From: a virus
Strand: one strand, 5' to 3'
DNA length: 30,416 bases
Virus record (IMG/VR): IMGVR_UViG_3300034072_002212
Span: 1 to 30,416 of that record
A program made the position numbers and the translations under genes. Numbering within the stretch: the first letter of the stretch is position 1; every line of letters begins with the position of its first letter. Below are positions 1 through 30,416 of this stretch, piece by piece. The notes under the pieces are model-generated. The model was not told the DNA's origin. It saw nothing but the letters and a program-made list of their open reading frames with translations, and did no database searches.

Positions 1-111
1 ATGATGGGCTATTCGCGTGAAGAGTCCGTCGAGGAAACCGATCTTGAGTCTGATTCCATCGAAAAAGACGTCGAGGCTATCCGAGGCCTTCACCGTCCGC
101 GCAGGATCTGA
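1..111 (+). CDS. C-terminal end of an unknown gene (5' end outside window)
   Basis: An open frame runs from the first base to TGA at 109-111 and gives 36 residues ending in HRPRRI. It is very acidic at first (repeated E and D) and basic at the end. The first codon happens to be ATG, but the window edge hides any upstream part, so this is most likely the tail of a longer gene. A late-promoter motif and the first fibre gene follow at once on the same strand, which suggests a structural neighbourhood. No family is recognised. Confidence 0.5.
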   Translation: MMGYSREESVEETDLESDSIEKDVEAIRGLHRPRRI

Positions 112-116
112 CGCCC

Positions 117-124
117 AATAAATA
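117..124 (+). promoter_or_regulatory. T4-type late promoter core (AATAAATA)
   Basis: AATAAATA matches the T4 late -10 element TATAAATA at seven of eight positions. It lies just after the preceding stop codon and about 40 nt upstream of the first fibre gene. T4 late promoters need only this element, so the lack of a -35 box is expected. The same core recurs at gene starts throughout the window. Confidence 0.6.
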
Positions 125-164
125 CTGAGCTGGACTAACCAGTTCAATATTCATGGAGGGCATC

Positions 165-1340
165 ATGGCGAATCCACCTGATAAGTCGTGGACGACAAAC
201 GACGATCGCATTGATAACACGCGCCGCGCTTCGCGTGATACCTTCTATCACAAGCTAGAGAATCCCAAAGACTCTGGGTTCGATCCCGCCCGCCTTCAGG
301 CCTACGTTGGTCCTATCGGTCCCGAGGGTCCGCAGGGTCGCGCTGGTCCTCCAGGCCCAAAGGGCGATCTCGGCGACCAGGGACCTCAGGGTCCTATCGG
401 TCCTAAGGGACCAACTGGTGACCAGGGCCCCGTGGGTGATACTGGTCCCCGTGGCCCTAAGGGCAGTCAAGGTGATCCTGGTCCTCGAGGACCACAGGGA
501 CTCCAGGGTCCACCAGGACCACAGGGAGCCAAAGGTCTAGACGGGGACATGGGCCCCAAGGGCCCTACTGGCGATCCCGGTCCTCGAGGTCCGCAGGGTG
601 AAACTGGTCCAGCTGGTCCCAAGGGACCGCAAGGCGATCCTGGCCCACAGGGTCCGATTGGTCCTCAGGGCCTTCAGGGCCCCAAGGGACCAACCGGTGA
701 TACTGGTCTTCCCGGACCAGTAGGTGAACCCGGTGCTCCAGGCGCCGCAATCTATACCAATGTGATGTATATGACTGCCAGCATTCGTTACCGCAAGGTT
801 ACGATGGTCAATACTTCTGGTCAGACTGTAGCAACTTGGCTTCCGGCTATTAAGTGGGACAACCCAACCGATTGGACTCCACATGCTTCTGAACCTCTAA
901 CTGAACAGTGGCAGGAACTCACCATTCGTCCTAATGGAGTTACCACCCCAGCAGTTGGTACTTGGACCCATCCCTACAACTTCTTTACGCCAATAGCCTT
1001 TACTGATGGTTGTAGGAATCCAAACCAGAACACTCCCGGCAACGCTGGCTCAGTGGGAACCGTTATCACCTACGGCGGTCTCAAGGGTGGTGAGATCATC
1101 AACGGCCAGGTAGTTCTCTACAAGAGCTCTATCAATTCACGACAGGATCAGAGCGGCAGGCAAGTCCAGATCAAGTATTATTTCAATGATCTGGATATCG
1201 CATATCCACCAACTGCTGATTTGCCTCTTTATCAGGATGGTGATATTTGGAATGCCACAACTACCTATAAGGTTTCGGTGTGCTTCTTTGCCAATATCTC
1301 GCTCCAGGATACGGGCGCTCGTTACTATTATCAGAGCTGA
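165..1340 (+). CDS. Collagen-like tail fibre / virion fibre protein 1
   Basis: 391 residues. An N-terminal region of about 48 residues precedes 49 uninterrupted Gly-X-Y triplets (about 147 residues, rich in GPQ, GPK, GDT and GDP). A C-terminal domain of about 195 residues, rich in Tyr, Thr and Asn, follows. Collagen-like repeats in tailed phages form trimeric stalks in tail fibres or other surface fibres, with the C-terminal domain giving trimerisation or receptor binding. The ATG at 165 is preferred because GGAGGG at 155-160 gives correct ribosome-binding spacing; the in-frame ATG at 153 would overlap that site. A late-promoter motif lies upstream and a second collagen-like gene follows after 7 nt. 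The role as a fibre is inferred; the repeat is directly visible. Confidence 0.85.
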
Positions 1341-1347
1341 GGTATAG

Positions 1348-2586
1348 ATGTCTAAGCTTCGTAATGCTGGTGAAATCCCAGCACCACCCGAACTACCAGC
1401 CGATGTTGTGATTGTTCCCGGACCACGTGGCCCTATGGGCCCTCCAGGTATTGACTCTAAGGAAGTTGGTCCCAAGGGAGACAAAGGTCCTCAAGGCATC
1501 CAGGGTCCTCCGGGCTTTGTGGGTAACAAGGGTCCACAAGGATTCAAGGGAGACACTGGGGCAGTCGGCGAACCCGGTGATAAGGGTGAGCCTGGCATTG
1601 AAGGAGAAGTTGGACCAATGGGTCCAGAAGGTCCTGAAGGTGACTATGGACTCAAGGGTCCTATGGGTCCTACTGGTGACAAAGGCGGGATTGGCCTTAT
1701 GGGCTTCCAAGGCCCCCAGGGACCACAAGGAGGCGAAATTGGTGATAAAGGAAACCAAGGCATACAGGGTCAAACTGGCCCACAAGGTCCTATAGGCCCA
1801 GCTGGAGATAAAGGCCCTCAGGGCCCACAGGGTGCGCCTGGTGGTTCCTCGACAATGCTCTATGGCTTCACCAATGATAACTTTGGCGCAACCGTTCGTC
1901 TGAGGGTGGGAACCTATACCACTCCTCGAGGTACGGTCAAAGGTTGGATTGCTGAAGCTTATGGCCTGAATTGGGATTTCTCCCAATACCGTAGCCCTAC
2001 GACCTTGCCACCAACAATTCAGACTCTAGGCAGGAAAGCCTCTGTAGAGTTTCCCAACGATCCTAGCAAGGATACTTTCGCGAACCCGCTGCAGATAGCT
2101 TTCAATGTCAAAGGATTTTGGACTTCTAGTAGATTGCCATCTACCAGCTCTAACAAACCGTCAGCTATTCAACTTGCTCATGCGGCATGTAGTTACAATA
2201 TACCAGCAGGAACCGCAATTCCACCTTTTGGAAACCCTCTGAACTTGCGAGTGGAGAATGGGCAGCTAGTCTGGGATAAGACTCGCATCTGGACTGGCAA
2301 TTACGACTATGCGGTGAACAACGTCAACGCAGGCGGTCAATTGGTCAACTATTCTCAGCAGGGTGTCTTTGGTAGCGTCTGGTTAGATACGACCTACTTT
2401 GTTTGGCCACCTGATTCAGAAGCTCAGAGCCTGCCTGATGGGACCATCTACAACGGCACGATTGGTATCAAGTCAGGCGGTAATCAGCCCTATCAGCCAT
2501 TCAGCATCTCGTTCTTTTCGTTTGATGAGATTGGCACTAATCCACCAGTGTTCTATATGCCCTACATCGATCTCAACAAGGGTTAA
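1348..2586 (+). CDS. Collagen-like tail fibre / virion fibre protein 2
   Basis: 412 residues. A 24-residue leader precedes about 45 Gly-X-Y triplets in three blocks. The blocks are broken by a four-residue insertion (SKEV) after the fourth triplet and by a single extra Ile near the thirty-fourth. The C-terminal domain of about 245 residues differs in sequence from that of the upstream fibre gene. The repeat carries many Lys-Gly-Asp/Glu junctions, which in bacterial collagens replace hydroxyproline as stabilisers. The start lies 7 nt after the upstream stop, with GAGG from the stop region acting as a weak ribosome-binding site, so the two genes are probably co-transcribed. The stop overlaps by 4 nt with the convergent HNH gene. 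Probable fibre or receptor-binding protein. Confidence 0.85.
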   Translation: MSKLRNAGEIPAPPELPADVVIVPGPRGPMGPPGIDSKEVGPKGDKGPQGIQGPPGFVGNKGPQGFKGDTGAVGEPGDKGEPGIEGEVGPMGPEGPEGDYGLKGPMGPTGDKGGIGLMGFQGPQGPQGGEIGDKGNQGIQGQTGPQGPIGPAGDKGPQGPQGAPGGSSTMLYGFTNDNFGATVRLRVGTYTTPRGTVKGWIAEAYGLNWDFSQYRSPTTLPPTIQTLGRKASVEFPNDPSKDTFANPLQIAFNVKGFWTSSRLPSTSSNKPSAIQLAHAACSYNIPAGTAIPPFGNPLNLRVENGQLVWDKTRIWTGNYDYAVNNVNAGGQLVNYSQQGVFGSVWLDTTYFVWPPDSEAQSLPDGTIYNGTIGIKSGGNQPYQPFSISFFSFDEIGTNPPVFYMPYIDLNKG

Positions 2587-2999
2587 GAATCCTTGGCAGC
2601 ACGGCGGGAGGCAGCTCTAGCAGTTGCCTCCGCTCCTGTCTTTGCATGATGGCATGGCTGGCAGAGTGTCTGAAGGTTGGGCAGCTTCCAATAGTCAATG
2701 TTGCCCTGGCTCTCGATGAGAGGCTTGATATGGTCTAGATGCCAAACATCTTTGCCGGCCTTCGCGCACTGGTGACCACACTTCACACACTTGCCCTTAT
2801 CCCGCTTAAACACTTCTCTGCGGGTCACTGCGGGCCAGGCGACTAGCTTATACTCCTTGACACACTTGGGATGCCAGTTAGCCCTCTTATTGAGGGTCTG
2901 GCCGTCTGCCTTGAATATCAGCTGGCCGCACCAACGGCACTGACCGGGTAGCGGGTTGTGGTAATGAGGAGGCTTTGGTGGTTCACGGTGGCTTGACAT
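2583..2999 (-). CDS. HNH endonuclease with Cys zinc pairs
   Basis: 138 residues. Two CxxC pairs (C21/C24 and C71/C74) precede an HNH core: HLDH at 87-90, N109 in LPNLQ, and CQPCHH at 113-118. This is the usual zinc-stabilised HNH fold, which nicks or cuts DNA. Free-standing HNH genes in phages are often homing endonucleases that spread by cutting related genomes, though some act in packaging. It lies at the end of the fibre genes on the opposite strand, a common homing position. The ATG at 2999 is chosen; a GTG at 3005 is possible and neither has a strong ribosome-binding site. A TAAATA motif lies 8 nt upstream. Confidence 0.85.
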   Translation of the reverse strand: MSSHREPPKPPHYHNPLPGQCRWCGQLIFKADGQTLNKRANWHPKCVKEYKLVAWPAVTRREVFKRDKGKCVKCGHQCAKAGKDVWHLDHIKPLIESQGNIDYWKLPNLQTLCQPCHHAKTGAEATARAASRRAAKDS

Positions 3000-3006
3000 A
3001 GCCACC

Positions 3007-3012
3007 TATTTA
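3007..3012 (-). promoter_or_regulatory. TAAATA late-promoter-like motif before the HNH gene
   Basis: The minus strand reads GTAAATAGG between the stop of the 3015-3449 gene and the HNH start 8 nt further on. If active, transcription would begin at or next to the start codon and give an almost leaderless message. This is the least convincing of the TAAATA sites because of that short distance. Confidence 0.35.
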
Positions 3013-3014
3013 CG

Positions 3015-3449
3015 TCAGAAGTTGTCGTCACCCAGAAGACGCTTGGCATCTTCCTTGCTAGGATACTTCTTCAGGCTGGTCATCTTCAGCGCCAGCTGAT
3101 ATTGCTTCCATGCCGCGACCACCTGCTCGCTCTGTGCGTCTTCACCCATCAACGTGGGCATGATGTCCATCCATACGGCATCTTCGACAATGTAACGAGC
3201 GCGGTGGCCGTTGATGCGTGGCTGGAATAGTTTGCCCGACAAGTAGAGCTTGGTCGCCACATCGTAGCACTTGCCCTGATCCAGACCCATGAGGTAATCG
3301 GGACGGTGGAGATATTCATCTACCACGTCCTCAACCTGCGATGAGTCAAAGATGGCTGTCTGGGCGACTACGAGGAAGACGTCCTCAAAAGCCACAGTGC
3401 CATTCACGATGTCACGGACGCAACGCCCAAAGGAGAATCCAATCTTCAT
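3015..3449 (-). CDS. Phage protein of unknown function, 144 aa
   Basis: Starts with MKIGFSFGRCVRDIVNG. A similar opening (basic-aromatic, then CVRDIV) is familiar from uncharacterised proteins of large phages, but no function is known to me. The protein appears mostly helical, with no signal peptide, membrane segment or enzyme motif. The ATG at 3449 has AGAGG just upstream. The upstream neighbour (3457-3705) stops 7 nt before, so the two are probably translated from one message. The HNH gene follows after 15 nt. Confidence 0.7.
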   Translation of the reverse strand: MKIGFSFGRCVRDIVNGTVAFEDVFLVVAQTAIFDSSQVEDVVDEYLHRPDYLMGLDQGKCYDVATKLYLSGKLFQPRINGHRARYIVEDAVWMDIMPTLMGEDAQSEQVVAAWKQYQLALKMTSLKKYPSKEDAKRLLGDDNF

Positions 3450-3456
3450 TCACCTC

Positions 3457-3705
3457 TTATGCTGGTGGTGCCCCTTTGGCGTCAAGATTCTTCTCAAGCT
3501 TGTCAATCGACAACAGGACATTGCGAGTCTGGTTGATGCGCTCACGGGAGAGACGATCCCCCAGAGCTTCTGCTTCCGCGAGCTCATCATCGTCTAGCCG
3601 ATCGCCAAGGCCCTTGAGCACGAGCAGCAACTCTCTTGGCGTCACGTGGAAGTTCCACAGGATCGACGCAGTGAGGTGACCGTGGTACATTTTCGTCTCG
3701 CTCAT
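3457..3705 (-). CDS. Small acidic helical protein, 82 aa
   Basis: The ATG at 3705 is supported by GGAGG nine bases upstream; an in-frame GTG at 3714 is too close to that site. The middle is very acidic and probably coiled-coil (an LDDDELAEAEALGDRL stretch around residues 39-54), followed by a basic, Asn-rich helix. No family is recognised. It appears to lead the short operon that includes the 3015-3449 gene. Confidence 0.65.
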   Translation of the reverse strand: MSETKMYHGHLTASILWNFHVTPRELLLVLKGLGDRLDDDELAEAEALGDRLSRERINQTRNVLLSIDKLEKNLDAKGAPPA

Positions 3706-3819
3706 TCTTCTCACCCTCCGATGCGAGAACCTCTCGGGCTCTCATAATATTCGTATGTGAGAAGCGCGAATCGTTACCCGTCGGTTGGGGATTAGCGACG
3801 AAGTGTTGCTTTCTAGCGA

Positions 3820-4257
3820 TCAGTCGTAGTCAATGTCCATATTGAGCAGGATCACAGTCTTTCGTTGGCCATTGCGCTCCACGGCCAGAGCGTGACCTTC
3901 CCGACCACAAACCGTGGTCGCTTCCTTGCCCCGAGCGGTCAGTTGGAAGCCAGGCTGACGATCTTCGCAGATGCTGTTGAGGATGCCCACCACACGATAA
4001 ACAGGACCCTCTTTGACAGTAAGGCGGAAGGGACAACCCATCTGGGCCGCTTTGCGACGACGCTCAACAACGTCCTTCAGGTCGATCAGGCTTTCAACGA
4101 CCACACCCGCTTGCGCTTGGTCGCAAACGTAGAAGCCCTGATTGAGATCGACCTCATAGCCGACCTCGAAGTCTTCCGCGTAGGAGATGGGAGCAGGCTG
4201 AGCCAAGGCCGAGCCGGAAAGCGCCAGTGCCAGAATACCGATCGCTGCCTTCACCAT
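3820..4257 (-). CDS. Secreted (periplasmic) protein with signal peptide, 145 aa
   Basis: MVKAAIGILALALSGSALA followed by QPAP is a classic Sec signal peptide with likely cleavage after ALA. The mature part has four cysteines (in VCDQ, GCPF, SICE and VCGR contexts) that could form two disulphides in the periplasm. The ATG at 4257 is preferred over an in-frame GTG at 4281 because AGGAGG sits 7 nt upstream of it. The function is unknown. A phage-encoded periplasmic protein may act in lysis, superinfection control or envelope modification; this is inference. Confidence 0.75.
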   Translation of the reverse strand: MVKAAIGILALALSGSALAQPAPISYAEDFEVGYEVDLNQGFYVCDQAQAGVVVESLIDLKDVVERRRKAAQMGCPFRLTVKEGPVYRVVGILNSICEDRQPGFQLTARGKEATTVCGREGHALAVERNGQRKTVILLNMDIDYD

Positions 4258-4303
4258 TGTAAGCCTCCTGTTATTTGTCACGCTACGCTCTTCCCTCTGG
4301 GCG

Positions 4304-5182
4304 TCAATAGCCGCCCATTGCGCGCCGGCGCTTGGTCATGCTGCTCTTGTTGTTTGCGGCGCGCTTGCTGCGGGCCGCAGCTTGGAAGGCCAAAAGCTCT
4401 GCTGCCAGCATGGGGTTGGTCCGCACATGATTGCGAGCTTCCTCACTGGCCTGAAGGATCAAGTCCAGCTTGACCTTGGCCAGACCGCCGCTGGGCGTCT
4501 TGACCATGTAGCCATAGAGCTTGGCATTGCGGGGGTTGCGACCAGCGACCTCGTAGATGCCGCCCTTGAGCTTGAGCTTCAGACCGATCAGCGGGTTGCT
4601 CTCTTCGGTCTTGGCCGCCATGCGCTGTTCCAGCAGCCCAGCGTCAACGAAATCCTTGCGCGGGTTGGTGTATGCGCTCGAGGGCACCCGATCATTCACG
4701 AACCGCTTGCGGAACCGCTTGTAGATCTGTCGGAAGAAGTAGCCGTGATTGCCCTCATAGCAGCCGATGCCGTCGAAGTAGAGGTCCTTGGGAAACTCGG
4801 GGCGCTCAACAAAGAGGGGATGGTTGCGACCGGCCTGCTTCATCGCGAACTGGATGATGTGGGCCAGTTCGTGGGCGACCAGGGCATCAACGGCCAGGGT
4901 CCAGTCAGTGGTCTCGAAACCACCGACCTCGGGCCAGGCATTGTAGGCCTTGTATTCCACATAAGCCTTGACCTCTTCGCGCAGGAAGTGGTAGCTCTGG
5001 AACTTGACCGTGTAGGCTCCCAGGCGCTGCGAGGCCTGACCCATGGGGCCCGAGGGCACGTCGACGATGCGGACCTTGAGGGGAAGCTTGCTGAACTTGA
5101 ATTCTTCCAGGGCCCACGCGACCTGCTCTGCTACGGCCTTGTCGACCTGTGCCTTAAACTGAGCTGCGGTGGGAAGGGCCAA
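4304..5182 (-). CDS. SprT-like zinc metallopeptidase
   Basis: 292 residues. HELAH at residues 104-108 gives the two zinc histidines and catalytic glutamate of HExxH peptidases. H146 in GNHGYFFRQIYKRF fits the third ligand of SprT/Spartan-type enzymes, where a HG-plus-aromatic segment follows. The C-terminal 110 residues are basic with a KGGIYEVAG segment that may be a small beta domain, and the end is very basic (KRRRAMGGY). SprT-like proteases degrade DNA-bound proteins; T4-like phages often carry relatives of unknown role. The start is TTG at 5182 with AGGAG six bases upstream; no in-frame ATG fits better. The upstream promoter region contains an 11-bp inverted repeat that covers this ribosome-binding site. 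Confidence 0.75.
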   Translation of the reverse strand: MALPTAAQFKAQVDKAVAEQVAWALEEFKFSKLPLKVRIVDVPSGPMGQASQRLGAYTVKFQSYHFLREEVKAYVEYKAYNAWPEVGGFETTDWTLAVDALVAHELAHIIQFAMKQAGRNHPLFVERPEFPKDLYFDGIGCYEGNHGYFFRQIYKRFRKRFVNDRVPSSAYTNPRKDFVDAGLLEQRMAAKTEESNPLIGLKLKLKGGIYEVAGRNPRNAKLYGYMVKTPSGGLAKVKLDLILQASEEARNHVRTNPMLAAELLAFQAAARSKRAANNKSSMTKRRRAMGGY

Positions 5183-5191
5183 GTTCGATCT

Positions 5192-5244
5192 CCTGTTTGT
5201 GCCTCGTTACCCAGACTTGGTAGCACAAACAGGTGAGCAGTCAA
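5192..5244 (-). promoter_or_regulatory. Sigma70-like promoter with spacer complementary to the RBS
   Basis: Minus strand: TTGACT (5244-5239), 16 nt, TACCAA (5222-5217). The spacer contains GCACAAACAGG (plus-strand reading, 5223-5233). It is the exact inverted repeat of CCTGTTTGTGC at 5192-5202, which includes the ribosome-binding site of the TTG-started metallopeptidase. A message starting after the -10 box would lack the first arm, whereas a read-through message would contain both. Confidence 0.55.
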
Positions 5245-5250
5245 CCACTT

Positions 5251-5874
5251 TTAGAGCTTTCGCTCCTTGAGATAGGCCTTCACGCGATCCTGCACCTCAG
5301 TGATCTTTGCCGTAGTCCGAAGACGCTCTTCCTCCAGAGTCTTCAGTGTTGCGTCCACCTTGTCCTTGAACAGGAGGGTCTCCTGGAAGATGTTGTCAAG
5401 CATGGGATGACGATTACCACGGGAAGCGCGATCCGCAAAGCTATTCGTGGATGAGCGCATATAGCTGACCTGGTTGAACTGATCCTGCATGCTCTTCTGA
5501 TAGTTCATCAGAACTTCATATTCCATGATCTCAGCTTCAATGGCCGAAGGCTCAAGGTCTCGCCATCCGCCAATGTATTTGGTGATGTTCTTGCCCACCT
5601 GATCATAGTTGAGCTTGAACCAGATCGCGTTGCGGGCTTCTTCAATCTGAACGATGTGACCGTAGAACTCGTGCTCCAAGCCTACCTTTTTGAGAGCCTG
5701 CTGGAACTCGTGCTCACCGTGAGGGAGGATCTTGAAGCGACCCTTGATTCCTCGCTTGAGCAGTTCAAGATCAAAGTCACCACGAATGGTGCCCTGCTTG
5801 TAGCGGTAACGGGTTCCACCCCAAACTGAGGTAGTGGCTTTGTGCCTTGCGGCCTGGTAGAGGAATAGGTGCAT
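5251..5874 (-). CDS. Unknown protein, 207 aa
   Basis: An N-terminal beta-rich half (MHLFLYQAARHKATTSVWGG, then several aromatic strands up to about residue 100) is followed by a helical C-terminal half. The helices around residues 165-207 are strongly charged and probably coiled-coil. No known domain is recognised. The ATG at 5874 has no clear ribosome-binding site, though the intergenic region to the divergent 5943 gene is only 68 nt and holds the promoters of both. Confidence 0.65.
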   Translation of the reverse strand: MHLFLYQAARHKATTSVWGGTRYRYKQGTIRGDFDLELLKRGIKGRFKILPHGEHEFQQALKKVGLEHEFYGHIVQIEEARNAIWFKLNYDQVGKNITKYIGGWRDLEPSAIEAEIMEYEVLMNYQKSMQDQFNQVSYMRSSTNSFADRASRGNRHPMLDNIFQETLLFKDKVDATLKTLEEERLRTTAKITEVQDRVKAYLKERKL

Positions 5875-5908
5875 ACCAGCTTTGTGCTAGGTTAGGTGCT
5901 GAAAAATC

Positions 5909-5916
5909 AATAAATA
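5909..5916 (+). promoter_or_regulatory. T4-type late promoter core (AATAAATA)
   Basis: AATAAATA lies 26 nt upstream of the 5943 start codon, leaving room for a short leader with AGGAGG. The octamer is identical to the one before the fibre genes. Confidence 0.6.
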
Positions 5917-5942
5917 GGTTTAACCGCTTTTAGGAGGTCCCT

Positions 5943-6737
5943 ATGACTGACGCAAACAACATGCGCGGCTGGCTCAAGCTTTTTGAAGCCGCAGCACCAG
6001 ACTACGTGGGCCCCAAGGCCAGCGATACCGTTACCTACGCCGCAGAGCAAACCAAGGGTCAGATCACCAAGGTGACTGCATTCCTGAAGTCCTATGACTC
6101 GGCCCGCTATACCAATCTAGGCCGTAACCTGCTGAAGATTGAAACCCTCACCGAAGAGATCAAGATTCTGCAGCAGGAGACCAAGCAGGAAGCTCGCGAA
6201 CTCGTTGCGGACCTCTTCAACGCTGAAGACGCAGCGGTAACCCGTGTCGTTGATACTGTGGGTTTTGTGTTTCACATGAGCAAGGACCCTGCCCCAACGG
6301 CCTCTGTCAGCTATGCCAAAGTCCTCAAGGAACTCGAAGAGCATCTGACCCCAGAGCTTCTGAATGTCCTCGAGACCCTGAAAGCCAAGCACACCAGCGC
6401 GCCTGTTCAGAAGGCAGCTTCGCTAAAGGCAACCGACAAGGCTGCTCCAAAGACCGAAGAGAGCATCAATGAAGGTCTTGGCGATATGGCAGCAAAGCTG
6501 ACTGGCTTCTTCAAGAAGCTTTATCAGGATATCAAGGGCTGGGGCGTGAGCTACGACAGCAAGCTGGACCACCTCAAGGCCGAAATAGGCATGACTGAAG
6601 CCTGGGACGGCACCGGCGACGTCAGGGACGAAGTCGAGGGTTGCGAGCATGACTGGCACGAGGGCGTCGATGACGACGGTCACCTCGTTGAGCCACCATA
6701 TGATGTTTGCGTGAACTGCGGCGCAACGCGCCACTAA
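5943..6737 (+). CDS. Probable virion/capsid-targeted protein with C-terminal zinc motif
   Basis: 264 residues. The start at 5943 follows AGGAGG by 6 nt. Near the N-terminus, MRGWLKLFEAA (residues 7-17) resembles the short capsid-targeting sequences of T4 internal proteins, which end in an (L/I)xE cleavage site; here LFE. The body is helical and Lys/Glu/Ala-rich, like packaged internal proteins. The last 35 residues carry CEHDW and VCVNCGATRH, a likely zinc-binding knuckle. A TAAATA late promoter lies just upstream, and the gene is on the plus strand among minus-strand genes. The 3' end overlaps the convergent 6734-7165 gene by 4 nt. The targeting role is inferred. Confidence 0.7.
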   Translation: MTDANNMRGWLKLFEAAAPDYVGPKASDTVTYAAEQTKGQITKVTAFLKSYDSARYTNLGRNLLKIETLTEEIKILQQETKQEARELVADLFNAEDAAVTRVVDTVGFVFHMSKDPAPTASVSYAKVLKELEEHLTPELLNVLETLKAKHTSAPVQKAASLKATDKAAPKTEESINEGLGDMAAKLTGFFKKLYQDIKGWGVSYDSKLDHLKAEIGMTEAWDGTGDVRDEVEGCEHDWHEGVDDDGHLVEPPYDVCVNCGATRH

Positions 6738-7165
6738 GCGGGAACCCGCTTCAGGAGAACATTCTCCCAATCTGTGAGGCGACGAAGCATTTCATATTTC
6801 TTGAATGCTTCGTCCCTCTTAACCTCGAGGTCCTTCAAATCGGCCTCGAGGTTTCTTATGATCGACTTCCGCATCCAGCGGGTCACGAAGCTTCTCTCAA
6901 GCTCGCTCTTCAGTATTTCGCGCTGGTCTGCTACGCGGATGTTCGCCTCAAGGAAGGCCCTGAGGAGGGATCTGAGGTGCTCATTTTCCCTGACAATCCC
7001 GAAGCCATGTTTGTCAATCACATGACTGCGAATGGTGGCGACTCCATAACCAGGGAAGCCGCTTGGCGGCTTCGTCCAGCCCTCGTCTTCACCCTCGACG
7101 ATTTGGATCGCGCGCAGAAACGTGCGGTCGTCGAGCGTGAACTCGAAGTCACCATCCCACTTCAT
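6734..7165 (-). CDS. Unknown coiled-coil protein, 143 aa
   Basis: The N-terminal 60 residues are beta-like and aromatic (MKWDGDFEFTLDDRTFLRAI). The rest forms long charged helices (about residues 60-140) typical of a coiled coil. Its start codon overlaps the stop of the upstream 510-residue gene as TGATG, so it is translationally coupled to it. The stop overlaps the convergent 5943-6737 gene. No family is recognised. Confidence 0.7.
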   Translation of the reverse strand: MKWDGDFEFTLDDRTFLRAIQIVEGEDEGWTKPPSGFPGYGVATIRSHVIDKHGFGIVRENEHLRSLLRAFLEANIRVADQREILKSELERSFVTRWMRKSIIRNLEADLKDLEVKRDEAFKKYEMLRRLTDWENVLLKRVPA

Positions 7166-8697
7166 CAGTTGGCCCGAACCCGAACCAGCCAGATATCCAC
7201 GCCGGGTTCTTCGCCCTCGGTTACTACCTTGCGCTTGGCATAGACAGCGTAGCCGTCCTTGGTAGTATCCTCGCGGCTGACCACCATGACACCCGGGCCG
7301 CTCATGGTCATCGTGCCCTCAACTGTGATGTTGGTCCCGCCAATCATCCGCATGCCGTTGGGGTTGAGGGAGTCGAAGGGCAGAAGCGCACGGCCGCCCA
7401 GCTCGCTGTTGTAGGGATAATTCTTGACCAGAATCTCATCGCGCTTGAGGTCGGCCTTCTCGAGCTCTTCGCGCAAATCCTCGGGCAGTTCATCCCAGAC
7501 CGTGGGGTCATCGTCGTGGACGAGATCCGCACCCTTGAAGATGCCGCGATCGCGTTCGCCACGAGCCTTGACGTCCTGCTCCTTCTCGGCCTGCTGGCGA
7601 CGGCGCTTCATTTCCTTGCGCTCGTTCTCCTGATGCTCGGCGCGAGCAGCTTCCGCGTGATCGCTCAGCTTGGGACGGGCCATGCCCTCGCCGCGCCGGA
7701 TGCGGTCATCACCCTTGACGTTGATCACGGAGTCAGCCGAACCATCGCCGCGCAGAACAGCCGCGAAGTCCTCAGGGCTGAACACCTTGCGGCCACCCTT
7801 GGCTTCAGCGACCTTTTCCGCGTGAGCAGCTTCAGCCGCGGCCTTTGCGACCTCGTCGACTTCGCCACCGCTCTTGTGTGCCATCACGCTCGTGATGCTG
7901 TCGAGGTCGATGCTACCGTCCTCGTTGCGCTCGGCCTTGATGTCCTCGATGAAGATCTCGCCGGCCTGTGCCTTGGCCTTCTGTGGAACCTCGCCGTCAT
8001 TGTAGACGCCCTGGACGTCAGGAACGCCCATACCCTTGAGGGCTTCGGCGAGCTCCTCGTTGGTCTTACTGTCATAGTCGGTGTTGGGGTCGAATTCCTT
8101 GAGCGCCTCCTGCGCCTGGGTGCGACCATATGCACCAGGGACATTGTTGGCGCCAGGACGTTCGCGACCGCTCCGCTGAGCATCGGCGCCGCCGAAGGAG
8201 TCGTCGGACAGGGTGCCCTGCTTCCGCATCTCCTTCATCTGTTCCTTCATCTTCTTGTCCGCCTCGACCTCTTCCTCGGTCCGGCGATCCCAGGGATCGT
8301 GCTGATCCAGGCCGAACCGCTCTTCGATGGTGCGGTTCTTTTCCTCTTCGGTCATCGTGGCCGCTTCATGCTTGATCTTGGCGTCATGGAGCATGTCAGC
8401 CTGGCGATCACGCCCGGCCATGCTCTTGACTTCCTGAAGCATGGACCACTCGGCCCAGAAGGCATCGCGCTGCACTTCGTCGTCATGATAAACGGCGAGA
8501 ACGCTATGCTTGTAGCCCTTGTAGGTTTCGGAGCGCATCGCGTCGAGGAAGTTTGACGCGTAGGTCTCGTTCCAGTTGCGATTGTCTTCCTGGCCGGTCA
8601 CGGCCTCGACGAAAGCCGTATATTCCTCGACAGTGTCACCCGCCACAACCAGCGTGGCCACTCGACTGTCGAGCATTTCCTTGTAACCGTAGATCAT
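7165..8697 (-). CDS. Large charged low-complexity protein, 510 aa
   Basis: The N-terminal 100 residues seem globular (MIYGYKEMLDSRVATLVVAG). The middle (about 110-390) is a long, strongly charged and mostly disordered or coiled region rich in Glu, Lys, Ala and Asp. The C-terminal 110 residues look beta-rich (GGTNITVEGTMTMSGPGVMVV) and end in VDIWLVRVRAN. No enzyme motif is visible. Such an arrangement would suit a scaffold or a multi-partner protein, but that is a guess. CAGGAG lies correctly before ATG 8697, and a sigma70-like promoter lies upstream. The downstream gene is coupled by TGATG. Confidence 0.75.
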   Translation of the reverse strand: MIYGYKEMLDSRVATLVVAGDTVEEYTAFVEAVTGQEDNRNWNETYASNFLDAMRSETYKGYKHSVLAVYHDDEVQRDAFWAEWSMLQEVKSMAGRDRQADMLHDAKIKHEAATMTEEEKNRTIEERFGLDQHDPWDRRTEEEVEADKKMKEQMKEMRKQGTLSDDSFGGADAQRSGRERPGANNVPGAYGRTQAQEALKEFDPNTDYDSKTNEELAEALKGMGVPDVQGVYNDGEVPQKAKAQAGEIFIEDIKAERNEDGSIDLDSITSVMAHKSGGEVDEVAKAAAEAAHAEKVAEAKGGRKVFSPEDFAAVLRGDGSADSVINVKGDDRIRRGEGMARPKLSDHAEAARAEHQENERKEMKRRRQQAEKEQDVKARGERDRGIFKGADLVHDDDPTVWDELPEDLREELEKADLKRDEILVKNYPYNSELGGRALLPFDSLNPNGMRMIGGTNITVEGTMTMSGPGVMVVSREDTTKDGYAVYAKRKVVTEGEEPGVDIWLVRVRAN

Positions 8698-8724
8698 GCT
8701 CGCTCCTGGAATTAGATCATCGCC

Positions 8725-8752
8725 GTTATAGCTGGAAACACCAGGGCGTCAA
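8725..8752 (-). promoter_or_regulatory. Sigma70-like promoter (TTGACG, 16 nt, TATAAC)
   Basis: Minus strand TTGACG at 8752-8747, a 16-nt spacer, and TATAAC at 8730-8725, about 28 nt before the ATG of the 510-residue protein. The 16-nt spacer is shared with most of the other TTGAC promoters here. Confidence 0.65.
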
Positions 8753-8757
8753 CACCA

Positions 8758-9165
8758 TTATGGTGCTGTAGGACCTCCCAGTTCAAAGTCTAATTGATAG
8801 GCATTCTTGCGGTTCTGTAGATTTTTGACGTTCACATAGTAGGTCTTATGTGAGTCCAGGAACAAGCGGTCATCCTCGCGATCAACCTTGAGAAAGCTGT
8901 CGTGGATCATGAACTTATCAGCACGTCGTTTGGCCCGGTGATGACCAAAGCCCGGATTAAGAACCAACCCATCTAGTGGTTCTTCGGAGATCCAAACGTC
9001 AATGCTGAAGTCTTGGCTGTTGGGCAGAATGTGCGCCACCGTAAGCTCAACTGAGCCAAACATAGGAACGCGAAGCTCAAACACATGGGTGTGGCCAGGA
9101 AGGATAGCATATTGCCCATATGGGTCACGCTGATCAACGGCATATTGAGTGATGATTGTGTCCAT
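8758..9165 (-). CDS. Unknown small beta-rich protein, 135 aa
   Basis: MDTIITQYAVDQRDPYGQYA opens a protein with alternating hydrophobic and polar stretches that suggest a beta sandwich (HVFELRVPMFGSVELTVAHI, FSIDVWISEE, TYYVNVKNL). It would suit a structural or decoration protein, but no family is recognised. The frame stays open upstream through the tRNA gene, so the ATG at 9165, just downstream of the tRNA, is taken as the true start. There is no strong ribosome-binding site. CTACTAAGTAG, a palindrome, lies just before the start. Confidence 0.65.
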   Translation of the reverse strand: MDTIITQYAVDQRDPYGQYAILPGHTHVFELRVPMFGSVELTVAHILPNSQDFSIDVWISEEPLDGLVLNPGFGHHRAKRRADKFMIHDSFLKVDREDDRLFLDSHKTYYVNVKNLQNRKNAYQLDFELGGPTAP

Positions 9166-9183
9166 GTGTCTACTTAGTAGGCA

Positions 9184-9255
9184 TGGAGCCCCTGTAGGGA
9201 GTCGAACCCTATCTTTAGGCTTAGAAGACCCAAGTCCCGATCCGCAGGCAGGGGC
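9184..9255 (-). tRNA. tRNA-Arg (anticodon TCT), short D-arm
   Basis: Minus strand: acceptor GCCCCTG pairs with CAGGGGC, followed by discriminator T and an encoded CCA (9186-9184). The T-arm is TAGGG-TTCGACT-CCCTA. The anticodon loop CTTCTAA reads TCT with U33 and A37, closed by TGGGT/GCCTA (two G-U pairs). Between the acceptor and anticodon stems there are only 16 nt, so the D-arm is shorter than normal and the total is 72 nt with CCA. It would read AGA, a codon rare in GC-rich hosts. A late-type TAAATA motif lies about 9 nt upstream. Confidence 0.75.
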
Positions 9256-9263
9256 GGATACGA

Positions 9264-9271
9264 TATTTACC
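9264..9271 (-). promoter_or_regulatory. Late promoter core (GGTAAATA) before the tRNA
   Basis: The minus strand reads GGTAAATA, ending 8 nt before the tRNA acceptor stem. It may drive the tRNA and the downstream 8758-9165 gene. Confidence 0.45.
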
Positions 9272-9331
9272 TGAGAATGGGTCTCTTCCAAGTCATAGGT
9301 GTATGGTAGAGCATCCCAGACTAGATGTCAA

Positions 9332-9339
9332 ACTAAATA
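9332..9339 (+). promoter_or_regulatory. Late promoter core (ACTAAATA)
   Basis: ACTAAATA ends 5 nt before ATG 9345. If used as a T4-type late promoter, transcription would start at or next to the start codon. Confidence 0.45.
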
Positions 9340-9344
9340 TGGAC

Positions 9345-9608
9345 ATGAGACTCTGGGAACTCCTCACACCACCAGCTCGCAAGATCAACGAAGACGGGAA
9401 GATCATTCCCGGCGTCAACACCACTGTGGACGTCAAGCCCGGTGAAACTGAGCGTCAGGCTGCGAAGTTTGGGAACAAGCTAGATAGCAAAGGTCGTCCA
9501 CCGTTGCTATCGGGTAGCTACGGGGACGACTCAGCTAGGTTCTCAGCGAACCAGGGTGACCCGTTTTACGGGTCCGATGGCACTCGACTTACGGCCTCAC
9601 GTAAGTGA
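9345..9608 (+). CDS. Small probable late/virion protein, 87 aa
   Basis: MRLWELLTPPARK opens the protein and resembles the N-termini of the 5943 (MRGWLKLFE) and 17694 (MRAREFLFE) proteins, although it lacks the acidic residue after the leucines. The rest is polar, Gly-, Lys- and Asp-rich and probably unstructured. The frame is open to ATG 9303, but the late-promoter motif at 9332-9339 and the N-terminal similarity favour 9345 (9339 is also possible). There is no ribosome-binding site. The 3' end overlaps the convergent kinase gene by 20 nt. Confidence 0.6.
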   Translation: MRLWELLTPPARKINEDGKIIPGVNTTVDVKPGETERQAAKFGNKLDSKGRPPLLSGSYGDDSARFSANQGDPFYGSDGTRLTASRK

Positions 9609-10074
9609 TCTTGGAGAAGCCCTCTTCCTTGGTAGGGGCTTGGTAACGCTTCTGCATGGACAGCAATGCCACGTAGGGCACGCTCTTCCCTGTTGCCAGC
9701 TTCCGCGCTTCCATCCGACGCTTTAGTTCAGCATCATCCACCACAAAGACCACGGCCTCTACCTCGGTCCCCTCGGGGAGGTCCTTGAAGTAGTCCTTGC
9801 GGTTCTTCGCACTCATCGAGGTGCGGTCGATGATGACATTCTTTCCAGCATTCAGAGCGTTCCTGTATGCGTACTTGAACGTCTTGTTGAACTGACCCCA
9901 CGGCGCCTTGGGGTGCGCTTCGTCGTAGGTCAAGCCCCGTTCCTTGGCCCACTCCTCAACTAGATCATCAGTCGAGGCAACCACCCATTCCTCCGTCTGC
10001 GTGGCCAGGAACTTTTCCCGCCACGTGGACTTGCCAGACGCCGGAGGCCCGATAAGGATGATTAGCTTTGCCAT
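9589..10074 (-). CDS. Polynucleotide 5'-kinase-like P-loop kinase
   Basis: 161 residues. Walker A is GPPASGKST at residues 9-17 with W18 following, as in T4 polynucleotide kinase. STDDLVEEW fits the substrate-binding DD region, IIDRTSMSAKNR (about 85-96) the lid region, and KSVPYVALLSMQKRY the C-terminal part that aligns with T4 PseT. The phosphatase domain of PseT is absent, so only phosphate transfer to a 5'-OH end (RNA or DNA repair, for example of cut tRNAs) is expected. The start lies only 6 nt after a perfect-spacing sigma70 promoter, so the message is probably leaderless. Confidence 0.85.
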   Translation of the reverse strand: MAKLIILIGPPASGKSTWREKFLATQTEEWVVASTDDLVEEWAKERGLTYDEAHPKAPWGQFNKTFKYAYRNALNAGKNVIIDRTSMSAKNRKDYFKDLPEGTEVEAVVFVVDDAELKRRMEARKLATGKSVPYVALLSMQKRYQAPTKEEGFSKITYVRP

Positions 10075-10080
10075 ACCCTC

Positions 10081-10109
10081 ACAATAGAGTAGGCATCACC
10101 TGCTGTCAA
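10081..10109 (-). promoter_or_regulatory. Sigma70-like promoter for a leaderless gene (TTGACA, 17 nt, TATTGT)
   Basis: TTGACA at 10109-10104, a 17-nt spacer and TATTGT at 10086-10081 on the minus strand. Only GAGGGT separates the -10 box from ATG 10074, so transcription should begin at or next to the A of the start codon. Confidence 0.7.
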
Positions 10110-10110
10110 C

Positions 10111-11010
10111 CTATTCCACAGGATAAAGGCGACGAACGTCAGCCTCAAGGCTTTCCATAAACGTCACCCCGTAACCTGGATTGGCGACATCCATGGCATC
10201 AATGAGATGCTTGGGAAGGTCGTTCTCAATGTCCGGGCAGCACGAAGCGACCGCCACTGACACCGCTGCCGCACTGTCGGTATCCCCGCCGCGATCAATA
10301 GCATCGTAGATGATGTGAGAGAGCTTGTCGAACTTGGTCAGCGCGTGAACCATATAGGACGAAATGCTGCTGCTCTTGATCGTCGTAGGCTTGCCTTCAT
10401 CCTGCTGATCTACCAAGTAGGCCCAGCGGTAGGCATCATCCCGACCGTTGACCCAGTCAACGTGGTTCATCAACCAACCCTGAAGGCATTCCTTGTTGTC
10501 GATACCCTGGTTGAAATAATAGACGGATAGAGCGACGATCTGCGCGTCCACCGCAGTAATGGGATGGTGGGTGGAGATTGCCTGGATTGTGGCCGCCAGC
10601 TTGACGATCTCCGTGTCAGGCAGAAGACCAAGCGGGGCCACGCCCATGACGCTGCCATTGCTTTCCTTGGTTCGGCTGATAGCCATGAGGAACTCATCGG
10701 CATCAGGAATGCCTTTGATAAAAGCCTGATAGCCACGGCTGTAACCCTCACGTGGGTCCTGACAATAGGCTCGCAGGTATGCGTCTACGTAGGTGTGAGG
10801 GTTGAACATCTCTGCCATGGGCCCACCGCTGGTCATAACCAGACAGTTAGCAATCGCCCGCTGAGTGTCGTCGGTATATTGTCCCGGCTTCAGCTCAACA
10901 TAGGTTGGATGCTGGAGAAACTCTTTGAAGTCGATCGGGGCGGTTTGTTGCTTGCGGGCAAACTCCCACGCGATTGCGTAGGCGTCCGCCACTGCCATTT
11001 CTACCAGCAT
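10111..11010 (-). CDS. ADP-ribosylglycohydrolase (DraG/ARH family)
   Basis: 299 residues, close to the usual family length. Typical metal-binding motifs are visible: YTDDT at 45-49, SNGSVMGVAPLGL at 117-129 and GGDTDS at 241-246. VADA at 7-10 replaces the usual N-terminal GDA. These enzymes use two Mg ions to remove ADP-ribose from arginine or other targets, or hydrolyse related ADP-ribose adducts. In a phage the enzyme might reverse host ADP-ribosylation, tune a phage ADP-ribosyltransferase, or act in NAD metabolism; the sequence cannot decide. ATG 11010 has AAGGAG six bases upstream; the longer open frame upstream overlaps the neighbouring gene. Confidence 0.85.
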   Translation of the reverse strand: MLVEMAVADAYAIAWEFARKQQTAPIDFKEFLQHPTYVELKPGQYTDDTQRAIANCLVMTSGGPMAEMFNPHTYVDAYLRAYCQDPREGYSRGYQAFIKGIPDADEFLMAISRTKESNGSVMGVAPLGLLPDTEIVKLAATIQAISTHHPITAVDAQIVALSVYYFNQGIDNKECLQGWLMNHVDWVNGRDDAYRWAYLVDQQDEGKPTTIKSSSISSYMVHALTKFDKLSHIIYDAIDRGGDTDSAAAVSVAVASCCPDIENDLPKHLIDAMDVANPGYGVTFMESLEADVRRLYPVE

Positions 11011-11020
11011 TGTGGTCTCC

Positions 11021-11281
11021 TTAGAAGGGAAAGTGACCCCACGAGTTACCGAAGAGCTTGCGAATGGTCGCAGCCTCCTCAGGTGTGATTTCCGTGACAG
11101 TGAAGTCATCGTCCTCGAAGTCGCCCTCGTCTTCCCAACCCTCGTTGGTGCCGAACATAAAGGTATGCTCCGAGAGGTCACCCTTCTCTTTCAGCCAGTC
11201 AGCTTCACTGTTGTAGATCTTGTAGCCATAGACATCGAACTCGTCGGCCCAATCCTTCTGGAACTTAACTAGCACTGGCAC
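11021..11281 (-). CDS. Small acidic phage protein, 86 aa
   Basis: The start is GTG at 11281 with AGGAG seven bases upstream; the frame stays open further but would overlap most of the acyltransferase 3' end. The opening VPVLVKFQKDWADEFDVYGY resembles uncharacterised proteins of many phages. The centre is very acidic (EGWEDEGDFEDDDF). It overlaps the upstream acyltransferase gene by 17 nt and the ADP-ribosylglycohydrolase start follows after 10 nt. Function unknown. Confidence 0.7.
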   Translation of the reverse strand: MPVLVKFQKDWADEFDVYGYKIYNSEADWLKEKGDLSEHTFMFGTNEGWEDEGDFEDDDFTVTEITPEEAATIRKLFGNSWGHFPF

Positions 11282-12041
11282 GGGTCTTCTCCTTTGCGAA
11301 ATGAACCATAGTCGAGGGTCCTGGGTCCACTCCCTTGGCTTCCGCGAAGAGCTTGCGCGTGGAACCTTCAATTGATTCCTCGAGCCGCTTCATGAACTCA
11401 GCCTTGGAAAGTCCAGGCGGGATGGGTTCAAGGTATTCCACGACAGCATTGCCGGGAGTCTTGTTGAACTGTGTCTGTTCCCAGAAGCAACCAAGGTTCG
11501 TCCCTGCAGGAACCACTGGCACATGGTGGGCGCTGTAGAGTGCGTAGATGCCCAGGCGGTAACGATGGTGCGTTCCTGGCTTTGAGAGGTGACCCTCAGG
11601 GTAGATGAGGATCCGCTTGCCTTCCGCGAATGCCTGCTCGGCACCTCGCATCAGGTCTTCCTTGCTCTGTCCACCGCCACAAGAGTCGACCACGATGGCG
11701 CCAATCTTGCGAAGCAATCCCTTGAGCAGCGGGATCTTTTCCAAGTGATTGCCGGTCACGAAGACCAGATCATCCACAACACTGAAGCTTGCGAAACCGT
11801 CACCCCAGCTCTGGTGCTTGGGAGCGAGAATGAAAGCACCCTTGGGTAAGTTCTCGAGTCCACGATGTTCCACGCGGATCCCAGCTACCGCCTTCATGGC
11901 CCAAAGCATTCTCTGGGCATAGCGACGCACGATCCAGCGCGTGATCAGCTTGCCAGGGAAGATCACCGAAAGCGTTGCCATGAACACATAGCTGACGCTC
12001 AGAAAATAGTAGGCGAACAGAAAGGCTGCGCTGCGGATCAC
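11265..12041 (-). CDS. PlsC-like 1-acyl-glycerol-3-phosphate acyltransferase
   Basis: 258 residues. A hydrophobic N-terminus (about 5-28) should anchor it in the inner membrane. The LPLAT motifs are present: HQSWGD (H76 and D81 of HX4D), YPEGH at 147-151 in place of FPEGT, and a VVPAGTN segment of motif IV. PlsC makes phosphatidic acid by acylating lysophosphatidic acid; relatives remodel other lysolipids. Phage-encoded members are uncommon and suggest alteration of host membrane lipids. The start is GTG at 12041, overlapping the upstream stop as GTGA, so translation is coupled. The EGH form of motif III leaves the exact substrate open. Confidence 0.85.
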   Translation of the reverse strand: MIRSAAFLFAYYFLSVSYVFMATLSVIFPGKLITRWIVRRYAQRMLWAMKAVAGIRVEHRGLENLPKGAFILAPKHQSWGDGFASFSVVDDLVFVTGNHLEKIPLLKGLLRKIGAIVVDSCGGGQSKEDLMRGAEQAFAEGKRILIYPEGHLSKPGTHHRYRLGIYALYSAHHVPVVPAGTNLGCFWEQTQFNKTPGNAVVEYLEPIPPGLSKAEFMKRLEESIEGSTRKLFAEAKGVDPGPSTMVHFAKEKTRASAS

Positions 12042-12595
12042 TGATCGCCGTCCCGTGCTGCGAGGTTGGCGGCCTTGTAGGCTTCGCCGCGGGCGCGCTT
12101 GGCATCCTTGCTCTGCCGGATCTCTGCCAGCTTGGCCTTGACTTTGCTGTCAATGAGGGCTTGGCCCTGTGGACTCTCGAGGAACTCTTCAACGCTCTTG
12201 CGCGTCTGCCGGTTGTCATCTTCCTTGAGCAACTGGCGTGCCAGCTCTAGCTGATCCGCTCGCTCACGCTCATCACGGGCCATCCGATGATAGTTGGACT
12301 CCTCGTCATACTTCTCCCAGGAGTTGGTATCGTGGTCCCAATGCCTGGAGTCGTAGATCTTACAATCCACCATGAATCCCAGGAGTGTGAGACTGAAGCC
12401 CACACTCGCATGGTCAGAGCCAGTGGGGATCAGATCGAGATTGAAGCTGAAGAGCTCATTCCAGCCGAAATAGTCGGTCTGCCACTCAAAGGATTTGTTC
12501 TCGCTGATGTTGCGATGAGCGTAGGTCGAGAACCACTTCATGGGGCGGTTCTTCGCCCAACCATGTGGCAACGTGAGGTTGAGTCTGAAAGTCAT
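12038..12595 (-). CDS. Unknown protein, 185 aa
   Basis: The N-terminal 95 residues look like a beta domain with many aromatics (MTFRLNLTLPHGWAKN, VGFSLTLLGFMVDCKIYDSR). The C-terminal 80 residues form a charged helix rich in Lys, Glu, Arg and Ala (about 105-185). No family is recognised. It shares a GTGA junction with the downstream acyltransferase gene. ATG 12595 lies only 8 nt after a TATAAC box and has no good ribosome-binding site, so a leaderless or near-leaderless message is likely. Confidence 0.65.
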   Translation of the reverse strand: MTFRLNLTLPHGWAKNRPMKWFSTYAHRNISENKSFEWQTDYFGWNELFSFNLDLIPTGSDHASVGFSLTLLGFMVDCKIYDSRHWDHDTNSWEKYDEESNYHRMARDERERADQLELARQLLKEDDNRQTRKSVEEFLESPQGQALIDSKVKAKLAEIRQSKDAKRARGEAYKAANLAARDGDQ

Positions 12596-12603
12596 AGCAC
12601 CGC

Positions 12604-12630
12604 GTTATAGGACTGCGGTGCACTTGTCAA
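12604..12630 (-). promoter_or_regulatory. Sigma70-like promoter (TTGACA, 15 nt, TATAAC)
   Basis: TTGACA at 12630-12625, a 15-nt spacer, TATAAC at 12609-12604, then 8 nt to ATG 12595. A 7-bp inverted repeat (GCACCGC at 12597-12603 and GCGGTGC at 12615-12621) brackets the -10 box. It is placed directly after the strong terminator at 12632-12669. Confidence 0.6.
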
Positions 12631-12631
12631 A

Positions 12632-12669
12632 ACAAATGGCGTCGGGGCCCAACCCCCGACGCCATTTGT
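12632..12669 (-). terminator. Rho-independent terminator, 16-bp perfect stem
   Basis: ACAAATGGCGTCGGGG (12632-12647) and its exact complement (12654-12669) form a 16-bp stem with a 6-nt loop. On the minus strand the stem ends in ATTTGT and is followed by TTTG, a short U tract. It lies 22 nt after the stop of the WYL-like gene and ends that transcription unit. Confidence 0.85.
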
Positions 12670-12690
12670 CCAACCTAGGGAGCGGTTGAC

Positions 12691-13053
12691 TTAGGCCGCG
12701 ACTGTGTCAGCGGGATTTGAAACACGAGTGGGAAGATCCTTGCCGATACCTGTAGCAGCGTAGATCTCATCCCACTTGGTAAAATGGGCTTCACCCTCAG
12801 GGTGGTGTTCGATCCGTTCGCCGGTGAGCTTGACGCTCTTCACGCGGCGCATGTCATAACGACGCATCCCAGATTCACCGCCACTGACCTGATATCCGTA
12901 GAGGCTCTCCTTGCCGTTCTTGCAGCCGTAGATCCAAGGCTCGACGATGCGCTCGGTGGGCTCTTCGCTCGAGGAATTCTCGCTATGATAGCGAAAGCAG
13001 ACTGTGAGCCTGCTTTCTATTGCGTCGACAAGGGTGGGATGCTGAGGTGTCAT
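12691..13053 (-). CDS. WYL-domain-like protein, 120 aa
   Basis: LVDAIESRLTVCFRYHS (about residues 8-24), then RIVEPWIYGCKNGKESLYGYQVSGGE, then MRRYDMRRVKSVKLTGE together follow the WYL pattern. That pattern is an opening ...AI..r..v.f.Y, EP..y, a Y/L-rich strand, and an R-x-(F/Y)-x-x-x-R-I/V close. WYL domains are small SH3-like folds that sense nucleic acid ends or nucleotides and often regulate DNA-damage or defence genes. This one stands alone, without a DNA-binding domain. ATG 13053 has GGAG six bases upstream; a GTG at 13065 overlaps that site. It is followed by a very strong terminator, so it may be a single-gene unit. Confidence 0.6.
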   Translation of the reverse strand: MTPQHPTLVDAIESRLTVCFRYHSENSSSEEPTERIVEPWIYGCKNGKESLYGYQVSGGESGMRRYDMRRVKSVKLTGERIEHHPEGEAHFTKWDEIYAATGIGKDLPTRVSNPADTVAA

Positions 13054-13085
13054 TTGGAACTCCACTTTGTTGCGTGGTAGAGCTA

Positions 13086-13117
13086 ATCAAGCACTTGTGT
13101 TCGTGCCTATCAAGCAC
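13086..13117. repeat. Direct repeat ATCAAGCAC, two copies 23 bp apart
   Basis: ATCAAGCAC occurs at 13086-13094 and 13109-13117 in the 109-nt gap upstream of the WYL-like gene. The spacing of about two helical turns would suit a pair of operator sites. No clear -35/-10 pair was found in this gap. Confidence 0.3.
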
Positions 13118-13162
13118 ATTCAACGCAAGAATCAAACAACCCGTCCACTAGCTGTGGACAAG

Positions 13163-13609
13163 TCAGGTAATGCGGAGTGGCTTCTGTTTGAATCCTGGCT
13201 TGCTGAAACGCTTCTCACAGTCACCTGTTGGCTTCCCAAAGAACGTTGGATCGAAATAGGTATCAACGCTGGTCTTAGGCGGTAAACCCTTGCGCGTCCG
13301 GCTGTGAACCTTGACTTCCTTGTAGGTCCAGGACAGCTTGAGCATCACATACTGGCTCTTGGTCAAGCCATAGGCGCAGAAGTGACGATCACACCAACCA
13401 TAGCTTCCATCCTCATACCAGCGAACCGGCACATCACGGAATTCGTTCCTGACTTCGGGGAACTGCTTACGGAGATGATTGATGAAGTCCTTGTTGGAGT
13501 TACGTGAATCCTTATAGCTGGGACTATAGAGATAAGAGGGATGGTTGATATAGAGGTTGATCAGTCCATCCTTGCGGACCAGAACCCGCACCTTGTTCTT
13601 CATGCTCAT
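13163..13609 (-). CDS. Unknown protein, paralogue of the upstream gene, 148 aa
   Basis: The segment FINHLRKQFPEVRNEFRDV ... CDRHFCAYGLTKSQYVMLKLSW aligns with FCNWLRKTFPHVPTEFRYV ... CDKHFVAYGLKGSELMMVKLAW of the adjacent 13606-14091 product. The two are therefore tandem duplicates that have diverged strongly at both ends. The shared core is basic with aromatic residues and a conserved Cys-Asp-(K/R)-His. No known domain is recognised. ATG 13609 overlaps the upstream stop as ATGA, and GAGG lies six bases before it. Confidence 0.7.
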   Translation of the reverse strand: MSMKNKVRVLVRKDGLINLYINHPSYLYSPSYKDSRNSNKDFINHLRKQFPEVRNEFRDVPVRWYEDGSYGWCDRHFCAYGLTKSQYVMLKLSWTYKEVKVHSRTRKGLPPKTSVDTYFDPTFFGKPTGDCEKRFSKPGFKQKPLRIT

Positions 13610-14091
13610 GCGGTCCTCACGGGCTTGGCTTTGGTCTTGTTCTCAATGCGCTTCACTAGCGCATCGCTGGGACGAAAGCCCGCAGGTGCTTCAATGGCGT
13701 AAGCCGAGGGATCTGGGTGAGTAGCGGTCTTGAGTCGACAAGGCTGAGATGTGAATTGCCAAGCCAACTTGACCATCATGAGCTCGCTTCCCTTGAGACC
13801 ATAGGCCACGAAATGCTTGTCGCAGTTCACAGTCTTGAAGCGACGCCGAGACCAATAGGATCCGCGACCAACACGAACTTGCTTGGTGTTGACGTAGCGG
13901 AACTCAGTAGGGACGTGTGGAAAGGTCTTGCGGAGCCAGTTACAGAACGCCCTGGTCTTGTTGGCTTTTTCCTTGCGCTCCTTGTCCTTCCAATAGGTCA
14001 GGGAGTCGTGAGGCACCAGGATACAGAAGTCATCGGGACCACGCTCCAGGATTCTGATTGGATAGTCTAGCTCTTGCATAATCCGCACCAT
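13606..14091 (-). CDS. Unknown protein, paralogue of the downstream gene, 161 aa
   Basis: It shares the WLRKTFPHVPTEFR and CDKHFVAYGL core with the downstream 13163-13609 product. A Lys-rich N-terminal helix and a basic Pro-rich tail are unique to it. ATG 14091 lies inside the loop of a 7-bp hairpin (CCGCACC at 14083-14089 paired with GGTGCGG at 14097-14103) and has no ribosome-binding site. The next in-frame ATG, 14079, follows the hairpin and is an alternative start. A CTAAATA late-promoter motif is 26 nt upstream. Confidence 0.65.
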   Translation of the reverse strand: MVRIMQELDYPIRILERGPDDFCILVPHDSLTYWKDKERKEKANKTRAFCNWLRKTFPHVPTEFRYVNTKQVRVGRGSYWSRRRFKTVNCDKHFVAYGLKGSELMMVKLAWQFTSQPCRLKTATHPDPSAYAIEAPAGFRPSDALVKRIENKTKAKPVRTA

Positions 14092-14116
14092 AAAGAGGTG
14101 CGGAGCAAGGTGTCAT

Positions 14117-14124
14117 TATTTAGA
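14117..14124 (-). promoter_or_regulatory. Late promoter core (TCTAAATA)
   Basis: The minus strand reads TCTAAATA and overlaps the stop codon of the 14120-14320 gene. It lies 26 nt before ATG 14091. Confidence 0.5.
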
Positions 14125-14320
14125 TCCAGGTAAGAGGCCGCTTGGCGCGCCGCTCCTGAAAGTTCTGGAAGTCACGTTTTTGTTGGCGGATCTCTTCCTC
14201 GTTATCCAAATGGCTCTTACAAGCCAGGATAACCTCTTCATAGGTCTTCATGACTCGCTTGTCCAGATCACCACGCAGACGAAAGCCTACCTGGCCTCCT
14301 ACGATGAGGCAAGTGATCAT
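14120..14320 (-). CDS. Small single-TM membrane protein, about 66 aa
   Basis: MITCLIVGGQVGFRLRGD begins with a hydrophobic segment followed by basic residues, so the N-terminus spans or anchors in the membrane. A charged helical tail (EEIRQQKRDFQNFQERRAKR) should lie in the cytoplasm. The frame is open up to 14416, but that part overlaps the upstream gene. ATG 14320 is the first clear start in the gap, and no good ribosome-binding site is seen. The true N-terminus could begin slightly upstream at a rare codon. Function unknown. Confidence 0.5.
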   Translation of the reverse strand: MITCLIVGGQVGFRLRGDLDKRVMKTYEEVILACKSHLDNEEEIRQQKRDFQNFQERRAKRPLTWI

Positions 14321-14343
14321 CCAGAGAATTGCGGTCGTTCGAC

Positions 14344-14727
14344 CTATAGATTTGCGAGCTTGTCCAGCGTCATGGCGTTGACCATGTTCTGGCTGAGCCG
14401 GGCGATGTAGCGACATTCCTTGACTTCCTGCTCAGCGACCACATCCTTGGGATGGGTCTTCATGGTCTTCACAGTGACCTTGCCGGTCTTGCCAATGCGG
14501 GAGACCCGACCGAGCATTGCCATGGGATAGCCACCCCAATGCACGAACATCACGTAGTCGCCCACATCAATCTCATCGCCGTAGCGATCCTTGGGCCACT
14601 TGTGACCCCTGAGCAGCTTGATGCGCTCAGGGGTCTGAGGATCACTTCCAGGGGCTGGGGATTCCACCGGTTCGCCCGTTGTCGTTGCCGGCGGTTGGCT
14701 TGGCTGTTCCGAGTTCGTCGACAGCAT
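14344..14727 (-). CDS. SH3-like-domain protein (paralogue family), 127 aa
   Basis: A Pro/Ser/Thr-rich N-terminus of about 36 residues leads into YGDEIDVGDYVMFVHWGGYP, MLGRVSRIGKTGKVTVKTMK and a closing helix (LSQNMVNAMTLDKLANL). This matches the C-terminal domain of the 15022-15741 and 15741-16451 products, a small beta barrel of the type G-D-x-V-x-F...G-x-V...G-x-V-x-V-K. ATG 14727 has AAGG seven bases upstream. The first 86 nt overlap the lipoprotein gene in another frame, and no in-frame start is available after the overlap. Function unknown; such barrels often bind nucleic acid or protein. Confidence 0.65.
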   Translation of the reverse strand: MLSTNSEQPSQPPATTTGEPVESPAPGSDPQTPERIKLLRGHKWPKDRYGDEIDVGDYVMFVHWGGYPMAMLGRVSRIGKTGKVTVKTMKTHPKDVVAEQEVKECRYIARLSQNMVNAMTLDKLANL

Positions 14728-14965
14728 AGCTGACCTTACCCCCTTCCTTTTTGTAGCAGATCTGGCCAGTGCGAACGCTGCCGGCCTTGGTGCCGATGAA
14801 GTGACGACCCTTGCCCATTTTGCCGCAGGAGAAGGAGTCACGAATCAGGACCTTGCTGTAGCCCTGGCTCTCGAGATGCTTGGTAAGGTCCTCGTTGCGG
14901 ACCATGGGGCTCTGACCACACGCTGCGAGCGTTACGGCGAGAGCGACGATGCCAATGCGAAACAT
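14642..14965 (-). CDS. Lipoprotein, 107 aa
   Basis: MFRIGIVALAVTLAACGQSP is a lipoprotein signal peptide with lipobox LAAC, so the mature protein should begin at Cys16 and be lipidated. The mature part is basic, with KMGKGRHFIGTKAGSVRTGQICYKK at about 49-73 and two further cysteines (46 and 70). AGGAGA precedes ATG 14965 and lies in a perfect 12-bp inverted repeat with the promoter spacer. The 3' 86 nt also encode the N-terminus of the next gene. It may act in envelope modification or superinfection exclusion; this is inference. Confidence 0.75.
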   Translation of the reverse strand: MFRIGIVALAVTLAACGQSPMVRNEDLTKHLESQGYSKVLIRDSFSCGKMGKGRHFIGTKAGSVRTGQICYKKEGGKVSYAVDELGTAKPTAGNDNGRTGGIPSPWK

Positions 14966-14967
14966 AT

Positions 14968-15017
14968 TTGGTCTCCTGATACGCAGACTGTTCTACGCTC
15001 AGGAGACCAATTGTCAA
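14968..15017 (-). promoter_or_regulatory. Sigma70-like promoter with 12-bp inverted repeat covering the RBS
   Basis: TTGACA (15017-15012), 16 nt, TAGAAC (14995-14990) on the minus strand. TTGGTCTCCTGA at 14968-14979 and TCAGGAGACCAA at 14999-15010 are exact inverted repeats. One arm is the ribosome-binding site of the lipoprotein gene and the other lies in the promoter spacer. This is the clearest case of the arrangement. Confidence 0.65.
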
Positions 15018-15021
15018 CCGC

Positions 15022-15741
15022 TTACAGGATCGAGAGGCGTGCCAGCATGAGCTTGTCCATGAGGTCCTTGCTCATGATGACGATCAGGCTGTTGTCCTTG
15101 ATTCGCTTCTCATCCACACGGTCATCTTCCTTGAGCTTGATGTTCTTGGCGTGAACCGTGCCATCATTCTCAATCTTCGAGACCTTGCCATAATAGATGC
15201 CTGCGGCGTTATGGCTGTTGTCGAAGTGATAGAGGATATAGGAGATGAAGTCGCCCTTCTTAATCTCACGACCCAGCTTATCCTTGGGTGTGATTGCGGG
15301 CGGGTCCTCCGGCTTTGCCCAGACCCACTTTGTGCCTTGCGAGGCGTCATAACCCTTAAGCCAATGAGCGCCCCAAGAGGCGTCAATACTGTTCGAGCGA
15401 CCGTCCCACTTTACCTTGAGCGTGGGATTGTATCGTTCAAGCTTGAGAGCATCTACGTTCTCTTCCTTGACCTCAATGGTCTGGCGCGCTGGACCTCGAT
15501 TGTAATAGCCACGATATTCAGTGGCACCGTGGAGGATGTTCTGCATCTCTTCATCAGAGATCACAATGCGACCAATGGAGCCAGTGCGGCGAGCATCGGT
15601 AGAACCGTCAAACTCTACAAACTGCGGCTCACCGCGAATGTAGGCCTTGACCATTTCGGCCATTTCCCTTGCCCACACCGAGGCGGACAAGCTCTGACCA
15701 TAATAACGGGAGATCCCGATTTTCTGAACCTGCTGGGTCAT
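15022..15741 (-). CDS. SH3-like paralogue family protein, 239 aa
   Basis: It is paralogous over its length to the upstream 236-residue product. Both have a G-E-P-(Q/V)-(F/Y)-V segment with (R/K)-(R/K)-x-G-S-(I/V)-G-R, a V-(K/V)-W-D-G-R-(S/K)-N segment, then D-x-L-G-(R/Q)-E-I-x-x-G and a closing M-x-x-L-M-x-A-R-L. The C-terminal domain (about 155-239) is also shared with the 14344-14727 product. The start codon overlaps the upstream stop as TAATG, so translation is coupled. No function is known to me. Confidence 0.75.
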   Translation of the reverse strand: MTQQVQKIGISRYYGQSLSASVWAREMAEMVKAYIRGEPQFVEFDGSTDARRTGSIGRIVISDEEMQNILHGATEYRGYYNRGPARQTIEVKEENVDALKLERYNPTLKVKWDGRSNSIDASWGAHWLKGYDASQGTKWVWAKPEDPPAITPKDKLGREIKKGDFISYILYHFDNSHNAAGIYYGKVSKIENDGTVHAKNIKLKEDDRVDEKRIKDNSLIVIMSKDLMDKLMLARLSIL

Positions 15742-16451
15742 TAGTCTGCACTCAAACGGGCCATCATGAGGCGGCCCATCAACTTGTCGTTGACAATGAG
15801 GAGGTGCTGAGCTTCGAAAGCCTTGAGCTCTTCACCAGCGCGCTCACCATCGCGAAGCTTGAGCGTCTTCACGAACACGCCACCCTTGTCAGTGAGGCGG
15901 GTCACGCTACCAAACTTCATCGAGATGTTGCCATAGCGACGATGCACGAAGCAGACGAACTGGCCGGGCTCAATTTCCTGACCTAGCGAGTCATAGGGCA
16001 CAACGCGCGGCGGCTTTTCTTTGCTGGGACCCTTGGTCCACTGCCACTCAGTGCCACCGGTCCAATTGGGCAGGTATTCGACCTCATTGGGCATGGGTGA
16101 GCACTTGTTCTTGCGTCCGTCCCAGACAACTTCGATGTCACGGATGCCCAGGTAGTCCTCATAGCGCGAACCCCAATAGTTGCGAGTCTGACTGCCCGAA
16201 GGACGATAGTCGAAAGTGATCTTGCTCAGACGCCCCACAGAACCCTTACGACGTTCATCCATGATCTGGACGTAAACGGGTTCACCCTTGGCTAGCTTGC
16301 CCTCGATTTCAGCTTTGAGGGCCAGATATTCCTGAGTGTCTTTGTTTCCGGTGGAATAGGAACCCCAACGATGCGTCTGGAGTAGCTGGCCGCCCTCCCA
16401 GAACATCAGCTCTTCAGCTTCGTCCTGCGTTTCTTCGATTTCTTCTGACAT
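15741..16451 (-). CDS. SH3-like paralogue family protein, 236 aa
   Basis: First gene of the paralogous run. Its acidic N-terminus (MSEEIEETQDEAEELMFWEG) is followed by two beta-rich modules. The first contains the RRKGSVGRLSKI strand pair. The second contains YDSLGQEIEPGQFVCFVHRR, GSVTRLTDKGGVFVKTLK and a final LMGRLMMARLSAD helix. ATG 16451 has GAGG eight bases upstream. The shared C-terminal module suggests two duplications within a 2.1-kb stretch. Function unknown. Confidence 0.75.
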   Translation of the reverse strand: MSEEIEETQDEAEELMFWEGGQLLQTHRWGSYSTGNKDTQEYLALKAEIEGKLAKGEPVYVQIMDERRKGSVGRLSKITFDYRPSGSQTRNYWGSRYEDYLGIRDIEVVWDGRKNKCSPMPNEVEYLPNWTGGTEWQWTKGPSKEKPPRVVPYDSLGQEIEPGQFVCFVHRRYGNISMKFGSVTRLTDKGGVFVKTLKLRDGERAGEELKAFEAQHLLIVNDKLMGRLMMARLSAD

Positions 16452-16490
16452 TGTGCCTCACCAGTTTATTCGATCTGGCCGGCAAGGCTG

Positions 16491-16519
16491 GGGCGTAGCC
16501 TCGTTGTAAGACTACGCCC
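16491..16519 (-). other. Intergenic hairpin, 8-bp stem (possible terminator)
   Basis: GGGCGTAG (16491-16498) pairs with CTACGCCC (16512-16519) around a 13-nt loop, in the gap between the HD hydrolase stop and the 15741-16451 start. There is no U tract on either strand, so it may be a weak or Rho-assisted terminator or a leader structure. Confidence 0.4.
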
Positions 16520-16543
16520 TGTGAGTTGTCTATATTGAGGAGA

Positions 16544-17188
16544 TTAGACCCCCATCTTCACGGGATCGCTAGCCGCGTGGACCGCCTCGATCAGCTGGAT
16601 CTGGCTCTCGAGAATGTGCTTGATGTTCTCGTAGGCGTTGACCTGGTGCGAGAACAGTCGGCGGGCCTTCTTCAGCATGGGAAAGAAGAGGTCATGCACC
16701 TCGCGGATGTATTCCTTCTGCTTCTCCAGCTTGAACACGCCGACCATGGACTGCAGGTTGTGCATCCGGTCGCAGCCCTTGGCGATGCTCGCGATGGGGT
16801 CCTGGCTCATGGCCTCGAAGAGGGCCTTCTCGTCCTTCTTCACACCGCGGAACTCTTTGGTCATGTTCTCGACCGCACGGTCGACGCGGGCTGCGAACTC
16901 GGGATCTTCGAAGAAGAGATCGCGGATCTCGGCTGCGGTCACGCCGTAGTCTTCCCGCACATCGTGGAGCAGGATGGTCGCAATCACTTCCTGGCGGAAC
17001 ATCAGGTCCGGCAGGGTCAGCGCAAAGAGCGCAATCTCGATTTGATGTTGGAACTCGGGAGTGATGCCGTCCTTGCGGAGGCCGGTGTGATACCGATGCG
17101 CGAATTCCAGTGCGGCCAGCGCGTGATGATAGCGGGCACCAATGAGCTGTTGCCGGAGCGTCAGCAGCTTCTTCTGGAACTTGGTCAC
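16544..17188 (-). CDS. HD-domain SpoT/Mesh1-like (p)ppGpp hydrolase
   Basis: 214 residues, the size of small alarmone hydrolases. The family pattern is visible in order: AHRYHTGLRKDG (about 30-41), QHQIEIA (47-53), ATILLHDVREDYGVT with H75, D76, E79 and D80, then AVENMTK (a TK signature at 110-111), and CDRMHNL at 139-145. These supply the Mn-binding histidines and aspartates and the ED pair that attacks the 3'-pyrophosphate. No synthetase, TGS or ACT domain is present. It would lower host ppGpp or a related nucleotide. The usual YxxHP becomes FQHQ, so another substrate is possible. The start is GTG at 17188, with AGGAG 9 nt upstream inside a nested inverted repeat. Confidence 0.8.
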   Translation of the reverse strand: MTKFQKKLLTLRQQLIGARYHHALAALEFAHRYHTGLRKDGITPEFQHQIEIALFALTLPDLMFRQEVIATILLHDVREDYGVTAAEIRDLFFEDPEFAARVDRAVENMTKEFRGVKKDEKALFEAMSQDPIASIAKGCDRMHNLQSMVGVFKLEKQKEYIREVHDLFFPMLKKARRLFSHQVNAYENIKHILESQIQLIEAVHAASDPVKMGV

Positions 17189-17243
17189 CTGTTAGTCTCC
17201 TATTACCTACGCTCAAGAGAACATAGGTGAGACCAGGTGTCAA
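17186..17243 (-). promoter_or_regulatory. Promoter region with nested inverted repeats around the RBS
   Basis: TTGACA (17243-17238) is clear, but the -10 at 16-nt spacing (TTCTCT) is weak. Three arm pairs nest: CACCTG 17186-17191 with CAGGTG 17234-17239; GTCTC 17195-17199 with GAGAC 17229-17233; ACCTA 17205-17209 with TAGGT 17224-17228. The right arms lie between the -35 box and the expected start site; the left arms hold the ribosome-binding site and GTG start. Confidence 0.5.
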
Positions 17244-17247
17244 CCAA

Positions 17248-17694
17248 TTAGATGTAGGAAATCGAGAACCAGTAACCGAGACCTTCAATCATACGGCTGT
17301 GAACCTGTCGGGCACCAGGGCAGACATCCATGATCTCCTGGATGTATTGGTTCTTGGTCTTGCCCATAAAGGGAGGAGGGACCATCATCTGAATGGAACC
17401 CTGTCGTAGAAAGTTGATCTCATTGGGTGCAGGGCTGAGCGCACATAGGCCCTCGTAGAGAGCGCCCAGAGGAAGCCCTGTGAGGAACTGACGGTCAAGG
17501 TCGTCCTCAGTAATGTTGGTCTGGACAGTGATGCGTGAGCGGGGCTCTTCGGAGCACTCGCTGGCCATCAAGAGCTCGAGACGACCACGCGCGACTTGGC
17601 GCACGGTTTCTTCTGTTCCGGGATGATCGATCAGCGCTTTCAGCTTATCAATCTTGCTACGGCTGTCCTCGAATAGGAACTCTCTGGCGCGCAC
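17248..17694 (-). CDS. Probable late, possibly capsid-targeted protein, 148 aa
   Basis: The N-terminus MRAREFLFEDSRSKIDKL resembles T4 capsid-targeting sequences (short, basic-hydrophobic, ending in L-F-E for cleavage by the prohead protease). A helical segment and a more compact C-terminal part follow (ITEDDLDRQFLTGLPLGALY, GLGYWFSISYI). The start is GTG at 17694 with AGGTGAG upstream. The ACTAAATA late promoter is 31 nt upstream, as expected for a structural or packaged protein. No domain is recognised. Confidence 0.7.
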   Translation of the reverse strand: MRAREFLFEDSRSKIDKLKALIDHPGTEETVRQVARGRLELLMASECSEEPRSRITVQTNITEDDLDRQFLTGLPLGALYEGLCALSPAPNEINFLRQGSIQMMVPPPFMGKTKNQYIQEIMDVCPGARQVHSRMIEGLGYWFSISYI

Positions 17695-17703
17695 GACTCA
17701 CCT

Positions 17704-17732
17704 ATGGGTAGAATTAACTACCCATATTTAGT
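17704..17732 (-). promoter_or_regulatory. Late promoter core (ACTAAATA) abutting an 8-bp palindrome
   Basis: ACTAAATA occupies 17732-17725 on the minus strand. ATGGGTAG (17704-17711) and CTACCCAT (17718-17725) form a perfect 8-bp inverted repeat with a 6-nt loop that begins at the last base of the promoter core. Late transcription should start near 17719, inside the palindrome, so only read-through messages would contain the full hairpin. Confidence 0.5.
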
Positions 17733-18166
17733 CACTCGGTGATCTTGTTGTAATCATCGTCGATTTCGCCGTTCTCCTGCGCCTGCAGGATGCCGTCACC
17801 GATGATGTCGAGGTTGCTGTTGCTCATGCCGTGAAGCTTGTGGAACTCGATGATCTTCTCGCGATCATAGATCTCCTCGACGTCCACGTTGCTCCAGAAC
17901 TCTACGCTGGTCTCACTGTGCTTGCCCGCGAAGTCGCTGAAGTAAGCCGTTGTGCCCTCGAGAGCTGCCTTGATCTTGGCCCACTCTTCGCGAGTGTAGA
18001 TGACCTCGTCATAGAGGTCAGAGACACGACCATAGGTGAAACTGACCTTGACCAGCACCTTGTCCGCAAAGCGGAAGAGGTTCCGCTGAGCGTCGACCTC
18101 TTCCCAGGTCATTGCGAGGACACCGGCAACCACGATGCCCTCTGGTGTAACGCCTACATCAGCCAT
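17732..18166 (-). CDS. Unknown protein, 144 aa
   Basis: MADVGVTPEGIVVAGVLAMT opens the protein. An aromatic, probably beta-containing middle (KVLVKVSFTYGRVSDLYDEV) and an acidic tail (NGEIDDDYNKITE) follow. There is no recognised domain, signal peptide or membrane segment. ATG 18166 lies inside the end of the upstream gene (8-nt overlap), so the pair is translationally coupled. Confidence 0.7.
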   Translation of the reverse strand: MADVGVTPEGIVVAGVLAMTWEEVDAQRNLFRFADKVLVKVSFTYGRVSDLYDEVIYTREEWAKIKAALEGTTAYFSDFAGKHSETSVEFWSNVDVEEIYDREKIIEFHKLHGMSNSNLDIIGDGILQAQENGEIDDDYNKITE

Positions 18167-19865
18167 CGACCGCTTCCTTCAAAGTCTCGAGATCCAGAAT
18201 GGTAGTCTTCAGCTTGCCATTGTAGGCCAGCTTGAACATCATCGCCGCGCCCTTGTTGGGGAACGTGACTGCGACCGAGCGGAAGTCAGTGGCCTTTTTA
18301 TAGGTCCCCTTCTTCATCTGGGTGCTCTTGATCGCAGCGTCGATGAGCGCCTGCTCCTCCTTGGAGATAGCGGTCGTGTCGCCGTGGTAGCCCACGTTGT
18401 CCAGCTTCTCCTCGTCGGTCTCAGTGAAGACTACCATGCCCTTCTGACTGTCGAGCAAGTTGGCCTTCTCGAGGGCCTTGTAGGCGGTGCGGACAGACGA
18501 GCCATACTTGACCGTCAGCTCACGCAATTCCCAAGACCGCTTGAACCAGTCGTGGAAGTCTTCGACCGGGCCGATTTCCTGGCGGGCCAGCTTGTCGAAC
18601 TTGACCAACTCCCAGTCCTCGGTCATGTGGAAGGTCTTGCCGCCGCCGCCCCACTCGGGCAGGGATTCGTCAGCGCCAGGCAGACCGTCATAGTAGCCAG
18701 TCATCATGAGGATGCTGGTCTTGGCCTTACCGAGGTTGTCCCACTTCTTGCCCTTCATGAACGTGTCGACCATCTCCTGATGATCAACACCATTGTCCTC
18801 GTTGGCGTCCTCTTCGTAGTGGTTCTTCCAGCGATAGTTGCCCTTGCTGTAGTCGGGCGCCAGGTAAAAGCGACCCGTGGGCTTGTGTCGCAGGCACCAC
18901 ACGTCGACCGTCGGAATGCTCTCGGCCTCGATGAAGTCCTTGATCATGCTGTATTCCAGACCGACCAGCTTGTCCTCGCCGTCGAACTGAACTTCGGCCA
19001 CGTTGCCGTATCGCTGACCGTGCCAACCGTTGGGGTTGAAGTAGGTATTGAACTTGCCGCGAACGGTGAAGATCTCACCGGCCTTGATGCTGCGGTAGAG
19101 CTTGGGCGTGTATTCGCCCAGGGTCTCCTGTGCGTTCTTCCGCATTGCCTCGCGAGCGGTGTACCAGTTCTGGTGCGCGTTGTTGTCGCAATGATTGTGG
19201 TCAGGGCGGGGATTAGCCTTGTCCCACTTGTCGATGTGGGCGTGATAGGCGCCGTTGGGAGCACCATAGTAGATGTCCACGTCTTGCGTGAACTTCCAGC
19301 GGCTCTTGTCGACCATCTGTTGACGCAGGTTGACCTTGGGCTGCTTCTTGCGCGCCTCAGGCTTTTCTGCAATCTCGAGGTGTCGAGCCTGAGCCCATTT
19401 GTTGTTCTTCGACCAGCCGACCAGGACATCATCCGGCGTATAGCGGGACTCACCCAGCTTTGTATATTCATCATGGATGGCGTGTTGAGCCTTGTTGTCG
19501 GCCTTCCACGCCTTCTCGAATTCCTTTTCTTTCTCGGGAAGGATCTCCCAGCGATCGTATGCCTGCTGGGTCCAGGTCTGACCGCCACGCGAATGAGTGG
19601 TCGCGGGATAGTGGACCTTGTGGCTGAGCGACTTCCGCAGCGTCTCGAACTCTTCCTGCAGGGCGCCGATACGACGCTGCCGCTCGTCCTTTTCCTGTTG
19701 GGTCAGCATGTCCTCTGCGCTAGGAAGCGCAACGTCGCTGATCTCTACGATCACTTCTTTGCTGGTCGTTTCCTTGGAAGTGCCATACCAGCGGCTGATC
19801 AGGGGAGTGCCCTTGGGCACCTTCATGTAGAGGCCCTTACGGAAGGGACTGTCGGTGAGGTCCAT
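18159..19865 (-). CDS. Large unknown protein, 568 aa
   Basis: MDLTDSPFRKGLYMKVPKGT opens the protein at ATG 19865, with AGGAG six bases upstream; longer frames upstream run into the divergent HNH gene. A coiled-coil stretch (about 48-85: QQEKDERQRRIGALQEEFET) is followed by Trp-, Tyr- and His-rich regions (YYGAPNGAYHAHIDKWDKAN; HNHCDNNAHQNWY around 225-240) that could bind metal. A second mixed domain follows, and the last 60 residues look like a small alpha/beta module. No enzyme family is recognised. It is coupled to the 17732-18166 gene by an 8-nt overlap. Confidence 0.75.
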   Translation of the reverse strand: MDLTDSPFRKGLYMKVPKGTPLISRWYGTSKETTSKEVIVEISDVALPSAEDMLTQQEKDERQRRIGALQEEFETLRKSLSHKVHYPATTHSRGGQTWTQQAYDRWEILPEKEKEFEKAWKADNKAQHAIHDEYTKLGESRYTPDDVLVGWSKNNKWAQARHLEIAEKPEARKKQPKVNLRQQMVDKSRWKFTQDVDIYYGAPNGAYHAHIDKWDKANPRPDHNHCDNNAHQNWYTAREAMRKNAQETLGEYTPKLYRSIKAGEIFTVRGKFNTYFNPNGWHGQRYGNVAEVQFDGEDKLVGLEYSMIKDFIEAESIPTVDVWCLRHKPTGRFYLAPDYSKGNYRWKNHYEEDANEDNGVDHQEMVDTFMKGKKWDNLGKAKTSILMMTGYYDGLPGADESLPEWGGGGKTFHMTEDWELVKFDKLARQEIGPVEDFHDWFKRSWELRELTVKYGSSVRTAYKALEKANLLDSQKGMVVFTETDEEKLDNVGYHGDTTAISKEEQALIDAAIKSTQMKKGTYKKATDFRSVAVTFPNKGAAMMFKLAYNGKLKTTILDLETLKEAVDG

Positions 19866-19871
19866 ACGATC

Positions 19872-19913
19872 TCCTGTTACTTTCAACCTGTGTAGCAGAT
19901 TGAGCAAACAGGA
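19872..19913 (-). promoter_or_regulatory. 7-bp inverted repeat covering the RBS of the 568-aa gene
   Basis: TCCTGTT at 19872-19878 (the ribosome-binding site) pairs with AACAGGA at 19907-19913. A weak promoter (TTGTCC, 16 nt, TACACA on the minus strand) overlaps the upstream arm, which resembles the arrangement seen before other early genes. Confidence 0.4.
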
Positions 19914-19923
19914 CAAGGCAATT

Positions 19924-19951
19924 TTGACGCCCGCTGTTCGCTTCATATAGA
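19924..19951 (+). promoter_or_regulatory. Sigma70-like promoter for a leaderless HNH gene (TTGACG, 16 nt, TATAGA)
   Basis: TTGACG at 19924-19929, a 16-nt spacer and TATAGA at 19946-19951. ATG 19959 follows after 7 nt, with no ribosome-binding site, so the message should start at the start codon. Confidence 0.65.
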
Positions 19952-19958
19952 ATAGGAT

Positions 19959-20387
19959 ATGCGCGAAAAACAGGCTGCTTCTATTGAAGAAACCAAAATC
20001 TATATTCAATCTAGGATTGTAAAAGATCCAGAAACTGATTGCTGGATTTGGTCCCAATTGAAGGACAAGAAAGGCTATGGTCTAGTTGATAGGGACACAC
20101 GGATCTTTCGTCTAGCCAAAACTACACATATCCATCGCGTATCCTACCTAGCATTCAAAGGCAAGTTAGAGGAAGGAATGGTTATTCGCCATCGCTGTAA
20201 TAACCATTCCTGTTGCAACCCTGTTCATCTAGAACAAGGAACTCAGCTTCAAAATATGGCTGACAAATATGAAGCTTTGGGTCAAAGGTCAGATGCTGCG
20301 CTAGTTGTTCTCAAACGTCAGCTGCAAGAATCTTTAGAAGCGGTCGAACAAGAACTCAGCCGACGAAAAAAGAGCCCCGGCGCATAG
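19959..20387 (+). CDS. HNH endonuclease, probable homing type, AT-rich
   Basis: 142 residues. CWIWSQLKDKKGYG (28-41), THIHRVSYLAFKG (56-68), IRHRCNNHSCCNPVHLEQGT (76-95) and QNMADK follow the HNH_3 pattern of group I intron-type and free-standing phage homing nucleases. The C-terminus is a charged helix. The gene is plainly more AT-rich than both neighbours and lies on the opposite strand between them, which marks it as a recent insertion. Its last codons overlap the terminator of the ncRNA that runs towards it. Confidence 0.85.
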   Translation: MREKQAASIEETKIYIQSRIVKDPETDCWIWSQLKDKKGYGLVDRDTRIFRLAKTTHIHRVSYLAFKGKLEEGMVIRHRCNNHSCCNPVHLEQGTQLQNMADKYEALGQRSDAALVVLKRQLQESLEAVEQELSRRKKSPGA

Positions 20388-20537
20388 CACCAGGGCCCAA
20401 GGAAAGCAGGAGATCGGTCTCAACTGCTATCGGAAACTCGGTTGCAAGGTTATTGTCGGGGCCCTATTGTCGGGCTGGCGATGGACGGCCATCCACACCA
20501 GTAAGTCCCTATCGCCGGGCCCTTATCGTCGCCTTGC
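20365..20537 (-). ncRNA. Apparent structured small RNA, about 170 nt
   Basis: A TTGACA promoter, about 170 nt without a convincing reading frame, and a U-rich terminator define a compact unit on the minus strand. The 5' half folds into a long hairpin. GCAAGG pairs with CCTTGC, then comes a symmetric 9 by 9 internal loop (CGACGATAA opposite CGACAATAA), GGGCCC with GGGCCC, a second internal loop with CGATAGGG opposite CGACAATA, CTGG with CCAG, and GATGG with CCATC closing a small loop. The CGAYRATA-like element occurs four times, twice on each side. The end points are estimates from the promoter and terminator. No known RNA family is recognised. Confidence 0.65.
20366..20396 (-). terminator. 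Rho-independent terminator of the small RNA
   Basis: On the minus strand GCCCTGGTGC (20396-20387) pairs with GCGCCGGGGC (20383-20374) through ten pairs (two G-U), with a 3-nt loop, followed by TCTTTTTT. It overlaps the last codons of the convergent HNH gene. Confidence 0.85.
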
Positions 20538-20543
20538 CACACC

Positions 20544-20571
20544 TTGATAGCACCAGGAGACTTTGTGTCAA
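20544..20571 (-). promoter_or_regulatory. Sigma70-like promoter of the small RNA (TTGACA, 16 nt, TATCAA)
   Basis: TTGACA at 20571-20566, a 16-nt spacer and TATCAA at 20549-20544 on the minus strand, 4 nt after the stop of the antitoxin-domain gene. The spacer contains GTCTCCTGG, like spacers of other promoters here. No gene starts downstream; only the ncRNA follows. Confidence 0.7.
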
Positions 20572-20575
20572 CCGT

Positions 20576-20767
20576 TTAATTGAAGGTATGACGAGAAATT
20601 CCACCCAGGTGAATCAGCACGCGATTGGTGCCTTCCTCTGTCTCACTGAGTGCCCTGGGAGTGCCACCAAGAGTAGCAGAGGTATGGTCAATCCAGTCGA
20701 GGGCCTTGGCTTCGTCACCTAGGACGTCAGTGGCTTTCTCGACAATCTTCTGTAGGTTAGGGGTCAT
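20576..20767 (-). CDS. Solitary MbcA/ParS/Xre antitoxin toxin-binding domain protein (DUF2384-like), 63 aa
   Basis: ATDVLGDEAKALDWIDHTSA, then LGGTPRALSETEEGTNRVL, then HLGGISRHTF match the DUF2384 pattern (G-D...A..W......LGG..P......T..G...V...L.RI.HG). In RES-Xre and MbcT-MbcA systems this domain, at the antitoxin C-terminus, covers the active site of an NAD-degrading RES toxin. Here it makes up nearly the whole protein: there is no helix-turn-helix domain and no RES toxin gene next to it. A likely role is to neutralise a host toxin during infection, which is inference. ATG 20767 has GGAG upstream; the upstream gene stops 3 nt before. Confidence 0.75.
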   Translation of the reverse strand: MTPNLQKIVEKATDVLGDEAKALDWIDHTSATLGGTPRALSETEEGTNRVLIHLGGISRHTFN

Positions 20768-20770
20768 GAT

Positions 20771-21262
20771 TTACTCCACGCGGAGGTCTGTGTTCCTAAC
20801 CGTTTTAGCATATTCCACCACGTCGCCGCACTTAAAAGATGACAAACGGCTCAAAGTATAATCACCAGGGATGAGCTTCGCAGGGACATCAAGTGCCTGG
20901 GCAAACTTCTCGCTCTTATCACCGGCATAGAATTCGCCATTGTCCTGTGACCACATGACCGTGTTACCCGACGGGTGATGGAGGATCCAACGCCAGCTGG
21001 TTTTCACATAGCAGGGCTCGCCTTCGGTGCGCTTGATCTGGATGTTGTAGAAGATCTGCGAGTCGCGCTTGATCTGAACAGTTTCCTGGCCGAATGGTTC
21101 TGCGCTCACGTAGCTACTGGTGATCACGGCACTAGCCGCGTTGTCACGGTCTTCCTGGATGCTTTTGTTGGTGCTGGCAATAACATTGGCGAGCATAACG
21201 TAAATGCCGAAGAGGCCAATAGCCACCACGCCAAGCTTAATGATAGTGCGAATCCAGTCCAT
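20771..21262 (-). CDS. Membrane-anchored protein with periplasmic domain, 163 aa
   Basis: One N-terminal membrane segment (about residues 9-28, LGVVAIGLFGIYVMLANVIA) is followed by an Asn/Asp-rich linker and a soluble, probably beta-rich domain with two Cys (in EPCYVK and SFKCGD). It is likely anchored with the domain in the periplasm. GGAG precedes ATG 21262. A GGTAAATA late motif lies 31 nt upstream in the loop of a strong hairpin. It forms a unit with the antitoxin-domain gene 3 nt downstream. Function unknown. Confidence 0.7.
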   Translation of the reverse strand: MDWIRTIIKLGVVAIGLFGIYVMLANVIASTNKSIQEDRDNAASAVITSSYVSAEPFGQETVQIKRDSQIFYNIQIKRTEGEPCYVKTSWRWILHHPSGNTVMWSQDNGEFYAGDKSEKFAQALDVPAKLIPGDYTLSRLSSFKCGDVVEYAKTVRNTDLRVE

Positions 21263-21280
21263 GAGGTCTCCAGAGACAAT

Positions 21281-21311
21281 AAGGGCTCGCTGTATTTACC
21301 AGCGAGCCCTT
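21281..21311 (-). terminator. 12-bp hairpin with a late promoter in its loop
   Basis: AAGGGCTCGCTG (21281-21292) and CAGCGAGCCCTT (21300-21311) pair perfectly. The 7-nt loop reads TATTTAC on the plus strand, so the minus strand carries GTAAATA there. The hairpin lies 37 nt after the DUF350 stop and is followed on the minus strand by ATTGTCT, a weak U tract. It may end the envelope-cassette message, while late transcription starting in the loop would escape the hairpin. Confidence 0.7.
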
Positions 21312-21348
21312 AATGTGTTCTAGGCCCTCTACGGGCTTCTGTGGACCC

Positions 21349-21795
21349 TTACGGGACCATGCAGGCCGCCTGGAGGATGCCGATGCCCAGACCGATGCCG
21401 CCGATGAAAACGCCCGAAGCCGAGCAGTTGTCCTCGATGCGCTTCTCGATTCCCGAGAACGCCTTGGCGATCACGAAGAACACCGCCAGCTGGACGACCA
21501 GCACGACCGCGCCCCAGAGGGCCATGTCGAAGATGCTGACCGAGTGGCCGATGACGATCGCCATCGGAACCGCGAAGCCGAGGAACGTGCCGACCAGCTG
21601 AGTTGCTGCCGCGGTGTTGCCGTTCTTGATCAGCGCGAATTCCTTGTGCGGCGTGATCAGGGTGTAGAGCACCAGGAAGACCACGGCCAGGAGCAGCGAG
21701 GCGCCGAAATAGCCGAGGAAGTGCGGGAGGGCGTCACCGAAATAAGCGACGATCGGGTTGGTGGTGGCCTCAGTGGCCGGAGCGGTGGTATTCAT
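21349..21795 (-). CDS. DUF350 (YjfL-like) integral membrane protein
   Basis: 148 residues with about four hydrophobic segments (roughly 24-45, 64-84, 90-112 and 128-147). The DUF350 signature ALIKNGNTAAATQLVGTFLG followed by PMAIVIGHS, and WGAVVLVVQLAVFFV, is clear. In bacteria DUF350 proteins are found beside glutathionylspermidine-synthase-like ATP-grasp enzymes and DUF1190 lipoproteins (the yjfL, yjfC and yjfM genes of E. coli), as here. GGAG lies before ATG 21795, 13 nt after the upstream ATP-grasp gene. Its molecular role is unknown; inner-membrane location is expected. Confidence 0.85.
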   Translation of the reverse strand: MNTTAPATEATTNPIVAYFGDALPHFLGYFGASLLLAVVFLVLYTLITPHKEFALIKNGNTAAATQLVGTFLGFAVPMAIVIGHSVSIFDMALWGAVVLVVQLAVFFVIAKAFSGIEKRIEDNCSASGVFIGGIGLGIGILQAACMVP

Positions 21796-21808
21796 TGCTG
21801 CGATCTCC

Positions 21809-22987
21809 TTATTCGCTGTCGGGCAGGAAGTAGTGAGGGATGAAGCGAGAAGTGTTGCCCGTCACCTCGCTCACGTCTTCGCGGATGCCCATGCCCGACG
21901 GGCGGCCGCCTACGATCCAGCTGCCGATGATCGGCGTCATGCCGTCGTGCTTCGGAAGCGGAAGGTATTCCTGGTAGATGGCCTTGGCCAGCGCATCATA
22001 GCCGCGCTTGACGCCCTCGACGGCGACCTTACCATCCCGAATGATCTTCACGTCTGCGCCCTCGCGCGCCAGCATGGGCTTCTCGACATAGTTGCCCTTG
22101 AGCGGCGCGCTCTGCCAGTAGGCCGGCAGCAGGTTCTCGTGACCCTCGTAGAGTTCCCAGAGGATGGGCAGGATGCCCTTGTTCGAGAGAACCAGCTTCC
22201 AGGCCGGCTCCAGAACGTCCCAGGGCTCCTTGAGCATGAACTTGCCGAAGTCCTCGCGGACCAGCCATTCCCAGGGATAGAGCTTGAAAATCGTGTTGAT
22301 CGGCTTCTCGTTGAGATCCGTGAACGAGGTGCCGTTCCAGCCGATCTGCTCGATATCGAGATAGTCGGTCTTGAGGCCGGCCTGGATCGCGCAGTCCCGG
22401 AGGTATTCCGCCGTGCCCTTGTCCTCGAGGTTCTCCGCGACCGCCGCGAAGTAGAACGTCTCGTTCGGGCCGAGCACCTGGTCGCCGACATACTTCAGCT
22501 GTTCGATCAGCCGCTCATGGATGCTGTTGAACTGATCGAGCGTCTGACCCGTGCGCTGGGCATACTGTTCCATCCAGAACCACTGGACGACCGATGCCTC
22601 GAGCAGCGAAGTCGGAGTGTCGGCGTTGAACTCCAGCATCTTGGGAGTGCCATCGGCCGCCAGAGCGAAGTCGAAGCGACCATAGAGGTCCACGTCCTGG
22701 CGCTCCCAGGACTTCTTGATCAGCGCGTGGAAGTCGGCGGGGATGGCGAGCTGGCTGAGCAGGTCACGCTCGATCGCATAGTCGACTGCCGAAAGGCACA
22801 TGCGATCGAGGACCGTGCTGGCTTCCTCGATCTTGTCGACTTCGCCGGCCGTGAATTCATATGCGTGGGTTTCATCCCAATACATGGGATCGACACCGGG
22901 GTCGGTTGCGAGGGTGTGCCAGTAGAAACCGACCTTCTCGCACTGTGCCTGCCAATCCGGCCGGGCTTCAATTGCCAAACGCTTCAA
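21809..22987 (-). CDS. Glutathionylspermidine synthase-like ATP-grasp amidoligase (YgiC/YjfC family)
   Basis: 392 residues, the length of YgiC and YjfC. MKRLAIEARPDWQAQCEKVGF at the N-terminus, DLYGRFDFALAADGTPKMLE, FNADTPTSLLEASVVQWFW, FKLYPWEWLVRE, EGHENLLPAYW, and KGNYVEKPMLAREGADVKI are family hallmarks that supply the ATP-grasp nucleotide and Mg sites. The amidase domain of true GspS is absent, as in YgiC/YjfC. It probably joins an amine to a peptide or protein carboxylate; the substrate is unknown. The start is TTG at 22987 with AGGAG six bases upstream, behind a TTGACT-TAGACA promoter. Confidence 0.88.
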   Translation of the reverse strand: MKRLAIEARPDWQAQCEKVGFYWHTLATDPGVDPMYWDETHAYEFTAGEVDKIEEASTVLDRMCLSAVDYAIERDLLSQLAIPADFHALIKKSWERQDVDLYGRFDFALAADGTPKMLEFNADTPTSLLEASVVQWFWMEQYAQRTGQTLDQFNSIHERLIEQLKYVGDQVLGPNETFYFAAVAENLEDKGTAEYLRDCAIQAGLKTDYLDIEQIGWNGTSFTDLNEKPINTIFKLYPWEWLVREDFGKFMLKEPWDVLEPAWKLVLSNKGILPILWELYEGHENLLPAYWQSAPLKGNYVEKPMLAREGADVKIIRDGKVAVEGVKRGYDALAKAIYQEYLPLPKHDGMTPIIGSWIVGGRPSGMGIREDVSEVTGNTSRFIPHYFLPDSE

Positions 22988-22994
22988 TTCGATC

Positions 22995-23042
22995 TCCTGT
23001 GATCCGTTGTCCTGTGTCTATGCGAAACAGGACCGAAGTCAA
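22995..23042 (-). promoter_or_regulatory. Sigma70-like promoter with alternative RBS hairpins
   Basis: TTGACT (23042-23037), 16 nt, TAGACA (23020-23015) on the minus strand. The spacer arm ACAGGAC (23027-23033) can pair with GTCCTGT (23009-23015). Its core can instead pair with TCCTGT at 22995-23000, which is the ribosome-binding site of the TTG-started ATP-grasp gene. Confidence 0.6.
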
Positions 23043-23054
23043 CCGCTTTGTGGC

Positions 23055-23528
23055 TTATTGTGGAACGCCTCGGGTAATCTGAACCACATCACCCACTTTC
23101 CAAGTGCTGTAGTCACCGGGCTGTCCACACGTGAACAAAACCTTGCCCCCTACAAGGGTGCCGTCAATCCACGTCGTCTTGTCATCATCCTTACCGGACA
23201 CTGACAACGCCTTGATTTCAATAGGAAGCTTACCTGAGCAAACTGCCTTGACGTCCACGGGATCGTATTCCTTACCAGGAACCCTGAACACCACACGGTC
23301 CTTGTAGACGATCTCGGGTGGCTTGACCCGCTTTTCGACCACTTCCTTGACCACAGTTTCTTTGCGCGTCACGGGGATCGCTCGGGCAATCAGGATACCA
23401 ATACCCGTGATTGCGCCGAGGATCACACCTGTGGTCACCACCGTGCGAAACGAACGCTGATCCCTTGGCCAGAAGTAGAAGCTGATTCCAAGAATCAGGA
23501 TCAGGAGAAAGGCCCAGAGAATCGACAT
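23055..23528 (-). CDS. Two-TM membrane protein of the envelope cassette, 157 aa
   Basis: Two N-terminal hydrophobic segments (about 2-19 and 31-51) with PRDQRSFR between them form a hairpin. A basic/acidic linker (RKETVVKEVVEKRVK) and a soluble C-terminal domain follow, with two Cys (in AVCSG and FTCGQ). With a short loop and two crossings, N- and C-termini are on the same side. AAGGAAC precedes ATG 23528, 9 nt after the lipoprotein stop. No named family is recognised; its role is tied to the cassette by position. Confidence 0.7.
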   Translation of the reverse strand: MSILWAFLLILILGISFYFWPRDQRSFRTVVTTGVILGAITGIGILIARAIPVTRKETVVKEVVEKRVKPPEIVYKDRVVFRVPGKEYDPVDVKAVCSGKLPIEIKALSVSGKDDDKTTWIDGTLVGGKVLFTCGQPGDYSTWKVGDVVQITRGVPQ

Positions 23529-23537
23529 AATCGTTCC

Positions 23538-24068
23538 TTAACCGGCCTTGCGGCCCGACTGGCCAACGATGGGTAGATCAGCCGGCGAGGATGCCTCGGG
23601 GGTTGGGGTGGCGACCGGAGCCGGCGTTTCCGTCGGCGTTGGGGTCGGGGTAGGGGTTGGCGTTGCGACCGGCTTGGGCTCGTCCGGCTGATAGAACGGA
23701 CTCACACCAATCGGGCTGAGCCCGAGCCGCTGAGCATATTCCTGGAGCGTGAGACCTTCCATCCACAAGACGCAGTTTGCCTGCGCGTTCGTGTATTGGA
23801 GAGTCTGCTGGCCGAAGTTCGTGACATCGCTGTCCTTACGGAAAACTCGGACACCAGCAGCCAGGGCCTCAGGGGTCAGCAGCCGCGCGCGAAGGTCACC
23901 CGTGACCTCGGACGACACATAGACGCCCATGTTGCTGGCAGGAATACACCGACCGGCCTTGCCTGCGAGATCCACTGCCTGGACGTTCACCGGCGCGTTG
24001 GGATTGGACTCCGCGCAGCCGGCCAACAGGAGGCCGACTGCGAGAGTGCCCAGGATTGCGGCGCGCAT
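23538..24068 (-). CDS. Lipoprotein with Pro-Thr repeat tail, 176 aa
   Basis: MRAAILGTLAVGLLLAGCAE is a lipoprotein signal with lipobox LAGC. A soluble domain of about 115 residues contains two further Cys (in GRCIPAS and ANCVLWM). It is followed by a Pro-Thr dipeptide run (about 135-145) and an Ala/Pro/Ser tail, which looks like a wall- or envelope-spanning linker. The start codon overlaps the stop of the DUF1190 gene as TAATG, so both are made from one message and probably work together. Family not recognised. Confidence 0.75.
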   Translation of the reverse strand: MRAAILGTLAVGLLLAGCAESNPNAPVNVQAVDLAGKAGRCIPASNMGVYVSSEVTGDLRARLLTPEALAAGVRVFRKDSDVTNFGQQTLQYTNAQANCVLWMEGLTLQEYAQRLGLSPIGVSPFYQPDEPKPVATPTPTPTPTPTETPAPVATPTPEASSPADLPIVGQSGRKAG

Positions 24069-24835
24069 TAGCCGCCGAACCCACCGCCGAAGCTACGACC
24101 CGAGGCGCCGAAACCACCGCGCGAGCTGATGCTCGACGAGGCCTTGTAGCTGGAGCCGCTCGAATAGCTCTTGCCCGCCGTGCTGCCGGTCGAACGCGAG
24201 TAGGACGAGTTGCCGAAGCTGCTGGGGTTGGTCGCCTGGTAGGACGACTTGAAACTCTGCGTGGGCTTGAACGACGAACCGAAGCCGCCGCGAACGCTCG
24301 AGGGCGGCGTCATTGCCGTGCTGGACTTCAGCGCGCCCTTGGTGGAAACGCCCGTGCCAGCGGTGCTGCGGTAGGGTGCTGCGCCGATGGGAGCATTGCG
24401 GGCATAGCCAGCGCCCGACGTGTAGATCGGCGCCTGGTAGTCCCGACGATCACGGTAGCGATAGGAGCCCGGACCGTAATAGAGAGGAGCCGGCGTCGAG
24501 AGAGCCGAACCCATCATGTAGCCCATCATCATGGGCACGAAGAAGTTGCCGCTGCCGCCATATGCCGAGATCGGCTGGCACATATCCGGACCATACTCCT
24601 GGCGGCACGCCTCGATCGAGGCATAGCGCGGAGCATTGTTGACGTGTTCGGTGCGGGCGAGGCGGTCAGCCGCATCGCAGGTTGCCTGGTCATAGACCGC
24701 GACGCATTCCGCCTTGTTCGCGAAAGTGCCGCCGTTGTCCGCGGGCGCCGGGGGTGCTTGTTCGCAACCCGAGAGCGTTGCCGCGGCACTGACGCTGGCC
24801 AAGAGGACCAGCGAAACTCGGGTGCTGCGCTTCAT
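24068..24835 (-). CDS. DUF1190 (YgiB/YjfM-like) lipoprotein
   Basis: 255 residues. MKRSTRVSLVLLASVSAAATLSGCE carries a lipobox (LSGC). The YgiB pattern follows: KAECVAVYDQATCDAADR, APRYASIEACRQEYGPDMCQ, FFVPMMMGYMMG (the family hallmark), and a Gly/Ser/Tyr-rich tail with RGGFG repeats ending in GGGFGG. Four conserved Cys in the first part could form disulphides. E. coli YgiB sits next to YgiC; the same pairing with an ATP-grasp enzyme is preserved here in a phage. AAGGAA precedes ATG 24835. Outer-membrane or periplasmic location is expected. Confidence 0.82.
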   Translation of the reverse strand: MKRSTRVSLVLLASVSAAATLSGCEQAPPAPADNGGTFANKAECVAVYDQATCDAADRLARTEHVNNAPRYASIEACRQEYGPDMCQPISAYGGSGNFFVPMMMGYMMGSALSTPAPLYYGPGSYRYRDRRDYQAPIYTSGAGYARNAPIGAAPYRSTAGTGVSTKGALKSSTAMTPPSSVRGGFGSSFKPTQSFKSSYQATNPSSFGNSSYSRSTGSTAGKSYSSGSSYKASSSISSRGGFGASGRSFGGGFGG

Positions 24836-24879
24836 TTTGTTCCTTCCCCGTTAAGGCACCATGCCTTTAGAGGCTCTCC

Positions 24880-24907
24880 ATTTGCTGGGTATAGGTGTGT
24901 TTGTCAA
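24880..24907 (-). promoter_or_regulatory. Possible promoter of the envelope cassette (clear -35, weak -10)
   Basis: TTGACA at 24907-24902 overlaps the stop of the upstream 24904-25137 gene. At 16-nt spacing the -10 would be GCAAAT, which is poor. A small hairpin (AAGGCA at 24853-24858 with TGCCTT at 24862-24867) lies in the leader before the DUF1190 start. Confidence 0.4.
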
Positions 24908-25137
24908 CCGTTCTTTGGGCGAAAATCCACCACCAGCAAATTATCAGTCTTTTCAACAATGCGCTGGTCAGGCTGAGCTTCTTCAGCAGCTTCAGCGGTC
25001 AGGTCGAGATGTAGGAACAAATTCTCAATCTGCTCAAGATCCACATTGCTGTGTTCATAGTTGCAGAGGAAGTAGTCAACCGCGAGGGCGATGATATTGA
25101 GCTCCTCGAGGGTTAGTTCGTCAATTTTGTAGTTCAT
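24904..25137 (-). CDS. Small acidic protein, 77 aa
   Basis: MNYKIDELTLEELNIIALAV opens a helical, Leu- and Glu-rich protein; the pattern of a conserved helix with FLCNYEHSN resembles small phage regulatory or host-takeover proteins only in size. The ATG at 25137 has GGTGAG five bases upstream; a TTG at 25149 in frame overlaps that site. A 5' hairpin with a GAAA loop immediately precedes the ribosome-binding site. No family is recognised. Confidence 0.65.
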   Translation of the reverse strand: MNYKIDELTLEELNIIALAVDYFLCNYEHSNVDLEQIENLFLHLDLTAEAAEEAQPDQRIVEKTDNLLVVDFRPKNG

Positions 25138-25146
25138 AGAGCTCAC

Positions 25147-25175
25147 CAAAAAGAGGAGAAGTTTCCTTCTCCCCT
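25147..25175 (-). terminator. Hairpin with GAAA tetraloop and U5 tract (terminator or 5' leader hairpin)
   Basis: On the minus strand AGGGGAGAAG pairs with CTTCTCCTCT through ten pairs (one G-U) closed by a GAAA loop, followed by TTTTTGG. It fits a Rho-independent terminator for the 25206-26099 gene. The TATAAA box at 25180-25175 overlaps its base, so a message started there would carry a shorter version of the hairpin at its 5' end. Confidence 0.75.
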
Positions 25176-25204
25176 TTATAGCAGAACTGGTGAATTAGGG
25201 CCAA
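25175..25204 (-). promoter_or_regulatory. Sigma70-like promoter (TTGGCC, 18 nt, TATAAA)
   Basis: TTGGCC at 25204-25199, an 18-nt spacer and TATAAA at 25180-25175 on the minus strand. The predicted start lies within the hairpin that precedes the 77-residue gene. Confidence 0.5.
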
Positions 25205-25205
25205 A

Positions 25206-26099
25206 TTATCCCTGCCAGCCCGGAGGCGGAGTGCATCCCACACCAGCGAAAGCCTGAGGCAAATCGTTGATATGACGCTGTTCCTTCTTCACTACCTCAA
25301 TCCCGCGAGCCTGAAGGTTACGACGGCTATCATAGTAGAGAACCATCGTCGCAACCACAGGACCACGCTCAAAAGAAACTTCCTGGGTCTTGAACTGCGA
25401 ACGCTCACCGAAACCAGCGCCCATTTCAAAGGCGTTCTCCAGAGGAGCAGGGTTGCTCACAATGCTGTCGGCCTGAACGCTGTTGTTGGCTTGTGCCGTT
25501 GATGCGCTGAGCGTTGCGGTCGCGCTGGCGCTCATGCCACGCATCACGCCCTTGGGGATTGCCGAATCAGCAGTTCCACCCAGGGCAACCGTATTGTCCG
25601 CCGACCACCAGGGCTGCTGGGGGTTGAAAGGATCATAGGGAGAGCGCGGCCAAGTAGGCTGCGGACGTGGCTGATAGTAGTGGTGATAGTGGACAGGCTT
25701 GGGCTTTTCCACCTCGCTGTAGACGAGAACACCGATGACACCCGACTGGACAGCTTCTCCCTCTTGAACAGTCTGAGCCGCATAGCTCTTTTCCTTGTCC
25801 TCAAAGGTGAACTTCGCAACGTCGTTGCTGTCTAGGGTCCAGCCAGGAATGCGGATGCTTCCCCAGGCACGAACCACATAGCCGCGGCTCTCGGGAGTTG
25901 CGGGCTTGCCGTCCAGAACACTCTTGCCGTCCACACTTGGGACAACAAGGACCTGCTTGCCGGTCTTGTTCTTGAACTCCACCTCGAACTCAGAACCCTT
26001 GCGGCCCTCGACGAAGATGTTGTCGTTGTGCTGATATTCGGTGATTGGCTTGCCAGCCACTAGGACGTTGAGCTCATAGGCTCGTGTTGCATTGAACAT
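25206..26099 (-). CDS. Conserved beta-rich protein of unknown function, 297 aa
   Basis: MFNATRAYELNVLVAGKPIT opens an N-terminal domain of about 130 residues with beta-strand patterns (EFEVEFKNKTGKQVLVVPSV, GYVVRAWGSIRIPGW). A His/Pro/Tyr-rich linker follows (about 137-165, HYHHYYQPRPQP), then an Ala/Ser/Thr-rich stretch and a C-terminal module with VVATMVLYYDSRRNLQARGI. Similar openings occur in uncharacterised bacterial and phage proteins. AAGGAG precedes ATG 26099. A GCTAAATA late motif is 94 nt upstream, suggesting late, perhaps structural, expression. Confidence 0.7.
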   Translation of the reverse strand: MFNATRAYELNVLVAGKPITEYQHNDNIFVEGRKGSEFEVEFKNKTGKQVLVVPSVDGKSVLDGKPATPESRGYVVRAWGSIRIPGWTLDSNDVAKFTFEDKEKSYAAQTVQEGEAVQSGVIGVLVYSEVEKPKPVHYHHYYQPRPQPTWPRSPYDPFNPQQPWWSADNTVALGGTADSAIPKGVMRGMSASATATLSASTAQANNSVQADSIVSNPAPLENAFEMGAGFGERSQFKTQEVSFERGPVVATMVLYYDSRRNLQARGIEVVKKEQRHINDLPQAFAGVGCTPPPGWQG

Positions 26100-26193
26100 G
26101 CTGTTTTCTCCTTACAGGACTTCTGCTCGCCTGCGCGCGAGACTTCTGCCTGCTATTGTTGATCCCATCCGAGCCGGGATCGTTGCTCAGCCC

Positions 26194-26201
26194 TATTTAG
26201 C
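26194..26201 (-). promoter_or_regulatory. Late promoter core (GCTAAATA)
   Basis: GCTAAATA on the minus strand overlaps the stop of the DUF3307 gene and precedes a 94-nt leader of the 25206-26099 gene. The leader holds a hairpin (GATCCC 26161-26166 with GGGATC 26176-26181) that may be a weak terminator or leader structure. Confidence 0.5.
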
Positions 26202-26580
26202 CCGCAGAATGGGCGCTAAGAGCCATTAGGGTTAATAGCACGTAAGTGAGCTGATGAGCAAGCTGATCCAGACCAAGCGCGGTCCAGAAGTTCTTCTGAT
26301 CGCTCTTAAGTGCGAAGCGGCTGTTGACCTTGCTCTTGATCCAATCCACATGGTAGTGGATCAGCGCGTCAATGACCGCAAGAGTAGAGGCCAGTTCGGC
26401 CATGCCAAAGAGAGCAAAGACGATGAACGTGCCAGCACCATGGATTGCGGCATGATGAATACCACCCGTCCACAGATAGCTGCCCTTCTCCTCCAGCATG
26501 TATTTGAGCTGGAGGGGATAGTCACAGATAAAGTGCTTGATCAGCAGGGCTGTGATGAGCCCGAGAGTTAGTGCTACCAT
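26197..26580 (-). CDS. DUF3307 membrane protein, 127 aa
   Basis: LLIKHFICDYPLQLKYMLEE carries the DUF3307 signature (H16 and D20 of HxxxDYxLQ). It is followed by IHHAAIHGAGTFIVFALFGM and a second His-Asp cluster (IDALIHYHVDWIKSK). About three to four membrane segments are expected. DUF3307 proteins occur in bacteria and phages; their function is not established, though the intramembrane His/Asp pattern suggests metal binding. ATG 26580 lies 6 nt after a perfect TATAAT box, so the message is probably leaderless; the longer frame upstream overlaps the previous gene. Confidence 0.8.
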   Translation of the reverse strand: MVALTLGLITALLIKHFICDYPLQLKYMLEEKGSYLWTGGIHHAAIHGAGTFIVFALFGMAELASTLAVIDALIHYHVDWIKSKVNSRFALKSDQKNFWTALGLDQLAHQLTYVLLTLMALSAHSAG

Positions 26581-26586
26581 GCCACC

Positions 26587-26616
26587 ATTATAGGGTGGCA
26601 GGCGGCTCCTCGTCAT
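26587..26616 (-). promoter_or_regulatory. Sigma70-like promoter (ATGACG, 18 nt, TATAAT) for a leaderless gene
   Basis: Minus strand ATGACG at 26616-26611, an 18-nt spacer and consensus TATAAT at 26592-26587, then GGTGGC and ATG 26580. The -10 box lies in the loop of a 6-bp hairpin (GCCACC 26581-26586 with GGTGGC 26594-26599). It overlaps the end of the upstream gene. Confidence 0.6.
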
Positions 26617-27046
26617 TATTCAGGTCATCCTGCTTGCTGAGCAGGAGAGGAAGAATCGCGAAGATGATTGCTAGAGCAATCACAATCTTAATGGGCTGAC
26701 CCTTGGCGCTAGTGGCCGCCGCGCTGATTACGAAGAAGGCCAGAATGGCCGTGCTCACCGGACGGAGACGAAAGTAGGTCTCCACCTTATCGAGCAGGTT
26801 CTTGTCCTTCTCGATGCTAGTGGCCAGAGCCTTTTCTGTTTCCGTCTGATAACCCTCAGGATTATCAGCGGTGCGGTTCTGAGGGTTCACGGGATCATAC
26901 TGCATGCGGTTGAGTTGCCGATGCAGATAGATCACCAGGCGTCGGAAAGGCCCAAAGCGCCGGAGCGAACGCTCATAACGGCGCAATAGAGAATCTCGGG
27001 TTTCCTGAACCTGGTGAACTACGTCGTCGATGAAAGTGTTCTTCAT
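26588..27046 (-). CDS. Membrane protein with C-terminal TM segments, 152 aa
   Basis: The N-terminal 90 residues are charged and helical, with a very basic segment (RRYERSLRRFGPFRRLVIYL, about 22-41). Two hydrophobic segments follow (about 97-110 and 119-136) and an acidic tail (KQDDLNNDEEPPATL). This suggests a cytoplasmic domain tethered to the inner membrane. ATG 27046 overlaps the Nudix stop as ATGA, with AGGGA upstream, so it is coupled to that gene. Family not recognised. Confidence 0.7.
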   Translation of the reverse strand: MKNTFIDDVVHQVQETRDSLLRRYERSLRRFGPFRRLVIYLHRQLNRMQYDPVNPQNRTADNPEGYQTETEKALATSIEKDKNLLDKVETYFRLRPVSTAILAFFVISAAATSAKGQPIKIVIALAIIFAILPLLLSKQDDLNNDEEPPATL

Positions 27047-27618
27047 TCCCTGACCAGCTTGATGATCTTCGCAATAGCGCGCTTCACCCTTTCATCGGGC
27101 AAATTGGCTGCGTCGTCAAGCGAAATCCACTCGGCTCCCAGCACCTCTTCTTCCTGATGAACCAGCGACACTTCAGCAGTCGCGATGCCAAGATAGAGGA
27201 AGTCATGATGCCAATGCGCTGCTTCATCCTTTTCGGGACGAGCGGGAATCGCATGAGTGTCGATATCAAGAGCCAGGTAGTCCATGTGATCCAAGAAGGC
27301 CACATGCTCTTCCGGAAAACCAGTTTCCTCAGTGAGCTCACGGAGTGCTGACTTACGAGGAGCAACCGCGCCCTCATAGTGGCCACCAGGGAAAAGCCAC
27401 TTGTCAAAACCCCTGTGGTGGATCATCAACACCTTGGTCTTCTCGGGATTCAGAAGAGCAAAGCTGGACGTCACGTGTCCCGCGAAGTTGCGACGATCCT
27501 GTAGATCATGCCCTTCGTCAATCTGACGCTTCAAGTGGGCAAAGATCTGGGTGTCCAGCATCTTGTGATAGGCTAGATAGTTGTGGAGGTGGAGACCCAC
27601 CAGCGAGGTAATGTTCAA
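27043..27618 (-). CDS. Nudix hydrolase
   Basis: 191 residues. The Nudix box is GHYEGAVAPRKSALRELTEETGF (about 79-101). The REL-T-EE-x-G part that binds Mg is intact, but the first box Glu (G-x5-E) is Val85. An N-terminal extension of about 45 residues and a KWLFPGG substrate strand precede the box. Nudix enzymes cleave nucleoside diphosphate-X compounds (dNTPs, NADH, ADP-ribose, capped RNA, alarmones); the target cannot be read from sequence. The start is TTG at 27618 with GGAG seven bases upstream. It overlaps the preceding 53-residue gene by 2 nt. Confidence 0.82.
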   Translation of the reverse strand: MNITSLVGLHLHNYLAYHKMLDTQIFAHLKRQIDEGHDLQDRRNFAGHVTSSFALLNPEKTKVLMIHHRGFDKWLFPGGHYEGAVAPRKSALRELTEETGFPEEHVAFLDHMDYLALDIDTHAIPARPEKDEAAHWHHDFLYLGIATAEVSLVHQEEEVLGAEWISLDDAANLPDERVKRAIAKIIKLVRE

Positions 27619-27776
27619 GGATTCACTCCAAGCTGAGCCAGGATGCCCTTGGCAACCCTGAGCTCAAGCTCATATTGTTCTGGCGTGTGGTTGCCGTTGA
27701 ACCTCTTGAGTGCGAAGTCCAGCATCAGCTTGATCTTGCGCTCATAGGCATTCTGTGGTTGAAAGCCGTCGCACAT
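27615..27776 (-). CDS. Small helical protein, 53 aa
   Basis: MCDGFQPQNAYERKIKLMLD opens a short, amphipathic, helical protein ending in QLGVNP. The sequence is complex and has no rare-codon bias, so it looks like a real gene. ATG 27776 lies 3 nt after the ClpS stop with AAGG upstream. The stop overlaps the TTG start of the Nudix gene by 2 nt, so it fills the gap in a ClpS-small protein-Nudix-membrane protein operon. Function unknown. Confidence 0.65.
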   Translation of the reverse strand: MCDGFQPQNAYERKIKLMLDFALKRFNGNHTPEQYELELRVAKGILAQLGVNP

Positions 27777-27779
27777 GGA

Positions 27780-28073
27780 TCAAGCCTTTTCGACAATAGC
27801 CTTGAGGGGATGCTTATAGGACTTGGCGACCGTGTTGGTCTCATAGACCTTCTGCTCGGCGACTTCCTTGCTGTAGGTGCCGCAGATGCCCCGACCCTGA
27901 TGGTGAACGTCCATGCAGAGCTTGTGCGCTTCTGCGTGGCTCTTGCTGAAGATCTCCATCAGCACCTGGATCACGAAGTCCATGGGCGTGAAGTCATCGT
28001 TCAGGATCACAACCTTGTAGAGGCTGGGAACCTTCAGCTTGGTTACAGTCTGAGTGTCGAGTGCGGTGCTCAT
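27780..28073 (-). CDS. clpS: ClpS-like adaptor protein
   Basis: 97 residues. SLYKVVILNDDFTPMDFVIQ (17-36), AHKLCMDVHHQGRGICGTYS and EVAEQKVYETN cover the full ClpS core. The N-degron pocket residues N25, D26, D27, T29, M31, V56 and H57 match E. coli N34, D35, D36, T38, M40, V65 and H66. The position of M62 is Cys53. ClpS delivers proteins with destabilising N-terminal residues to ClpA(C)P and blocks other substrates. A phage copy could redirect host proteolysis. ATG 28073 has AAGGAG seven bases upstream, behind a TTGATT-TATGTA promoter. Confidence 0.9.
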   Translation of the reverse strand: MSTALDTQTVTKLKVPSLYKVVILNDDFTPMDFVIQVLMEIFSKSHAEAHKLCMDVHHQGRGICGTYSKEVAEQKVYETNTVAKSYKHPLKAIVEKA

Positions 28074-28094
28074 GTGGTCTCCTTGGTTCACACC

Positions 28095-28123
28095 TACATA
28101 CGGATCACGGTGTGTAGAATCAA
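28095..28123 (-). promoter_or_regulatory. Sigma70-like promoter (TTGATT, 17 nt, TATGTA) of the clpS operon
   Basis: Minus strand TTGATT at 28123-28118, a 17-nt spacer and TATGTA at 28100-28095, immediately after the stop of the upstream nuclease gene. Part of the spacer (CACACC) is complementary to the GGTGTG after the -10 box. Confidence 0.6.
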
Positions 28124-28984
28124 TTACGATTTTACAGGTCGTTTGACCTTAAGGAACTTGGCTCGGCTCTGAATTGCCTTTTTGGTCCGGCCGGGGAAAA
28201 GAGCTAGGATCTTGTCCAGTGGTTCACCAGTTGTCCACAAGCTTATAAAGAGTTCATCCCGGTCCTTGCTCCACACATGGGCATCAGAGGGATCACGTCC
28301 ATACCGGTCGTAGATGCGCTTTTCCCAAGCTTCAACACCAACTGGTTCGAGAGTCTCTTGATAGACCTTCTGACCATGCTTCATGAACGCCGCTAGGGTA
28401 ATGCTGCGCTTCTTGGAAGTCTTGTCCTCGCCGCTGGTCTGGTTCTTGGCCAGGAGCTCAACAACCTTTTCACCAGTCATCCGATAAACGTCGATGAGTT
28501 CCCAAGTGTCCTTGTCGAACGCAATGAGGTAGGTGTCCACGTTCTTTTTGTTGATGTTGTGGACAATCTCATAGTAGGCACAAACATCACTGCGGAAATT
28601 ACCTGAGCCGTTGATGATATTGATGTGCCCCTTTTCGTGGATCTCGTAGCGGAAGTTGGACTTCATACAAAGCTTGAGTTCCACTTCCCTGATGTTACCA
28701 CATTCATCTAATCTGATACCATCACTGCCGTGGAGATCAGCAAAGGGAAGGGCTCCGACCAGTGAGCCAGCCACAAAGTCGTTGAAAGCACGACCATTGT
28801 CCATGGTATGGGTTTCAGGTTGAATAAGCTCTAGACCATTATCGGTGGTTTTCACGAAATAATAGTCAGCATCACAAATCCGGCGAGTTCTGAGTTGTTC
28901 AATCAGAACGGCTTTGTTGTGCTTAACAGCCGCGAGAAAGGCTGGGATCTGTTCTGGTCGCAGGACCAGAGATGTCTTGTTCAT
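28124..28984 (-). CDS. Putative PD-(D/E)xK nuclease with C-terminal Myb/SANT-like domain
   Basis: 286 residues. In the centre GSDGIRLDECGNIREVELKL (86-105) offers D88 or D93 and E102-L-K104, the D...ExK arrangement of PD-(D/E)xK nucleases, followed by strands (RYEIHEKGHINIIN, TYLIAFDKDTWELIDVY) typical of that fold. The C-terminal 45 residues (about 238-282) read DELFISLWTTGEPLDKILAL followed by FPGRTKKAIQSRAKFL, a Myb/SANT-type DNA-binding helix set. A site-specific endonuclease (homing or restriction-like) is the best guess. ATG 28984 has GGGAGGGG upstream. Confidence 0.6.
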   Translation of the reverse strand: MNKTSLVLRPEQIPAFLAAVKHNKAVLIEQLRTRRICDADYYFVKTTDNGLELIQPETHTMDNGRAFNDFVAGSLVGALPFADLHGSDGIRLDECGNIREVELKLCMKSNFRYEIHEKGHINIINGSGNFRSDVCAYYEIVHNINKKNVDTYLIAFDKDTWELIDVYRMTGEKVVELLAKNQTSGEDKTSKKRSITLAAFMKHGQKVYQETLEPVGVEAWEKRIYDRYGRDPSDAHVWSKDRDELFISLWTTGEPLDKILALFPGRTKKAIQSRAKFLKVKRPVKS

Positions 28985-29094
28985 TGGCCCCTCCCGGGCT
29001 CTTATGTTTTTGGATGCGATCACGTCGCACCGGTTGTCCTGCTTTTAGAACAGATGGAACATAGGAGTCATTATTCAGGAGGATCAGAGATAGG

Positions 29095-29283
29095 AAGAGC
29101 GGCCCGTAGGCCGCTCTTGGGAAGATCTAAAGATGCGCCCTACCTTCTACGGTAGGCCTGGTTTCCATGCGCCACACGTGACACATCTTCCTAGGGACGT
29201 CGCGCTCTCCCGAAGCTCTAGCACCGGGGAGGGGAACCAGGACCCTCCGCTGACCGTCACAGGAAATCTATGATGGTCAGCGG
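29095..29283 (-). other. Structured intergenic region (possible ncRNA or long 3' UTR)
   Basis: This is most of the 314-nt gap between the fibre-like gene and the nuclease gene; no reading frame is convincing. Minus-strand order: CCGCTGACC/GGTCAGCGG (9 bp, 29283-29247); CCTGGTT/AACCAGG enclosing a CTCCC/GGGAG hairpin; CCTACC-GTAGAA-GGTAGG; and AAGAGCGGCC-TACG-GGCCGCTCTT (29118-29095). The last has a perfect 10-bp stem with a C(UACG)G tetraloop, which is stable only as RNA of this strand. ATGCGCC occurs twice as a direct repeat. The last hairpin may be the terminator, though its U tract is poor. Confidence 0.5.
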
Positions 29284-29298
29284 CAGGATGTCACTATT

Positions 29299-30105
29299 TT
29301 AGGCAGTAACCTCGTAGGTGAACACAACCTGGTCGATGTTGTCCAGGGTGTAGTCAAGACCGGTGAAGGTCACAACACGAGTGGTGCCATTGTAAGCATA
29401 CTTCTCAGCCTTAATGACCAGACCATTCACATGGACGATGATCGAAGCTGGAATTGCCTTTTCCTGAAGGGTGAAAGTCTGCGAACCATCAAACTCGCTG
29501 CGAGTCTGGGTAACGGTTGCTGCGGCGGTTGCTGCCGAAACATCACCCTTGGTTGCGATTTCCTTGGTAGCGTCAGAAGCATCGCTGGCATAGTAGATCT
29601 TACCAGTGCCACCACCGTTCAGGAACAGATTACCTGCGCCTTCACCACCAAAGAGAGCAAGGTCTTCACCATCGTCAGCCTGGATGATACCACCGCCTTC
29701 GTTACCGATGATAACATCGCCGCCACCCTGAGGTGCGATCACAATGTCAACGTCAGTAGCAGTGCCCTTGGCAGCAATCTTCAGCTCACCAGCCGTGCTG
29801 CTGAACTCAAAGGATTCATCAGCGGCCGAACCGCTCTTGAAAGTTGCGATATCAACGGCTGCGGTGCCGCCAGCATTCTGAACAGCGACCTTGACGCCAG
29901 TGGCATCAGCTGCCGTAACAGTGTTGAAAGTGTTAGCAGACTTCAGGTTATCGTTGACCGACCAAGCTGGGCGACCATCAACAACGCGAAGGATCTGTCC
30001 AGCCTTGCCAGTAGCTGCAATGGTCGTGCCGGTGCCACCGGAGCCACCAATCAGCAGGTCGCCTTCTGCGGCCAGCTTCAGCTGCTTTGCCTTTAGTTGA
30101 GACAT
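29299..30105 (-). CDS. Fibre-like virion structural protein, 268 aa
   Basis: MSQLKAKQLKLAAEGDLLIG opens a Gly-, Ala-, Thr- and Asp-rich protein made of short beta repeats (IVIAPQGGGDVIIGNEGGGI, LALFGGEGAGNLFLNGGGTG, KIYYASDASDATKEIATKGD). This is the style of phage beta-helical fibres. The last 65 residues form a compact beta module (SQTFTLQEKAIPASIIVHVN, VVTFTGLDYTLDNIDQVVFT) like C-terminal domains of tail-associated proteins. GGAGG precedes ATG 30105 by 8 nt, and a GCTAAATA late promoter is 84 nt upstream. Exact virion role unknown. Confidence 0.75.
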   Translation of the reverse strand: MSQLKAKQLKLAAEGDLLIGGSGGTGTTIAATGKAGQILRVVDGRPAWSVNDNLKSANTFNTVTAADATGVKVAVQNAGGTAAVDIATFKSGSAADESFEFSSTAGELKIAAKGTATDVDIVIAPQGGGDVIIGNEGGGIIQADDGEDLALFGGEGAGNLFLNGGGTGKIYYASDASDATKEIATKGDVSAATAAATVTQTRSEFDGSQTFTLQEKAIPASIIVHVNGLVIKAEKYAYNGTTRVVTFTGLDYTLDNIDQVVFTYEVTA

Positions 30106-30189
30106 AGGTTAAACCTCCATATGGAATCAGAAACACTAGGACGTTGCCCCGTCCTGCAGAACACGGACAAACTGGTTTCTACTCTGGAG

Positions 30190-30197
30190 TATTTAGC
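30190..30197 (-). promoter_or_regulatory. Late promoter core (GCTAAATA)
   Basis: Minus strand GCTAAATA lies between the terminator at 30213-30238 and the fibre-like gene, giving it a leader of about 80 nt with a small hairpin (AGGACG/CGTCCT). Confidence 0.6.
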
Positions 30198-30212
30198 TCA
30201 ATCGTTCATGGA

Positions 30213-30238
30213 AATGGTGGGGCCAAGACCCCACCATT
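30213..30238 (-). terminator. Intergenic terminator hairpin, 10-bp stem
   Basis: AATGGTGGGG (30213-30222) and CCCCACCATT (30229-30238) pair perfectly around a 6-nt loop. On the minus strand the stem ends in ATT and is followed by TCCATG, a short U tract. It lies 9 nt after the stop of the 35-residue gene and just before a late promoter. Confidence 0.75.
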
Positions 30239-30246
30239 ACTTGGCC

Positions 30247-30354
30247 TTAGAGACCAATCTTTGCGCGGACTTTGTCCACTGCTGTCTTCACGAAAGCAGG
30301 CTGAGGAAGAAAGTTCCAGCCCACGATCAGACCAGCGATGAAACCAATAAGCAT
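30247..30354 (-). CDS. Very small membrane peptide, 35 aa
   Basis: MLIGFIAGLIVGWNFLPQPA gives one membrane segment with GxxxG-like spacing, followed by a basic amphipathic tail ending in DKVRAKIGL. The start has GAGG seven bases upstream and lies 3 nt after the stop of the upstream gene; a terminator follows. Peptides of this kind in large phages are uncharacterised; a lysis, spanin-like or membrane regulatory role is possible. Confidence 0.7.
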   Translation of the reverse strand: MLIGFIAGLIVGWNFLPQPAFVKTAVDKVRAKIGL

Positions 30355-30357
30355 GGC

Positions 30358-30416
30358 TTACCTCGTTAGTTTGAACAGATTGTTGAACTGCAGGATAGCC
30401 TGGCAAATTGCGTGAG
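30358..30416 (-). CDS. C-terminal end of an unknown gene (5' end outside window)
   Basis: The open frame entering from the right edge encodes HAICQAILQFNNLFKLTR and stops with TAA at 30360-30358. That stop lies within the ribosome-binding region of the 35-residue gene, which supports it as a real gene end coupled to its neighbour. Too short to assign. Confidence 0.55.
   Translation of the reverse strand, partial: HAICQAILQFNNLFKLTR

Follow-up and report, generated by a model that had tools for sequence, protein, structure and literature searches.

A probable small RNA gene conserved in giant T4-like phages carries two tandem internal loops resembling loop E of bacterial 5S rRNA

What is encoded by a short stretch of phage DNA that lies between a promoter and a terminator and holds no credible gene? 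The question is raised by the minus strand of the DNA analysed here, the first 30 kb (30,416 nucleotides, referred to as the window) of the IMG/VR virus record IMGVR_UViG_3300034072_002212, which comprises 181,816 bases. Read from 20571 to 20366, this strand consists of a promoter, an RNA of about 170 nt and a T6 terminator (Table 1). The original prediction had described such a unit, and both the sequence and a terminator scan, in which the stem listed in Table 1 scored best, bear it out. The promoter matches the consensus at ten of 12 positions, a level reached by 0.4% of shuffled sequences, and transcription would start at about 20537. Taken singly, promoter scores are unusual in two of the copies described below (p 0.004 and 0.009) and weak in the remaining copies, while the −35 element (TTGAC or TTGAT) is found at a constant position in 6/6 copies that bear the hairpin discussed here. 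Two other readings of the stretch were rejected. The ORFs within it, on both strands, are short and not common to relatives, and the plus strand folds more poorly (z −1.36) and has no T run. An 11-bp direct repeat, ATAGCACCAGG, occurs in the window over the −10 region (20547-20557) and in the terminator stem (20384-20394), and was not seen in relatives.

Folding of the 207 nt (minimum free energy −83.2 kcal/mol, z −2.65) returned the long hairpin that had originally been described, including the GGGCCC/GGGCCC helix, here termed P2, and a second internal loop with the same element as the first. The minimum free energy structure additionally pairs bases inside the promoter (GTCTC, GCTATC). This extension is not conserved and, if the promoter is used, it is not valid for the RNA, since these bases would then be absent from it. 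The repeated motif was found four times as predicted, twice on each arm and always in the sense orientation of the RNA. A first loop of 9 by 9 nucleotides, also part of the original description, holds for the window copy (CGACGATAA opposite CGACAATAA), where a 7x7 core is flanked by C-A mismatches, and does not extend to the relatives; since their loop is 7x7, the extra C-A pairs at the ends of loop 1 are particular to the window copy. The second loop is 7x7 in the window as well (GGCGATA opposite GACAATA).

Table 1. Position of the probable RNA gene, its predicted parts and the adjoining genes in the window
Feature	Position	Strand	Details and basis
Putative promoter, TTGACA-16-TATCAA	20544..20571	-	−35 at 20571-20566, 16 nt, −10 at 20549-20544; sequence
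5′ hairpin (helices P1, P2, P3 and apical stem) with two loop-E-like internal loops in tandem	20444..20538	-	Folds, covariance model R1, covariation
Loop 1, 5′ strand, CGACGAUAA	20523..20531	-	Loop-E heptamer GACGAUA at 20524-20530, occurs in 5S rRNA loop E
P2, 5′ arm, GGGCCC	20517..20522	-	Pairs with 20459-20464; compensatory changes in relatives
Loop 2, 5′ strand, GGCGAUA	20510..20516	-	AACGAUA, a 5S rRNA loop E heptamer, in five relatives
Apical stem-loop	20475..20506	-	Sequence variable; fold
Loop 2, 3′ strand, GACAAUA	20465..20471	-	Heptamer known in 5S rRNA loop E
P2, 3′ arm, GGGCCC	20459..20464	-	Pairs with 20517-20522
Loop 1, 3′ strand, CGACAAUAA	20450..20458	-	Heptamer GACAAUA at 20451-20457
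Conserved linker between the two hairpins, GAGUUUCCGAU	20429..20439	-	Identical in L003 and L004; AGUUUCCGAU also in L273
Hairpin 2, GCAG-UU-GAG...CUC-CUGC	20406..20427	-	Third pair A-U here, C-G in L003/L004, G-C in L055/L056
Putative intrinsic terminator	20366..20398	-	12-bp stem 20398-20372 (9 G-C), T6 at 20371-20366
568-aa gene	18159..19865	-	Downstream of the RNA throughout; no known domains
HNH homing-type endonuclease gene	19959-20387	+	Convergent to its neighbours; between the RNA terminator and the 568-aa promoter region
63-aa gene, antitoxin Xre/MbcA/ParS C-terminal domain	20767-20576	-	Upstream neighbour of the RNA; PF09722 (Pfam)

Relatives were defined as IMG/VR contigs with a tblastn-confirmed homologue of the 568-aa protein, and six were found: L002 (436 kb), L055 (465 kb), L056 (462 kb), L273 (417 kb), L003 and L004. 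Five of them (L002, L003, L004, L055 and L056) carry a homologous RNA with a promoter-like site and, directly after the RNA, a T5-T6 terminator of its own. Together with the window this makes six contigs in which the RNA occupies a common slot directly ahead of the 568-aa gene. Scans of the viral collection with sequence patterns, which are independent of the protein, found structured matches within the same set of contigs only. A covariance model finds exactly one copy in each of the six genomes (E 1e-27 to 7e-19), values that come from its own training set and thus fit by construction. The carriers of the RNA are a clade of giant T4-like phages.

The absence of compensatory base changes from related phages had been named at the outset as an observation that would speak against a structured RNA. 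P1-P3 comprise 14 pairs; 86% of the cells are standard pairs, and both partners vary in 6/14. Covariation scored 0.343, compared to 0.145 +/- 0.040 in shuffled alignments (0/500 reached it) and at most 0.07 in slid controls. P2 illustrates this well, as GGGCCC/GGGCCC of the window is replaced by GAGCCC/GGGCTC in L002 and by GCGCGC/GCGCGC in L003 and L004. In hairpin 2 the frame GCxG...CxGC is kept while its third pair varies as listed in Table 1. The 102-nt core gives a z of −2.45 in the window, and the homologous cores in L002, L003 and L004 give −4.50, −5.43 and −4.09, respectively. These observations strongly indicate that the RNA gene is real and conserved and that the hairpin structure is under selection, and the unit is probably a small RNA gene transcribed from its own promoter and ended by its own terminator.

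Two of the copies fit less well. P2 in L055 and L056 (ACGCGC/GCGGGT) contains one G-G mismatch, P3 is imperfect, and the unconstrained nearest-neighbour structure of minimum free energy is another fold in both. When the heptamers were forced to be unpaired, the expected hairpin was obtained in L056, where it cost 6 kcal/mol, and was not obtained in L055. The energy model takes loop E as an open loop, which is therefore penalised. The mismatched helices and the alternative folds were nevertheless counted against the mimicry of rRNA proposed below, as was the seventh contig, L273, whose slot does not contain the tandem hairpin. Since the 5′ domain of L273 differs, the hairpin is present in 6/7 and is replaceable.

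The unit found in L273 (2736-2990) has a promoter-like TTGACG, the linker AGUUUCCGAU, a tail hairpin, a terminator and a different 5′ hairpin. The copy in L003 harbours a structured insert of about 180 nt (4655-4840) between the 5′ hairpin and the tail; it is absent from the close relative L004 and has no match in Rfam or among tRNAs.

No family of Rfam 15 scored above the gathering threshold for the RNA, and searches of the window, L002 and L003 to E 10 gave weak matches to terminator hairpins only. This, together with the compensatory changes, upholds the original view of an undescribed structured small RNA. The 5S rRNA family RF00001 gave no match to E 10 in the same three sequences, so that by the Rfam model the RNA is not a 5S rRNA. 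INPHARED contained no near-identical or similar DNA, and plasmids gave a single match at chance level (E 0.6). The covariance model detected no convincing copy in the phages Phosso (E 0.235), XaC1 (none) and Atu_ph07 (E 1.37). A strict pattern applied to the GTDB genome collection yielded 42 stretches, all of them chance matches or tandem repeats without full pairing. A looser pattern gave 14 further viral stretches, among which the model reports only L066 and L069 (E 0.013); these lack paired arms and are coding-like, and were likewise rejected.

Both strands of both internal loops read RACRAUA, except that the window has one strand GGCGAUA and L055 has GAAAAUA. The signature RANNNUA, which together with a 7x7 loop also characterizes loop E in the helix IV/loop E/helix V arm of 5S rRNA, fits 23/24 phage strands, GGCGAUA being the lone exception, and 19/24 strands are identical to a heptamer of 5S loop E. 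For this comparison loop E was extracted by RF00001 from the 5S rRNA of 12 assorted genomes and of a set of Cyanobacteriota. The assorted genomes mostly have GATGGTA/GAGAGTA, and the Cyanobacteriota have GACGATA, GACAATA, AACGATA, GAAGATA, GAAAATA and CACAATA. Four heptamers (GACGAUA, AACGAUA, GACAAUA and GAAAAUA) are common to the phage RNA and cyanobacterial 5S rRNA, and so is the flanking C-G pair: a frequent cyanobacterial form, GC[GACGATA]...[GAAAATA]GC, has the pair found in P1 of L003, L004, L055 and L056, whose hairpins start with GGC[GACGAUA] and end with [AACAAUA or GACAAUA]GCC. When a descriptor was used to seek two RANNNUA/RANNNUA loops in tandem, together with complete stems, in 1.86 Mb of DNA, this RNA family was the only match. 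Tandem loops of the E. coli type (GATGGTA/GAKRGTA) were also sought in phages, and no structured copy was present among the matches listed. The heptamer identities and the restriction of the tandem descriptor to this family make the loop E assignment strong at the level of sequence, and there are good grounds to regard the internal loops as bacterial loop E modules, from which their geometry is inferred. The original suggestion that the motif forms paired protein-binding sites or tertiary modules thus stands as far as a protein-binding or structural module is concerned, and is refined to a known one, loop E of 5S rRNA.

The nearest matches to the terminase of this genome are those of the Sinorhizobium phage Phosso (64%) and the Agrobacterium phage Atu_ph07 (56%), which makes an alphaproteobacterial host likely. 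Loop E of rhizobial 5S rRNA is of the type GATGGTA or AATGGTA opposite GAGAGTA, whereas the phage heptamers are of the cyanobacterial type. The phage loops would therefore not be a copy of the sequence of the likely host, but an equivalent module, and this difference in type was likewise counted against the mimicry.

Ribosomal protein L25/CTC/TL5 binds bacterial 5S rRNA at loop E. One may tentatively propose a free-standing small RNA that acts by rRNA mimicry, a possibility to which we give appreciably less than an even chance. The RNA would then probably rely on host RNA polymerase and a promoter of the sigma-70 type for its transcription, and its 5′ domain would form a rigid hairpin in which the two tandem loops adopt the loop E fold with seven stacked non-Watson-Crick pairs each. 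These modules would be bound by a protein that normally recognizes loop E of 5S rRNA, and the RNA would either titrate the bound protein or dock at the ribosome and shift translation in infected cells. The presence of two loop E modules in one RNA makes a protein-binding RNA the best explanation and L25 of the host (CTC/TL5 family) the first candidate. L25 was found in Caulobacter, an alphaproteobacterium, and appears a plausible partner. Phage-encoded L25 was searched for and none was found, so that no partner from the phage itself is at hand, which was also counted against mimicry. The full proposition, that the virus RNA imitates 5S loop E twice as a means of capturing L25 or docking at the 5S region, is rather unlikely as it stands, and an effect on host translation is speculative. 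The conserved hairpin with its two copies of loop E suggests that the virus may use an RNA to engage the translation machinery of its host. Among the roles that were initially considered, the unproven one of a decoy would be the most compatible with the loop E finding, and that of a defence inhibitor was neither favoured nor disfavoured by any observation.

It is quite possible, and not far from an even chance, that the small RNA instead has another partner or that its loops are purely structural. Loop E would then lend the hairpin rigidity and tertiary contacts, and the functional part would be located elsewhere, for instance the linker GAGUUUCCGAU, acting as an antisense seed against a host mRNA. 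Loop E modules are common structural elements that also serve without any protein, a point that was counted against mimicry too. The linker core AGUUUCCGAU is exact in 4/7 contigs, namely the window, L003, L004 and L273, the last of which lacks the loop E hairpin. The linker has, however, diverged in L002, L055 and L056, and in 6/7 conservation of the RNA is highest in the loops. An antisense seed is also disfavoured since the complement of the linker has no target above chance in phage genomes. For ATCGGAAACT, the single-stranded stretch with the strongest conservation, the complement likewise occurs at about chance level in phage genomes, and in G000, G002 and G003 it was found solely within the RNA gene itself; the originally suggested role as a guide is thus without support.

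That the RNA is a cis-acting leader of the 568-aa gene, either an attenuator or a protein-binding leader in which a ligand or protein on the hairpin switches the terminator, is improbable. The constant linkage to this gene speaks for it, as does the distance of about 45-60 nt between terminator and ATG in L002, L003, L004, L055 and L056, and ribosomal protein leaders work by such logic (PMC7247131). A second promoter-like sequence (TTG...-16-TA...) was, however, recognized by eye between terminator and ATG in these five contigs and in L273, and in the window TTGTCC-16-TACACA lies between the HNH gene and the ATG. The terminator sequences differ among relatives and showed no conserved pairing with the hairpin on inspection. 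The HNH gene, which lies on the opposite strand and is absent from this slot in relatives, sets the RNA 500 nt apart from the 568-aa gene in the window, and a Pfam search of the 568-aa product gave no ribosomal protein. The second promoter-like site and the differing terminators favour the RNA and the 568-aa gene as two separate units.

A DNA-level element, with the four direct repeats RACRATA as sites for a regulator or replication initiator, would account for the shared direction and regular spacing of the heptamers (13-bp steps within a pair), but is very improbable given that the spacers change together and stay complementary, which a DNA site would not require, that the heptamers fit the loop E RNA signature, and that a promoter and a terminator frame the block. 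A processed 3′ UTR of the upstream gene in place of a product of its own promoter, in which operon read-through ends at the terminator and the hairpin is just a stable end, has in its favour that the 63-aa gene has its stop codon a few nt ahead of TTGACA, but can hardly be upheld since the upstream genes vary (a different small gene in L003 and L004, a 164-aa gene in L273) while the promoter and the RNA unit stay.

The proposed mimicry of loop E may be compared with several known systems. Unlike 5S rRNA, the phage-encoded RNA has two tandem loops in one hairpin and neither a three-way junction nor other 5S parts. The leaders bound by L20 and S15 are examples of RNAs outside the ribosome that have evolved to mimic the rRNA site of a ribosomal protein (PMC7247131), but these are cis-regulators of ribosomal protein genes, whereas the phage unit looks separate and its neighbour is no recognizable ribosomal protein gene. 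CsrB, RsmY and RsmZ sponge RNAs resemble it in the decoy idea, with repeated protein-binding modules in one small RNA, but the phage-encoded RNA has no GGA-hairpin modules and would address another class of protein. Protein PhiKZ014 of phage PhiKZ clamps the end of 5S rRNA and is a precedent for giant phages targeting the 5S region (PMC10914614), at which the phage RNA would by hypothesis also be aimed, although as an RNA resembling loop E and not as a protein. GOLLD and ROOL are structured non-coding RNAs, several of them carried by phages, but they are far larger and assemble into homo-oligomeric complexes (PMC12286853), and the present RNA has no Rfam match. Phage T4 encodes structured non-coding RNAs as well, the stable RNAs C and D.

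Few phage small RNAs offer a mechanistic handle, and the recognized rRNA module gives this one a concrete and cheap hypothesis, involving an RNA of 100 nt and one ribosomal protein. If true, RNA mimicry of the ribosome would join the routes by which giant phages take over translation, beside PhiKZ014 at the same 5S region, and the RNA would serve to probe the roles of 5S rRNA and L25. Even with another partner, it represents a new and well-delimited family of phage RNAs with a tandem loop E architecture unmatched in Rfam.

The neighbouring genes were also inspected. The 568-aa protein has no match in Pfam, PHROG or PADLOC, and its predicted structure (pLDDT 67.5) has no significant fold match, so that this neighbour gives no clue. 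The end of the HNH gene overlaps the RNA terminator, with its stop codon inside the terminator stem. The 63-aa protein comprises little beyond its toxin-binding domain, has no recognized toxin gene adjoining it, and is kept in L002, L055 and L056. Further along the window, a DUF350 membrane protein and an adjoining glutathionylspermidine synthase (21349-22987, minus strand) form a pair that is kept in L002 and L273, and the synthase is present in 137 records of the public phage collection. The DUF350 gene is followed by a 13-bp hairpin (21280-21312) that is T-rich on both sides and is probably a bidirectional terminator; a similar one occurs in L002. A 103-aa protein (27780-28091, minus strand) reads like a ClpS protease adaptor. 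At the other end of the window, two adjoining genes on the plus strand (153-2586) encode proteins of 395 and 412 aa with collagen-like (Gly-X-Y) repeats.

Follow-up and report, generated by a model that had tools for sequence, protein, structure and literature searches.

An orphan, HTH-less RES-antitoxin domain in a lineage of huge phages: a candidate inhibitor of host NAD-consuming toxins

Results

The window analysed here, 30,416 nucleotides in length, comprises positions 1-30416 of IMGVR_UViG_3300034072_002212, a 181,816-bp IMG/VR virus record. On its minus strand, at 20576..20767, lies a gene of 63 aa for a stand-alone Xre/MbcA/ParS C-terminal toxin-binding domain without an HTH, an assignment based on Pfam, NCBIfam, fold, homologues and selection. 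For comparison, five related records of uncultured phages (G000-G004) were used, namely the 181.8-kb record holding the window and four relatives of 417-465 kb. L001, L002 and L003 denote the loci around the domain gene in three other huge phages, and L012 the matching locus of G004.

The domain gene starts with ATG and occupies a stop-to-stop frame of 64 aa. Its product matched PF09722 (Xre_MbcA_ParS_C) with an E-value of 6e-7 and a score of 29.8 bits, above the cut-off of 24.5; residues 11-56 covered positions 2-48 of the 51-position profile, and no other Pfam family was matched at E<=1. The preliminary description had called the protein almost nothing but the DUF2384 toxin-binding domain, and the Pfam search bears this out. 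NCBIfam NF049845 (RES/Xre antitoxin) was matched at E 6.5e-8 by the C-terminal half of its profile only, and this match falls below the model's full-length cut-off. An N-terminal Xre-like HTH (PF20432) was sought with Pfam in the 63 aa and was not found, and none lies in frame upstream in the four carrier phages, so the earlier statement that the HTH is missing also holds. A ribosome-binding-site-like GTGGAG precedes the ATG in all four carriers. The upstream gene of the window, L002 and L003 stops 3-4 nt before the domain-gene start, and the DNA there encodes this other protein in another frame; in L001 it is intergenic. A hidden HTH or a longer gene was ruled out by the frame and start context in the four phages. 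No PHROGs family matched the 63-aa protein, and it was likewise unmatched in PADLOC. The protein thus has the toxin-binding domain of the Xre/MbcA/ParS antitoxin family and lacks its N-terminal HTH.

The gene upstream (20771..21262, minus strand) encodes a protein of 163 aa that belongs to no family and is hydrophobic over an N-terminal stretch; the gene stops 3 nt before the domain gene. It is absent from L001, and L012 has it but no domain gene. Each gene therefore occurs without the other, and the 163-aa protein was rejected as an obligate partner. Between the 163-aa gene and DUF350 lies a 13-pair bidirectional terminator-like hairpin (21280..21312; a consensus match only), and because of it the domain-gene unit is probably transcribed apart from GSP-synthase and DUF350. 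The minus strand at 21349-24835 holds a closely spaced set of GSP-synthase-like, DUF350 and DUF1190 genes, which we take to recall the bacterial yjfLMC and ygiBC gene groups.

The preliminary description had placed the domain gene directly upstream of a small RNA unit, and a conserved structured non-coding stretch does follow it (20372..20570, minus strand), ended by a terminator-like hairpin at 20372-20398. Equivalent stretches lie at 10195-10420 in L001, 10190-10410 in L002 and 10192-10450 in L003. In the window the stretch folds into a long hairpin (z -2.5); near-symmetric internal loops interrupt its stems and contain the repeated motifs GACGATA / CGATAGGG / CGACAATA. These loop motifs are invariant in the four phages, while stem bases vary. 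Rfam gave no match at gathering score for the stretch. On the opposite strand, an HNH endonuclease gene (19959-20387, plus strand) lies between the RNA unit and a 568-aa gene; it looks like a mobile insertion, because the same interval is only ~300 bases in L001-L003.

Elsewhere in the window, the minus strand carries a phage ClpS, the Clp protease adaptor (27780-28091; PF02617, E 7e-31), and an HD-domain protein (16544-17188) that resembles the hydrolase part of RelA/SpoT and may act on alarmones. An ADP-ribosylglycohydrolase gene (PF03747; 10111..11181, minus strand) is present in all five related phages, as is a gene of the nicotinate phosphoribosyltransferase family. In the record holding the window the latter is called as nicotinate phosphoribosyltransferase and adjoins an NAD synthase gene near a Nudix gene (L101 74-3413, ~139.0-142.3 kb of this phage record); together they form a Preiss-Handler-type NAD salvage cluster. 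Jumbo phages are known to encode both NAD synthesis and ADP-ribose hydrolases (PMC7824862, PMC9503650), and G004, without the domain gene, has both the NAD genes and the ADP-ribosylglycohydrolase; we therefore regard them as supporting context and not as proof.

The fold of the 63-aa protein was modelled with AlphaFold2 from the four phage sequences only, without templates. The model had a pLDDT of 87.5, falling at the last residues. All of the top 12 Foldseek rows were chains of RES-partner antitoxins (VPA0769, P. putida Xre, NatR and ParS), with individual E-values of 0.02-0.3 and TM by query of up to 0.85. VIA-align gave Z-scores, modest alone at this size, of 10.4 for VPA0769 88-149, 9.5 for Xre 87-149 and 5.8-6.0 for NatR and ParS, compared with 3.7 for the best unrelated chain. 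The model spans Xre 87-149 up to the last residue of Xre and so has the C-terminal limit of the RES-partner antitoxins. The fold evidence carries weight because the top rows all belong to one family and the whole toxin-binding domain is covered.

Residues were compared with 50 bacterial PF09722 domains, with phage numbering from Met1. Scaffold residues (A12, A22, W25, L33, G34-G35, P37, G46, V50, L54 and I57) are retained in the phage proteins, which stop at the usual C-terminal position of the bacterial domains. The C-terminal Gly found in 35 of the 50 is replaced by His60, within an invariant Ser58-Arg59-His60; the usual Pro29 is Thr or Val. Positions 38 and 41, mostly or always hydrophobic in the bacterial domains, are Arg and Ser in the phages. 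By sequence, the changes at 38 and 41 could reflect a lost packing surface for the HTH or a second antitoxin, or an altered toxin interface. The diverged C-terminal end is the part that enters the toxin in known complexes. An equivalence of phage Arg59 with NatR Arg119 was considered and dropped, as the structural alignment pairs Arg119 with the adjacent Ser58.

Homologues with 76-81% identity over the aligned protein were found by peptide patterns in IMG/VR, a census that may miss distant homologues, in three other huge phages (contigs of 436, 462 and 465 kb). The gene order common to the carriers is GSP-synthase-like, DUF350, 163-aa membrane-type (missing in L001), domain gene, conserved non-coding stretch and ~565-aa gene, and the domain gene has the same position and an intact frame in all four. 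Pairwise dN was 0.12-0.25 and dS 1.5-2.0, saturated in two pairs, and dN/dS was 0.08-0.12 where computable. These sequence comparisons indicate strong purifying selection on the domain gene across the four phages. The three huge-phage homologues and the dN/dS values also show that the ORF is more than chance.

In G004 (417 kb), another close relative, the genes follow the same order but the domain gene is missing. A tree built from the 565-aa neighbour places the four carriers in a group separate from G004 at moderate support (85/92), consistent with one origin of the domain gene among them; the tree of the GSP synthase leaves this grouping unresolved. No significant homologue of the 63-aa protein was found among INPHARED phages, and peptide patterns run against the GTDB genome collection brought up no stand-alone homologue. 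Searching 10 genomes with a profile yielded weak matches only (best E 0.007), and none of 40 records with a related GSP synthase had PF09722 over the cut-off. The nearest cultured phages, judged by neighbour genes and the nicotinate phosphoribosyltransferase (56-57% identical to theirs), are Sinorhizobium phage Phosso and Agrobacterium phage Atu_ph07, and for this reason the hosts are probably rhizobia-like bacteria. PF09722 is absent from both phages. The domain gene is therefore accessory, as it is lacking in G004, Phosso and Atu_ph07.

No RES toxin (PF08808) was found at E<=10 in G000-G004, about 2 Mb of records that may be incomplete. The preliminary description had noted no adjacent toxin and had named a nearby phage RES gene outside the window as evidence against its reading; the search found none beside the domain gene or elsewhere in the five records. 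Since a RES gene and an HTH were both sought and not found, the domain gene does not constitute a toxin-antitoxin system, and the description that suits it best is that of an orphan RES-antitoxin domain without an HTH, carried by a lineage of huge phages.

To examine the partner of the domain in likely hosts, 121 genomes from the order of a Rhizobium genome were scanned for RES and PF09722. RES was present in 59 of the 121 genomes, so candidate targets are common, and PF09722 exceeded the cut-off in 44. Nearly all PF09722 matches (59 of 63) lay at most 1 kb upstream of RES on the same strand. Because the domain pairs near-exclusively with RES, a host RES toxin is the most likely target of the phage protein. 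The shortest stop-to-stop frame among the 63 domains was 87 aa and the next 122 aa, compared with 64 in the phage. One rhizobial-order locus (L214 375-1164) encodes an 83-aa HTH-less PF09722 protein followed directly by a RES gene, which from the sequence appears to be a natural minimal, antitoxin-like partner of its toxin and a precedent for the HTH-less form. The best plasmid matches by tblastn (32-38% identity), in those inspected, were antitoxins of ~145-162 aa followed by a RES gene, and both of the plasmid antitoxins scanned with Pfam had an HTH domain.

Solved structures support the view that the isolated domain is able to grip a RES toxin. In 6D0H/6D0I the ParS construct that binds ParT, its RES toxin, has 72 residues and is named 'DUF2384 antitoxin fragment'. 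Since ParS was crystallised with its toxin in this form, the HTH is dispensable for toxin binding.

Discussion

It is on balance probable that this orphan HTH-less antitoxin binds and silences host RES-type NAD-consuming toxins in infection. The phage would make the toxin-binding domain alone. The expected target of this domain is a RES-type toxin of the host, with the activity of an NAD(P)+ phosphorylase or glycohydrolase or of an ADP-ribosyltransferase, and the C-terminal helix of the phage protein would lie within or at the RES active-site groove. Because the N-terminal DNA-binding and dimerising part is missing, the toxin would be neutralised without repression of any operon. Such a blockade would keep NAD available and avert stasis or death once the host antitoxin disappears after phage takeover. 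The phage carries the toxin-gripping half without a matching toxin, and for this reason most likely disarms a host NAD-destroying enzyme. Binding, inhibition, the RES subfamily targeted and the benefit to the phage are what we infer from these patterns. The preliminary description had likewise proposed that a reduced antitoxin silences a host RES toxin; the domain, the missing HTH and RES, and the lone-domain precedent of ParS support it in part, and the silencing itself keeps the standing given above.

The same features can be read in other ways. The domain may have been repurposed to bind another partner, a phage protein or another host enzyme, with loss of RES recognition. Divergence at the C-terminal end and substitutions at surface positions 38 and 41 would suit this, as would the lack of RES in the phage and the compact unit with the 163-aa membrane-type gene in three of the four carriers. 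However, the two genes are each found without the other, the family scaffold and exact C-terminal limit are retained, and RES is the known and mapped partner in 59 of 63 cases; we consider repurposing rather unlikely. The protein might instead act mainly on the host antitoxin or operon, where competition for RES or antitoxin would split the DNA-binding complex and derepress xre-res, with higher production of host antitoxin or a deregulated module as the result. In P. putida the stable DNA-binding Xre dimer requires RES, and a 2:2 complex fails to bind DNA and still neutralises the toxin in the authors' model (Henriksen et al., PMC12204516). An HTH-less domain would favour such 2:2-type non-DNA-binding complexes, but derepression raises the toxin too, and direct blockade is simpler and would happen anyway, which leaves an effect mainly on the operon improbable.

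A phage toxin too divergent for the RES profile would make the domain gene one half of a phage toxin-antitoxin pair. ART-fold toxins diverge fast, and many phage genes here have no family. The PF08808 search that found RES in the rhizobial genomes left all five phage records unmatched, however, and no neighbour gene constantly accompanies the domain gene, so such a pair is more improbable still. Finally, absence from the related phages G004, Phosso and Atu_ph07 might point to a decaying, functionless remnant of a captured antitoxin. The low dN/dS, the intact frame, the ribosome-binding-site-like motif and the shared position in four phages argue against it; a pseudogene is disfavoured by the dN/dS, and we regard a remnant as very improbable.

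The phage protein resembles the RES-partner antitoxins P. putida Xre, VPA0769, NatR and ParS in profile, fold and the C-terminal limit of the toxin-binding domain. It differs from them in its lack of an N-terminal HTH and of an adjacent or genome-encoded RES, in its huge-phage carriers and in its diverged last residues. The preliminary description had compared it with T4 Dmd, a phage antitoxin whose action against host RnlA/LsoA was demonstrated experimentally (PMC9503650). The comparison stands for the proposed role, a small phage protein replacing the host antitoxin, and as in phage inhibitors of this kind an antitoxin-like gene occurs without its own toxin. It does not extend to the target: Dmd acts on an RNase, whereas the proposed target here is a NAD-consuming RES fold of an unrelated class, and the analogy is one of role only. 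Unlike Dmd, the 63-aa protein would be an inhibitor homologous to the host antitoxin itself. NARP pathways and the DSR2 inhibitor DSAD1 (PMC12774641, PMC11263360) likewise serve to preserve the NAD supply of infected cells; they rebuild NAD or inhibit SIR2-type defences, whereas the 63-aa protein would block RES by antitoxin mimicry.

RES-Xre modules are widespread: within one rhizobial order, roughly half of the genomes sampled have them. To our knowledge they have no established role against phages, and their purpose is debated. NatT, the one RES toxin reported to have been tested against phages, gave no defence and had no effect on >50 phages (PMC11535050). More tentatively, the minimal HTH-less RES-antitoxin mimic of these huge phages could be a dedicated counter-defence protein. 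If so, phages in nature would be opposed by NAD-consuming RES modules, and this lineage would combine three layers: direct blockade of the toxin, NAD salvage and ADP-ribose removal. A toxin-gripping part kept alone under strong selection would be evidence for the importance of RES toxins in infection, and the 63-residue protein offers a reagent for a direct test of the role of RES in infection.

Follow-up and report, generated by a model that had tools for sequence, protein, structure and literature searches.

The five-gene operon described here has, in our estimation, about an even chance of being a phage-adapted module for polyamine-peptide conjugation at the envelope. Its gene content and order, its conservation, the intact active site of its ligase and its linkage to polyamine genes were established by computation. 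The operon occupies positions 21349-24835 of a 30,416-nucleotide stretch of viral DNA (the window), where five adjoining ORFs on the minus strand were verified. In 5' to 3' order, these encode a DUF1190 lipoprotein, a second lipoprotein (LP176), a protein with two transmembrane helices (TM157), an ATP-grasp ligase and a DUF350 membrane protein (Table 1).

Table 1. Genes and hairpins of the cassette and its flanks (window coordinates)
Feature	Position	Strand	Basis or remark
p297, conserved neighbour	25206..26099	-	hairpin between p297 and p81; membership uncertain
Terminator-like hairpin upstream of p81	25154..25175	-	hairpin scan
p81, 81 aa	24904..25149	-	probable first gene of unit; 3' of terminator-like hairpin 25154-25175
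DUF1190 (YgiB-type) lipoprotein	24068..24835	-	PF06693 E=2.6e-26; lipobox LSGC
LP176, second lipoprotein	23538..24068	-	ORF; six-phage alignment; lipobox LAGC
TM157, two TM helices + small beta domain	23055..23528	-	ORF; alignment; AlphaFold2 model
YgiC/YjfC-type ATP-grasp ligase (GSP_synth)	21809..22987	-	PF03738 E=3e-136
DUF350 (YjfL-type) multi-TM membrane protein	21349..21795	-	PF03994 E=9.8e-33
Terminator-like hairpin, 13-bp stem, 3' of DUF350	21280..21312	-	scored on both strands

DUF1190, the ligase and DUF350 lie on one strand in the same order as in bacterial ygiB/ygiC/yjfL-type clusters, and the preliminary assignment of these genes to the corresponding families was confirmed by Pfam (Table 1). 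No Pfam family scored above cut-off for LP176, TM157 or p81. The tight linkage noted previously was also verified: DUF1190 and LP176 overlap as TAATG at 24066-24070, and LP176 and TM157 are separated by 9 nt. The remaining gaps are 67 nt (TM157-ligase), 13 nt (ligase-DUF350) and 68 nt (p81-DUF1190), and the ligase begins with a TTG codon that has a GGAG ribosome site ahead of it. Since a terminator-like hairpin precedes p81, this gene is probably in one transcription unit with the cassette, and p81 and the hairpin 3' of DUF350 probably frame the operon. p81 is kept at the same position in contigs L008-L012; hairpins matching the upstream one in position were found in L008, L009 and L011, and one related to the downstream hairpin also lies 3' of DUF350 in L008. 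In L008-L012, too, p297 lies ahead of the cassette; in L013-L016, L018, L019 and L027 it is likewise upstream, at a distance of 4.6-7.3 kb.

The ligase is a single-domain protein of 392 aa containing a full-length GSP_synth domain (profile positions 1-371 of 371). Its closest PDB relatives are E. coli YgiC and YjfC (7uk8 and 7uk6; E=5e-91 for YgiC 7uk8). None of the ATP-grasp active-site residues is missing: R104, D106, E119, N121, K270, K303 and R369 are present and invariant in 140-142 of 142 homologues, and the ATP/Mg and catalytic motifs (R-x-D, E-x-N, two Lys and GIR-E) also appear in the YgiC, YjfC and TryS alignments. These relatives and residues support the amine- or peptide-ligase chemistry previously proposed, which would be predicted on the basis of homology. 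The accompanying statement that the function of these families is not known is outdated, since the YgiC and YjfC structures have been solved and the two proteins are described in PMC12568646 (its ref. 48) as peptidyl-polyamine synthetases or peptide-spermidine ligases. The phage enzyme is not a Gsp: it has no N-terminal amidase domain and scores 127.6 bits with NF007801 against a cut-off of 882.

Four jumbo-phage contigs of 416-465 kb keep the five-gene order, and a fifth contig has the same arrangement without TM157. Tight spacing or overlap is kept in these five relatives (-1/-4 nt for DUF1190/LP176), except in L009, where 265 nt separate the ligase from DUF350. For all cassette genes dN was lower than dS (dS being near or at saturation), so that, judged from sequence comparison, the cassette is under purifying selection. 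More distant phages often carry DUF1190 and the ligase only, though adjacent to each other. The set had been presented as a complete five-gene unit; the linkage of all five holds among the close jumbo phages, but the cassette consists of a widespread three-gene core (DUF1190-ligase-DUF350) to which LP176 and TM157, found only in this phage lineage, are added. It should be noted that short, divergent lipoproteins are within reach of our own iterated profile for DUF1190, whose counts are looser than Pfam's (26/61 records).

The GC content of the cassette, 61.4% versus 53.9% in the record, is indeed elevated as first described. Among 156 genes, DUF1190 and LP176 rank 1 and 2, DUF350 6 and the ligase 13; TM157 is ordinary (rank 92). 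This had been taken to indicate acquisition from a bacterium. However, a recent origin of this kind is not supported, because the ligase falls inside an all-phage clade (support 0.999) and its best bacterial match has only 48% identity, and a similar GC offset is kept in relatives of other base composition. The DUF1190-ligase(-DUF350) arrangement is an old module common to phages and bacteria. Megablast of the window against the phage records gave no match. No integrase match was obtained in 12 phage records, several of which are fragments, in agreement with the lytic lifestyle assumed earlier.

The partner proteins were placed at the envelope because of their lipoboxes and TM helices. DUF1190 is kept upstream of the ligase in most phage and bacterial loci, and no convincing PDB relative was found for it or for DUF350. 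LP176, seen in six phages only (the window phage and five other contigs), has two invariant Cys in its mature domain and a Pro/Thr-rich tail that differs in length and sequence in the six-phage alignment. TM157, seen in the window phage and in four further phages only, likewise has two invariant Cys, in a small beta domain predicted to be periplasmic. Searches of viral contigs and of 80 bacterial loci detected no homologue of either protein beyond the close phages. The fold check suggested for these two proteins yielded little: model pLDDT was low (AlphaFold2 mean of 66 for TM157; 68 for LP176), and neither model had a Foldseek match below E=0.001.

Polyamine genes recur around the core. Directly upstream of DUF1190-ligase-DUF350 in bacteria are speD-speE, separate or fused, in 6 loci and homospermidine synthase in 2 loci. 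The phage cassettes of Motura, L042 and L083 adjoin a homospermidine synthase gene, and those of L013-L019 and L027 have a SpeD homologue 3-8 kb away; the window phage (G000) and all four close relatives also carry SpeD. Among ligase-bearing phage records no shorter than 100 kb, SpeD or homospermidine synthase was found in 11/11 records with full-length DUF350 versus 4/22 without it. After clustering at 75% identity the counts became 5/5 versus 3/21 (p=8.5e-4), and the association was weaker under strong clustering (p=0.014-0.024). An arginase/agmatinase-family gene occurs in G009 and G015; with only 2/17 records it was discarded as a general partner. A search of 13 phage records detected no spermidine synthase, so spermidine would need to be supplied by the host.

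In the SpeD homologue of the window phage (37662-38084, outside the window and the operon), the pyruvoyl-forming Ser, His and Cys are all kept in the alignment. It has HTWDE, with Asp replacing the Pro of HTWPE, which we take as the conserved Pro of true AdoMetDC, and scores 56.5 bits, below the NCBIfam AdoMetDC cut-off of 75.65. It groups (support 0.93) with the enzyme of pelagiphage HTVC201P, a SpeD homologue measured to be an arginine decarboxylase (PMC9992855). By these sequence features, the protein is probably a SpeD-family decarboxylase specific for arginine or ornithine, not AdoMet.

As to substrates, direction of transport and effect on infection, we infer a scheme in which the cytoplasmic ligase would activate a peptide, or an acceptor resembling one, by phosphorylating a carboxylate and would then link it to a polyamine; E. 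coli YgiC/YjfC reportedly act in this way with spermidine (PMC12568646). Inner-membrane DUF350 and the DUF1190 lipoprotein would form the conserved envelope end, by which the conjugate would be exported, sensed or retained, and the phage-specific TM157 and LP176 would extend the module by a periplasmic part and a second lipoprotein. The phage's own SpeD-family decarboxylase would raise the amine supply, and the probable outcome would be an infected-cell envelope altered in charge or stability. Several points weigh against this scheme: SpeD is 12.8 kb away from the cassette and not in the operon, spermidine synthase was not detected in the 13 records, the polyamine genes could have a role in DNA packaging or translation instead, ligase identity to YgiC is moderate, the co-occurrence weakens under strong clustering, and neither DUF350 nor DUF1190 has an assigned activity or a solved relative that we could find. 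A more far-reaching version appears unlikely to us, namely that jumbo phages possess a polyamine-conjugation pathway of their own, in which an arginine/ornithine-shifted decarboxylase supplies the amine, the ligase attaches it to a cell-envelope peptide and two phage-specific periplasmic proteins steer the product, so that the infected-cell envelope is remodelled. If true, envelope remodelling by polyamine conjugation would be chemistry not yet described for phages.

Among the rival readings, polyamine homeostasis is in our view rather doubtful. Here surplus polyamine would be stored or removed by the ligase in the form of a soluble conjugate, comparable to the glutathionylspermidine made by Gsp; the products of the envelope genes would act in polyamine export or sensing, and no modification of the envelope would be intended. 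The SpeD, SpeE and homospermidine synthase genes linked to the core agree with it, as does the fact that phages encode polyamine synthesis as well as sequestration by spermidine N-acetyltransferase (PMC9992855); however, a purely soluble store is difficult to reconcile with two additional proteins that are secreted or membrane-bound, and with a lipoprotein that most loci keep ahead of the ligase. Peptide-amine ligase chemistry and translational coupling between the adjacent lipoprotein genes could also point to modification of a cassette or host protein, LP176, TM157 or DUF1190 being polyaminated at the C-terminus or on a side chain. We regard this as very improbable: no conserved modification motif was found, the LP176 tails are variable, and lipoproteins are exported whereas the ligase is predicted to be cytoplasmic.

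Superinfection exclusion by a lipoprotein is a common phage strategy, which lends some support to an envelope-stress or superinfection module that would mimic a host PSP-linked operon, stabilising the membrane in infection or excluding other phages. In bacterial operons, ATP-grasp, DUF350 and DUF1190 genes are indeed found together with PspA/CesT (PMC11237479). However, PspA was found in 0/13 phage records (that of the window phage being a fragment), which speaks against a PspA partnership; no PADLOC model matched the cassette, and such a module alone does not explain the polyamine genes. We consider it quite improbable, and for the blocking of other phages, resistance to defence and lysis timing evoked in the preliminary description no direct evidence emerged.

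DUF350 and DUF1190 are without assigned function though common around YgiC-type ligases. Phage and bacterial contexts tie both to polyamine synthesis, by statistics and by operon structure, and thereby offer a testable substrate class. The phage-only LP176 and TM157 may mark a periplasm-facing step, and the cassette suggests a step of conjugation in addition to the polyamine enzymes already known from phages.

Compared with known systems, the phage ligase shares the synthetase-domain family with Gsp (bifunctional glutathionylspermidine synthetase/amidase), but the match is partial and far below the Gsp cut-off, the amidase domain being absent. With the bacterial PspA/CesT-associated operons (PMC11237479) the cassette has in common ATP-grasp, DUF350, DUF1190 and polyamine-gene linkage, though PspA was not found in the 13 phage records. 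The hss-gss cluster of Achromobacter phage Motura (PMC9992855) is also phage-borne, with the ligase clustered with homospermidine synthase and, as the present analysis shows, with DUF1190-like and DUF350 genes; the window phage has a distant SpeD in place of homospermidine synthase, as well as LP176 and TM157. E. coli YgiC/YjfC, with their YgiB and YjfL/YjfM neighbours, belong to the same Pfam families, with DUF1190 adjoining the ligase, full-length ligase homology and common active-site residues. The differences are that identity is moderate, that the phage genome also encodes a decarboxylase of different predicted substrate, and that in the phage operon LP176 and TM157 stand between DUF1190 and the ligase.

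The cassette constitutes a real and conserved operon. All five ORFs are present in the window sequence where the preliminary description had placed them, as is the TAATG overlap between the DUF1190 and LP176 genes. DUF350, GSP_synth (the ligase) and DUF1190 gave strong Pfam scores; LP176 and TM157 matched no Pfam family above a cut-off. A lipobox was read from the sequence in DUF1190 (LSGC) as well as in LP176, and the ligase gene starts with TTG downstream of GGAG. A terminator scan returned 10 sites (4.4 ± 2.3 in shuffles), and the hairpin following DUF350 has by far the longest stem among them. Since this hairpin and another preceding p81, the gene of an 81-aa protein, enclose the genes, p81-DUF1190-LP176-TM157-ligase-DUF350 is likely to be the transcription unit.

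Coordinates of the features discussed (window positions unless a record or locus is named)
Feature	Position	Strand	Remarks
Collagen triple-helix repeats (PF01391)	153-1340, 1348-2586		two neighbouring proteins
PlsC-like acyltransferase (PF01553)	11265-12041	minus	same strand as cassette; possible membrane-lipid enzyme
Terminator-like hairpin	21280-21312		after DUF350; 13-bp stem
TM157	23055-23528	minus	ORF
LP176	23538-24068	minus	ORF; lipobox LAGC
p81	24904-25149		81 aa
Terminator-like hairpin	25154-25175		before p81
p297	25206-26099		297 aa
ClpS adaptor (PF02617)	27780-28091
ClpX-like unfoldase (zf-C4_ClpX, AAA_2)	L097:4762-6018		about 6.7 kb from ClpS gene
SpeD homologue	G000:37662-38084 (L097:7662-8084)	minus	outside window; 12.8 kb upstream of DUF1190
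Arginase/agmatinase family	G009:65601-66419		cassette-bearing jumbo phage
Arginase/agmatinase family	G015:113329-114135		cassette-bearing jumbo phage

The proposed linkage of the five genes recurs, in the same order, in the closest relatives, IMG/VR contigs L008-L011 (416–465 kb; ligase identity 79–85%), which also keep p81, p297 and an upstream DUF3307 gene; L012 (58%) has the cassette without TM157. Start-stop overlaps were seen again in relatives. In comparisons of relatives against the window dN was below dS for every cassette gene (dN/dS 0.06–0.17 for the ligase, 0.21–0.43 for DUF350 and 0.15–0.37 for DUF1190), dS being saturated or nearly so for LP176 and TM157. Relatives of these two proteins were seen only in this close group (L008-L012 for LP176; TM157 not in L012), and none in 80 bacterial loci. 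The p297 gene also lies near the cassette in L013-L016, L018, L019 and L027. The DUF350 profile matched only about half its length (about two TM helices) in single ORFs of G016-G020, G026 and G052, where the gene may be split or halved.

The window covers bases 1-30416 in a viral record of 181,816 bases and encodes tail sheath, structural proteins and ribonucleotide reductase; given the size of its closest relatives, the record is probably a jumbo-phage fragment. None of 12 phage records gave a match to an integrase domain. The ClpS and ClpX-like pair of the window phage suggests control of host proteolysis.

Acquisition from a bacterium had been proposed because of higher GC. The cassette is indeed richer (61.4% versus 53.9%), but TM157 is not GC-rich, and an offset of about 5–8 points between cassette and flanks is common to relatives with locus GC of 47 to 54%. 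A tree of 142 ligases places that of the window within a six-phage clade (support 0.999), for which no bacterial sister group was supported. Together these observations speak against a recent gain and fit long-term residence in the phage lineage.

The nearest matches of the ligase are E. coli YgiC and YjfC, and loss of active-site residues is not observed: those at the ATP, Mg and catalytic sites, which we take to be the known sites of the bifunctional glutathionylspermidine synthetase/amidase Gsp, are invariant or almost so. This match and these residues indicate an intact enzyme of the YgiC/YjfC-type family. YgiC/YjfC are described as peptidyl-polyamine synthetases (PMC12568646); homology and linkage suggest a polyamine substrate. 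Members of DUF350 are membrane proteins, and those of DUF1190 lipoproteins. Because basic residues lie between the two TM segments of TM157, its Cys-containing beta domain would be periplasmic by the positive-inside rule; LP176, like TM157, has two invariant Cys. Neither gave a fold match, and AlphaFold models of both were of low confidence. We infer that DUF350, DUF1190, TM157 and LP176 would act at the envelope end of the likely mechanism, polyamine-peptide conjugation.

Polyamine genes accompany the cassette in both bacteria and phages. SpeD and SpeE lie immediately upstream in 6 of 80 bacterial loci, three times as a SpeD-SpeE fusion, all genes being Pfam-confirmed in one separate speD/speE operon (L140) and one fusion locus (L147); homospermidine synthase occurs at two more (L166, L186). 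Among phages, Achromobacter phage Motura, L042 and L083 have homospermidine synthase next to the cassette; in L013-L019 and L027 a SpeD homologue is encoded at a distance of 3–8 kb from the ligase. Among records of at least 100 kb, a threshold chosen to limit fragment bias, either gene was present in 11/11 with full-length DUF350 versus 4/22 without (5/5 versus 3/21 after clustering at 75% ligase identity, Fisher P = 8.5e-4; 3/3 versus 1/10 at 55%, P = 0.014), a test devised after the pattern was seen and only partly freed of shared ancestry. Arginase/agmatinase-family genes were observed in two cassette-bearing jumbo phages.

A clue to the amine comes from the SpeD homologue, present once in the window phage and once in each of its four closest relatives. 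That of the window phage aligns with the pyruvoyl Ser and catalytic His and Cys all present, and would be a pyruvoyl decarboxylase of the SpeD family, belonging to the arginine-decarboxylase type of pelagiphages and kept in 4/4 close jumbo relatives. HTWPE is replaced by HTWDE, the protein groups with that of pelagiphage HTVC201P (support 0.93) and it scores below the AdoMetDC cut-off, which makes agmatine or putrescine the more likely product. Arginine is the substrate of the HTVC201P enzyme, and ornithine that of related enzymes from freshwater phages (PMC9992855); a conserved Pro, assumed here to be that of HTWPE, is reported to set AdoMetDC apart from arginine decarboxylases (PMC10407285). 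None of 13 phage records gave a match to spermidine synthase. A very divergent SpeD type (TS-N/A-I..H, DVFSC) was observed in L013, L018, L027 and relatives (G006, G007, G014, G022), where it is the copy nearest the cassette, and in G034; it is near the ligase cassette in most cases, and G006 and G015 have a separate typical AdoMetDC besides it.

The ligase occurs in 137 phage records, many annotated as glutathionylspermidine synthase, and was remarked on in PMC5587285. A DUF1190-like gene precedes it in 61/79 dereplicated bacterial and 46/63 phage loci, as counted with an iterated profile looser than Pfam's own model (26/61 phage records match the latter); DUF350 lies within 3 kb in 41/79 and 17/63, respectively. 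Ravi et al. (PMC11237479) listed the ATP-grasp, DUF350 and DUF1190 families as members of PspA/CesT operons and connected these families with polyamine genes, and Li et al. (PMC9992855) described the hss-gss cluster of Motura, suggesting glutathionylhomospermidine. No publication that we found describes LP176/TM157, DUF350-polyamine co-occurrence in phages, or DUF350 and DUF1190 as members of the phage module, which is not proof of absence. The cassette represents a phage form, apparently new, of a known bacterial module. The commonest bacterial order, DUF1190-ligase-DUF350, is the phage order minus LP176-TM157.
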